DNA of 48,659 bases from Patescibacteria group bacterium (lineage in GTDB: Bacteria > Patescibacteriota > Minisyncoccia > Phycocordibacterales > SBAW01). The stretch is taken from positions 1 through 48,659 of the forward strand of contig JAIEMM010000004.1 of NCBI GenBank assembly GCA_019752125.1. The letters run 5' to 3'. Each line of letters starts with the position of its first letter. The first letter of the stretch is position 1. The notes beneath the pieces were generated by a model that did not search any database, was not told the origin of the DNA, and saw only the letters and a program-made list of their open reading frames with translations. The translations under genes and the position numbers were made by a program. This document shows, in pieces, positions 1 through 48,659 of this stretch.

Positions 1-72
1 CTATAGTGTCAAACACAGCCTAAACTTGGGAGGCTGAACCTCCCAACTCTCCAAAAAGCCTTGTTTTATAAA

Positions 73-97
73 GAAAAAAGCCCCACCGAAATGGGGC
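73..97 (-). terminator. Rho-independent terminator downstream of the 104-559 ORF
   Basis: Minus strand reads GGCCCCATTTCGGTGGGGC followed by a T-run. Confidence 0.75.
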
Positions 98-103
98 CCA
101 AAA

Positions 104-559
104 CTAGACCATGAGGGGCGTTTCGAAGAACGACCTCTCTGCGAAACACAGTGACCCTCTGTGCTTGGCAAAATCCCATCTGCCCAGCACAAAGCGGAAC
201 GCTGGATTCTCGCTTATGCCGCTCAGCTGGTACCTGCTGCCGGCCGTTGCTGCGGACACCTGTTTGCCGAAAAAGAACCACCCTACGCCAGTGTGGCTGC
301 CGCGATGAAGACCTTCAATCTCAAGGTCCCAGATCATCGATGGTATTTCCCTGCAGTCGAAGATGAATCTTTCGGTAACAAACTGCAGGTTTGCGAGATC
401 GGACGACTGTTGTCCAAGCCTCAAACAGTCAAACAATTGCTCGCGCGAAGGCGCTCTTTGCAGTGCCACTTGTATCAAGGAACTCATGGGTTGCTCCAAA
501 TATATCTGCAGGACGATGCGCAGAAACCATCGTTGTTCCCTTGGGAACCACTTAGCCAT
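104..559 (-). CDS. Hypothetical protein (ORFan-like); start set to the internal ATG (MAKWFPREQ...)
   Basis: ORF of 171 aa in the track (104..619), but its first ATG lies inside the upstream terminator; the internal ATG has GGAG upstream; followed by a terminator. Confidence 0.5.
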   Translation of the reverse strand: MAKWFPREQRWFLRIVLQIYLEQPMSSLIQVALQRAPSREQLFDCLRLGQQSSDLANLQFVTERFIFDCREIPSMIWDLEIEGLHRGSHTGVGWFFFGKQVSAATAGSRYQLSGISENPAFRFVLGRWDFAKHRGSLCFAERSFFETPLMV

Positions 560-611
560 CCGACTAAGAATTGCTCCAACAGTATGTAAAAAGGAAGTTT
601 GCGTCAAATAC

Positions 612-640
612 AAAACCACCCGCCGAAGCGAGTGGTTTTG
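612..640 (-). terminator. Hairpin terminator after the 662-1345 gene
   Basis: AAAACCACTCGCTTCGGCGGGTGGTTTTG on the minus strand. Confidence 0.75.
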
Positions 641-661
641 AGTAGAACGTTTGTGAACAGG

Positions 662-1345
662 TTAGTGATGCATACCGTCGCGAGTCTTCTCGATGAAGCG
701 AGCTGCTGCTTCCTGACCACCGAGGCCAAATGAGAGACCGAACGCAAGAGCAAGAGCAACAACAACACCAGTGAAAAGTGTCTGGAGGATTCCTTGTGCA
801 ATTTGGAGCTGCTCCATTGCTGCGAGGATTGCGAAGATCCAGATAGCCCACTTTGCAACTGTGCCTGCGACACCAGCGCCGTTGATGCCAGCTGCGCGTG
901 CTGAACCGCGAACAATGCTTTGCGCAACGTCAGCGATAACTGCACCTGCCAAGATGATAAGAACTGCGATGATCACGTTTGGCAAGAATGCAATAACGAT
1001 CGACTGCAAGAAGTACGTCACCGCAACGAGTCCGAGCACCTGAAGTGCTGCGAGCAAGAAGACGAGGATAACGAACCAGCGTACAAGCTCACCGAGGAAT
1101 TTACCTGAGTTGAGGTTGTAACCTGCGCGAGTGATGACATCGTTGAACCCTGCGCTGCGAAGTGCATGGTCAACACGAAGCGCTTTGACCGCTTCAGACA
1201 CAAGCCAGCATGCCCAGCCTGCAAGATACCATCCGATGATGAAAATAATAATGGCGAACAGGAGGTTGGGAAGGAAATTCACCACGTTCCAAAGCAGGTT
1301 ATAGAAAGACTGCTGAAGAACATAACCCCATTGCTGAACTATCAT
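662..1345 (-). CDS. Mechanosensitive-channel-like / CmpX-type conserved TM helix membrane protein
   Basis: 227 aa; multiple TM segments; TM-helix repeat style (ALRSAGFNDVITRAGYNLNSGKFLGELVRWFVILVFLLAAL, GLSFGLGGQEAAARFIEK). Confidence 0.65.
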   Translation of the reverse strand: MIVQQWGYVLQQSFYNLLWNVVNFLPNLLFAIIIFIIGWYLAGWACWLVSEAVKALRVDHALRSAGFNDVITRAGYNLNSGKFLGELVRWFVILVFLLAALQVLGLVAVTYFLQSIVIAFLPNVIIAVLIILAGAVIADVAQSIVRGSARAAGINGAGVAGTVAKWAIWIFAILAAMEQLQIAQGILQTLFTGVVVALALAFGLSFGLGGQEAAARFIEKTRDGMHH

Positions 1346-1394
1346 GATATATAAACGAAAAATAATGATTAATATGCTACACCTCTATTGTAGC

Positions 1395-1410
1395 TCCGCC
1401 AGCTGGCGGA
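1395..1410. repeat. 16-bp palindrome TCCGCCAGCTGGCGGA, copy 1
   Basis: Near-identical to copies at 2407 and 3547. Confidence 0.85.
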
Positions 1411-1462
1411 CATAGCCCCACCTGGGGATAGCTCCGGAGGAGCCCCTTTGGGGTAAAAACCC

Positions 1463-2041
1463 TTACTTCAGTCCTATATCCAACCGATCAAGCACGATAG
1501 AGTGCGGGTAGTCCAGAACGTCTCGCACTAGTTTGTCGTTTAGGTTAAGGCGGTAGAAAAAATCATCGGTAGAAAGAAGCGTGAAGCGAATCTCTTTTCC
1601 TATTTCAGCCTCCAATTTACGAATCTCGTCTCGCAACTTTTTATCTTTCATGCGGTCGCCCACAAGAAGCAAGTCGAGTACACCTTCCCACTCACCCAAA
1701 AAGATACCTGAAAGAACAACCAACCTAAGCGTGCCCGTCCTGCGAACACGGTCGACAATATCTTTACCACGCGTTGGAGCGTTTAGTAAAAGATTTTGGA
1801 GCGCTGCAACATATTCAAAATCAGCGTTGAGTGTGTAGCGCACGTCCTTACTGCGCGGTGCGCGCATAACAACACCGGCGTTCGTAAATAAAAGTATTTC
1901 TTTGCGTGTTTCAACTTCTGCAACACGTGCGCGCTTGGCCGCATCGGCGGACGTAAACGACTGACGAGGATTGAATAGGAAGAGACGCAGTAATTTTACC
2001 CGAGCAGGGCTTCCAAAGAGTTTCTGTAATCCATCAGCCAT
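1463..2041 (-). CDS. Winged-helix transcriptional regulator-like protein
   Basis: 192 aa; N-terminal wHTH style (LFGSPARVKLLRLFLFNPRQSFTSADAAKRARV...). Confidence 0.6.
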   Translation of the reverse strand: MADGLQKLFGSPARVKLLRLFLFNPRQSFTSADAAKRARVAEVETRKEILLFTNAGVVMRAPRSKDVRYTLNADFEYVAALQNLLLNAPTRGKDIVDRVRRTGTLRLVVLSGIFLGEWEGVLDLLLVGDRMKDKKLRDEIRKLEAEIGKEIRFTLLSTDDFFYRLNLNDKLVRDVLDYPHSIVLDRLDIGLK

Positions 2042-2094
2042 ACAGTCAATTCAGTAGTGCCTGACCATTCTACATGAGGGAATAAAATATGCCT

Positions 2095-2255
2095 ACTCGA
2101 GAAGAGTAGGCGGGGACAGGGAGGGGGAGAACGGGAAGGAAAGAGCGGGGAGTGAGCGGTGGGAAACGGGGAGAAGAGGATTGAAAGAAAGAGCGAAGAA
2201 GGGAGAGATAAGAGAACGAGGATAAAAAAGGTGTAGCGAGGAGAACGGTACGAAA
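2095..2255. other. Polypurine(+)/polypyrimidine(-) tract with G-quadruplex motif
   Basis: Almost uninterrupted G/A on the plus strand, including GGGGACAGGGAGGGGGAGAACGGG. Confidence 0.85.
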
Positions 2256-2394
2256 TGGAGCAAACATTTCGCAACAAAGACCGAACTCGACCTTTTTCAT
2301 GCTTTGCAATGACCTGTGCTCTGCCCTATCCTCTTTTAAAAACTCGCCTCTCAGAGAAAAGGTTTCAAAAGTTATCCACAGGTCCCCATAAAAC

Positions 2395-2434
2395 AAAAAC
2401 CCCGCATCCGCCAACTGGCGGAGCGGGGGTTTTG
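2395..2434 (-). terminator. rplL terminator with embedded palindrome
   Basis: AACCCCCGCTCCGCCAGTTGGCGGATGCGGGGTTTTTG on the minus strand. Confidence 0.8.
2407..2422. repeat. 16-bp palindrome TCCGCCAACTGGCGGA, copy 2
   Basis: Identical to the copy at 3547. Confidence 0.85.
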
Positions 2435-2471
2435 TACCTTGAGGCGTCGCCTCCGGAGGTTTTGGATTGGA

Positions 2472-2828
2472 TTATTTCAACTCCACTTTGCCGCCGGCTG
2501 CTTCTACAGCTGCCTTGAGCTTGTCTGCATCCTCCTTCTTCATACCCTCTTTGAGCATTGCTGGAGCTGCATCTACGAGATCCTTTGCTTCCTTCAAGCC
2601 AAGGCCAAGCGCATCTTTGATTGCCTTGATAACCTGGACTTTCTGAGCACCTGCATCTGAGAGCTGGACGTTGAAAGAAGACTTCTCTTCCGCCGCTTCA
2701 GCTGCTGGACCTGCTACTGCAACAGCTGCTGCAGAAACACCCCACTTCTCCTCGATTGCCTTTACGAGCGTGTGGAGCTCAAGTACCGACATCTTTTCTA
2801 CTGCTTCGATGATTTGATCCTGTGTCAT
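2472..2828 (-). CDS. rplL: 50S ribosomal protein L7/L12
   Basis: 118 aa; [72 protein letters not shown]. Confidence 0.97.
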
Positions 2829-2841
2829 AAATTTTAATTAA

Positions 2842-3471
2842 TTAGCTTGTTTGTTCTGGTGTCTCCCCTTCGGTTGGAGCCTCAGCTACAACCTCGGCTG
2901 GAGCTTCAACTTCCTCAGTTGGGGTTGCTTCTGGTTGTACCTCGCTAGACGCTTCGGCTTGTTCAACCGGAGCTGGAGCTGCTGACCCAGATACTTTTGC
3001 CACCTCGTTCAACACAACAGCAAAGCGCTGGCGTGGTGAGTTGATGACCTGTGCGAACATTGCACGCAAGGTATCCATACCCGGAATGGCTGCGATGGAT
3101 TTAATCTCATCTGCAGTCATATACTTGCCGCCGAACACACCACCTGCAAAGGCAAGGTGTTCAGAGAATTTCTTAACAAAGACTGCCAACTCACGTGCTG
3201 GCGCGAGCTCGTCGCGACCAGACACGAGCGCTATCTCCCCTTCAAGTTCAGGGGCTGTACCCTCAAACTTTGCAGCATCAAGCGCACGACGCATAAGAGT
3301 TTTCTTCGCAACCGTATAGCTGACATCTGCTGCACGAAGTGCGCGGCGGAGTTCAGTCTGTTCCGATACTGGAAGACCTTTGAATTTTGCGAATACCAAT
3401 GTTGAGGAATCCTTGATGATTGCACTCACCTTGTCGGTAATCTCTACTTTCTTCTGTTTTGTAATTGCCAT
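2842..3471 (-). CDS. rplJ: 50S ribosomal protein L10 with acidic/proline-rich C-terminal tail
   Basis: MAITKQKKVEITDKVSAIIKDSSTLVFAKFKGL...; adjacent to rplL; start set to the second ATG. Confidence 0.93.
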   Translation of the reverse strand: MAITKQKKVEITDKVSAIIKDSSTLVFAKFKGLPVSEQTELRRALRAADVSYTVAKKTLMRRALDAAKFEGTAPELEGEIALVSGRDELAPARELAVFVKKFSEHLAFAGGVFGGKYMTADEIKSIAAIPGMDTLRAMFAQVINSPRQRFAVVLNEVAKVSGSAAPAPVEQAEASSEVQPEATPTEEVEAPAEVVAEAPTEGETPEQTS

Positions 3472-3486
3472 GTATTTTTTGGGCAA

Positions 3487-3600
3487 AAGAAATGCCCTTT
3501 TAACGTAAGGGCTTTGAGTTCGACCTCGGGAGGACTTGTTCCACTATCCGCCAACTGGCGGAGTGGATGCCTCCTTTCTTCGGCCCCTATGAAGATGAGA
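3487..3600 (-). promoter_or_regulatory. Candidate ribosomal L10 leader / attenuator
   Basis: Minus-strand 5'UTR contains nested hairpins, CCTCCCGAGGT resembling the L10-leader CCUGCCGAGG motif, and a competing AAGCCCTTACGTTAAAAGGGC / GGGCATTTCTTTTGCCC pair just before the start. Confidence 0.5.
3547..3562. repeat. 16-bp palindrome TCCGCCAACTGGCGGA, copy 3
   Basis: Identical to the copy at 2407. Confidence 0.85.
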
Positions 3601-3738
3601 TTACTGTGGTTGTGCGACGTTGTCAACGGGTTTAGGAGCCCCTTGCCCCAACACCACAAGCACTGAAAACGCGGCCACAATAATGACCAAAAATCCAAAC
3701 AAAAACTTGAAGAAAGTTCCTGTGAAATATTTTTGCAT
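3601..3738 (-). CDS. Small (45 aa) single-TM membrane protein
   Basis: Translated by hand: MQKYFTGTFFKFLFGFLVIIVAAFSVLVVLGQGAPKPVDNVAQPQ; directly downstream of the TPR gene; shorter than the ORF-track cutoff. Confidence 0.6.
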   Translation of the reverse strand: MQKYFTGTFFKFLFGFLVIIVAAFSVLVVLGQGAPKPVDNVAQPQ

Positions 3739-3741
3739 GCT

Positions 3742-4422
3742 CTATTGGAGGTGGTCGAGCGCGTATTGAAGGTCTGTGTTTCCTGGGTTTGCCTTGAGTC
3801 CTGCTTGCAGAGTCACACGAGCCGCAGCCTTGTCTTTGAGGTTAATACTCTGCATCGTAGCTAAATTAATGTAGGCATGGATATTGTCGGGAGAAAGTTT
3901 GATGAGCGCATTCCAATATGTTGTGGCCTTTGCATAGTCGTGCAGGTAGTTTCCATAGAGATCAGCCAAGTTGTTGTACGCGATAGGATCAGTTGGCCAA
4001 CGCGTAGACACATAGAGCCATACCTCTTCTGCGCCAGCAAAGTCATCGGCCCCCTTTCGTAAGTTTCCAAGCTGCAACCAATATGCAATACCGTTAGGGT
4101 TGAATTTCAACTGCTCAATAGCGGTCGTATATAGTTTCTTATTATTGTCCTGGACGCTTTGTGGCAAAGTGGAGAGCGGTTTGTATGGACGATTCAAATC
4201 AGGCTGTTTGAGATTTGATGTGTCGCCAACGCCAATCTGTACTCCTCCAGGAGTAGCGCTCCCCTGTCCTGTTGTGGTGGCGTTTGTTGAGGTTGAAGTT
4301 GTGTTCGTATTATTTGTTGGCGCAACCGCTTTATGGTTTGCGCTTAAATACCATGCGATAGCTATAAAAATAACGATAATTGCTGCCGCGATTCCGTACC
4401 ATTTTCGTGTATTTTCATCCAT
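3742..4422 (-). CDS. Membrane-anchored TPR protein
   Basis: 226 aa; N-terminal TM; TPR-like C-terminal half (AIAYNNLADLYGNYLHDYAKATTYWNALIKLSPDNIHAYINLATM). Confidence 0.75.
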   Translation of the reverse strand: MDENTRKWYGIAAAIIVIFIAIAWYLSANHKAVAPTNNTNTTSTSTNATTTGQGSATPGGVQIGVGDTSNLKQPDLNRPYKPLSTLPQSVQDNNKKLYTTAIEQLKFNPNGIAYWLQLGNLRKGADDFAGAEEVWLYVSTRWPTDPIAYNNLADLYGNYLHDYAKATTYWNALIKLSPDNIHAYINLATMQSINLKDKAAARVTLQAGLKANPGNTDLQYALDHLQ

Positions 4423-4434
4423 ACCTCCATTCTA

Positions 4435-6372
4435 CTACTTCGCATCCAGCTCATCAAACCAGAGGTTGGCATGAGGCGGCACGTCAGCACGCCAACCATT
4501 GGTGGACCACAGCGCTATGCCGTTGAACGTCGTGCCTGCGGCAAAATCGGTGTCGACCCATACGCAGTCGGAAAAATGTACGTAGTCTTGCATAAAACAA
4601 CTTTGTACAAACAAATCTCCTTGTTTCCAAGCAAAATAATAATGATGCCAGGTATCGTCGAGCGGTATCATGTTCAGGAAATTAATCCCCTTCGTGCTAC
4701 CGTTGTCTAAGCATGAGTCATACCCAGTGGCACAGATAGTGATTGCAGGAAATGGATTGTTAAAGCCAGCACGAGCTTTCACATATAGTGTGTATGCGCC
4801 GGAAGCTAGCCCGGGGTCTTTTTGTATAAACATACGGGGAACCAAAGTGTCGTATGCATTTCCTCCCATACCAACAGCACATCCTTTTCTAAAACACTCG
4901 CCATCTTCCCCATCATCAAAATCAAAGTTCTTTGCATTCTGTCCAAAGGTCTGCCAACCAAGACGGTTGAACGCATTGAACGTGTCGTTTATGGGGCTGT
5001 GTTCTGGTGTAAAAGGTGGCGGTGTTTGCGATGACGTTGTAGCTACTGCAGAAGATGGTGTTGATGTAGCCGCCGAAGCTATCTCTGTTGGCGCAGACGG
5101 TGTAGTAGAGGCGGTTGATTCAACTAAAGATGAAGATGTTACGGTGTCTACTGAAATTTCAGCCTGGGGTGGTGGCAACCCAGTACCTCCGTTTGATGTC
5201 GAGACTATATTTGTAGTAGTAGTTGCCTCACCTTCCCCATACTCCGACGCAGTATCAGTATCCTCAGAAGAAATGAGCGCCAGCGCTACCGAAGCACCTT
5301 GGCCAGAATTTAATTCCTCGTATGTCTCTTGATCGAGGCTCGAACCGTAAAGCTTTTTTATAAAACCAAAATTCTTTTCCTGGTTCTGTGGAGACAGAGG
5401 GTTGTTTGGTGCCTCCGCAGCCTTATTGGAAAAAGCACCTATTGCTGCACCGAGTACCCGTTGCGCCTCCCATGCAAACGTAAGCGTGTTTATTACAGCG
5501 GAAGCAACACCCCTATACGTAGCTATAAATGCCTCCGCGGCAGTGTCCGCAACAGGATCGGCAACAGCAAAAAGTACTTTTTGTACGTGATCAGACACCG
5601 ACTCAGCTGGCGGCATCAGACAAGGGCCTGCTTGCGCACCTTCCCCTGGCCGGTTCTTAAGGGAGCTTAGTTCTTTGTATATATCTGAAACCATTCGAGC
5701 CTTGGCGTCCTGCACATAGGACAAAAATCCATGAGTCTGGAGCAGATCCGGAAGAGCGAGACTGCCAGATAAATCCACGTTGTTAGGTAGCGGCAGTGGG
5801 GCCTTCATTTTTTCTGCAACAGCTCGTGCAGAAAAAATAACAGCATCCTCGTATGAATTAATATACGTACCGCCCCCTGCAACATAGTTTGCCGGCGTCG
5901 CGACTGCATACAAACCAATGGAAGTAGGCGGCGTGTCATGAACGGTAAGGTGCTCATACAGAGAGTTTGCGTAGAGAGCTCCTTGAGAGTGACCTACGAG
6001 GAGAAGTTTTTGGGTTGCGTCTTTTTGTGAGAGCTCTCGAAGAAGATTATAGAAGTCATAGTTAGAAATGGGATTAAATAACATTTGGGAAACCGTTTCA
6101 ACCATATCCCCCACCCCAGCCAGATGTATCGGGTTGTATGCAAGAACAACCGTAATTGGTTCTTTCTTGTACGACTCGGGCAGTAGCAGTTCCAGCGCGG
6201 TAGTATTTGATCGTGCTTTCTCCAACGTATCGAAGCTGCCGTTTATAAATGCGACGGTATACCCATATGCCGAACAGCTACTAGATGTACCAGCAAACAC
6301 TTTGTGTACTGGAAACGAGACTAGCGGCAAGGCAAGAACACTGACGACTATGTAAAGGTGTAATTTTTTCAT
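4435..6372 (-). CDS. Secreted alpha/beta-hydrolase-like protein with long linker and C-terminal beta-rich (lectin-like?) domain
   Basis: 645 aa; signal peptide; GHSQG nucleophile elbow (LLLVGHSQGALYANSLYEHL); Ser/Thr/Pro-rich linker. Confidence 0.65.
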   Translation of the reverse strand: MKKLHLYIVVSVLALPLVSFPVHKVFAGTSSSCSAYGYTVAFINGSFDTLEKARSNTTALELLLPESYKKEPITVVLAYNPIHLAGVGDMVETVSQMLFNPISNYDFYNLLRELSQKDATQKLLLVGHSQGALYANSLYEHLTVHDTPPTSIGLYAVATPANYVAGGGTYINSYEDAVIFSARAVAEKMKAPLPLPNNVDLSGSLALPDLLQTHGFLSYVQDAKARMVSDIYKELSSLKNRPGEGAQAGPCLMPPAESVSDHVQKVLFAVADPVADTAAEAFIATYRGVASAVINTLTFAWEAQRVLGAAIGAFSNKAAEAPNNPLSPQNQEKNFGFIKKLYGSSLDQETYEELNSGQGASVALALISSEDTDTASEYGEGEATTTTNIVSTSNGGTGLPPPQAEISVDTVTSSSLVESTASTTPSAPTEIASAATSTPSSAVATTSSQTPPPFTPEHSPINDTFNAFNRLGWQTFGQNAKNFDFDDGEDGECFRKGCAVGMGGNAYDTLVPRMFIQKDPGLASGAYTLYVKARAGFNNPFPAITICATGYDSCLDNGSTKGINFLNMIPLDDTWHHYYFAWKQGDLFVQSCFMQDYVHFSDCVWVDTDFAAGTTFNGIALWSTNGWRADVPPHANLWFDELDAK

Positions 6373-6373
6373 A

Positions 6374-6997
6374 TTAATTTGGGAGTGTGCCTAGGTCGAC
6401 ATCGCACACATGACTGCGGTCTAATACATATCCGGTCATAAACTTCATATTTCTTTCGTATACATCCCTTCTCAACTGAGTGTCTAATGTTAGGGCTGTA
6501 ATTTCTTCTGTCCGCGCTACCACTCTAGAAATACGATCATCCTCAGCTACACCCGCTCGACGAAGAGCCTGCCCCAAGCACTGGAACCCCCTACTCTCTT
6601 GTATAGCGAAAGCCACCCACGTGTCGCTATTAAAAACGCTTGTTAAGGCCATCTGCTTTGCGAATGCATACTGAAGTTCTGCAGCACGAACACGTGCATT
6701 TGTAGCGGTCGCAAATATGGCGAGCTCTATGTCATCGCGAATATTGTTTTTATTTGCGTCGATACCTAGAAGCGTTGCGCTGTTTTGTGTTTGGTTAGGA
6801 ATCGGAGGAAGGTTGTTCCCCAACACGTCCCCCACCGTAATGTGTTGCGCTTGAATATTTGCAACGGACTTCTCTGTGTTTTTCTTATCTACCCGTACCG
6901 GAATACGGAGCAGGACAAGTACCATAAAAAATAAACAAAGCGCCAAAGGTGCCCAAAGAGACATCCGTAAAACCTTCCAAATTATTTTTTGTGACAT
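6374..6997 (-). CDS. Hypothetical membrane-anchored extracytoplasmic protein with a possible Ca-binding-like loop
   Basis: 207 aa; N-terminal TM; GIDANKNNIRDDIEL; abuts the hydrolase gene. Confidence 0.6.
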   Translation of the reverse strand: MSQKIIWKVLRMSLWAPLALCLFFMVLVLLRIPVRVDKKNTEKSVANIQAQHITVGDVLGNNLPPIPNQTQNSATLLGIDANKNNIRDDIELAIFATATNARVRAAELQYAFAKQMALTSVFNSDTWVAFAIQESRGFQCLGQALRRAGVAEDDRISRVVARTEEITALTLDTQLRRDVYERNMKFMTGYVLDRSHVCDVDLGTLPN

Positions 6998-7061
6998 ACT
7001 TCAGGTTACAAAAAACAGTACTGAAATAACTCTAAAAAATAGAGAGGATTTTTATGAAACA

Positions 7062-7090
7062 CAAAAGCCCCCCTTTCGGGGGGCTTTTGT
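7062..7090. terminator. Terminator after the S-layer-like gene
   Basis: ACAAAAGCCCCCCTTTCGGGGGGCTTTTGT. Confidence 0.85.
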
Positions 7091-7125
7091 TGGATTGAAC
7101 TAACTCCAGCGAACGTTTTGTCGAA

Positions 7126-10100
7126 TTACTTCGAGATAACGTTTGCGAAGCAGTCCTGACCGAGGCCTGAGGTTGCGAAGCAGCCGCCGAGACCGTAGCC
7201 GTTTGTCCAGTCATTCATCGAACCTGTACCTACAACCGCTGTGGTTGTTGATTCAGGAGAGAAGATGATGTTGCTTGCCAAGACAGCCGCTGTGGATGTT
7301 GCACCCATAGAGATTGCCGAGGTGTCAGCCTTGAGCGCTACTGAGACTGAGCCGTTCTGGCCGCTGTTGCCTGTGAGGGCAATAGTACCGCGAAGGGTGT
7401 AGGTCTTAGTTGTGCCTGCAGCAACTACTGCGTCCGAGGTGTTCGACACGTTGTCGAAGTAGATAGGAAGCACTGTTGCGCTGCTGGTTGCAATAGTCGT
7501 CGAAGAAACGTTGCCGTTAGGACCGGTGAAGGTCAATGAGGTCAATGTTGCGTTCGAGAGACCAAGTGCGTACGAGATCTTGTTCAAGGTTACGTCGCCC
7601 TTCGAATCTGCACCGACGGTGAGAGTCGAGAGAACTTGGTTACCGTTGACTGCTACAGCACCTGCTGTGCTGTATGTGAAGGTTGGGAAGGACTTGTAGA
7701 CCTTAGCACCCTTAACTGCAGTTGTTGCGCTCGAAGGCTGGCGGTTCTGACCAGATGCGACACCTACGCCGTAGGTACCGTTAGTGCCAGAAACGTTGTT
7801 GCCATCGTAGTCAACTTTGATGGTGTCGCCTGAGACAACAAGCGGACCGCTGACGCTGATGCCAGCAATGTCACCCTTGATGACCAAGATGCGAGAACCG
7901 TTTGATGGGATGCGGAATGCACCTGAAGCAATCTGTGACGAAGTCGCATTTGTTCCAGATGGGAATACCGCTGTACCAACCTGTGTGTTTGTCGTTGAAT
8001 CCCACAATGTGACCTGGTTGTTTACGAGGTCAGTGCGAGAACCGCTTGTGAGAACAAGTGCTACCTGGCGAAGATCGATATCTTCGTTTGTGCCAGAGAA
8101 GCGGATATGGCCAAGATCAACACCTGTTGAGCCTGCCGAAACTACACCGTAGTTTGGAGTGCTTGAGTCAAGTGTGACTGACATAGTGCCGCCTGTCGAT
8201 GCTGTCATAACGTTACCACCAGCTGTGAACGAGCTAGAGCCAGTTGCTGTTGCACCGCTCTGAACACCAGTTGCACCTGCATAGCTTGTGTCAGAACTTG
8301 CATTGAGACCAAGAGTGTAGGTACCAGAAGCACCACTGCGTACATCGCATTTAACTGCGAGGGTTACAGTTGTGCCCTTTGGAACTACTACGCCACCGCT
8401 GTTAAGCGAGAAGCTGAGGTCACCTGCAGTTGTGAAGCTAGATGATGGGTTAACAACATGCTGGTCAGAAACTGAAGTTGCACCGTTGTAGAGCTGGCAG
8501 TTTGTAAGGTCAGTGTTTGTTCCAGTGAAGCTGTACTGCACTGGGATAGTCGTTACGCGAATGTCTTCACCAGATGCTGTTGCATAGAGGATGAGATTTG
8601 CGAACGTGAACTGATTGCTGCCTGCGATAACAGTCTGTGCAATTGGAGTTGAACCAACAGTGATGCTGAGAGCAGCTGCCTTAACTGTCTGCGAAGCGCT
8701 CGTGAGAGCGGTAGCAGGAGAAATGGTGATGCTGCGGCCCGTAGTCTGTCCAGTAACTGTCGTCCACTGCGTTGAAGGAGTGGTTGAAGCCTGGATAGTG
8801 CTGCCGGTTGTGAAGTCAGTACCGAGCTTGCCCTTGAGGGTGAGCTGAGTAGTACCAACTGGGATCGTAACAGTGTCAGTGAAGGTTACCTTTGCGTCTG
8901 CATCTGTACCACCAGTTGCTGCATCAGTTGGGCCTGCGAGAACAGTGCCATTCTGATTTACGAGCTTGACGTTAGTCAAAGCTGTGTATGTAGCAGAACC
9001 TGAGAAGCTAAAGTTGAAGACCAAGCGACCAATTGTGATTGGCTCGCCCTGATCCTGTACAGAGAAGCCGCCGAGAACCTGATCCTGCTGGTTGATAGCA
9101 ACGTTACCTGAAGTAACAGCATTTGAGGTAGAAACCGTCACAACGCCGCCGGTAACTGTAACTGTGTAACCAGTGTAGTAAGGATCATCTGAGCTTGCGA
9201 CAACACCTGCTGATGCAGACTGGCTGCCGAAGCTTGGAAGGATACCGTAACCATACTGTGCACCAACTGTGTTGATGTCAGATGACTTCTGGATATCGAA
9301 CTGAGCAGTTGTTGCTGAACCATTGGCGATATCACCCTGGATAGCTACGTCTTTCGAGAAGCCTTTCTGGATCAAGATGCCCTGACCTGGGAAGGTTGTC
9401 GTGAAGTAGTTGTCAGATGAAGCGGTCGTCGGATATGACGTGCCATCAACAACTGATACTACGTTTGAGAGGTAGCTCTGAGAGATAGAACCAACCTGGT
9501 GCCAGCGGATTGACTTGACGTATACATCTTCAGATGAACCTGCTGTAAGGCGGATTGAAGAGAAGACGTAGCTTGTCTGTCCAACGTTTTGAGTTGTTGC
9601 TGCGCCTGGGTCATTTGTACCCTTCTGTGCAGTGACTGTACCAATGAGGCTTGAGGCTTCGTTGATTGTCTGGCTTGCACCGCTGATTGGAAGACCACCG
9701 TTCGTAACTGCTGCTGAAGTGTTAACTGCAACAACAGAGAAGGTAGCGATCTGACCTGCGTATGTAGCAGTGTTACCGCGGTTAGCTGCGACTGTGAAAG
9801 TCATAGATGTGCCGCTTGGGATCACAATTGCTGAACCAACCACCGCCTGGTGATTGCTGTTCAAGGTCTTTGTGATACCAACCTGGTTACCATTCTGGTC
9901 CAAGAGCATTACGCCAGTGAAAGCCTGGTCAGACGCGATACCACCGCGTTCAACTGTAACGTTGTTAAGCGTTACGTTACCGCCTGAAGCTGTAACTGTG
10001 AACTTGGTGAAAGGAACGCGTGCTGCGTTGTTTGGAGCAATGCCGTTTGCAGGCTGTGCTGCTGCCGAAACAGTTGCAGTACCTGTACCCGTTGTAGGGG

Positions 10101-10638
10101 TAGTAGGTGTCGTAGGTGTCGTTGGGTTTGAACCGCAGAGAGCATTAAGCTTTGCGCGAGACAACGGACCTACATAACCTGACGCTGGTGATACGCCGTT
10201 AGCAGTCTGGAATTTCATAACTGCTGACTTTGTAGCAGGACCGAATGTTGAGGTCTCCTTACCAGGAGAACCGGCGCCAGACGATGCGATCATCGTGCCT
10301 GCGCTCATGTTCAAGAGCTTCTGGAGAGCCATAACATCAGCACCTGTAGAACCGACTGTGAGGTCGCGAGTGAAGGTCGTTGCGCATGAGCCGCCGGTAG
10401 TCGTACCGCCAGTAGAAGTACCGGAAGTAGGCTGACCATTGAGCGATGCCTGGACGTTCGCGATAGTAGCTGCATCAGCACCGAAGGACTGGAGCAACGA
10501 AACGATCGCGCTTACCTGAGACGCCGTGAGAGACGCTGCGTGAGCAGGAGTAGCAATTGCACCGAACATAAGTCCGAGGGCAACTACTGCACCGCCGACG
10601 AAAGCGACGAAACGTGTAGAACTCTGAGTAATTGTCAT
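7126..10638 (-). CDS. S-layer-like / giant surface protein with N-terminal peptidoglycan-binding domain
   Basis: 1170 aa; signal peptide (...ATPAHA); PG_binding_1-like LTVGSTGADVMALQKLLN...FGPATKSAVMKFQTANGVSPASGYVGPLSRAKLNAL; TPT linker; Ser/Thr/Gly-rich beta repeats. Confidence 0.85.
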   Translation of the reverse strand: MTITQSSTRFVAFVGGAVVALGLMFGAIATPAHAASLTASQVSAIVSLLQSFGADAATIANVQASLNGQPTSGTSTGGTTTGGSCATTFTRDLTVGSTGADVMALQKLLNMSAGTMIASSGAGSPGKETSTFGPATKSAVMKFQTANGVSPASGYVGPLSRAKLNALCGSNPTTPTTPTTPTTGTGTATVSAAAQPANGIAPNNAARVPFTKFTVTASGGNVTLNNVTVERGGIASDQAFTGVMLLDQNGNQVGITKTLNSNHQAVVGSAIVIPSGTSMTFTVAANRGNTATYAGQIATFSVVAVNTSAAVTNGGLPISGASQTINEASSLIGTVTAQKGTNDPGAATTQNVGQTSYVFSSIRLTAGSSEDVYVKSIRWHQVGSISQSYLSNVVSVVDGTSYPTTASSDNYFTTTFPGQGILIQKGFSKDVAIQGDIANGSATTAQFDIQKSSDINTVGAQYGYGILPSFGSQSASAGVVASSDDPYYTGYTVTVTGGVVTVSTSNAVTSGNVAINQQDQVLGGFSVQDQGEPITIGRLVFNFSFSGSATYTALTNVKLVNQNGTVLAGPTDAATGGTDADAKVTFTDTVTIPVGTTQLTLKGKLGTDFTTGSTIQASTTPSTQWTTVTGQTTGRSITISPATALTSASQTVKAAALSITVGSTPIAQTVIAGSNQFTFANLILYATASGEDIRVTTIPVQYSFTGTNTDLTNCQLYNGATSVSDQHVVNPSSSFTTAGDLSFSLNSGGVVVPKGTTVTLAVKCDVRSGASGTYTLGLNASSDTSYAGATGVQSGATATGSSSFTAGGNVMTASTGGTMSVTLDSSTPNYGVVSAGSTGVDLGHIRFSGTNEDIDLRQVALVLTSGSRTDLVNNQVTLWDSTTNTQVGTAVFPSGTNATSSQIASGAFRIPSNGSRILVIKGDIAGISVSGPLVVSGDTIKVDYDGNNVSGTNGTYGVGVASGQNRQPSSATTAVKGAKVYKSFPTFTYSTAGAVAVNGNQVLSTLTVGADSKGDVTLNKISYALGLSNATLTSLTFTGPNGNVSSTTIATSSATVLPIYFDNVSNTSDAVVAAGTTKTYTLRGTIALTGNSGQNGSVSVALKADTSAISMGATSTAAVLASNIIFSPESTTTAVVGTGSMNDWTNGYGLGGCFATSGLGQDCFANVISK

Positions 10639-10713
10639 AATAACTAACTAATCGAACTATTAATAATTACTTGTAATCATACGGATAAAGGGAACAAAAA
10701 CTTCTACCCGCAT

Positions 10714-10787
10714 CTTCTGCCGTAGTGTGGTGTCTCTGGTTTTCCTTCTATTAAAGAAGGACAGAGAAACCATCACTCAGGCAGAAG
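10714..10787 (-). promoter_or_regulatory. Long hairpin upstream of the S-layer-like gene (candidate 5'UTR structure)
   Basis: cttctgcc...ggcagaag outer arms with internal tggtgtctctg...cagagaaacca and ccttct...agaagg pairing. Confidence 0.6.
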
Positions 10788-11122
10788 AGCGACTGGTAGT
10801 CAAAATGGAATTGGACACTCGGACATATCAACCATGAAGGGATTAGGAAAGGTCCACTAACAATGAAGACGCACTTGAACTGCAGTGCTTACTGCAATTC
10901 TTTTTCTACTATTCTGTTGTCAACGATCGTTCAATTCTGACGTTCCAGTATATGCCCTGAATACCCGACTTTCGGTCGCTACAACCAAGTATAGGGCTAC
11001 GGGGCACGGAACTCAAAAATACCCTGTGGACAACAGCGCAAATGAGCCCCCTAGGGGGCTGGAGCTGTGTTTTACAGGTATCCTAAAAATACCACCACGG
11101 AGGCTTCAGGTCAACGCCTTCC

Positions 11123-11845
11123 TTATATAGCAAGATATACGCTCCAACGACGCTCCCCCACCTTTTTTATAAGACCTTGCTGGATCAGCGCAGCCAACTC
11201 CCGCTGTATAGTCTTTTCGCTGCAACCCTTCACCGCTGAAGCTATATCTTTTATAGAAGAGTTAGCATTAGAGCGGACAAATTCAAGGATTTTCTCCATA
11301 CGGACACTGTGTCCTTTATTAATGTCCTTAACTTGTCCCTTAGCCTGTCCTTTATCTGAGATCTGTTCCATAGGACGTTGTCCATTATTCAAAAGTCGTG
11401 GATGTCCCCCCGCATGTTCTGAAGATTCAATTTCTGGCACTGAAAAATCTTGTATCGAGGTGAACGGTGAAGGATGGACACTCAGCGAAAATCGCTGTAC
11501 CAACTGTTCGTATTCATTCAATAAAATAGGGCTGTTTTCTTTGCTGATGAAACCCGCCGTCGTCGCAAGCCTTACCTTTGAAAGAAGCGCGAAGATGTCG
11601 GCGATAACGATGGACGCATCCATTTCCCCTGCAGCAAAGTGAGCGAAGGTATGAGGAAGTTCTGCTGCGGCCATAGCAAGCTTATATGAAACTTCTCTAT
11701 CTTTTATGTCCGATTGTTCAGCAAGAACAAGGAGTGCGTGTGCGATTTTTTCTGACTTCAAATAACAAAAATACCAATCGGTTCGTCCTTTAAAAAGGAT
11801 TGATTTTAGAGCAAATTCGTGAAATTTTTTATCAATATCAGACAC
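11123..11845 (-). CDS. HTH protein with N-terminal helical-bundle domain (putative regulator)
   Basis: 240 aa; C-terminal wHTH (EFVRSNANSSIKDIASAVKGCSEKTIQRELAALIQQGLIKKVGERRWSVY). Confidence 0.65.
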   Translation of the reverse strand: MSDIDKKFHEFALKSILFKGRTDWYFCYLKSEKIAHALLVLAEQSDIKDREVSYKLAMAAAELPHTFAHFAAGEMDASIVIADIFALLSKVRLATTAGFISKENSPILLNEYEQLVQRFSLSVHPSPFTSIQDFSVPEIESSEHAGGHPRLLNNGQRPMEQISDKGQAKGQVKDINKGHSVRMEKILEFVRSNANSSIKDIASAVKGCSEKTIQRELAALIQQGLIKKVGERRWSVYLAI

Positions 11846-11968
11846 GTTTTTGTCTCATAGAAGTCCTTTATTTGTCTTATATTCTTAAAGACATATAGGA
11901 CCTCTCATGTGTCTTTGAGTATACTGCCTCGCTCTGCAAAAGCAAAAGATGGTATCATATCTCCATAT

Positions 11969-14248
11969 ATGGCGCGCAAAAATGGCAAGCAAAACAAGGA
12001 CACTGCTAACCCGTTGCGCACACTACCCACAGAAACAAAGCGTACGATTGCGGCAATAGTTCTCTTCATATTGGGTCTTATTTTTGTACTCGCATATTTT
12101 GGAGTGGCCGGAAATGGCGGGTCAGATCTCTACTGGCTCTTTAACTACCTTCTAGGCGTAGGGTACTTTTTGCTACCCCTCCTTCTCTTCATATTGGGGT
12201 GGAGCGCGCTTCGAGAAGAGTCGGTTGGGTTTAATCCACTGAAACTTGTTTCGAGCATTATTTTTATTTTGGCGGGCTTGGGTTTTGTTGATGCTGTTTC
12301 AAACCATGGAGGTTTGGTGGGGGGACTTATCGCCCACCCTACCGTGCAATTTTTTGATATCTACGTCGCCCTCATTGTTATGGGCGGACTGTCACTTATA
12401 TCTCTTCTTGTATTAATAGAGGGGCGCATCTCTCCTGAAATATTTGCCTCTATTGGTCGCAACATACTGGCACTCTTTAGAAAACTCACAGGCCGAGGCG
12501 ACAGAGAACTCGAACCTTCTATAACAGGGTTGCAGGATGATGACGAAGAGCTTGAGGAAACATATCCTGCGATGGATGAAGATGGGCAAGAACCTGCGCA
12601 ACGCCGTCCGATCGGTTCTTCCGAACCGCGGCCCGCCGTTGCTTCGGCATCCGCGGCATCTCGTGATGCTTCTAACAAAGAGGCGGCGGCTAGAGCAGCG
12701 GCTGCAAACCTAAAGTCATTGCTTGGCCAATACACTCCCCCACCTCTCTCCTTGCTCGAAGGCGACAAAGGGCGTGCCGGCAGCGGTGACATTAAAGCCA
12801 ACGCAAATATCATTCGCCGCACCCTCCAGAACTTCGGTATAAATGTAGAGATCGACGAAATCTCCATCGGTCCCTCAGTTACCCGCTACGCTATTAAACC
12901 CGCAGAAGGTGTGCGTCTTCAGAAAATCGTCGCACTCCAGCAAAACCTCGCACTCGCACTCGCGGCAAAGGGCGGTATTCGTATCGAAGCCCCTATTCCT
13001 GGCAAGTCATTGGTGGGTATCGAAGTTCCAAACACTGCCAAAGTTACCGTGGGTCTCGGAACCCTTTTGGGTTCAGAAGAGTTCACCGATTCACCGAAGC
13101 CGCTCATGGTCGCTCTTGGCCGCGACATTGCCGGCAACTCTGTGTACTCAAACCTTGCTAAAATGCCGCATGGTTTGATTGCGGGCGCAACAGGCTCAGG
13201 CAAGTCAGTTGCTATCCACGCAATAATAAACTCACTTCTATATAGAGCGGGCCCACAACAGCTACGCTTTATCATGATCGACCCTAAGCGCGTGGAGCTC
13301 ACTCTCTATCGTTCTATCCCTCACCTTCTCACTCCAGTTATTACCGACCCTAAGAAGGCAGTTATGGCACTTCGTTGGGCGGGACGCGAAATGGAGCGCC
13401 GATACAATATTTTGGAAGAAAACCGCGTGCGTGATATCGACTCATACCACCAGAACATTCTGACCCCTGCTCTTGAAAATATTCGCAAGCAAGGCGGTGA
13501 ACTCGAAGAAGGCCAGAAAGCTCCTGAAGCAATGCCGTATATAGTCGTCGTCATCGATGAACTCGCCGACATTATGCAGACCTACCCTCGAGAACTTGAG
13601 GCTTCTATCGTACGCCTGGCCCAAATGAGCCGTGCCGTTGGCATCCACCTCCTTCTCTCAACACAGCGCCCTAGCGTTAACGTCATCACCGGCCTTATCA
13701 AGGCAAACGTACCAACACGTATCGCTCTTCAAGTGGCAAGCCAGATAGACTCACGTACAATTTTGGACCAAGGCGGCGCTGAAACTCTCCTTGGTGCCGG
13801 CGACATGTTGTACCTCTCTGCCGACATGGCAAAACCGGTGCGTTTGCAGAGCGCCTTCATTACCGAAAATGAAGTAAAGAAAGTGACAGACTTTATTGCC
13901 AAGAATAACGAGGTGGAAATTCCAATAGACATTGCAGCTCCTGCCCCAGGCACTACAAGCATCTCTCTTGAAGGTGGAAGCGGTGGCGGAGGTGGTGGCG
14001 GATTTGACGACGAAGGTGATGATGATATGTACGAAGCAGCGCACGCTGCCGTAATGGAAGCAGGAAAAGCGTCAACTTCATACCTACAAAGAAAACTGCG
14101 TGTCGGCTATGCACGCGCGGCACGTCTTATCGACATACTGGAAGAGCGCGGAGTAATAGGCCCCGGAGATGGCGCAAAGCCCCGCGAAGTGCTTGGCCGA
14201 CCAGGCGGTGGTGGAATGGAAGCAGCTGAGGAGCCCGCAGATCTATGA
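11969..14248 (+). CDS. ftsK: DNA translocase FtsK/SpoIIIE
   Basis: Four TM N-terminus, GATGSGKSVAIHAIINSLLYR Walker A, RAVGIHLLLSTQRPSVNVITGLIKAN, C-terminal gamma winged helix; start set to ATG MARKNGKQ. Confidence 0.95.
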   Translation: MARKNGKQNKDTANPLRTLPTETKRTIAAIVLFILGLIFVLAYFGVAGNGGSDLYWLFNYLLGVGYFLLPLLLFILGWSALREESVGFNPLKLVSSIIFILAGLGFVDAVSNHGGLVGGLIAHPTVQFFDIYVALIVMGGLSLISLLVLIEGRISPEIFASIGRNILALFRKLTGRGDRELEPSITGLQDDDEELEETYPAMDEDGQEPAQRRPIGSSEPRPAVASASAASRDASNKEAAARAAAANLKSLLGQYTPPPLSLLEGDKGRAGSGDIKANANIIRRTLQNFGINVEIDEISIGPSVTRYAIKPAEGVRLQKIVALQQNLALALAAKGGIRIEAPIPGKSLVGIEVPNTAKVTVGLGTLLGSEEFTDSPKPLMVALGRDIAGNSVYSNLAKMPHGLIAGATGSGKSVAIHAIINSLLYRAGPQQLRFIMIDPKRVELTLYRSIPHLLTPVITDPKKAVMALRWAGREMERRYNILEENRVRDIDSYHQNILTPALENIRKQGGELEEGQKAPEAMPYIVVVIDELADIMQTYPRELEASIVRLAQMSRAVGIHLLLSTQRPSVNVITGLIKANVPTRIALQVASQIDSRTILDQGGAETLLGAGDMLYLSADMAKPVRLQSAFITENEVKKVTDFIAKNNEVEIPIDIAAPAPGTTSISLEGGSGGGGGGGFDDEGDDDMYEAAHAAVMEAGKASTSYLQRKLRVGYARAARLIDILEERGVIGPGDGAKPREVLGRPGGGGMEAAEEPADL

Positions 14249-14619
14249 GTTACGGACACTCTGCCCGCCGCACAGCCACATTTATCATAATCGTGTGCGC
14301 TATTGTGGTAGTGCTAGGGTATGGCCTTTTTGAGGGGCGGAAGCTTATCGAAGGACCTCAAATATCGATAAAAACGCCATCAAATGGTAGCGCCACATCC
14401 TCTAACGCGGTGGTTATTTCAGGTACCGCAGAGAACATTTCCTTCCTTACTATCAACGATGCCCCTGCGTACACAGATGAGTCGGGCCATTTTTCAGTGA
14501 TTCTCTCCCCACCTCCAGGGTATAATGTGTTTACTGTTCGCGGCGTAGATCGGTTCGGTCGCCGCTCGTCAAAACAGGTTGTGTTTACCGTAGTGAATTA
14601 CTGTCCGATTACCTCTTAA
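14245..14619 (+). CDS. Single-TM protein with Ig-like/glucodextranase-B-like domain
   Basis: 124 aa; ISIKTPSNGSATSSNAVVISGTAENISFLTINDAPAYTDESGHFSVILSPPPGYNVFTVRGVDRFGR; overlaps the ftsK stop. Confidence 0.7.
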   Translation: MSYGHSARRTATFIIIVCAIVVVLGYGLFEGRKLIEGPQISIKTPSNGSATSSNAVVISGTAENISFLTINDAPAYTDESGHFSVILSPPPGYNVFTVRGVDRFGRRSSKQVVFTVVNYCPITS

Positions 14620-14638
14620 ACAGAACTCATAGACTGAT

Positions 14639-15730
14639 ATGGCGAAAGCAAAAGAAAAGAAAGCAGCTCCTTCAGGAAAACCTGCCCGTCCGGCAGGCGG
14701 AGACACATCCGCAATTGATGCAGCGATCCGCGAAATAAAAACAAAGTTCGGCGACGAAGCAATTATGAAACTCGGCGACACCGCACGAGTTAATGTCGAT
14801 GCTATCCCCTCTGGTTCTATCGGCCTCGACTGGGCGCTTGGCATTGGCGGCTACCCGCGCGGACGCATTATTGAAATCTTTGGTCCAGAAAGTTCTGGCA
14901 AGACAACGCTCTCTCTTCACGCTATAGCTGAAGCTCAGAAAAAAGGCGGCGTCTGTGCGTTTATCGACGCAGAGCACGCACTCGACCCAGAGTACGCAAA
15001 GAAGATTGGTGTGAAACTAGATGAACTGCTCGTGTCACAGCCAGACACAGGAGAACAAGCGCTTGAAATCGTTGAGTCGCTCGTACGTTCAGGTAAAGTC
15101 GACATTGTTGTCATCGACTCTGTTGCTGCCCTCACACCAAAAGACGAAATTGAGGGAGATATGGGACAGACCCATGTTGGTAAACAAGCACGTTTGATGT
15201 CACAAGCACTCCGCAAACTCACTGCCATCACTGCAAAATCTAAGACGATTGTTGTTTTCATTAACCAAATCCGCATGCAGATAGGTATGATGTTCGGCAA
15301 CCCAGAAACAACACCAGGCGGTAAAGCGCTTAAGTTCTACACATCAGTACGCCTCGATATCCGCCGCATTGCACAAATTAAGAAAGGTGAAGAAGTAGTT
15401 GGTGGCCGACACCGCGTTAAAGTTGTTAAAAACAAAGTCGCTGCCCCATTCCGTAAAACAGAGTTCGACCTTCTCTACAACGAAGGCATCTCCCGCGAAG
15501 GCGAGCTGCTCGCGCTTGGAGAAAGCCTTGGTGCAGTTTCAAAGAGCGGCGCTTCCTACTCTTTTACCTCTAAAGAGGGTGAGAAAATTGCGCTTGGCCG
15601 CGGCTACGACGCATCTCGTACATTCCTTCGTGAAAATAAAAAAGTAGCGAACGAACTTCTTAAAGCTATCGAAAAAGGTTTGGAGACATCTGCCCCTGCA
15701 AAGACTGCGGCTTCTGCTGACGAAGACTAG
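14639..15730 (+). CDS. recA: Recombinase RecA
   Basis: [64 protein letters not shown]. Confidence 0.98.
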
Positions 15731-15749
15731 TCTGATTTAAGTGTAGAAA

Positions 15750-15780
15750 GAAAAAACTCCAGGACCCGAAGGTACTGGAG
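15750..15780 (-). terminator. Terminator of the 15807-16340 gene
   Basis: CTCCAGTACCTTCGGGTCCTGGAGTTTTTTC on the minus strand. Confidence 0.75.
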
Positions 15781-15806
15781 GTGTTTGCCGTTGCCGGCGT
15801 TGAGGG

Positions 15807-16340
15807 TCAGTCGCCCGCCGCGGAATGCGCGGCGGCGATGACGGCGCCCGGCAGGTTGATCGTGAGGTCGAGGCGATCCTTGACGAACTTGTCGAAGCCG
15901 GCCGCGCACACCGTGTCGATCGTCATGGCCATGTCCGTGCCGACCTGGGGCTCCTTCTTGCCGATCACGCCCGTGTCGACGCCGAGAGCCTTCTTGTAGG
16001 CCTTGACCTCACGGCGCTTGAACATGCCGTGCCGCTGCGCCGTCAGAGCGTCGCCGCCGTAGGCGAAGATGTAGGCCTTGTCCAGAGCATCGTGGAGCTT
16101 CTGGTGCTCGTCGGCCGGGATCAGGCCGGCATACAGCAGCGGCAGAACGGTGGCCGTGACGGTGCCGTCGAGCTGATGGCGCAGGCTGCTGCGCTTGCTT
16201 TCGTCGAGCTTCTCGCCGTGCTGACTGGTCGCGAAGGCGATGCCGCCGATCAGGACCCGGCCGAGGGTGCCCCCTTCCATCACGTTGCCCGGAATGATGC
16301 CGACATAGTGGTGGTTGAGATCCAACTTGCTCTTGCTCAT
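15807..16340 (-). CDS. GC-rich hypothetical protein (177 aa)
   Basis: MSKSKLDLNHHYVGIIPGNVMEGGTLGRV...; AGGAAGAGGAAATC precedes the ATG; strong G/C third-position preference; terminator follows. Confidence 0.7.
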   Translation of the reverse strand: MSKSKLDLNHHYVGIIPGNVMEGGTLGRVLIGGIAFATSQHGEKLDESKRSSLRHQLDGTVTATVLPLLYAGLIPADEHQKLHDALDKAYIFAYGGDALTAQRHGMFKRREVKAYKKALGVDTGVIGKKEPQVGTDMAMTIDTVCAAGFDKFVKDRLDLTINLPGAVIAAAHSAAGD

Positions 16341-16458
16341 GATTTCCTCTTCCTTTGATTGTACTTCCCTAAGGCCTCGTTTGTCTGCCGAAATGGCAAA
16401 TAAAAACGTCCTTTGGGACGTTGCACAATCTACAGTGCCATTAAGTGTCTGTCAATAC

Positions 16459-16794
16459 CTAGGCAAAACGGCGTGTTGGAGTGGCTGCAGAGCGAGCCAC
16501 GTCTACGCCCATAAGCACGAGAGATGCAGCCGCCACAAAGAGGGCGACCTGTACCGCAAGCTTAGTTTGGAGAACGGCCGTAAGGAAGAAAACACCGACA
16601 CTTACTACCCCACCCTGTGTTACGTGGGTAAGATTTTGAAACACGTTTGGAAGCGAAACAAAGTAGGCCGCGCCAGCAAAAGAAAGCGCGAGTGCGTAGC
16701 ACTCAATTGCGAAACGACTTGTGAGCTTGCGGACTGTATACACAACCGCCACCCCTGCCATAACTTGTTTTTCTATATTGCTCTGCATATACAT
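16459..16794 (-). CDS. Small multi-TM membrane protein adjacent to the sigma factor
   Basis: 111 aa; several hydrophobic segments; immediately downstream of the ECF sigma gene. Confidence 0.6.
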   Translation of the reverse strand: MYMQSNIEKQVMAGVAVVYTVRKLTSRFAIECYALALSFAGAAYFVSLPNVFQNLTHVTQGGVVSVGVFFLTAVLQTKLAVQVALFVAAASLVLMGVDVARSAATPTRRFA

Positions 16795-16799
16795 TCAAA

Positions 16800-17390
16800 C
16801 TATACCTTAGTGTTAATAGTTTCAAATACTTTTTTGAACTCTTTCTTTGCACGATGTACGCGGGTTTTGATAGCGCCCACGCTTACACCCTCTTCTTCTG
16901 CCATTTCTTCCTGAGATTTACCTTCGAGGAAAAAACTTGAAAGCGCTTTTGCAAAAGGCTCAGGCAAGCGGGAAAGCACAGAGGCCACCTCATCCATAAA
17001 TTCTTTCTTTTCAAACTGACGCATAGTGCGGTCCGGAATGATGGCCCATATCTCTTCGTCGAGCTCCATCTGCCGCTCCCCTTTTCGCTTCTGCTTTTGA
17101 TAGTGCGTAAGCGCGGTGTTTATAAGGATGCGATACCCCCACGATGAAAACTGCGCACCATCCTGTTTCTTAAACTTCATAGCGTTCATGTAGATCTTTG
17201 TGAAGGCTTCCTGCACGATATCTTCTGCTTCTTCTCTTGAGCGGACAATGCTCATGGCCTTACGCAAAAAAGGCTCCTCGTATTTACGTACAAGAAGTGC
17301 AAAAAGCGATGGGTGAGAAATAGAAGCGGCCAGAAGCTCCTCGTCGGTATACTCCTGCCCCTGTTCCTCTAGAGTGAGATACTCCTTCAT
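16800..17390 (-). CDS. RNA polymerase sigma-70 family (ECF-like) factor
   Basis: EEAEDIVQEAFTKIYMNAMKFKKQDGAQFSSWGYRILINTALTHYQKQKRKG (region 2) and LPEPFAKALSSFFLEGKSQEEMAEEEGVSVGAIKTRVHRAKKEFKKVF (region 4). Confidence 0.9.
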   Translation of the reverse strand: MKEYLTLEEQGQEYTDEELLAASISHPSLFALLVRKYEEPFLRKAMSIVRSREEAEDIVQEAFTKIYMNAMKFKKQDGAQFSSWGYRILINTALTHYQKQKRKGERQMELDEEIWAIIPDRTMRQFEKKEFMDEVASVLSRLPEPFAKALSSFFLEGKSQEEMAEEEGVSVGAIKTRVHRAKKEFKKVFETINTKV

Positions 17391-17521
17391 GCCTACACTG
17401 TATATCATGGCGCACTCTTTACAACTATCTTGCACAGAAACAAGTTTCGGCTATAGTTTCCACTAAGCTCCCAAGTTAGGAGTGACTTAGTTCATTTTGT
17501 GTAGTGAGAGGGAGAGAAACA

Positions 17522-17863
17522 GTGACTTACGAAAGCAGGACGCCAGCGCTCGGTCTCGGCGCCCGCACCAATCGACGAGTCAAAGACAAGGTCGACAAAG
17601 ACACGGAGGCGGCTGAGAAGATTGCGGGTTTCTTTACCAAGATCAAGATCCCCGGACTCAACGTCAGCCAAACCAGCTGCGCCTACGTCGACCCCAGCAA
17701 GATCAACATAACGCGTACGGGCGACACAATGACCGTCCAACATCGCAACAAGTCCACCCAGGTCGTCGGCCTCGACTTGGACGCCGTTGAAACGACGTTC
17801 CGCGAATGGTGCGCGAGTGAGATGTGCCACGCGAAGGTCTTCCCTCGCAAATGTTCAAAATAG
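17522..17863 (+). CDS. GC-rich small hypothetical protein, GTG start
   Basis: GGGAG Shine-Dalgarno about 8 nt before the in-frame GTG; VTYESRTPALGLGARTNRRVKDKVDK...; terminator follows. Confidence 0.6.
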   Translation: MTYESRTPALGLGARTNRRVKDKVDKDTEAAEKIAGFFTKIKIPGLNVSQTSCAYVDPSKINITRTGDTMTVQHRNKSTQVVGLDLDAVETTFREWCASEMCHAKVFPRKCSK

Positions 17864-17879
17864 GGCCACTAGGCTCAAC

Positions 17880-17908
17880 AGCCGTCCTTCGGGACGGCCT
17901 TTTCTTTT
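17880..17908 (+). terminator. Terminator of the 17522-17863 gene
   Basis: GCCGTCCTTCGGGACGGCCTTTTCTTTT. Confidence 0.85.
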
Positions 17909-18000
17909 GTTCATTTTTTCTTTATGTAAGGCGACACCTTGGCAAGGCGTCGCCTTGAATTATTCCTCGACAAATAGAGGGTTTTGGGTAGAATGCTTGG

Positions 18001-18576
18001 ATGGCAATGCTTGAATACAATGAAATTTTAAACAAGAAGGTAATTCTCCTCGACGGCGCTCCGTACGAAGTATTGGACGCACACGTCTTCCGCAAACAAC
18101 AGCGTAAGCCGGTTAACCAGACAAAGCTCCGCCACCTTATTACTGGCAAGGTTACTGAACACGCCTTCCACGTATCGGAAAAAGCTCAGGAGGCTGACCT
18201 TTCGCTCAAAAACGTAAAATATCTTTACACCGCAAAAGGAGAATATTGGTTCTGTGCAGAAAACAATCCCGCAGACCGCTTTGCATTGAGTGCAGACACT
18301 GTAGGCAACGGCGCACAGTTTATGAAAACAAATTCTATCGTAGAAGCAGTCGTGTTTGATGAAAAAATAATTTCAGTCCGCATCCCTATTAAAGTTGAAC
18401 TTCTTGTTAAAGAAGCTCCTCCAGCAGTCCGCGGCAACACATCACAGGGTGGTAACAAAATCATCACGCTTGAAACTGGCGCAACAGTAAACGCTCCCCT
18501 CTTCATCAACGAAGGCGACCTCGTACTCATCAACACCGAAACAGGCCTTTACGCTGAACGCGTAGACAAAAAGTAA
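18001..18576 (+). CDS. efp: Elongation factor P (atypical tip loop)
   Basis: 191 aa; EF-P-wide similarity (MLEYNEILNKKVILLDGAPYEVLDAHVF...TKLRHLITGKVTEHAF..., GATVNAPLFINEGDLVLINTETGLYAERV). Confidence 0.92.
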   Translation: MAMLEYNEILNKKVILLDGAPYEVLDAHVFRKQQRKPVNQTKLRHLITGKVTEHAFHVSEKAQEADLSLKNVKYLYTAKGEYWFCAENNPADRFALSADTVGNGAQFMKTNSIVEAVVFDEKIISVRIPIKVELLVKEAPPAVRGNTSQGGNKIITLETGATVNAPLFINEGDLVLINTETGLYAERVDKK

Positions 18577-18581
18577 AATAA

Positions 18582-18615
18582 ACAAAAAAGCCCCCATGTG
18601 GGGGCTTTTTTGTTT
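18582..18615. terminator. Bidirectional terminator between efp and rpsR
   Basis: ACAAAAAAGCCCCCATGTGGGGGCTTTTTTGT. Confidence 0.9.
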
Positions 18616-18623
18616 GAGACAAT

Positions 18624-18827
18624 TTAGCGAACGATGAATGGCAGAAGTGCCATAAAGCGTGCGCGCTTTACTGCCTGCGAGAGTGCGCGCTGGTTTGCAG
18701 CCGAGAGACCGGTGCGGCGGCGAGGCATGATCTTGCCGTGCGGGTTCAAGAACTTCTTGAGAACATCGACATCTTTGTAGTCGATGCGCTGGAAGTGCGC
18801 GACATAGTTGTCTGTTTGCTGTGGCAT
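18624..18827 (-). CDS. rpsR: 30S ribosomal protein S18
   Basis: 67 aa; [51 protein letters not shown]. Confidence 0.96.
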
Positions 18828-18861
18828 ACGTGTGAATAATTAACTTAAATTTATTTTTTCT

Positions 18862-19302
18862 TTAGAACGGAATGTCGTCTGGGTTGATATCTTCTTGAGG
18901 GTAGTCTATTGCATCCTCTTTTGGTGCAGACTGCTCGTGATCGTCTCTGCTTGGTGCAGATGAAGGAGAACCTCCTCCACCGCCTCCGCGAGAGCCGAAC
19001 TGCACGCGCTCTGCAACAACCTCTGTGCGGTACTGCTTACCCTTCTCTGGAGTTTCCCAGCTTCGGGTCTGCATGCGGCCTTCGATAAGTGCTGAACTAC
19101 CTTTTTTGAGGTACTGGGCGCTTGTTTCTGCCTGGCGGCCAAAGACCACAACGTTGTGGAATTCTGGCACATCTACCCACTGTTCGTCTTTTTTGACGCG
19201 GCGATTTGTAGCAACGCTAAAGGTTGCAACCTGGCCGCCGCCAGGAAGCTGTTTAAGCTCTGGGTCGCGGGTAAGGTTTCCGTAGAGGATGACTTTGTTC
19301 AT
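18862..19302 (-). CDS. ssb: Single-stranded DNA-binding protein
   Basis: MNKVILYGNLTRDPELKQLPGGGQVATFSVATNRRVKK...; acidic C-terminus DDIPF. Confidence 0.97.
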   Translation of the reverse strand: MNKVILYGNLTRDPELKQLPGGGQVATFSVATNRRVKKDEQWVDVPEFHNVVVFGRQAETSAQYLKKGSSALIEGRMQTRSWETPEKGKQYRTEVVAERVQFGSRGGGGGGSPSSAPSRDDHEQSAPKEDAIDYPQEDINPDDIPF

Positions 19303-19320
19303 ATCTCAAGTATACCGTGC

Positions 19321-19833
19321 CTATTCCGATACAAGTGCGTCGATAGATTTATCGAGCTCCGCCTCTGAAACCTCGCCTGCTGGCTCCTCTGCCACGGCCT
19401 TAGGCTTCTGGATAGTCTCACCTTCGAGACGATCTGATGCGAATACTGCGCGGCGTGGTGCCGTGCTTATATCCTCGCGCACCGTCTCAATGAGAAGGAA
19501 GCGGAGAACGTTTTTATTAGCACGAAGTGCATCCTCAAACGCGTTTATCGACTCGCGCTCAAGTGCAAATTTTATAAAACCGAAGTACGCTTCGTCGTAC
19601 TTTTCACGCTTGCCGGTGAGCGAACGCTCAACCGTGTATGCAAGACGCTTTCTTTCTGGGAACTGCTCACTGATAATTTCAGCGTTGCCGAGGGCGCTGC
19701 GAATTTGGTCTACAACACCAGCAACACCTTCATCCCCCACAGTTGGGAGGATGTGAAATCCGACCTCATACACAGGTCGGCTCTCAGAGTTCGCTTGGGT
19801 TAAGACCTCGGCGGTCTGCGACTTTTCAGCCAT
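19321..19833 (-). CDS. rpsF: 30S ribosomal protein S6
   Basis: YEVGFHILPTVGDEGVAGVVDQIRSALG...KRLAYTVERSLTGKREKYDEAYFGFIKFALE; rpsF-ssb-rpsR order. Confidence 0.9.
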   Translation of the reverse strand: MAEKSQTAEVLTQANSESRPVYEVGFHILPTVGDEGVAGVVDQIRSALGNAEIISEQFPERKRLAYTVERSLTGKREKYDEAYFGFIKFALERESINAFEDALRANKNVLRFLLIETVREDISTAPRRAVFASDRLEGETIQKPKAVAEEPAGEVSEAELDKSIDALVSE

Positions 19834-19887
19834 GTAAGGAGATTACCACAGAGGTACGGGTTTGCAACCAGCCAGAGGATGCCTCGG

Positions 19888-21342
19888 CTAATGGAAGTTG
19901 CCGCCGTAGCCAAGTTCCTCTTCGAGCTCAATCCCCGCCTCTTCGACGGGCTTGTGAGTTGTTTTACGCAACGTTACGTGTGGCATAAAGAGTACGAGTA
20001 CAAATGCTGGAACCACCACCGCAGCGGCCACAAGGAACGTTTGTGGTAATGCCGCCGCAAGCGAAGCACCTGAGGCGATACGCATATTTATAAGACCTCC
20101 GAAAAATGCCCCGCCGACTGAACCTCCGATACTGCGGAATAGCTGTAATGCTGCGGTGACAACGCCTGTTTTGCTTTGATCAAACGCATTCTGCACGGCG
20201 ATGTTGAATACTGGCATTGTTGCACCAAGCCCCAAGCCCATCACTATCATCTTAAAAACAATTTCAAGCTTCGTACTGTCCGCTCCCATGCGTGAGAACA
20301 GAAACATACCGAGTACGATGGTGAACACACCCCCAATGGCAAGGAATTTATATCTGCCCGTACGTGACACGATCTGTCCCGTGATGACACTCATCGCCAC
20401 CATACCAAGCATCAGTGGTGTCAAAACAAGTCCTGCGTACGTTGCACTAAACCCTACGACTTGTTGTGCGAAGAGTGGTAGGAAGAGAATAGAGCCGAAC
20501 ATGCCCACCGCTGTCAAAAACACCGTGGCCACAGAGATAGAGAATGTCGAGTTACGGAACAATGACATTGGGAGTACTGGGTCAGCCGCATATTCTTCAG
20601 CAAGAATAAAGGTGATAAACGCTGCGAGCGCGCCACCAAAGAGAAGCTGGATTGTGAGTGAGTTCCACGCGTACGTACTTCCGCCCCACACAAGCGCGAG
20701 AAGAAATGGAACGAGCGTAAGCGCGAGAAGTCCCGCACCCAGGAAGTCTATTGGTTTGCGTTGCCCTGGAGCACGGTTTGTGCGTGGCAAGGTAAAGAAA
20801 ATAACGGCGAGCGCCAAGAGTCCGAGCGGAATGTTGATGTAGAAGATCCAGCGCCATGAGTAGGCGTCTGTGATCCAGCCACCAAGCAGTGGACCGGCAA
20901 CGGATGCGATACCGAACATGCCTCCAATAAGACCCATCCATTTACCGCGTTCAACTGGTGGGAAAAGGTCGGCAACAATTGCGAACGAGTTGACCATAAT
21001 TGCTCCCCCACCAATACCTTGGATGGCACGGAAGAGAATAAGTTCCGTCATCGAATGTGCCATACCAGAAAGTACGGAGCCGATAAGGAATGCGATGATG
21101 CCGATAATAAAAAACAGTCGTCGGCCATAGATGTCAGAAAGTTTTCCGTACAGCGGGACGGTTACAGTCGACGCGAGCATATACGCAGTAAACACCCACG
21201 AGATATGCTCGAGGCCGTGAAGCTCAGTAACGATGCGCGGAAGCGCGGTAGAAACGATAGTCTGGTCGAGCGCGGACAGAAGCATCGCAAGCATGGCTCC
21301 TGCCATAGCCGCAACCTTAGGATTCTTTAAAAATGTTGGCAT
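19888..21342 (-). CDS. MFS drug:H+ antiporter (DHA2/EmrB-QacA type)
   Basis: [51 protein letters not shown]; 14-TM-like. Confidence 0.93.
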
Positions 21343-21349
21343 CGCGCAA

Positions 21350-22219
21350 TTATAGCAAATTGAAAATACGCCTTGAATTAAGGAGAATTTGAGCTCTCAT
21401 TTCCTCTTCTGACACCCCTTTGAGCTGGGCCATTTTCTTCACCACCTCCCTAACGTGGATGGGCTCATTGCGTTGGCCGCGGTATGGAACCGGGGTTATA
21501 TAAGGCGCATCGGTTTCAGTAAGGAGCATATCCATTGGAGCGTTCTTCACGACCTCGTCGTAGTCATGTGTAAACGTGAGCACCCCCGTGAAAGACAGAG
21601 TGAAACCTAAATCTAAAAATTGTTTTGCAATATCCCAATTCCCTGCAAAGAAATGCACATCCCCTTTTACTTTTGCATGGGCTTTTAAAATCTCAATCGC
21701 ATCGAGATACGCGCTTGCCCCGCGAGAGGCTTCCGAAGTCTCTTGTGCGGGGCTTTGGTGTGCAGTGTCGCGGATATGGAGCATCAACGGTTTGTTAAGT
21801 TTGTTCGCAAGTTCTATATGCTGCAAAAATACTTCTGTTTGGACTTTCTTTGTATCTTCTTCAAGGCGGTAGTAATCCAACCCGCATTCCCCTATCGCAA
21901 TAACTTTTGGAGAGACAGCGAGTTTCTCGTACGCATCAAAATCAAATTTCTCACCTCGTGAGGTGAATGCCTTTCCTTCTCCGCCAAGTTCTTTCGTATC
22001 GTGAAATGACTTAGCTGTATGAACTGGGTGCAGCGCAACGCTCGCGTACACATCACCTCCGTGCTTTTCTGCCATCTCAACTGCCACGCGAGATGTATCA
22101 AGCTGCGTGCCTACCAGGTTCATTCCAACCTCTACCTCTTTGGCGCGCGCCATTACCTCATCGCGATCTTCATCGTATGCAACAAACTGCACATGCGTAT
22201 GTGCGTCGAAGTACTTCAT
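21350..22219 (-). CDS. tatD: TatD family metal-dependent hydrolase
   Basis: [52 protein letters not shown]. Confidence 0.94.
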
Positions 22220-23658
22220 TAGTCTTTGCGAGCAAACAAGTTTTCTGGCTTTTTGTTTACCCCTATTGCTTCAACTATTATTTTGCTCGTATCTGGCATG
22301 AAAGGTTCTAGCATTTTTGCTACTTCATACAACCGAGCAACTGAATAGGAAATCATCTCTTTTCCTTTTTCCAAATCGACTTTTATCACTTTGAACGGTT
22401 CATCTTCTGTTAGTCTCTTATCTAGAACGCGTATCATCTCCCAGATATTGTCGAGGGTATGATTGAATTTGAATGTTTCCAGAGGAGCCCACACCTCACG
22501 CAAAAGCGAATCTACTGGACTAAGCGCTACAGGCGCATCTAAATGTCTCTCTGCTAGAGTCATCACGCGAGACACTAAGTTGCCCAACCCGTTTGCGAGG
22601 TTGGCGTTATAGGCTTCTTTAAAGCCTTCCATTGTTACATCGCTGTCATCAACCGGGTGAACGTGGCGTGCGAGGAAGTAGCGAAGGGCATCAAGGCCGT
22701 ATTCACCCACGATAGTCATAGGGTCTATAACATTGCCGATTGATTTGCTCATCTTCTGGCCACCCGAGGTTATAAAGCCGTGATAGAAAACCTGGTCAGT
22801 ATTTTTTACCTTTGCAGACATAAGCATTGCCTGCCACATGATCGACTGGAAACGGACCTGGTCCTTCCCCGCCATCTGCATTGCAAAGCCATCGTTCCAG
22901 AATTTCTGGAAGTTTCCTTCAGCGTCATCTGGCCAGCCCAAGGTTGAGACATAGTTTGTAAGCGCGTCGAACCATACATACATAACTTGTGTTTCGTCGT
23001 CTGGAACTGCAATGCCCCATGGCATTTTTTCTTTGACGCGAGAGATGCTGAAATCCTCAAGGCCTTTCTGTACAAAGTTAAGCGCTTCTTGTCTGCGCCA
23101 CTCAGGAACTACTACTCCCTCTTTTGAAAGATAGTCTGTAAGTTTCTGCTGGTATTTGCTAAGCAAGAAGAAATAGTTTTCTTCTTCGAGTTCAATAAGC
23201 TCTGCGTTCGGATGGTTCGGGCAGCGACCATCTACAAGGTCGCTCTCTTTCATAAATGCCTCGTCGCCTACGCAGTACATGCCTTTGTAGGTGCGCTTCT
23301 CTATGTCGCCGTTTGCCATGCAGCGACGCCACATCTCCTGCGCAGCAGCTATGTGGTGTAGGTCAGTCGTGCGAATGAAGTGGAGTTCTGGGTAGAGGCC
23401 AAGTTTTTCCTTAAGACCACGGAATTTTGCCGCATACTCATCGACGTAGTCCTGTATATCCTTTCCTGCTTTTTGGGCAGTCTCATACAGCTTCTGCCCG
23501 TGTTCGTCGGTACCTGTAGTAAAAAACACTTCCGAACCATTCAATTTTTTATATCGAGCAGTTATGTCCGCCTGCACCAACTCAAGCGCAAAGCCAATGT
23601 GAGGATCTGCGTTTACGTACGGGAGCGTCGTCGTCAGGTAAAAATTCTTGTCTGCCAT
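22219..23658 (-). CDS. metG: Methionyl-tRNA synthetase
   Basis: YLTTTLPYVNADPHIGFALELVQADITARYKKLNG, GTDEHGQK, KMSKSIGNVIDP. Confidence 0.96.
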   Translation of the reverse strand: MADKNFYLTTTLPYVNADPHIGFALELVQADITARYKKLNGSEVFFTTGTDEHGQKLYETAQKAGKDIQDYVDEYAAKFRGLKEKLGLYPELHFIRTTDLHHIAAAQEMWRRCMANGDIEKRTYKGMYCVGDEAFMKESDLVDGRCPNHPNAELIELEEENYFFLLSKYQQKLTDYLSKEGVVVPEWRRQEALNFVQKGLEDFSISRVKEKMPWGIAVPDDETQVMYVWFDALTNYVSTLGWPDDAEGNFQKFWNDGFAMQMAGKDQVRFQSIMWQAMLMSAKVKNTDQVFYHGFITSGGQKMSKSIGNVIDPMTIVGEYGLDALRYFLARHVHPVDDSDVTMEGFKEAYNANLANGLGNLVSRVMTLAERHLDAPVALSPVDSLLREVWAPLETFKFNHTLDNIWEMIRVLDKRLTEDEPFKVIKVDLEKGKEMISYSVARLYEVAKMLEPFMPDTSKIIVEAIGVNKKPENLFARKD

Positions 23659-23660
23659 AA

Positions 23661-24737
23661 CTACTTCGGCGTGCCGTCTTCAGCAAGGCCATGCCTTGCG
23701 AGCGCACGTTTTTTCTCGCGGTCCACATCTGCAACATATTCTTGAATAGCCCCCGCGATAGGTACTGAGAGCAAAATGCCCAAAAATCCGAAGAGCTGAA
23801 AACCTATGAGAAGGGAGAGGATAACCAAAAGAGGCGGCACGCCTACAACCTTTTTCACCACGACAGGATAAATAAGGTGCGCTTCAAATTGTTGGACGAT
23901 AACGTACAGCCCGAGAATTAACAGTGCCTCTGTTATGCCACCGTTAAGAAAACCGAGAGCTATCGCAGGGACCATCGCCAAAATCTGACCAAAGACAGGG
24001 ATAAGTTCAAAGACGCCTGCGAGCATTGCAAGTAAAAGCGGGTGTGGAACATCCAAGATAAGAAGGCCAAGATACAGCAAAACGCCGACAATAATGCCTA
24101 GTATGAGTTGTCCTTGCATCCACTTCCCTATCTTTTGTTGTGAGCGTTTCCAAAGATTGAGAACGTACGCTTGTTCTTTGATGGGCGTGATAACGCGAAG
24201 AAAATCATCCACTCCAGTTTCTTGTACTGAAAAGTAGAATGAGAAAACGACGATAAGTGTGAATGATGTTACGCCGCCGAAGAATGCAGAGAGCGCACTG
24301 AATGCGCCGCCCGTTGAAGATCGAAGTGAGTTTGAGAGGTTCTGTAGGATATCTGCTGAAGCAATCGTGTCACTCAGGTTCCCCCACGGGAGAAGGCCGT
24401 GTGTTGCGTCGCTAATATTAAGATTTGAAAGCGTCTTTGGTAATTCTTGAAGAACGATAGCGGCATCGCTGAGGATCGGTGGTAGGAAAAAGAACATGAT
24501 GCCAAAGAAGGTGCCTATCACGCCTACGTAGAGCAGCAACACTGCAAGAATTCTTGGGAAGCGATGTCGTATCAACCACAGGATGCCTGGTTCAACAGAA
24601 GAAGCTATAACCACCGCAGTAAGGACAATAAGCACGATGTCGCGCAGAAACCACAAAAGAGCCACTAGGAGAAGGAAAAGAATGGTTTTTATGATTGTCC
24701 CGGAGCTGATATGGACATTGATGTCGCGTTCTGACAT
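23661..24737 (-). CDS. AI-2E family transporter (membrane permease)
   Basis: LGLLILDVPHPLLLAMLAGVFELIPVFGQILAMVPAIALGFLNGG; multi-TM. Confidence 0.88.
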   Translation of the reverse strand: MSERDINVHISSGTIIKTILFLLLVALLWFLRDIVLIVLTAVVIASSVEPGILWLIRHRFPRILAVLLLYVGVIGTFFGIMFFFLPPILSDAAIVLQELPKTLSNLNISDATHGLLPWGNLSDTIASADILQNLSNSLRSSTGGAFSALSAFFGGVTSFTLIVVFSFYFSVQETGVDDFLRVITPIKEQAYVLNLWKRSQQKIGKWMQGQLILGIIVGVLLYLGLLILDVPHPLLLAMLAGVFELIPVFGQILAMVPAIALGFLNGGITEALLILGLYVIVQQFEAHLIYPVVVKKVVGVPPLLVILSLLIGFQLFGFLGILLSVPIAGAIQEYVADVDREKKRALARHGLAEDGTPK

Positions 24738-24755
24738 GCGCCAACTATAGCACAA

Positions 24756-26159
24756 TTAGAGGTTAATTTTGGAGGTGATAAAGCCACTAAGCTCAGCAAC
24801 TGGCACGCGAGTCTGCTGCCCTGTGTCGCGGTCGCGGACCGTCACAGTGTCTTTAAGTTCTGGAGTCTCTCCGAGGGTGTCGAAGTCGATAGTGATGCAC
24901 CACGGCGTACCAATTTCATCCTGACGACGATAACGTTTACCGATGTTGCCGTTGTCATCCCACATAATCTGTGGAATCTGCTTTTTGAGTGCGCTATAAA
25001 TTTCACGAGCCTTCTCAACTAACTCTGGCTTGTTCTTAAGCAATGGGAACACTGCTGCTTTTACAGGGGCGAGGTGCGGAGCAAGTTTTAATACGACACG
25101 CGTCTCCCCATCCATCTCATCTTCGTAATACGCATCGCACAAGACCGCCAAAAATACACGCCCCATACCCATTGAGGTTTCAAGTATCCAAGGAATATAT
25201 TTCTCCGCAGTTGTTGGGTCCGTATAGTTCAAATCAACTCCAGAGAATTTCATATGCTGAGACAAATCGTAGTCAGTACGGTCGTGGATACCCTCCACTT
25301 CATCAAAGCCACTCGGGAATTCGTATTCAATGTCCCAAGCATCTTTAGCGTAGAACACCAGATTTTCGTGTTGTTTAAATCGAAGTTTGTTCTCTTTGAT
25401 TCCCAAAGACAGGTACCAATTCCAGCGGTCTTTCTTAAGCGCTTCGTATGCTTCTTTGTTTTCATTCGGACGAATGAACAACTGTGTGTCAGCCTGCTCA
25501 AACTCGCGTGTTCTAAAAAGAAAGTTGCGTGGCGAGATTTCATTTCGAAACGCCTTCCCTATCTGCGCAACACCAAAAGGAACTTTGGGCTGCATCGTGT
25601 CTACAATATTTTTGTAGTCGAGATAAATACCCTGACACGCTTCACCAGGGAGATACACTGGCTCAGCTCCCTCAGAAGTAAAATCGCCTAAGTTACTTTT
25701 AACCAACAAATTAAATGCTTTTGCGCGAGTAAAATCTTTTTTGCCACATACGGGGCATTTTATTTTGTCTCGGTTTTGGTCGAAAAGTTCGTTGATGGCA
25801 TCTTCTGACATTTTTTCATCCGCAGTAACTCCAACGTTTGCGAGTTCTTTATCAACGCGAATACGCGCATGACAGGTACGACACTCAGCAAGAGGGTCAG
25901 CGAAACCGCCGACATGACCGCTCGCCTCCCACGTACGTGGATGTTTAAACATGCCAGAGTCAAGACCGTAGAAATTTTCTTTATCGTATACGTTTGCTTG
26001 CCACCATGATTTTTTAAGATTATTCAAAAGCTCGACACCGCGAGGGCCGAAATCATAAATGCCAGCGAGGCCGCCGTAGATTTCAGAGCCTTGGTATACA
26101 AAGCCGCGACGCTTGCAGAGCGAAACAATTTTTTCCATCAAATTCTGTGATTCAGCCAT
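24756..26159 (-). CDS. glyS: Glycyl-tRNA synthetase (single-chain)
   Basis: SLCKRRGFVYQGSEIYGGLAGIYDFGPRGVELLNNLKKSWW; FRNEISPRNFLFRTREFEQ. Confidence 0.96.
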   Translation of the reverse strand: MAESQNLMEKIVSLCKRRGFVYQGSEIYGGLAGIYDFGPRGVELLNNLKKSWWQANVYDKENFYGLDSGMFKHPRTWEASGHVGGFADPLAECRTCHARIRVDKELANVGVTADEKMSEDAINELFDQNRDKIKCPVCGKKDFTRAKAFNLLVKSNLGDFTSEGAEPVYLPGEACQGIYLDYKNIVDTMQPKVPFGVAQIGKAFRNEISPRNFLFRTREFEQADTQLFIRPNENKEAYEALKKDRWNWYLSLGIKENKLRFKQHENLVFYAKDAWDIEYEFPSGFDEVEGIHDRTDYDLSQHMKFSGVDLNYTDPTTAEKYIPWILETSMGMGRVFLAVLCDAYYEDEMDGETRVVLKLAPHLAPVKAAVFPLLKNKPELVEKAREIYSALKKQIPQIMWDDNGNIGKRYRRQDEIGTPWCITIDFDTLGETPELKDTVTVRDRDTGQQTRVPVAELSGFITSKINL

Positions 26160-26168
26160 ATAGTTATT

Positions 26169-28103
26169 TTATTGAGCGACCGCGCCCATGTTTGCATTGT
26201 ACCCAGCTTCACTATTCAACTGCGTTGTCGGAGCGACCGCAGTAGCGCGTACCTGCACCTGCGCGAAACGGTCCTGTCCGGAGAAGTTTGCAGCGTTTGT
26301 AAGCGCCGGCGCTTGTCCTTTCTGCGACGCACTCGGAAGCAATGAGACTTGGAACGCGCCTACTCGTGAAGCCGCCGTAAAACCTGCTCCGGCCTTCACA
26401 TCCCCCATTGTCCATGTAACCGTGCGGCTGCCAGCGTCATAGGTTATACCGCTGCCAGACTGAGCACCCACAAACGTAACATATGATGGCAGCGTTGCAG
26501 AAACGACGCCGTTTGCAATGGTATTCGAAGTGTTCGTCACTGTCCATGTAATGCCGTAGGTGGTGCTTTGCCCAGGCACCGGCGGCATTGGGCCTGTATT
26601 AGAAAATGGTCCACTAAAGTGTGATGCTGCCGCGCTAAGCACAACAACCGACGACACATACACCTGTGCTGAGTCAGCTGACGTAACATTTTGAGGAACG
26701 TTAGTCTGTCCTTGGCGTACGCCCTGTACCGTTACGTTAAGGCTGATAGCAGGGTTGGAATACAACGTCCCTCCTGCCCCAGACGACAGTGTTCCGAAAT
26801 GGAATGGGAGTGTGCCCGTACCACCAGGTGGCACAGCAGCAAGCTGCTCATTTTGATCCTTACTCCAGACAATCGTCGAATCAGAAGACTGGTAGAAACC
26901 GGTTGGCGCACCCACAGCACTTGAGTTAAGAGTGGGGCCCGAGAGTGAGAGTGTCAGCTGCACATCCGTTACAGGGTCAGGCAAATTGTTTGTCCATGTA
27001 ATCGTGCCTTGGATATCAGCACCCGACGGCACAGAAATCGTCTTGCCCGTCTGACCATTAACAGAAAGTTGTGCAGCAATAAATGGACGACGCACGGTCA
27101 ATGTCTGAGGGACTGACAAGAATGGTACGCGTAGTGTTGTGTTTGTTTTGTCAGAATCTGAACCTGCGAGGAAATAAAATACGCGCGTGTCACCATCCTG
27201 GCCATTGAGCGTGCCCGTGACATGCAACACTTTTGAGTCGCCCGGTTTCATTTCACCCAAGCGCCACAGCGTGCCACCAACCTGTGCCTGCGGCGAGGTA
27301 CCTGTTACCGTAAATCCAAATGGATAGCGCGCCTGGATCACCACATCTTGCACTGGCGCGAGCGCGTTGCTCTGCACCGTTACATCAAAGGCAAATTGCT
27401 GGTCGGAAATTGCTTCCGTCGGCGACGAAACCGAGATTGAAACTGGCGATGAGCCAACCGTAAAATTTACATCCGCATCTCTTTCAAAGACCGCGTTCGA
27501 ACCCTCGATGCTGTATTCAAGCTGCACCGATACTTTCTGCGCTTGACCTTCCTGACCATAGAAAATCGCCTGAGACGTTCGTTGCACTGTCTGCCCTGCG
27601 CTTATAGAGCCGATAGATTGTCTCTCGTGCGTCAGTGGTTGGTTCGCGTTCGCAGCATTACGCGTTCCATCAGGGTAGTTGATGATCAAGTCCGCCAATT
27701 TCAAGTTGGCATTATTGCGGTTAACAATAAGCACTTGGACTGTCGTTGCCTTACCTCCGTCTATAACCGACGGCATGATAATCTGTACATCAATATTTTG
27801 TGGAGAAATACCGTTGTTGCCGTAGAAAAACATGTACCCAGCAGCACCTGCCGCAAGAACAAAAAAAGCAAATGAGACTACGAGAAATTTTGTTGCAATA
27901 GACCAACCTTTTTTAGTAGATGCCATAGAGAGAAGTGTGGTGATTTGAGGTAAAGGAGAACGTGGGCCTTCATTCCATGAGACAGGGACATTCGTTGAGT
28001 GTGCCTCAAGTGGGGTCCTCTCATCTGGATTTATAGATACGTCATCTTTGCGCGAATAGAGCGCAGCCTTAAGCCATGCTATCGAGCCCTTCTTCTCTGC
28101 CAT
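26169..28103 (-). CDS. Membrane-anchored protein with extracellular Ig/CARDB-like repeats
   Basis: 650-aa ORF; one TM near residue 85; TVTNTSNTIANGVVSATLPSYVTFVGAQSGSGITYDAGSRTVTWTMGDVKAG (DUF11-like). Confidence 0.75.
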   Translation of the reverse strand: MAEKKGSIAWLKAALYSRKDDVSINPDERTPLEAHSTNVPVSWNEGPRSPLPQITTLLSMASTKKGWSIATKFLVVSFAFFVLAAGAAGYMFFYGNNGISPQNIDVQIIMPSVIDGGKATTVQVLIVNRNNANLKLADLIINYPDGTRNAANANQPLTHERQSIGSISAGQTVQRTSQAIFYGQEGQAQKVSVQLEYSIEGSNAVFERDADVNFTVGSSPVSISVSSPTEAISDQQFAFDVTVQSNALAPVQDVVIQARYPFGFTVTGTSPQAQVGGTLWRLGEMKPGDSKVLHVTGTLNGQDGDTRVFYFLAGSDSDKTNTTLRVPFLSVPQTLTVRRPFIAAQLSVNGQTGKTISVPSGADIQGTITWTNNLPDPVTDVQLTLSLSGPTLNSSAVGAPTGFYQSSDSTIVWSKDQNEQLAAVPPGGTGTLPFHFGTLSSGAGGTLYSNPAISLNVTVQGVRQGQTNVPQNVTSADSAQVYVSSVVVLSAAASHFSGPFSNTGPMPPVPGQSTTYGITWTVTNTSNTIANGVVSATLPSYVTFVGAQSGSGITYDAGSRTVTWTMGDVKAGAGFTAASRVGAFQVSLLPSASQKGQAPALTNAANFSGQDRFAQVQVRATAVAPTTQLNSEAGYNANMGAVAQ

Positions 28104-28121
28104 TCCAAAAGTATACAACAA

Positions 28122-28703
28122 TTACAGCCCGGTTTCGGCGAGGGAGATATTTATACTTCTGATAAGCAGTGGGCGGTTCTTTTTAGCCCGCTCGATAAGA
28201 GATGGTGAAAAGGTATGAGAATCAAGGAATATAGCAAGCTCCTGTTTTTCCTCAACATATCCCAGCCGTGCAATGATGCGCAACACTAGCACCGCTTCTA
28301 TATATGGGAGTGTTTCTTCGTCAGTTTCTTGTGTAATATACGCAAAACCGCGCGACACAATATCGAACAGCTCAGGGACGGGTTCTTCTCCTTGGATAAG
28401 ACGGATCAGAAGCCTGCTCACCTTCCCCGCTGTTTTACGCTGAGCAACAGAGGTGTGCAAAAACGGACGAGAGAGTTCCTGTGTACCCGTCAGCTTCCAT
28501 TCATACTTGCCGCGCACAAGCGAAAATCTTCCTTGCGTCAGAGTCTCAAGTCCATAGCGAAGTTTGGAACGCTCAAGACGTGCGGAACGTGCAGAGGCTC
28601 GCACAACACCAAGATCTTCGGTCAGGATAGATACAAGCGTATTCGCCTCGCCTACTGTTCGCTTACTGAGCACTATTCCCCGCGTTGCGATAACATCATG
28701 CAT
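28122..28703 (-). CDS. recO: DNA repair protein RecO
   Basis: ATRGIVLSKRTVGEANTLVSILTEDLGVVRASARSARLERSKLRYGLETLTQGRFSLVRGKYEWKLTG. Confidence 0.85.
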   Translation of the reverse strand: MHDVIATRGIVLSKRTVGEANTLVSILTEDLGVVRASARSARLERSKLRYGLETLTQGRFSLVRGKYEWKLTGTQELSRPFLHTSVAQRKTAGKVSRLLIRLIQGEEPVPELFDIVSRGFAYITQETDEETLPYIEAVLVLRIIARLGYVEEKQELAIFLDSHTFSPSLIERAKKNRPLLIRSINISLAETGL

Positions 28704-31700
28704 TCGCTTGTTCTTTCAATTGCAGATCTTGAAGGCCCGTTTGTGCAACAAGAGTCGAACGATATTTTTCTGCAACAGCTTTTTCTTCTGCGGTGACTTC
28801 AAGCACATACGAAGGGCGGTCGCTAATAGAAAGCTTTTGCTCTTTGCGCCACTCCTGGATGCGGCGAGCGAGGTCGCGCACCAACCCCTCTTCCTTAAGT
28901 TCTTGCGTAAGGTTTGTGTCGAGCACTGGTTCTGTAAGCGATGCGTCTTCGGTAACTTGTTTTACATTGATCTCCTCAGCAAGGATAGTGTGGAGTGCAG
29001 AGTTGTGTGGCAAAGAAGCAGCTGAGAACTTTGCGAGCGGTTGGCGCACTTTTATTCCCGCACGGTCGCGGAGTTCCAAACCCTTACTTGCGAGTTCACG
29101 GATGGTTTGCATGTCTGTAAGAAGTTGCTCATCAACTGAACCGCCTTCCGGCCACGCAGCCAAGTGGATACTCTCCTTTTCGCCCAGCCCTTGCGAGACG
29201 CTTTCTGCAATAAACGGTGTTATAGGAGCAAGAAGTTTAGCCACCGTCAAAAGTACATGCTTCTGTGTAGCCAAACACATCTGTGCATCTTCCCCATCAC
29301 CGCGAGCACGGTCACGAGAACGGCGAACGTACCAGGTCGAGTAGTTGTCGATAAATGCACGGATTGGCCTTGTTGCGCTTGGGAGATCATATTTCTCAAA
29401 CGCGTCCGTTGTTTCTGTAACTGTTTTGTTCAAGAGCGAAATAATCCAGCGATCCAGTGGGTGCCCGCTCTCCGTATAATCAGCGTCACCTACTTTGTCT
29501 TTGTAGAGTTCAAAGAATTTGTAAGAATTCCACAATGTACCGATAACACGATTGTGCACTTCGCGCACATCTTCATCACGGAAGTTAAAGTCCTCTGCCT
29601 GCATAACCACCGAGCTCATAAGGTAAAAGCGGTATGCATCAGAGCCCCATGTATCCATCAACTCATACGGGTCGGTGTAGTTGCCCTTAGACTTACTCAT
29701 CTTTGCGCCGTCTGCGGCAAGAATATTTCCTGTTACTGTTACCGCCTTAAACGAGCCCTTGCCAAACAAAAGCACACCCATCGCGTGCATGTAATAGAAC
29801 CATGTTCTAGTCTGTCCAATATATTCCGCAATAAAGTCACCAGGATATCCTTTTGGAGCCAAGCTAAAGAAACGCTCTGGGTTAACCTTTGATTTGTCGC
29901 GCGGATACTGCATCGACGCAAACGGCATTGCACCCGACTCCACCCAGCAGTCGAGCACCTCTGGGATACGTTCGTAGCGAGTTCCTTTTTCATCAACCAG
30001 CACCACATCGTCGATGTACGGACGGTGCAAATCAAGTTCGTATTTTTTATTGTGCGGGAATGGAGTGAATTTCATTTCCTGCCACGTACCTGGTTCCAAA
30101 AATGGAATCTCGTTATCCTCCGCGACAATTTCCTCAACTGTTTTTATCTGCGCCACGGCATCCATCAACCATGCCGGGCACTCATGCGTAACGATAAGGA
30201 CTGTCTTGTTGGTGTAACGACGCTCCAGATCAAACAGGAATTCACCCACGCGAGTTTTTACGTCTTGGTATGTCTCCCCACCTTCAGGCGCGTGTGCAAA
30301 TCTATTTGCATAACCAGGAAACGCCTTCTTCCACTCTTCAATTGTCTTGCCTTCGTAATTTCCAACCTGAAGTTCGATCAGCCGCTCATCTGTCATAAGA
30401 GCCGATTCAGGCAACCCAAGTTCTTTACGCACGATGTGTGCAGTTTCCTGTGTGCGGAGAATAGGAGACGCGATGATGAGATCTATATGTTTTTTTCTCA
30501 AACTCGCTACAGCAGCTCGGACTGACTCTTTCCCTGTTTCGGTGAGATGGTTGTTTACATCGCCGGTGCTATCAAAGATTCCTGCGACGTTGCTCTGTGC
30601 CTGGCCGTGGCGCATGACAAAATATTTATTGCCAGACTTCTTGGTTTTAGCGAGCAACTCATCGAGCGAACCGACCACCATCAGTTTTTTTCCTTCTAGC
30701 TGCTGGCCTGTGGCAGACTGTTTTTCCTTCCAAATAGGAAGTGGGGATGCCCAGAAACGATTGCGGGAGATGGTCCAGTCAGGCGCGCTCTCAACAATGT
30801 TGCGGAAGCGTCCGTGTTTTAAATGCTGAGGGAACCAGTTAATCTTCTCGTTCTCCGAAAGCAACTTATTCTTCACCTTCTGGATGTTGAGGAACCAGGA
30901 TACAACCGCGTTGTATATAAGAGGTGTACCGCAACGCCAACAGTGTGGGTATGAGTGCATGTGCGCCTCTTTACCGTGAAGGAGTCCCCGAGTTTCAAGG
31001 TCTGCAATAATTTCTTTCTCTGCCTGCTTGATGTATTTTCCGCGTATAAATTCTGGGACGATGTTGTTGTAATGACCGTTTGCTTCGAGCATCTGCACCA
31101 TTGGCAACCTCTCCTTCATGCCAAGCGCAAAATCGTCTTCACCGTACATCACGGCGGTATGTACGACACCCGTACCCTCACCTGCCACGACAAAATCTGC
31201 CGCCCACACTTTGTACGAACGCGAGCTTTTAAGCGCCGGCACATCAAAGAGCGGTTCATATTCAATACCCACTAGGTCGCTGCCCTTTATATCCCCACCA
31301 TCTTCTTGTTCTATATAGTGCACGTTTCCCTCCTGCACTACCGCGTAGCGCATCTCTGGACCAACAGCGAGGCCGACGTTCCCAGGAAGAGTCCATGGTG
31401 TGGTCGTCCATGCAAGAAGGTAGGTATGTTCGGGCAATTTAAATTTCTGTGGGTTTTTTATTTTAAAACGCACCGTGACTGCCGTGCTGGTAACGTCCTT
31501 ATAGGTATTGTCGGCAGCAATCTCTGCTTTTGCCATAGGTGTCTCGCAGTGCATGCAGTACATCAGCACCTTCTTTCCCTCATACATAAGGTTCTTGCCG
31601 TGCATGCGCTTGAGCGCCCACCAGACGGACTCAATATACGAGTTGTCCATCGTCTTGTAGGAGTTATCAAAATCAACCCATCGGCCTACGCGCTCGATAT

Positions 31701-32088
31701 ATCGTTTCCAGTCGTGCACATACTGGAGTACCAATGAACGTGCAGTTTCATTAAATGTTTCAATACCGATGGCTAGAATTTCTTTTTTAGTTTTGAGGCC
31801 GAGTGTTTTTTCTACCAAATTTTCAATTGGCAGACCGTGTGTGTCCCAACCCCACACGCGAGGCACGCGATACCCACGCATAGTTTTGTAGCGCGGGACA
31901 ACGTCTTTGATTATCGAGGAGAGGAGGGAGCCTGAGTGTGGCAAACCTGTTGCAAATGGCGGACCATCATAAAATACATAGTCGCCCTTTGAAGCAGGCT
32001 TTTCAACCGACTTTTCAAACGTCTTGTCCTCCCTCCAAAACTCAAGGATCTTCTCTTCCCGCAGTACTGTCTCGCTCTTTTCTGCCAT
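28696..32088 (-). CDS. ileS: Isoleucyl-tRNA synthetase with inserted histidine-phosphatase domain
   Basis: MAEKSETVLREEKILEFWREDKTFEKS...WGWDTHGLPIENLVEK, DCWVESGAMPFA, KMSKSKGNYTDPYELMDTWGSDAYRFYLM; internal YFVMRHGQAQSN. Confidence 0.95.
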   Translation of the reverse strand: MAEKSETVLREEKILEFWREDKTFEKSVEKPASKGDYVFYDGPPFATGLPHSGSLLSSIIKDVVPRYKTMRGYRVPRVWGWDTHGLPIENLVEKTLGLKTKKEILAIGIETFNETARSLVLQYVHDWKRYIERVGRWVDFDNSYKTMDNSYIESVWWALKRMHGKNLMYEGKKVLMYCMHCETPMAKAEIAADNTYKDVTSTAVTVRFKIKNPQKFKLPEHTYLLAWTTTPWTLPGNVGLAVGPEMRYAVVQEGNVHYIEQEDGGDIKGSDLVGIEYEPLFDVPALKSSRSYKVWAADFVVAGEGTGVVHTAVMYGEDDFALGMKERLPMVQMLEANGHYNNIVPEFIRGKYIKQAEKEIIADLETRGLLHGKEAHMHSYPHCWRCGTPLIYNAVVSWFLNIQKVKNKLLSENEKINWFPQHLKHGRFRNIVESAPDWTISRNRFWASPLPIWKEKQSATGQQLEGKKLMVVGSLDELLAKTKKSGNKYFVMRHGQAQSNVAGIFDSTGDVNNHLTETGKESVRAAVASLRKKHIDLIIASPILRTQETAHIVRKELGLPESALMTDERLIELQVGNYEGKTIEEWKKAFPGYANRFAHAPEGGETYQDVKTRVGEFLFDLERRYTNKTVLIVTHECPAWLMDAVAQIKTVEEIVAEDNEIPFLEPGTWQEMKFTPFPHNKKYELDLHRPYIDDVVLVDEKGTRYERIPEVLDCWVESGAMPFASMQYPRDKSKVNPERFFSLAPKGYPGDFIAEYIGQTRTWFYYMHAMGVLLFGKGSFKAVTVTGNILAADGAKMSKSKGNYTDPYELMDTWGSDAYRFYLMSSVVMQAEDFNFRDEDVREVHNRVIGTLWNSYKFFELYKDKVGDADYTESGHPLDRWIISLLNKTVTETTDAFEKYDLPSATRPIRAFIDNYSTWYVRRSRDRARGDGEDAQMCLATQKHVLLTVAKLLAPITPFIAESVSQGLGEKESIHLAAWPEGGSVDEQLLTDMQTIRELASKGLELRDRAGIKVRQPLAKFSAASLPHNSALHTILAEEINVKQVTEDASLTEPVLDTNLTQELKEEGLVRDLARRIQEWRKEQKLSISDRPSYVLEVTAEEKAVAEKYRSTLVAQTGLQDLQLKEQANA
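30049..30636 (-). other. Histidine phosphatase (PGM/RHG superfamily) domain inside ileS
   Basis: KYFVMRHGQAQSN...HLTETGKESVRAAVASL...IASPILRTQETAHIVRKELG...RLIELQVGNYEGKTIEEW...APEGGETYQDVKTRVGEFL...VLIVTHECPAWLM. Confidence 0.93.
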
Positions 32089-32122
32089 ATCAAAAAATAT
32101 ACCACTTTGGGCCTTATTTTGC

Positions 32123-33742
32123 TTACATTTCCTGAGGCGCCGGGATACCAAGCACTTCAAGCCCTTTCGCAAGGGTGCGCTCTATAGCTTGAACAAAGAA
32201 AAGTGCGGCGTCAGAAACTTCTCCATCAACAATCAAACGCTCGCTTGCATACCAACTGTTGAATGTAGACGCGAGCTCCGTGAGGTATGTAGCAACATGG
32301 TGAGGCTCAAGTTCAAGAGAGGCTCTTGCTACAGCCTCTGGGAAATGCAGGAGTACGCGAGGAATCTCTAGGTTTGAAAATTCCTTGTCAGTTGTTTTTG
32401 CGTCCTTTGCAGCGCGCAAGAGAGAGCGGGTGCGCACAAGTGCGTACTGAACATACGGACCGGAGTCACCTTCAAGTGAAAGAGATTTTTCTGGATCAAA
32501 AATAATATCTTTGCCTGTGTTCTGACGGAGAACCATAAACTTAATAGCTCCCACTGCCACATCTTCCCTATCTCGCGCTTCTTCAGTTAGGTCTTTGATG
32601 AGTGATTCTCCAGTGATGACATTTCCCAAACGTGAAGACATTTTGCCTGTCGTAAGTTTCAAAAAACCGTGGAAACGAGTGAGCATTTTATCTTCAAGGT
32701 CTGGGAAAATTCTCTCAGCAGCCGCACGGACAACTCGGAAAAAATCTCTTGTTTCATTAGCGGTGACTGTAAGAGACAGGTCAAACTGCCCCCTCTTCTT
32801 CTTTGCCACAACAAGACCAAGTTCTTTGGCCTCATAGGTAGGAATTCCCTTACTGTTTATAAATACGCGAGTATGGAGGCCAACATTCTCACCACGGAAA
32901 ATAGTTGCGCCGTCACTTGTTTCAAATACTTCAGAATGTTTATGCACTAAATCCAACCCCAACGGACCAGTCTCGCTTTCGAAAAAGTAGTAGTCAAATT
33001 TTGTTCCAAGGGTTTTATAAATATCCTCAAAGTGTTCAAGGGATTGTTTTCTTCCTTGATCGTAGAGTGCGTTTACTTCTGGGTCAGTTTTTTCGTAAAT
33101 GACTTTATTGAGTTGATCTATTTCTTCTTTGTTATTTTCGTATTCTGCAGAGCCGTACACATAGGCCTCGCCCCACGACATTTCTGGCTTCTGTCGTTTG
33201 GCCCATATAGCCTTTGCCACATGCACCCCAACGTCGCCTTGGTAGTTAGCACGCGCAACCTCAGCGCCTCCAGCTTCAAAAAGCCGCGCAATGCTTTCGC
33301 CTATGGCGTTACTCATTAAGTGGCCAATGTGAAATTCTTTAAATGGGTTAGGGTCGGTATATTCAACCAATACTTTTTGCCCAAGATATATATTGTTGTT
33401 CCCCCACCCTTCTTTTACCGCCTCTCTTACAACGTCCGCCAACGCTTCGTTTGAGAGATGGAAGTTTATAAATCCAGCGCCTGCGGATTCAATTTTTTGA
33501 ATTGAATCCGATCCGAGCGCAGTCGAGGATCTGAGGATGTCGACTAACTTATTTGCTATATCTCGTGGATTTGCCTTGAGTATTTTTGCAGCAACAAGCG
33601 CAGCGTTGGTGGAATAGTCGCCATGCGCCATATCAGAAGGGCGTTCAACAACAAAAGAGACATTGCCTGCCCCAAGCTCTTTAAGAGCTTCCTGTATTGC
33701 CTTTTCAATAGACGTGCGAACCATAAAGTTAGAGTTTAGCAT
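32123..33742 (-). CDS. argS: Arginyl-tRNA synthetase
   Basis: VEYTDPNPFKEFHIGHLMSNAIGESIARLFEAGGAEVARANYQGDVGVHVAKAIW; C-terminal DALR-type domain. Confidence 0.96.
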   Translation of the reverse strand: MLNSNFMVRTSIEKAIQEALKELGAGNVSFVVERPSDMAHGDYSTNAALVAAKILKANPRDIANKLVDILRSSTALGSDSIQKIESAGAGFINFHLSNEALADVVREAVKEGWGNNNIYLGQKVLVEYTDPNPFKEFHIGHLMSNAIGESIARLFEAGGAEVARANYQGDVGVHVAKAIWAKRQKPEMSWGEAYVYGSAEYENNKEEIDQLNKVIYEKTDPEVNALYDQGRKQSLEHFEDIYKTLGTKFDYYFFESETGPLGLDLVHKHSEVFETSDGATIFRGENVGLHTRVFINSKGIPTYEAKELGLVVAKKKRGQFDLSLTVTANETRDFFRVVRAAAERIFPDLEDKMLTRFHGFLKLTTGKMSSRLGNVITGESLIKDLTEEARDREDVAVGAIKFMVLRQNTGKDIIFDPEKSLSLEGDSGPYVQYALVRTRSLLRAAKDAKTTDKEFSNLEIPRVLLHFPEAVARASLELEPHHVATYLTELASTFNSWYASERLIVDGEVSDAALFFVQAIERTLAKGLEVLGIPAPQEM

Positions 33743-34847
33743 TTGAAAGCGCTGGTGTGCCCCCAGTTTTTACAGTAAAGGTAATGCGGCCGATGACTTT
33801 GCCTGAAGAGGTTTCAACAGTGCAGCGCCACTGGCCATCAATGAGGACCTGTTTTTTAGAATACCCTCGATACCCCTCTGCGCGGCCACCATTTATTGGG
33901 AACTGCACAAGGCCTGTTGTAATCCATTTCTCTGTTTGTGGATAAAAATATTCCCAACGATGACTGATAGGGGTTTTAAGTTCGCCTGGGGCAAATACAG
34001 CGCTGTAGCAATACGCTGGGTCCCCTTCTGCGATATTGAAATTATCTGCAGTATCGCGCCAAAATTCGTACCATTTTTTTGGTTCATAAGTTGCTGTGTA
34101 GATAGCACTGTCACTTGGGGCATCAAGTGGAGTTATTGAATGATAGATCCCCGCACTTTTAAGAGAGAGTGGCACAGGCGGAATAATGTTTGCGAAATAG
34201 AGCCCGTTGAAGATAAGAAAAATGACGAGAATCATGCCACGCATCTGCCACAGCTGTGTGCGCCTATTCTCACGCAACGCGAAGATTCGGAGTAGTGAAA
34301 TAAACACCCCCATACATACCAAACTCGCCACACCACTAATCAAGAACGTTTTTGTGCCGATGGTGTGGAGCACGAAGGTTGGCACTGCGATAACAAGATA
34401 TGTCAGCAGAAGGAAATAAAATACAGCAACATTAAACCTTAGTTGGTCGTACTTACTCTTCAAAAATTCATTACCCACAAGAAGTACGCCGAGGAAAATA
34501 ATAAACAACAAGCTACTACCAAACGATCCACTCTTTCCGTACAGGATAAGAAGGTTGCTTGCCAGACCTCCGAAACAAAACTGCATCACAAGCAAAAGAA
34601 AGAGCGGCTCAGCTGTTTTCTCATGTTCAAACGCGGGGTCAGTTTCCAATCTCTGTGGCTTTGAACGACGGTTAAGCAGAATGATGAGTGTCGCTGAGAG
34701 CGTTAGGTAGAATAACAGCAATATATTGTCCGCGATGCTGTCAGGGCGTTTCGCGAGCAGAAGGTCGAAGGTAAAACCTAACACCAACGTAAGTGCCGAC
34801 AGATGTCGCTCGTATTTGTTCCAAAATTGGAGTACTCGCTGCTTCAC
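33729..34847 (-). CDS. Multi-TM membrane protein with C-terminal DUF2914-like domain
   Basis: 372 aa; C-terminus VQFPINGGRAEGYRGYSKKQVLIDGQWRCTVETSSGKVIGRITFTV. Confidence 0.75.
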   Translation of the reverse strand: MKQRVLQFWNKYERHLSALTLVLGFTFDLLLAKRPDSIADNILLLFYLTLSATLIILLNRRSKPQRLETDPAFEHEKTAEPLFLLLVMQFCFGGLASNLLILYGKSGSFGSSLLFIIFLGVLLVGNEFLKSKYDQLRFNVAVFYFLLLTYLVIAVPTFVLHTIGTKTFLISGVASLVCMGVFISLLRIFALRENRRTQLWQMRGMILVIFLIFNGLYFANIIPPVPLSLKSAGIYHSITPLDAPSDSAIYTATYEPKKWYEFWRDTADNFNIAEGDPAYCYSAVFAPGELKTPISHRWEYFYPQTEKWITTGLVQFPINGGRAEGYRGYSKKQVLIDGQWRCTVETSSGKVIGRITFTVKTGGTPALSNAKL

Positions 34848-34906
34848 TCCCCCATTGTACTAAATATTCGGCAGTGCTAGGATAGCCGCGGACAAAGGAG
34901 GTCAGA

Positions 34907-35362
34907 ATGCAGTATCGATACTCAGAGACGGGACCTTGCCCGTCTTGGCAGGTGAGCAAGGGCTCTCACATGAGGCTCCTGCCGGGAGAACCCGGGCGTG
35001 TGTGCTTGCAGAGCACCGTGGCTGAACTTTCAATCAGCCCCCAAAACATGTCGCCATTGTGGCATGTCTCATGGAAGATCAACCATGGCTACGGGATGGT
35101 TGGGGGTTTCGTAAACCTAACCAACACGCAGTTGGAGCTAGCCTTCGGCCTGAAAGATGATTCGGACGGCTCCACGCGTGCAGTCGTAGAACGCACCGGC
35201 ATCCCCTTCGACGCCGCACTGCAAGGTTGCTTTGTGCGCTGGGGCCAATGGCTCAACATCCCCCACCCCGGCACAGGGATGCAAGGAGACCCGAACATCT
35301 CCATCGAACTAGACGACGAGATTGTCGCCGCGGTTCAAGCTCTGCTCACCACACGCCAATAG
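34907..35362 (+). CDS. GC-rich hypothetical protein (151 aa)
   Basis: AAAGGAGGTCAGA before the ATG; isolated plus-strand gene; terminator follows. Confidence 0.7.
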   Translation: MQYRYSETGPCPSWQVSKGSHMRLLPGEPGRVCLQSTVAELSISPQNMSPLWHVSWKINHGYGMVGGFVNLTNTQLELAFGLKDDSDGSTRAVVERTGIPFDAALQGCFVRWGQWLNIPHPGTGMQGDPNISIELDDEIVAAVQALLTTRQ

Positions 35363-35370
35363 TTGGCCGG

Positions 35371-35397
35371 CCGCACCACACGTGCGGTTTTTTCTTT
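35371..35397 (+). terminator. Terminator of the 34907-35362 gene
   Basis: CCGCACCACACGTGCGGTTTTTTC. Confidence 0.75.
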
Positions 35398-36664
35398 ATA
35401 CGAACGAGTCAGGAATCGGGAACGCTGCGCAGATAGTCTTGATTTCAGCGTGAACAGCGTTCAGTTTTGCTTCGTCAGTGCGGTTTTGAAGCGCTTCGAT
35501 CATAAGTTCTGCAACGCGGGCACATTCTTTCTCGCCAAGCCCACGAGTAGTGATAGCTGGAGTACCAAAACGGATACCAGATGGGTCCATTGGGCCGCGA
35601 GGATCATCTGCAATAACGTTTTTGTTAAGCGTAATGCCAACACGGTCGAGAACTTCTTCTGCTTCTTTACCTGGAATGCCCATCGAACCAAATACATCTG
35701 CAAGAATCAGGTGGTTGTCTGTGCCGCCACCGAGCATGCGCACATTTTTTGCGCGGAACACTTCTTCCATTGCTTTCGCGTTCTTAAGAATCTGCGCTGC
35801 GTAGGTTTTAAATGATGGGTCGAGCGCTTCACCAAAGGCAACCGCTTTCGCAGCAATAACGTGCATCAGTGGGCCGCCCTGCAAACCTGGGAATACTGCC
35901 TTATCTACTTTCTTTGCGATCTCTTCGCTGTCGCGGATAAGGATCAAACCGCCGCGTGGGCCGCGAAGTGTTTTGTGTGTTGTTGAAGTAATAACATCAA
36001 AGCCGTAGTCGAACGGGTTCTTCACTACCCCGCCCGCAATAAGGCCTGCAATGTGCGCTGCGTCCATTACGGCATAAGCACCAACTTCTTTAGCAATGTC
36101 TGCCATCTTTTGATAGTCGAGCTCGCGAGAGTACGCAGAGTAGCCGCCGAGAACGATCTTTGGCTTTGTCTCAAGCGCAACGCGGCGCATATCTTCGTAA
36201 TCAATTTCACCTGTCTCTGTGTTCTTCATTTTGTAACGAACGAAGTTGAAGAACTTTGTGATGTAGGTAACAGGGTGTCCGTGCGTAAGATGTCCTCCGT
36301 GCGAAAGATCCATGCCAAGCACTGTGTCTCCTGGTTGGAGCAAGGCAAAGTACATGCCGATGTTTGCAGACGCACCCGAGTGCGGCTGCACGTTTGCATA
36401 CTTTGCGCCGAACAATTGCTTTGCACGTTCGATAGCAATTCTTTCAACCTGGTCGGTAAATGGCTGCCCGCCGTAGTAGCGCTTACCTGGATACCCTTCC
36501 GAATATTTGTTGGTGAAGATTGATCCTTGAGCCTCGCGAACTGCTTTTGAAACGTAGTTTTCAGATGGGATCAATTCCAACCCCTCGCGTTCGCGTGTCT
36601 CCTCCCCTTCCAATGTCGCGAATACTTCTGCGTCTTGTTTTTTAATGTAATCGTAGGAATCCAT
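35396..36664 (-). CDS. glyA: Serine hydroxymethyltransferase
   Basis: LELIPSENYVSKAVREAQGSIFTNKYSEGYPGKRYYGG; VITSTTHKTLRGPRGGLIL. Confidence 0.98.
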   Translation of the reverse strand: MDSYDYIKKQDAEVFATLEGEETREREGLELIPSENYVSKAVREAQGSIFTNKYSEGYPGKRYYGGQPFTDQVERIAIERAKQLFGAKYANVQPHSGASANIGMYFALLQPGDTVLGMDLSHGGHLTHGHPVTYITKFFNFVRYKMKNTETGEIDYEDMRRVALETKPKIVLGGYSAYSRELDYQKMADIAKEVGAYAVMDAAHIAGLIAGGVVKNPFDYGFDVITSTTHKTLRGPRGGLILIRDSEEIAKKVDKAVFPGLQGGPLMHVIAAKAVAFGEALDPSFKTYAAQILKNAKAMEEVFRAKNVRMLGGGTDNHLILADVFGSMGIPGKEAEEVLDRVGITLNKNVIADDPRGPMDPSGIRFGTPAITTRGLGEKECARVAELMIEALQNRTDEAKLNAVHAEIKTICAAFPIPDSFV

Positions 36665-36728
36665 AAAATAGAAAATACTAGCGTTAATAGATAATCAGAA
36701 ATATTTTAGGTCGTTAGATCATACAAGT

Positions 36729-37070
36729 TTATCTTTTATCTCCTTCGCCTTTTGTAACAACTCCTCGTTCAGCTCTGTCAGCAAGTTTTGTGATATTGGC
36801 CTGTGCGACTTCTGTAAGTGACGAGCCAAGCTGTACTGCAAGCTGTGACAAGTACCATAATACATCCCCCAACTCAGAGACGAGCATTTTCCGCTTTTCA
36901 TCCGTGACAGTTCCTCCGTCAGCGTAATCAACCAGCTTCTTGATCTTGTCTATTGCCTCTCCAGACTCACCGGCAAGCCCCATGCTTAAAAGCATAAGCT
37001 TATATTCCATAGTGTCTTGTTTATAGTGGGCGGTTCGTGCAGCCGCTGCTTCGTACTCCGCAAAATCCAT
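36729..37070 (-). CDS. MazG-like nucleotide pyrophosphohydrolase
   Basis: MLLSMGLAGESGEAIDKIKKLVDYADGGTVTDEKRKMLVSELGDVLWYLSQLAVQLG. Confidence 0.88.
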   Translation of the reverse strand: MDFAEYEAAAARTAHYKQDTMEYKLMLLSMGLAGESGEAIDKIKKLVDYADGGTVTDEKRKMLVSELGDVLWYLSQLAVQLGSSLTEVAQANITKLADRAERGVVTKGEGDKR

Positions 37071-37114
37071 ACCCCAGATTGTACACCGACCCCCCGCTTG
37101 GTACTATTCTGTGT

Positions 37115-37999
37115 ATGAAACCCTTCAACGAACGAACACCGGATACTCAATATAGGGATAATCTCAAATACATTCTCGACCATGGTGTACGGGTTAAAAG
37201 CCAACAAGGGGTAGATGCCCTTACCGTGATCGCTCCTCCACCACTGCATTTCAAACTTGAAAATGGCTTCCCTATGATTACTGAGCGAAGCGTAAAAGGC
37301 TTCTGGAAAGGATCAGTCGGAGAAATTTGTGCATTCATCAATGGCGCACGAACACTTCAAGAACTCGAATCATTCGGATGTAAATTCTGGACCGCATGGG
37401 GTACACCAGAAAAAGCTGCAAAGCGTGGGTTGAAAGTTGGAGATCTAGGCCCAGGTTCATACGGCGCAGCATTCCATGACTTTCCTACCGCTGAAGGCAG
37501 CACCTACAATCAGGTTAAAAACATTGTTGAGCAGATGAAAGAGTTCCCTCATCTGCGCACACACTTCATTAGCCCATGGATTCCGCAATACATCATCCGC
37601 GGCGAAGGCAAGCAGCAGAAAGTTGTCGTATGCCCATGTCACGGATGGATACACCTGCGCATTATCGACAACAAGCTCACGCTCCATATGTTCCAGCGCT
37701 CGGGTGACTACCCTGTCGGCGTACCATCAAACCTTATTCAATACACGGCGCTTTTGATGATGTTCGCGCATATCACTGGAACAGAGCCGTATGAGTTTGT
37801 TCACTCTGTCTCAGACGCGCACATCTATGTAGATCAGATCCCAATGGTTGAAGAACTTCTCAAACGTGAACCTAAACCATTCCCGACAGTAACAATGATC
37901 AACAAGAAGGACGATATTTTTGCTTTTCGCTCAGAAGACTTTGAGTTGTCGGATTATGACGCTCATCCATCAATAAAGGATATCCCTGTGGCGGTCTAA
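37115..37999 (+). CDS. thyA: Thymidylate synthase (divergent ThyA)
   Basis: NGFPMITERSVKGFWKGSVGEICAFINGARTLQEL; VVVCPCHGW; MFQRSGDYPVGVPSNLIQYTALLMMFA; SDAHIYVDQ. Confidence 0.9.
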   Translation: MKPFNERTPDTQYRDNLKYILDHGVRVKSQQGVDALTVIAPPPLHFKLENGFPMITERSVKGFWKGSVGEICAFINGARTLQELESFGCKFWTAWGTPEKAAKRGLKVGDLGPGSYGAAFHDFPTAEGSTYNQVKNIVEQMKEFPHLRTHFISPWIPQYIIRGEGKQQKVVVCPCHGWIHLRIIDNKLTLHMFQRSGDYPVGVPSNLIQYTALLMMFAHITGTEPYEFVHSVSDAHIYVDQIPMVEELLKREPKPFPTVTMINKKDDIFAFRSEDFELSDYDAHPSIKDIPVAV

Positions 38000-38051
38000 C
38001 AACCCTCCTTGTCACACTCTAAGTTCAGTTATACTGGTATAAAAGGATTAT

Positions 38052-38507
38052 ATGGACTATATACGTCTCGAAAACGCTCGGACAGATGAGCAACGAGAAA
38101 TAATGCAACAAATAGCTAAAGACAATGTCTGCCCATTTTGCAGTGCAAATTTAGCTGAATATCATAAAAAAGATATCATTTCTGAAGGTAAATATTGGCT
38201 TTTAACTGAAAACCAGTGGCCTTACGAAGGCGCAAAAAATCATCTCTTAGCAATAAGTAAGGAACATGTAGAATCTTTGGGGGATTTGGACCCAGAAGCT
38301 GGGGCTGAATTATTTAAGTTATTTCAAGACGCGATAAAAGAATTCTCAATTGAAGGAGGAACTCTGGCACTACGTTTTGGCAATCACTCTAAATACGCAA
38401 GCACCGTCAGACACTTACATGCCCATCTGATTGACCCTGATGTAAATAACTCAGAACACGGAGGCGTAAAATTTACTGTCAGCAAACCAGCTACTCCACG
38501 AAAATAA
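38052..38507 (+). CDS. HIT-family protein
   Basis: CPFC near the N-terminus and RHLHAHLI (HxHxH) near the C-terminus. Confidence 0.85.
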   Translation: MDYIRLENARTDEQREIMQQIAKDNVCPFCSANLAEYHKKDIISEGKYWLLTENQWPYEGAKNHLLAISKEHVESLGDLDPEAGAELFKLFQDAIKEFSIEGGTLALRFGNHSKYASTVRHLHAHLIDPDVNNSEHGGVKFTVSKPATPRK

Positions 38508-39318
38508 TCTTTACGCCCCTGCTCTTAAGGACTTCTTCTGAGTCTAGAATTCCCTTACCTCCTCCAACGTATAGATTTTTTATGCCTGAAGAGGCAACTG
38601 CTTTTGAGCATGGCGGGCAAGGGAAGACTGTTACATACATGTCAGCCCCTAGCAGGGCAATTCCCCGCTTAGCAGCTTCAGCAATAAGCGACACTTCGCA
38701 ATGAAAGCCTGTTGCTAGTTCCATCTCTACCCCTTGGCTCCAATTACCTCGAGGATCGCCATTTACATACGGAGAATGTTGAGACGGCAGATGATGATTA
38801 TGAGCCAACAATACCACTCTATCCTCTTTGACTATTGCCCCGCCTACATGTCGCCAAATATCCGAACTCTTTCTTGACTGCTCTTCAGACAGCCTCATGA
38901 CATGGCGATGGAACTCATCACGTGTAATACGTTCTTCGGGTTGAATTTCTTTCTCTCTTTGTGCATTTTTCTTATCCCAACGCAAAAAAATGGAATCGAA
39001 ATAGACATTAGCTTTAGGAAAATATTTTGTATATAACTCATGCGAGACGTCTTCATCAGGCATTACTAATTCACCTGTAAAGCTATTGAGCATATTTAAA
39101 CCCTGCTTACCTAAAATATGCACCTCGCTAAAAATACCCAGAGACTCAATTAATCTTTTCATTAAACCTGGCTCTAATTGTCGAATTTCTTTTTTTAATT
39201 GAGGAAATTCATCTGTCATCTCTTCACCAAAAATATATAGCTGGGATCCAGTATATTTTTCAAAAAACTTTCGGTACCCTTCATGAAGAACTGGTACGTA
39301 CGCAACAAGCGTTCGCAT
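38491..39318 (-). CDS. Cytidine/dCMP-deaminase-type protein with unassigned N-terminal domain
   Basis: FHCEVSLIAEAAKRGIALLGADMYVTVFPCPPCSKAVASSGIKNLYVGGG (HxE...PCxxC zinc deaminase signature). Confidence 0.85.
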   Translation of the reverse strand: MRTLVAYVPVLHEGYRKFFEKYTGSQLYIFGEEMTDEFPQLKKEIRQLEPGLMKRLIESLGIFSEVHILGKQGLNMLNSFTGELVMPDEDVSHELYTKYFPKANVYFDSIFLRWDKKNAQREKEIQPEERITRDEFHRHVMRLSEEQSRKSSDIWRHVGGAIVKEDRVVLLAHNHHLPSQHSPYVNGDPRGNWSQGVEMELATGFHCEVSLIAEAAKRGIALLGADMYVTVFPCPPCSKAVASSGIKNLYVGGGKGILDSEEVLKSRGVKIIFVE

Positions 39319-39319
39319 A

Positions 39320-39916
39320 TTATTTTTTATTAAGCGTCTGCATCACCTCTTCCATAAGTGCAGGAATACGAGCGGCAACCTCTTTAGCAAAAAGATCTGC
39401 ACCACTTGTGTGTAAAAGCCTTACCTTTGCACTCGTCGATGTTTGAGCTTGAGGTTCAAGTAATACAACCTTGCCAACATATTTTTGTTTTTCCCTAATA
39501 TCTTCAGGTTTATGTTTGGTTGTTTTCGACATGACTAACACATCGGGCTTAATTGTTTTTATTAGGCCGTTTGGTTTCTCCCCTGCAGGCTTGAGCGTAA
39601 TCGCGTCTACATGGCGTAAGTGTGAAAGAATCCGTACGCGCTCGTCTTCAGGCACTACAGGCCTCATTGGGCCCTTACGGACACGAACCTTCTCGTCACT
39701 ATCTACTCCCACGATCAGCAAGTCGCCCTGCTCTTTTGCACGTTCCAAGTACTCTGCATGTCCAACATGAAAAAGATCCCAGGTACCCGAAACCAAAACG
39801 ATTTTTAAACCAAGCCTCTTCCAGTTTTTAACTGACTCACTAAGTTTTTTATGATCTTTAATATAACGATCCTTTAGATTAGTCCCGTCTCCGAAAATAC
39901 CAGCCTTAATAGCCAT
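39320..39916 (-). CDS. Cytidylyltransferase-like nucleotidyltransferase (RfaE2/TagD type)
   Basis: VLVSGTWDLFHVGHAEYLERAKEQGDLLIVGVDSDEKVRVRKGPMRPVVPEDERVRIL. Confidence 0.9.
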   Translation of the reverse strand: MAIKAGIFGDGTNLKDRYIKDHKKLSESVKNWKRLGLKIVLVSGTWDLFHVGHAEYLERAKEQGDLLIVGVDSDEKVRVRKGPMRPVVPEDERVRILSHLRHVDAITLKPAGEKPNGLIKTIKPDVLVMSKTTKHKPEDIREKQKYVGKVVLLEPQAQTSTSAKVRLLHTSGADLFAKEVAARIPALMEEVMQTLNKK

Positions 39917-39946
39917 AGATGTGATTAGTGTACACTAAAGCCATTC

Positions 39947-40456
39947 ATGCAAAAACCCCATATTTCTATAGTTGTGGCGATTGGCAAGAACCGTGAATTG
40001 GGTATGGCGGGCAAGCTTTTGTGGCACATCCCGGAGGATATGAAGCGCTTTAAAGCCCTTACCTTAGGCCACCCTGTCATCATGGGCCGCAAGACGTTTG
40101 AGTCTATTCTCGCCATCTTGGGCAAGCCGCTCCCTGGCCGCACTAACATTGTTGTCACTCGCTCCTCGACCACGCTCGGAGCAGGCGACCCAAATGTCAT
40201 CATTACTCATTCACTTGAAGACGCGATAGTAAAAGCGCGCGAGCTCGACCAAGAAGAAATCCATATTGGAGGTGGCGCAGACCTCTACGCGCAAGCGCTC
40301 CCCTTCGTTGACCGTCTCTATCTCACACTCATAGACGATGAGAAAGAAGCGGACACATTCTTTCCTGAATACGAAAAAGGATTTACAAAAAAGATTTCAG
40401 AAGAATCCCACGAACACGAGGGGTTGAAGTACACTTGGCTTACGCTTGAGCGTTAG
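39947..40456 (+). CDS. folA: Dihydrofolate reductase
   Basis: ISIVVAIGKNRELGMAGKLLWHIPEDMKRFKALTLGHPVIMGRKTFESI. Confidence 0.97.
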   Translation: MQKPHISIVVAIGKNRELGMAGKLLWHIPEDMKRFKALTLGHPVIMGRKTFESILAILGKPLPGRTNIVVTRSSTTLGAGDPNVIITHSLEDAIVKARELDQEEIHIGGGADLYAQALPFVDRLYLTLIDDEKEADTFFPEYEKGFTKKISEESHEHEGLKYTWLTLER

Positions 40457-40806
40457 CTTCGCTGCCTAAAGATTGTTAGCCCTGGCACGCAGTTGGTCCA
40501 GACTTCTGGTTTGTTGATTGTGAGTTCAAGAGTTTGGATACGTGGGTCTTCCATAACTTTCTTAGAGATAAGCTCTGCCAACGTTTCAATCAAGAAATAG
40601 CTCTTGCCTGTAATAATCTTTTCTATTTCCTGCTTTATAGGACCGTAATCGACAGCGTCGGCAAGGTCACAGCTTTCTGCGGCTTTGGATGTGTCTCCTA
40701 CCCCAAGCTTTAGATGCAGCTCAAACTCTTGCTCTACTTTACGCTCTTCTTCGTATACTCCATGCTTGCCGCGAATCTTTAAATTATTTAGGTGGATGTA
40801 GTCCAT
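40453..40806 (-). CDS. folB: Dihydroneopterin aldolase
   Basis: IHLNNLKIRGKHGVYEEERKVEQEFELHLKLGV...ADAVDYGPIKQEIEKIITGKSYFLIETLAELI. Confidence 0.93.
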   Translation of the reverse strand: MDYIHLNNLKIRGKHGVYEEERKVEQEFELHLKLGVGDTSKAAESCDLADAVDYGPIKQEIEKIITGKSYFLIETLAELISKKVMEDPRIQTLELTINKPEVWTNCVPGLTIFRQRS

Positions 40807-40897
40807 GAATTTTTCACATCAACCCACACATACTTTTCTGCTGAAAAGTTGCGCCGGGCCCGCCTCGGCTCGTCAGCCTCCGGCTCGTGGACGTTTC

Positions 40898-41320
40898 TTA
40901 TTTCACGTCCACGCCCATTGAACGTGCAGTACCAGCGATAATCTTCATTGCTGCTTCTACATCAGTTGCATTCAAGTCTGGGAGCTTCTGCTCAGCAATC
41001 TGGCGGAGCTGGTCTTTCGTGAGCGTGCCGATCTTGCTTGTGTTTGGCTTACCAGAACCTTTCTCTGCCTTAAGCATCTTCAAGATAAGGCCGGATGCGA
41101 GAGGGGTTTTAAGTTCGAAGTCGTATGAGCGATCTTCGTAGATAGTGATGATACAAGGGATTGTGTCGCCAACCATTTCACGAGTCGCGTCGTTGAACTT
41201 CTTTACGAACTCGCCAATGTTGATACCTGCAGGACCAAGCGTGGTACCCAAAGGAGGCGCCGGGGTTGCCTTCCCTGCTGGTGCGATAATCTTAATTTTT
41301 TTCGTTACTTTCTTTGCCAT
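40898..41320 (-). CDS. rplK: 50S ribosomal protein L11
   Basis: IKIIAPAGKATPAPPLGTTLGPAGINIGEFVKKFNDATREMVGDTIPCIITIYEDRSYDFELKTPLAS. Confidence 0.98.
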   Translation of the reverse strand: MAKKVTKKIKIIAPAGKATPAPPLGTTLGPAGINIGEFVKKFNDATREMVGDTIPCIITIYEDRSYDFELKTPLASGLILKMLKAEKGSGKPNTSKIGTLTKDQLRQIAEQKLPDLNATDVEAAMKIIAGTARSMGVDVK

Positions 41321-41340
41321 ATAGGTTTGCCGATAGTACT

Positions 41341-41892
41341 TTAAATACGCTTAATCTGCAAGAAATCGAGCTCCACCGGTGTTTCGCGGCCGAACATCGA
41401 AACAAGCACTTTGACCTTTCCGCGGCTCTCGTCTACCTCGCCAACTTTGCCGTCCAATTCCTTGAACGGACCGTCAACGATAACAACTGAGTCGCCAACT
41501 GACACATCGATAGAGTGTTTAACTGAACCCTCTTTCTCCTGCATGCGGCCAAGGAGCGTGTCTACTTCTGACTGCTTCAGAGGCACTGGGTTAACACCTG
41601 AGCCGACGAAGCCAGTCACGCGAGGAGTGTTGCGTACGACATACCATGACTGGTCGTCCACGATCATATCTACGAGCACATAGCCCGGATATACCTTTTC
41701 TTCTTCCTCAACGCGGCGTCCGCCCTTGATCTTAACGGTGCGCTCTGTAGGAACAACAACGCTAAAGATTTTGTCAGTGAGCCCGAGTGACTCAATACGC
41801 TGCTTCAAGTTACGCGCAACTGCGTTCTCGTACCCTGCGTAGGTATGGATCGCGTACCATGCGCGTCCGATGCTTTCGTCTTGTTTTGCCAT
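41341..41892 (-). CDS. nusG: Transcription termination/antitermination factor NusG
   Basis: WYAIHTYAGYENAVARNLKQRIESLGL; KVYPGYVLVDMIVDDQSWYVVRNTPRVTGFVG; VGDSVVIVDGPFKELDGKVGEV. Confidence 0.98.
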   Translation of the reverse strand: MAKQDESIGRAWYAIHTYAGYENAVARNLKQRIESLGLTDKIFSVVVPTERTVKIKGGRRVEEEEKVYPGYVLVDMIVDDQSWYVVRNTPRVTGFVGSGVNPVPLKQSEVDTLLGRMQEKEGSVKHSIDVSVGDSVVIVDGPFKELDGKVGEVDESRGKVKVLVSMFGRETPVELDFLQIKRI

Positions 41893-41966
41893 AAGCTAGT
41901 GAGTGAGAGAATAAAAATTTATTTTTAATTCCGAACGAAGGACGCTTATATAAATGCGAAGCATTT

Positions 41967-42137
41967 CTATATAATTTGCTTAATGACCAATGAAAAAACG
42001 TAATCGAGAAGTCCTAGATAGATAGCCGTTCCAAGCGACACAGCAATAACCACGCCGGTGTATACAACAGCCTGGCGGCGCGTTGGCCACGACACATGTT
42101 TCATTTCCGCACGAACGTCTTTGAAGTAGTTAAACAT
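41967..42137 (-). CDS. secE: Preprotein translocase subunit SecE (56 aa)
   Basis: Translated by hand: MFNYFKDVRAEMKHVSWPTRRQAVVYTGVVIAVSLGTAIYLGLLDYVFSLVIKQII; upstream of nusG. Confidence 0.93.
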   Translation of the reverse strand: MFNYFKDVRAEMKHVSWPTRRQAVVYTGVVIAVSLGTAIYLGLLDYVFSLVIKQII

Positions 42138-42261
42138 AGGTTTTCTGTAATTTTTGCCAATTTTAAAACCCCTCCCGGGGCTTGTTTACACACTCAGAAT
42201 ACTCCTCTAAATGAGCCTTGTCAATATGAGGATTTGGGTACATTAACGGCGGAGGTGACAA

Positions 42262-42549
42262 ATGATCTGTCTACTTTGCATGATTGCCGCCGGTTTGGTG
42301 ATGAGCACGGTCTGGAACGAGGAAAAGAAGGGGCGTCTCGACCAGCTCCCTAGGCTCTATGCCATAAGCGTATGCTTGGGCTGGGCTCTCGGGCTTCAGA
42401 CCAAGGACAGTGTCGGCCAATTCACGGACGCCGACATGGCTCTCTACGTCTCAATCATCTGGTACCTGTGGGCACTTGTCTCACTGGTCCTGATGATCCG
42501 TGTCCAGTATCGGCTCTACTGGCTCGACGTACGCGCCGGTCGCCGATAA
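42262..42549 (+). CDS. GC-rich small membrane protein (95 aa)
   Basis: GGCGGAGGTGACAA before the ATG; several hydrophobic segments; terminator follows. Confidence 0.65.
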   Translation: MICLLCMIAAGLVMSTVWNEEKKGRLDQLPRLYAISVCLGWALGLQTKDSVGQFTDADMALYVSIIWYLWALVSLVLMIRVQYRLYWLDVRAGRR

Positions 42550-42574
42550 CGCAAAACCATTCTTCGTTTGATCT

Positions 42575-42603
42575 CGCCGAGGACAGTCCTCGGCGGTTTT
42601 TTC
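42575..42603 (+). terminator. Terminator of the 42262-42549 gene
   Basis: CGCCGAGGACAGTCCTCGGCGGTTTTTTC. Confidence 0.9.
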
Positions 42604-42686
42604 TTAATGCCCTGGCAAGGTCCGACCTTGGCGAGTTTTTTGCTATTCAAATTTGAAAATTCTTTGATCCTTAGAGAAGTCGTTAA

Positions 42687-42718
42687 ACAAAAATCTCCCC
42701 GATGGGGAGATTTTTGTT
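42687..42718. terminator. Terminator after the SIMPL-domain gene
   Basis: ACAAAAATCTCCCCGATGGGGAGATTTTTGT. Confidence 0.88.
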
Positions 42719-42729
42719 ATGTAACCTAT

Positions 42730-43539
42730 TTAACGAATTTCGTACGTGATGGAGACATCGTTGGTGACTTTGTTCTGACCAACAGAGATCTCAGGAGCAG
42801 CTGGAGCCGTCACCCCACCCTTTCCATACGCATCCATAGCGCTATACATCACAGCACGAGGATACCCACTACCGTTTTCATTGAACGCTGTTACACGAAC
42901 AATAGAAACGCCGAGTTGTTTTGCAAGTGTTTCTGCCTTTTCTTTTGCATCAGCGATAGCTTTGTCGCGAGCCTCATCCTGGATTGCTTGAGGGTCATCA
43001 AAGGTAAAGCTAAGGCCGCTTACCTCAGTAGCGCCCTTGCTGCCTACGCCTGCCAAAAGGTCGCCTGCTTTAGCCGTAGTACGAACCTTGATAGTCGTAG
43101 TTTGGCGCACTTCGTATCCACGCAAGGTTTGCTTGCCGCCTGGGCAATAACCTCCAGTACATGCAGCTTGCGTGTAATCGTACTGTGGATTTACCGAGTA
43201 GTTGCTGGTTTGAATATCTTTTTCATCGACACCTGCACTCTTGAGATATGCAGTTACTGCGTTTGCCTTTGCGGTTGCATCGGCTTGCGCAGCATCAACA
43301 GTCGATTTTTCAGAAACCACTGAGAACGAGAACGTTGCGATGTCTGGAACACCCATAGCCTCACCGTGGCCCGACACCGTGATGGTGTTAGCTGCTGGTA
43401 GACCTGCGCCTATATAGCGCCACTGCATAAGACCTCCAATAGCTTGAACTGCTAAAAATACCCCGAGCACAACAACTGTCGCGAGAAGCGCCTTGCGCAG
43501 AAGTTCACCTGTGGGACCTTCAAATGGCATACCTTCCAT
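42730..43539 (-). CDS. SIMPL (DUF541) domain protein
   Basis: NTITVSGHGEAMGVPDIATFSFSVVSEKSTVDAAQADATAKANAVTAYLKSAGVDEKDIQTSNYSVNPQYDY. Confidence 0.9.
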   Translation of the reverse strand: MEGMPFEGPTGELLRKALLATVVVLGVFLAVQAIGGLMQWRYIGAGLPAANTITVSGHGEAMGVPDIATFSFSVVSEKSTVDAAQADATAKANAVTAYLKSAGVDEKDIQTSNYSVNPQYDYTQAACTGGYCPGGKQTLRGYEVRQTTTIKVRTTAKAGDLLAGVGSKGATEVSGLSFTFDDPQAIQDEARDKAIADAKEKAETLAKQLGVSIVRVTAFNENGSGYPRAVMYSAMDAYGKGGVTAPAAPEISVGQNKVTNDVSITYEIR

Positions 43540-43590
43540 ATATTTACGTAAAACTACTAATGATTAATACAAACTTCCCAGACGATGACG

Positions 43591-44283
43591 CTACTGAACG
43601 CTCTTTATTACCTGCATTGCTTGTGTGTATGGGAGAGCACCTGGAATAACGGCCGCCTTACCAGATTTTGTGTTGAGCACGACCACATACGGCGTACCTG
43701 AACCTCCTATCCCTTGTACTTCCTGTGAATCTGCGTCGATATTCTTCTGGTAGGTAGAGTTGGCTACACACTGGTTGTATGTAGTCATATTTGCACCAAA
43801 CTCTTTCGCAAGCTGTGCCGAGTACGAAGCTGAGAGTTGAGATTGGTTCTTAAATACTGCGTCAGCGTATTTCCAGAAACCATCATTGCCCAACTGTGCA
43901 GCGATACATTCTGCTGCATTTGCTGCTGGGTTTGCCTGAGGGTGAATTGAGGTAAGCGGAAATTGACGGTACACCAACGAAATTTGTCCGTTAGACTCAT
44001 CAACAATTTTTTTGAGTGTTGGGTAAATTACTTCGCAGTACGGACACTGAAAGTCAGAGTATTCGATAAGTACGATGGGCGCCGTAGGCGAACCAACGAT
44101 ATGATCGCTTGCTGATGGCTTGCGTACAGTTGAAGGGAGCGCGCTTGGTGCGGCAACGTTCCCTACCGCCGCAGCCGTAGGCTGCGGAGAATTTCTGGTA
44201 ACCACGATAGCCCCTGCGATGATAATACCGGCAATGAGTATCGCTGCCGATGGAGACAACTTAAAACTTTTTTCTTCAGACAT
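43591..44283 (-). CDS. DsbA-like thioredoxin-fold protein, membrane-anchored
   Basis: IVLIEYSDFQCPYCEVIYPTLKKIVDESNGQISLVYRQFPLTSIHPQANPAANAAECI; CPYC motif. Confidence 0.92.
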   Translation of the reverse strand: MSEEKSFKLSPSAAILIAGIIIAGAIVVTRNSPQPTAAAVGNVAAPSALPSTVRKPSASDHIVGSPTAPIVLIEYSDFQCPYCEVIYPTLKKIVDESNGQISLVYRQFPLTSIHPQANPAANAAECIAAQLGNDGFWKYADAVFKNQSQLSASYSAQLAKEFGANMTTYNQCVANSTYQKNIDADSQEVQGIGGSGTPYVVVLNTKSGKAAVIPGALPYTQAMQVIKSVQ

Positions 44284-44295
44284 GCGGGAATTATA

Positions 44296-44667
44296 CTACT
44301 TCTTTGCGAGCAGGTCGCGGATTTCCTCGAGGAGTTTTTCTTCGTTTGATTTCTTTGGGGCTTCAGGAGAGCCTTTGAAGCGTGTCGTGAGTTTGTTTAC
44401 TGGCAATACGACAAAGAAGTAGATTGTTACCGCAATGATAAGGAATGAGACCAGCGAATTAAGAAAGTCGCCGTAGGGAAACTCAACTCCGCGGAAGGTA
44501 AATGCAAATTTAGAGAAATCCGGCTGATGCACAAGAGCAGATATAAGCGGCGTGAAGAGATCCTTCACAAGCGAGTTAACAACTGCACTAAACGCAGCAC
44601 CCACCATAACGCCCACCGCTAGATCAACTACATTGCCTCGTAAAATAAAATTTCTAAAGCCTTTCAT
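44296..44667 (-). CDS. mscL: Large-conductance mechanosensitive channel
   Basis: MKGFRNFILRGNVVDLAVGVMVGAAFSAVVNSLVKDLFTPLISALVHQPDFS. Confidence 0.96.
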   Translation of the reverse strand: MKGFRNFILRGNVVDLAVGVMVGAAFSAVVNSLVKDLFTPLISALVHQPDFSKFAFTFRGVEFPYGDFLNSLVSFLIIAVTIYFFVVLPVNKLTTRFKGSPEAPKKSNEEKLLEEIRDLLAKK

Positions 44668-45134
44668 TTGTTTTGTAGTCGTTCAATATCAGTTATTAAT
44701 TTCTTCAAACCAGTTTGGATTTCTTCTAGTGTCTTTGCCTGCCCCGCGTGGAGCGCCTCTTCTTCTTTTTCTTCTTCCGTCATTTCTTCGACATCTTCTT
44801 GGATTTCGTCGACGTCTTCCTGGATCTCATCGACATCTTCTTGAATTTCATCCACGTCCTCTTGGATCTCGTCGATGTCTTCCTGGATTTCATCGATGTC
44901 TTCCGCTTGGTAGTTGATGGTCATCTGGATAAAGATGGAAAGGTAGATGGCCTCAAGCGAGACAATGGTTGTGAGGAAAAGCAGCATGCTTTCAAACGCA
45001 ACAAATCCTGACCACACAGAAACAAATGCCCCCAAGAAAAGGATACTATGCACGATAACAGACCCGATAGAGCCTACCGAGCGCGTCACCATGAACGCAA
45101 ATTGTTCTAGTTTTTCTTTAGGTTTCTTTGCCAT
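44664..45134 (-). CDS. DUF1003-like membrane protein with acidic heptad repeats
   Basis: FESMLLFLTTIVSLEAIYLSIFIQMTINYQ followed by (D-I/V-D-E-I-Q-E)n. Confidence 0.75.
   Translation of the reverse strand: MAKKPKEKLEQFAFMVTRSVGSIGSVIVHSILFLGAFVSVWSGFVAFESMLLFLTTIVSLEAIYLSIFIQMTINYQAEDIDEIQEDIDEIQEDVDEIQEDVDEIQEDVDEIQEDVEEMTEEEKEEEALHAGQAKTLEEIQTGLKKLITDIERLQNK
44790..44904. repeat. 21-bp tandem repeat, about 5.5 units, coding
   Basis: gacatcttcttggatttcgtc units repeated with substitutions at silent-like positions. Confidence 0.9.
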
Positions 45135-45135
45135 A

Positions 45136-45900
45136 CTACGTACTCTTGCATTCTAACATTAGGAACATTGGGATTTCTTTGCGAGTACGGTCTTCGGTTT
45201 CTTGGCGAGGGCCCTTCTGGCTTTGTTTATGTGAAATCCATTCTTCAAGGCGCGTTATTGCAAAACCTGCCTTACACAAAGATTTTGAAAAATCTTGCAG
45301 CGAGCGATGATACGAAATCGTCTTCGCGCTTCCCTCTTTACCTGGATGTACGAACAGCTCGGCTTTCTGTGCCGATAAGTAAGAATCTACGCGGCGATAT
45401 TGTTCTTTCGTTTCCTCATCAAAACCCCAGCTCGAGTGCCCCGGAATACGGAACGCTGGATGCATTAACACCATGACCAACTTCCCTCCTGGCTTGAGTA
45501 CGCGCTTAGCTTCTGCGAACGTGCCATCGATGTTTTTAATATTTTGAATCGCGAGAACGATAGTCGCAGCATCGAATACTCCGCTTTTTGTGAAATTTAA
45601 ATTGTCTGCAGGCGCGACATAGTACTGCACTGTTTTTCCTGAAAGCTTTTTAGCCTGGGTGATAAGCGCCTGTGCAATATCAGCACCAACTACCTCTGCA
45701 CCTGCGGCTGCAAATTCGCGAGAGAAAAACCCTTGCCCACACGCAATATCGATAACCTTCATTCCGGACTTACTGTCGAGAATGCGAAGAAGATTGGGCA
45801 GGATAACCTGCTTTTGATAGGAGTCTTCTGTGGTCTCCAGGTATGAGCTATACCAATCGGCCACCCCTCCCCACGAGGTTGTTTGCTGTTTCTTCTTCAT
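45136..45900 (-). CDS. Class I SAM-dependent methyltransferase
   Basis: MKVIDIACGQGFFSREFAAAGAEVVGADIAQALITQAKK; KRVLKPGGKLVMVLMHPAFRIPGHSSWGFDEE. Confidence 0.9.
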   Translation of the reverse strand: MKKKQQTTSWGGVADWYSSYLETTEDSYQKQVILPNLLRILDSKSGMKVIDIACGQGFFSREFAAAGAEVVGADIAQALITQAKKLSGKTVQYYVAPADNLNFTKSGVFDAATIVLAIQNIKNIDGTFAEAKRVLKPGGKLVMVLMHPAFRIPGHSSWGFDEETKEQYRRVDSYLSAQKAELFVHPGKEGSAKTISYHRSLQDFSKSLCKAGFAITRLEEWISHKQSQKGPRQETEDRTRKEIPMFLMLECKST

Positions 45901-46021
45901 AATTCTTGGGGTGCCGTCGTAGAGGATGTTAGAACTGTTTTTGAGCATCTAAACGACGCGACAGTCTACATTCCCGACCTGACACCTATCTTTATACCAG
46001 ACCTCTTGGCTACTGCATAAG

Positions 46022-46936
46022 CTATACGACCTCGGTTGGCTCAAGAGCACAATCTTCCTCATTTCCCAGTTCGCTTTGCAGGGTTGTATGGCCAATGCCA
46101 AACTTGTGTCGCAGTTCATCAGATACTCTTGCCATAAAAGCGTCGTCGGGATGTCCTTTCGGCATAACCAAGTGGCACGTTAAAGCAATTTCAGTTGTTC
46201 CAATCGGCCAAATATGTAAGTCGTGAATACGTACTACTCCCGCCAAACTTGCGAGGTATTTTTTTACTTCAGCTGGGTTGATTGAAGTTGGCACAGCATC
46301 AAGCGACATGTTGACCGCTTCGCGCAACAAGCCCCATGTGCTCCAAACAATGACGAGAGATATGCCAATACTTACTACTGGGTCAACCCAGTACCAACCA
46401 GTCTTGAGAAGAATTAGGCCTCCAATAAGAACGCCGAGTGATACGGCAGCATCAGAAACAAGATGTAGGAACGCACCGCGGGTATTAAGGTCATTTCTCT
46501 TGTTCCTCAACAGCCAAGCAGAGAAAGAGTTAATAAGGATTGCAATAGCTGCAACCAAAATTACTGTACCGCCCGCCACAGGACTTGGTTCGGCAATACG
46601 TCTGACCGCTTCCAACACGATAGCTCCCGTGGCGATAAGCAGGAAACCACCGTTAATAAGTGCTGCGAGGATAGTCGTGGAGCGAAAGCCGTACGTGTAC
46701 TGCGCCGTTGGATTTTTCCTTGAGAGCATCAGAGCGCCCCACGCGAGCAGTAGACCCAATACATCCCCAAAGTTGTGCCCCGCATCAGCAAGTAGCGCGA
46801 CAGAGTGTGCAAATATGCCAAAACCAACTTCTGCTATTACCAGTGCAATGTTTAGAGCAATACCAACTGCAAAGGCAACGTTCAGATTGTCGGGAACGTG
46901 TGAGTGGGAATGCCCGTGATTTTCTTTTTCAGCCAT
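46022..46936 (-). CDS. Cation diffusion facilitator (CzcD/ZitB-like)
   Basis: NHGHSHSH N-terminus; ALLADAGHNFGDVLGLLLAWGA; HLVSDAAVSLGVLIGGLIL. Confidence 0.95.
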   Translation of the reverse strand: MAEKENHGHSHSHVPDNLNVAFAVGIALNIALVIAEVGFGIFAHSVALLADAGHNFGDVLGLLLAWGALMLSRKNPTAQYTYGFRSTTILAALINGGFLLIATGAIVLEAVRRIAEPSPVAGGTVILVAAIAILINSFSAWLLRNKRNDLNTRGAFLHLVSDAAVSLGVLIGGLILLKTGWYWVDPVVSIGISLVIVWSTWGLLREAVNMSLDAVPTSINPAEVKKYLASLAGVVRIHDLHIWPIGTTEIALTCHLVMPKGHPDDAFMARVSDELRHKFGIGHTTLQSELGNEEDCALEPTEVV

Positions 46937-46961
46937 ATCAGTTCAGTATTGTACGACAGTT

Positions 46962-47351
46962 CTATCCTTGAAAGTCCACCTCGAAGGAGTACATACCCAT
47001 CACACATACGCCCTGTAGCTTCGCCACCTGCGGGCTACCAATGTCTATGTCTGTTGCACCAGAAGACGGCAAAGTCTTACTTATACCCATACTCGGGATG
47101 CGAACCGAGGTTGAACAGTCATATGAACCGTTGGTGTTGAAACGCAGAATGGTTGGCATACCCGCTTTCGCTGCGCTTACTTTAGGGTGGTAGCCACCCT
47201 TCACATCTACTTCGACAATCTGTTTGCCATCCACAATACTCACATTATTTGCAGGTGCATCATTAGCGAGTTGCGGCGGGTTTTTGGAAGTGAAATAGAT
47301 GGCACCGCCGATAAGTAGTGCGACCCCAAGAATTGCCCAAGAAGTTTTCAT
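46962..47351 (-). CDS. Cupredoxin-like secreted/anchored protein
   Basis: GKQIVEVDVKGGYHPKVSAAKAGMPTILRFNTNGSYDCSTSVRIPSMGISKTLP...GVCVMGMYSFEVDF. Confidence 0.75.
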   Translation of the reverse strand: MKTSWAILGVALLIGGAIYFTSKNPPQLANDAPANNVSIVDGKQIVEVDVKGGYHPKVSAAKAGMPTILRFNTNGSYDCSTSVRIPSMGISKTLPSSGATDIDIGSPQVAKLQGVCVMGMYSFEVDFQG

Positions 47352-47365
47352 ACAGTGATTATATG

Positions 47366-48385
47366 TTAGAGACTAAATAGTGGTTGAATGAGCTCAATTA
47401 CGACCAGTGCATTCATCAGGTTATAGAGTGCGAACAGAATGACGATGAGTCCTGCTGTTTTGAAGAAGATGCCAGCGTAAGAACTGTTTTGGATGCTGAA
47501 TGAGCTAAAACTGACCAACCCCAGAACAGGAAGAGTGCCCAACGCAAACGTGCCCATCGTGAGAGCCCCTGTAAGGAAGCTACCTGTGGAGAGCGTATAT
47601 ATTTGCATGGACTGCGTAAACCCACACGGCAGAAAGAATGTTGCTATACCGACAAGAAACGGCGTAAGACGATGGTTAAGTTTGGATGCGCCGTACGCGT
47701 GCCGCGCAAAGAACTTTGGCATTGAGGGCTGTAATCTCTTTGACCAGTGAAACACATCGAGCAAGTTGATGCCGAGGATGAGCATCACAATTGCTACGAG
47801 CACGCTTAGAGAGAATGTTGCACTTACATTCAGTGTGAATGCCGAGCCGACTGCACCAATAACGCCACCGAGCACAAAGAAGGATATAAGTCGTCCTGCG
47901 TGAAATAACAGTTGTGGTTTTACTCTGTCTCCTTCTTTAGCGAATGTTGCCGACATCGAGAGCACCAGCCCGCCCACAACAGCCATGCAGGTTGAGAGCG
48001 AAGCGATAATGCCTATTACGAATGCTGTACCGTAGTTCACATTTCCCCCACCAACCAGATTTACGAGCCCTGCTTTTTGCAGAAACACGAAGCCGACTGC
48101 AAACGCTATTGCAGCTGGTAGTGCTATTTTGAAATCAGACCAGCGTTTAGGTTGAGTTCTTTTTTCTGTAGAGAGAGTATACCCATGCTTTGCAAGTATA
48201 TGTGTTAGTTCCTTGGCGATTGTTTCAGTAGACTTATCATTAAACTCTCCTGCGATTTCAACGGTATGATTGTTTAGACTAGATTTTGCTTTTGTTATGT
48301 ATGAGACCTCTTCAAGTTCGCTTTCTGTTAAAAGTATACAGGCGTTGCAGTGCATACCCTGTATATGAAATGTGTGTGTTTTCAT
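47366..48385 (-). CDS. HMA domain fused to CcdA/sulfite-exporter-like (DsbD-type) membrane protein
   Basis: N-terminal FHIQGMHCNACILLTESELEEV; multi-TM domain with STCMAVVGGLVLSMSATFAKEGDRVKPQLLFHAGRLISFFVLGG and FFLPCGFTQSMQIYTLSTGSFLTGALTMGTFALGTLPVL. Confidence 0.88.
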   Translation of the reverse strand: MKTHTFHIQGMHCNACILLTESELEEVSYITKAKSSLNNHTVEIAGEFNDKSTETIAKELTHILAKHGYTLSTEKRTQPKRWSDFKIALPAAIAFAVGFVFLQKAGLVNLVGGGNVNYGTAFVIGIIASLSTCMAVVGGLVLSMSATFAKEGDRVKPQLLFHAGRLISFFVLGGVIGAVGSAFTLNVSATFSLSVLVAIVMLILGINLLDVFHWSKRLQPSMPKFFARHAYGASKLNHRLTPFLVGIATFFLPCGFTQSMQIYTLSTGSFLTGALTMGTFALGTLPVLGLVSFSSFSIQNSSYAGIFFKTAGLIVILFALYNLMNALVVIELIQPLFSL

Positions 48386-48454
48386 ATTTTTTGAACCTAT
48401 TTTTCTGATATTCCGTGAATGAATGAGGATTTTTGCATTTAGATAATTACAATT

Positions 48455-48659
48455 TTACTGATACCACTGTTTATACCAAGACTGCATTTCTTGTATTTCT
48501 TGCGACTGTGAAGTGATAATGTTTTCTGCGAGTTGTTGCATCTCTGGACGATTTGTTCCAGCCCGAAGCATCTGTGCCATCATAATTGCTAACTGATGAT
48601 GCGGTATCATTTCCTCAATAAATGCTTTATCAAAATCAGAAGCATTTTCTAAAGCTGTC
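48455..48659 (-). CDS. DUF305-type protein, C-terminal part (truncated by window edge)
   Basis: Translated by hand: ...ENASDFDKAFIEEMIPHHQLAIMMAQMLRAGTNRPEMQQLAENIITSQSQEIQEMQSWYKQWYQ. Confidence 0.85.
   Translation of the reverse strand, partial: TALENASDFDKAFIEEMIPHHQLAIMMAQMLRAGTNRPEMQQLAENIITSQSQEIQEMQSWYKQWYQ

Follow-up and report, generated by a model that had tools for sequence, protein, structure and literature searches.

A histidine phosphatase in the CP2 loop of isoleucyl-tRNA synthetases of Patescibacteria, with a history separate from that of its host

Synthetases with extra appended domains are already known. The proteins described by the NCBIfam model NF040702 (ileS_w_GNAT) likewise consist of an isoleucyl-tRNA synthetase (IleRS) and an additional enzyme-like domain, which in their case is an N-acetyltransferase and not a phosphatase. 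The protein analyzed here is encoded in a stretch of 48,659 nucleotides from a member of the Patescibacteria, referred to below as the window, and is matched by NF040702 through its IleRS part only (306 bits versus a cut-off of 1999); among the matches listed, no NCBIfam model is named for an IleRS with a phosphatase. Its nearest solved relatives are type-2 enzymes, those of Priestia megaterium (8c8u and 8c8v) and Thermus thermophilus (1ile). The window protein has the same catalytic, CP1 editing, anticodon-binding and C-terminal layout as 8c8v (TMq 0.72) and 1ile (TMq 0.66). Unlike all three structures, it carries a phosphatase of about 200 residues in the CP2 loop, lacks the zinc knuckles and has an HXGS signature instead of HXGH.

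The ileS gene is located at positions 28696..32172 on the minus strand, on which all features given below also lie, and is read as an 1158-residue open reading frame (ORF) from a TTG codon. The first ATG, at 32088, lies 28 codons inside this frame and is the probable start, yielding a product of 1130 residues. The N-terminal half of IleRS, the phosphatase and the C-terminal half form a single unbroken frame, as originally predicted, and a Pfam search of the 1158-residue ORF finds the synthetase parts (tRNA-synt_1 from residue 41, Anticodon_1 at 907-1047) with His_Phos_1 (PF00300) between them at residues 518-668 (E=4.5e-34, 118 bits versus a gathering score of 21.7). The ileS model TIGR00392 is matched as two stretches with 773 bits against a cut-off of 621. 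The AlphaFold model of the whole protein has a pLDDT of 91.8, and its top Foldseek match is the type-2 enzyme (IleRS2) 8c8v. A CP1 editing domain is present, with the editing-site motif GTGVVHTAVMYGEDDF (31129..31176) aligned with the IleRS2 structures. The class I signatures consist of an intact KMSKS motif (29689..29703) and HSGS (31927..31938), an HXGS variant that replaces HIGH. Signatures of the HXGS type occur in about one-fifth of 62 aligned relatives, including some rows with no insert, and GXHH in about one-third. GXHH is a known functional variant that gives mupirocin hyper-resistance in IleRS2 (PMC10485003), and the main text of that paper makes no mention of HXGS.

By alignment, the insert is a branch-1 histidine phosphatase domain spanning ORF residues 513-714 (30031..30636), so that the predicted coordinates of 30049-30636 were essentially right. 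The original prediction placed it in a linker after CP1; the insertion is there, and the site can now be refined to the zinc hairpin of CP2, in whose loop it lies, flanked by the places that the two CxxC knuckles occupy in ordinary relatives. Both knuckles are gone from the window protein. They are both lost in 42 and both kept in 41 of 92 single-insert rows, lost in all 10 tandem-insert proteins and kept in 18 of 24 insert-free proteins.

Each catalytic residue of the superfamily is found in the insert: R521 and H522 of the RHG motif (30607..30612), of which H522 is the predicted nucleophile, the predicted phosphate-pocket arginine R573 of SPILRT (30454..30456), the predicted general acid E600 of RLIEL (30373..30375) and the second catalytic histidine H663 of VTHEC (30184..30186). 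All five are unvarying across 62 aligned full-length IleRS, which bears out the claim that the full set is present. Over 133 domains, the Arg-His pair and the pocket arginine are again invariant and the acid is found in 131, while the second histidine has three apparent exceptions in sequences that were trimmed to a fixed length; one of these, locus L068, shows this histidine in the full-length alignment. In the phylum sample, where second and third copies are included, the Arg-His pair, the pocket arginine and the second histidine are present in 53/53 domains and the acid glutamate in 51/53. For six close pairs, dN/dS by the Nei-Gojobori method is 0.03-0.21 for the insert versus 0.04-0.14 for the backbone, close to each other in most pairs, although these values are rough because dS is near saturation in several of them. 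Modeled in isolation, the insert has its own autonomous fold (AlphaFold pLDDT 96.8), and each of the 50 Foldseek matches listed for it is an RHG phosphatase or mutase (TM 0.6-0.78). Judged from its sequence, the insert is a complete histidine phosphatase under purifying selection. It looks catalytically active, going by the complete active site, in line with the earlier suggestion that it may be so.

The earlier suggestion that the architecture may recur in the lineage holds. Insert-bearing IleRS were read in at least 45 genomes of a 287-genome phylum sample, comprising 11 of the 12 genomes of the window's order (the twelfth was unread), 7 of 11 others of its class and 27 elsewhere. A scan of GTDB species genomes with an insert alignment of the closer rows as query produced 362 confirmed stretches, the best 80 of which were taken as further named loci. 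As far as record titles tell, these 80 are all from Patescibacteria, and the names among them include Adler-, Kaiser-, Zambryski-, Taylor-, Nomura-, Vogel-, Campbell-, Yonath- and Lloydbacteria. The closest relative of the window protein is encoded at L068 (Candidatus Adlerbacteria) and is 85% identical over the whole protein. Because the same layout and junctions are found in L068 and in many independent assemblies, a chimeric assembly or a frameshift, the possibility flagged at the outset, is ruled out. Some relatives, such as G205, have no PF00300 domain, so phosphatase activity is not universally required, which weighs against the reading favored below.

Further copies and a second host were also found. 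In ten IleRS of family f78 (1441-1551 residues), the CP2 loop holds a tandem pair of phosphatases. The IleRS of L041 (2167-6882, plus strand, 1572 residues) has three phosphatase domains, with the third located elsewhere, between KMSKS and the anticodon-binding domain. Among the matches listed, all fetched PF00300 frames longer than 600 residues are IleRS or valyl-tRNA synthetases (ValRS), and ValRS with a phosphatase in the equivalent CP2 loop occur in five genomes: G223 (L053/L168), G191 (L054/L172), G229 (L055), G046 (L056) and G044 (L171). The ValRS of G046 has two phosphatase copies, and the L171 insert has serine in place of the second histidine. The IleRS of G223 is also insert-bearing, and in the domain tree the IleRS and ValRS inserts of this genome do not group as sisters. 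The ValRS insertion in G223 looks fairly recent, since the related ValRS of G010 and G249, whose N-terminal halves share 68-71% identity with that of G223, have no insert. Other hydrolases are inserted in some of these proteins: the L055 ValRS (827-4657, plus strand, 1277 residues) contains a HAD hydrolase (229-342), a serine hydrolase (631-772) and a histidine phosphatase (819-1002), and the L042 IleRS (1641-6272, plus strand, 1544 residues) contains a serine hydrolase, a NUDIX domain and a phosphatase. The ValRS of L174 has an insert of about 100 residues in the CP2 loop with no match to the phosphatase HMM. Elsewhere in Patescibacteria, domains of the phosphoglycerate-mutase type, named by eye, are fused to a 2-hydroxyacid dehydrogenase (L057 and L058), a NUDIX-like domain (L062) and a DedA-like membrane protein (L059).

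The insert and the synthetase around it have different histories. On a synthetase tree built from the backbone alone, presence or absence of the insert requires 11 changes, at least 10 of which are forced by well-supported branches. Pairwise identities of insert and backbone correlate at only 0.36, whereas backbone blocks of equal size correlate with the rest of the backbone at 0.78-0.91, except for the fast C-terminal end (0.43-0.57). The inserts are not simply too fast to compare, because in most close pairs they evolve at about the backbone rate, as in L101/L107, where the identities are 0.90 and 0.89. In other pairs, insert identity is about 0.41 while the backbone is at 0.75-0.77. Along the L090/L120 alignment, identity drops steeply on entering the insert, from about 0.85 to 0.3-0.5, and recovers on leaving it. 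It also falls towards the C-terminus and in the CP1 editing domain (residues ~200-320), the latter suggesting that the editing domain was exchanged too between these otherwise similar IleRS. With such drops outside the insert, these ileS genes are mosaics more generally.

The gene neighborhood provides a reference for these comparisons. The ileS gene lies between argS upstream (32123..33742) and recO downstream (28122..28703), which is followed by an ORF of 650 residues (26169..28121) that was used together with recO as a marker of organismal history. The argS-ileS-recO order is common: of the 80 named loci, 55 have a match to ArgRS and 57 a match to RecO close to ileS. ArgRS correlates poorly with both insert (0.20) and backbone (0.23), and argS may itself have been exchanged. 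Over all loci, recO correlates at 0.56 with the insert versus 0.44 with the backbone, and the 650-residue gene at 0.65 versus 0.50; in a small subset of Adlerbacteria, recO alone gives 0.41 with the insert versus 0.49 with the backbone.

The insert tree places the window, L068, L070, L071, L073, L074, L100, L109, L111 and L125 in one clade with top support, although its inner branches are poorly supported. The tree of recO and the 650-residue ORF, which contains eight of these ten members (L100 and L111 being absent), unites the window, L068, L070, L071, L073, L074, L109 and L125, again with top support. The synthetases of the ten fall into three distant clades, namely the window with L068, L070, L100 and L109; L071; and L073 with L074, L111 and L125. 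This split is seen separately in the N- and C-terminal halves, for which a single clade is rejected (AU p 1.6e-69 and 1.8e-46). A topology that constrains the insert to the backbone clade is rejected as well, with a modest signal (AU p=0.004). Family f61 shows the same pattern: a single insert clade is spread over two backbones (AU p 3.6e-7), and one of these backbones clusters with L046, which has no insert. Since the insert and recO-side trees agree while both synthetase halves conflict with them, the synthetase appears to have been exchanged in place around a kept phosphatase. On a plain reading, the phosphatase would have been retained while the surrounding synthetase was replaced in at least two lineages. 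One insertion inherited by plain vertical descent is ruled out by the ten or more label changes and the conflicting insert and backbone trees.

The window's genome has a single PF00300 match, which is the insert itself, and at least 13 other insert-bearing genomes have exactly one each; the insert is thus the only branch-1 histidine phosphatase found in such cells. The substrate is not readable from the sequence, because the insert reaches no equivalog model: the scores are 76 versus 350 bits for PspA and 86 versus 163 bits for CobC. The window's genome encodes a family I pyrophosphatase, so the insert is not needed as the cell's sole pyrophosphatase.

The reading favored here, held with about even confidence, is that the protein is bifunctional, a type-2 IleRS to which a phosphomonoesterase of the PhoE/PspA/CobC kind is tethered and works largely independently. 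The loop of the CP2 hairpin would carry a small, independently folding histidine phosphatase that hydrolyzes a small phosphomonoester via a phospho-histidine, as is expected from the family, with H522 as nucleophile, R521, R573 and H663 holding the phosphate and E600 serving as the acid. Turnover by the phosphatase would be largely independent of isoleucine activation, and the synthetase would act as an abundant, essential carrier. Selection would then keep the phosphatase activity and not a particular synthetase, in minimal genomes that often contain no domain of this family besides the insert. A glycolytic role for the insert, such as that of a phosphoglycerate mutase, is very improbable: it belongs to the same superfamily and weakly matches the dPGM models, but all of these matches are far below the cut-offs (the best scoring 89 versus 225 bits), and such a role is also made unlikely by the window's genome, in which neither enolase nor a metalloenzyme of the iPGM/apgM type was detected. 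Neutral insertion kept by chance, like an artefact of assembly or frameshift, has a practically negligible probability given the shared junctions in many independent assemblies, the range of insert dN/dS and the invariant active site. A purely structural or regulatory part, in which the fold stabilizes the synthetase or regulates it, perhaps through a bound phosphorylated ligand, with no need for turnover, is unlikely. The loss of the flanking zinc knuckles in many insert-bearing proteins suggests that the domain might serve as a scaffold in their place, and the serine of the L171 ValRS insert is consistent with this, but the knuckles persist in 41 of the 92 single-insert proteins and a scaffold would not need catalytic residues that are unvarying in IleRS inserts across deep divergence and duplicates.

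The idea of a pure carrier has its own difficulty: among the long-frame PF00300 matches read, IleRS and ValRS are the sole synthetase hosts, with the insertion almost always in one loop, and a pure carrier would lead one to expect more varied hosts. Both hosts are tRNA-editing synthetases. The restriction to these two among the hosts read and the placement of the insert in the CP2 loop of either enzyme, with the ValRS inserts falling on branches of the insert tree separate from those of IleRS, point to the main rival reading, quality control coupled to the synthetase, as does the presence of the NUDIX, HAD and serine hydrolases in the like proteins of L042 and L055. The phosphatase would in that case act in cis, near the path of the tRNA end between the synthesis and editing sites, on something that the synthetase produces or binds, for instance the 3'-end phosphate of a damaged tRNA, AMP or another adenylate by-product. 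The title of one report (Zhou 2008, cited in PMC11580382) describes the CP2 of LeuRS as required for both activation and post-transfer editing. Such coupling is possible rather than probable, because the insert resembles small-molecule phosphatases in sequence and the backbone was exchanged regardless of synthetase type. The originally predicted action on AMP or on PPi-derived or alarmone-like by-products, or a coupling of charging to phosphate metabolism, is conjectural. A more specific proposal, that a novel phosphate-removal step acting in cis on tRNA ends or adenylate by-products was recruited separately into the CP2 loops of IleRS and ValRS in Patescibacteria and kept through synthetase exchange, is doubtful. 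A role strictly specific to isoleucylation is made less likely by the ValRS hosts, the tandem copies and the retention of the insert through backbone exchange.

Because the phosphatase was kept while the synthetase was swapped, it probably has a useful, undescribed activity, and the pattern points to an unrecognized function that is directly testable. An embedded enzyme that is kept while its essential host is swapped represents an unusual form of gene evolution in a group with very small genomes, and the mosaic nature of ileS gene trees in Patescibacteria is a warning for their use. No description of a complete phosphatase inside IleRS or ValRS was found in the open-access literature searched, an absence that is weak evidence, and a survey of domain insertions does not mention phosphatases (PMC13114784). 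The insert shares its fold and catalytic residues with PhoE/YhfR (1h2e), PspA (iPSP, 4ij5), CobC (6e4b), Rv2419c (4qih and 6s2q) and an HFP of the riboflavin pathway (9mmh), with an E value of 7e-16 against PspA by sequence and TM scores of about 0.7-0.77 for the isolated insert against the small branch-1 phosphatases. These enzymes are stand-alone, whereas the phosphatase of the window is embedded. In RNase H-acid phosphatase (NF005567) and PFKFB, a branch-1 histidine phosphatase is likewise joined to another enzyme, but these are known as end-to-end fusions and not as insertions in a synthetase loop. New here are the tandem and triple copies, the ValRS hosts at the same loop and the separate histories of insert and synthetase.
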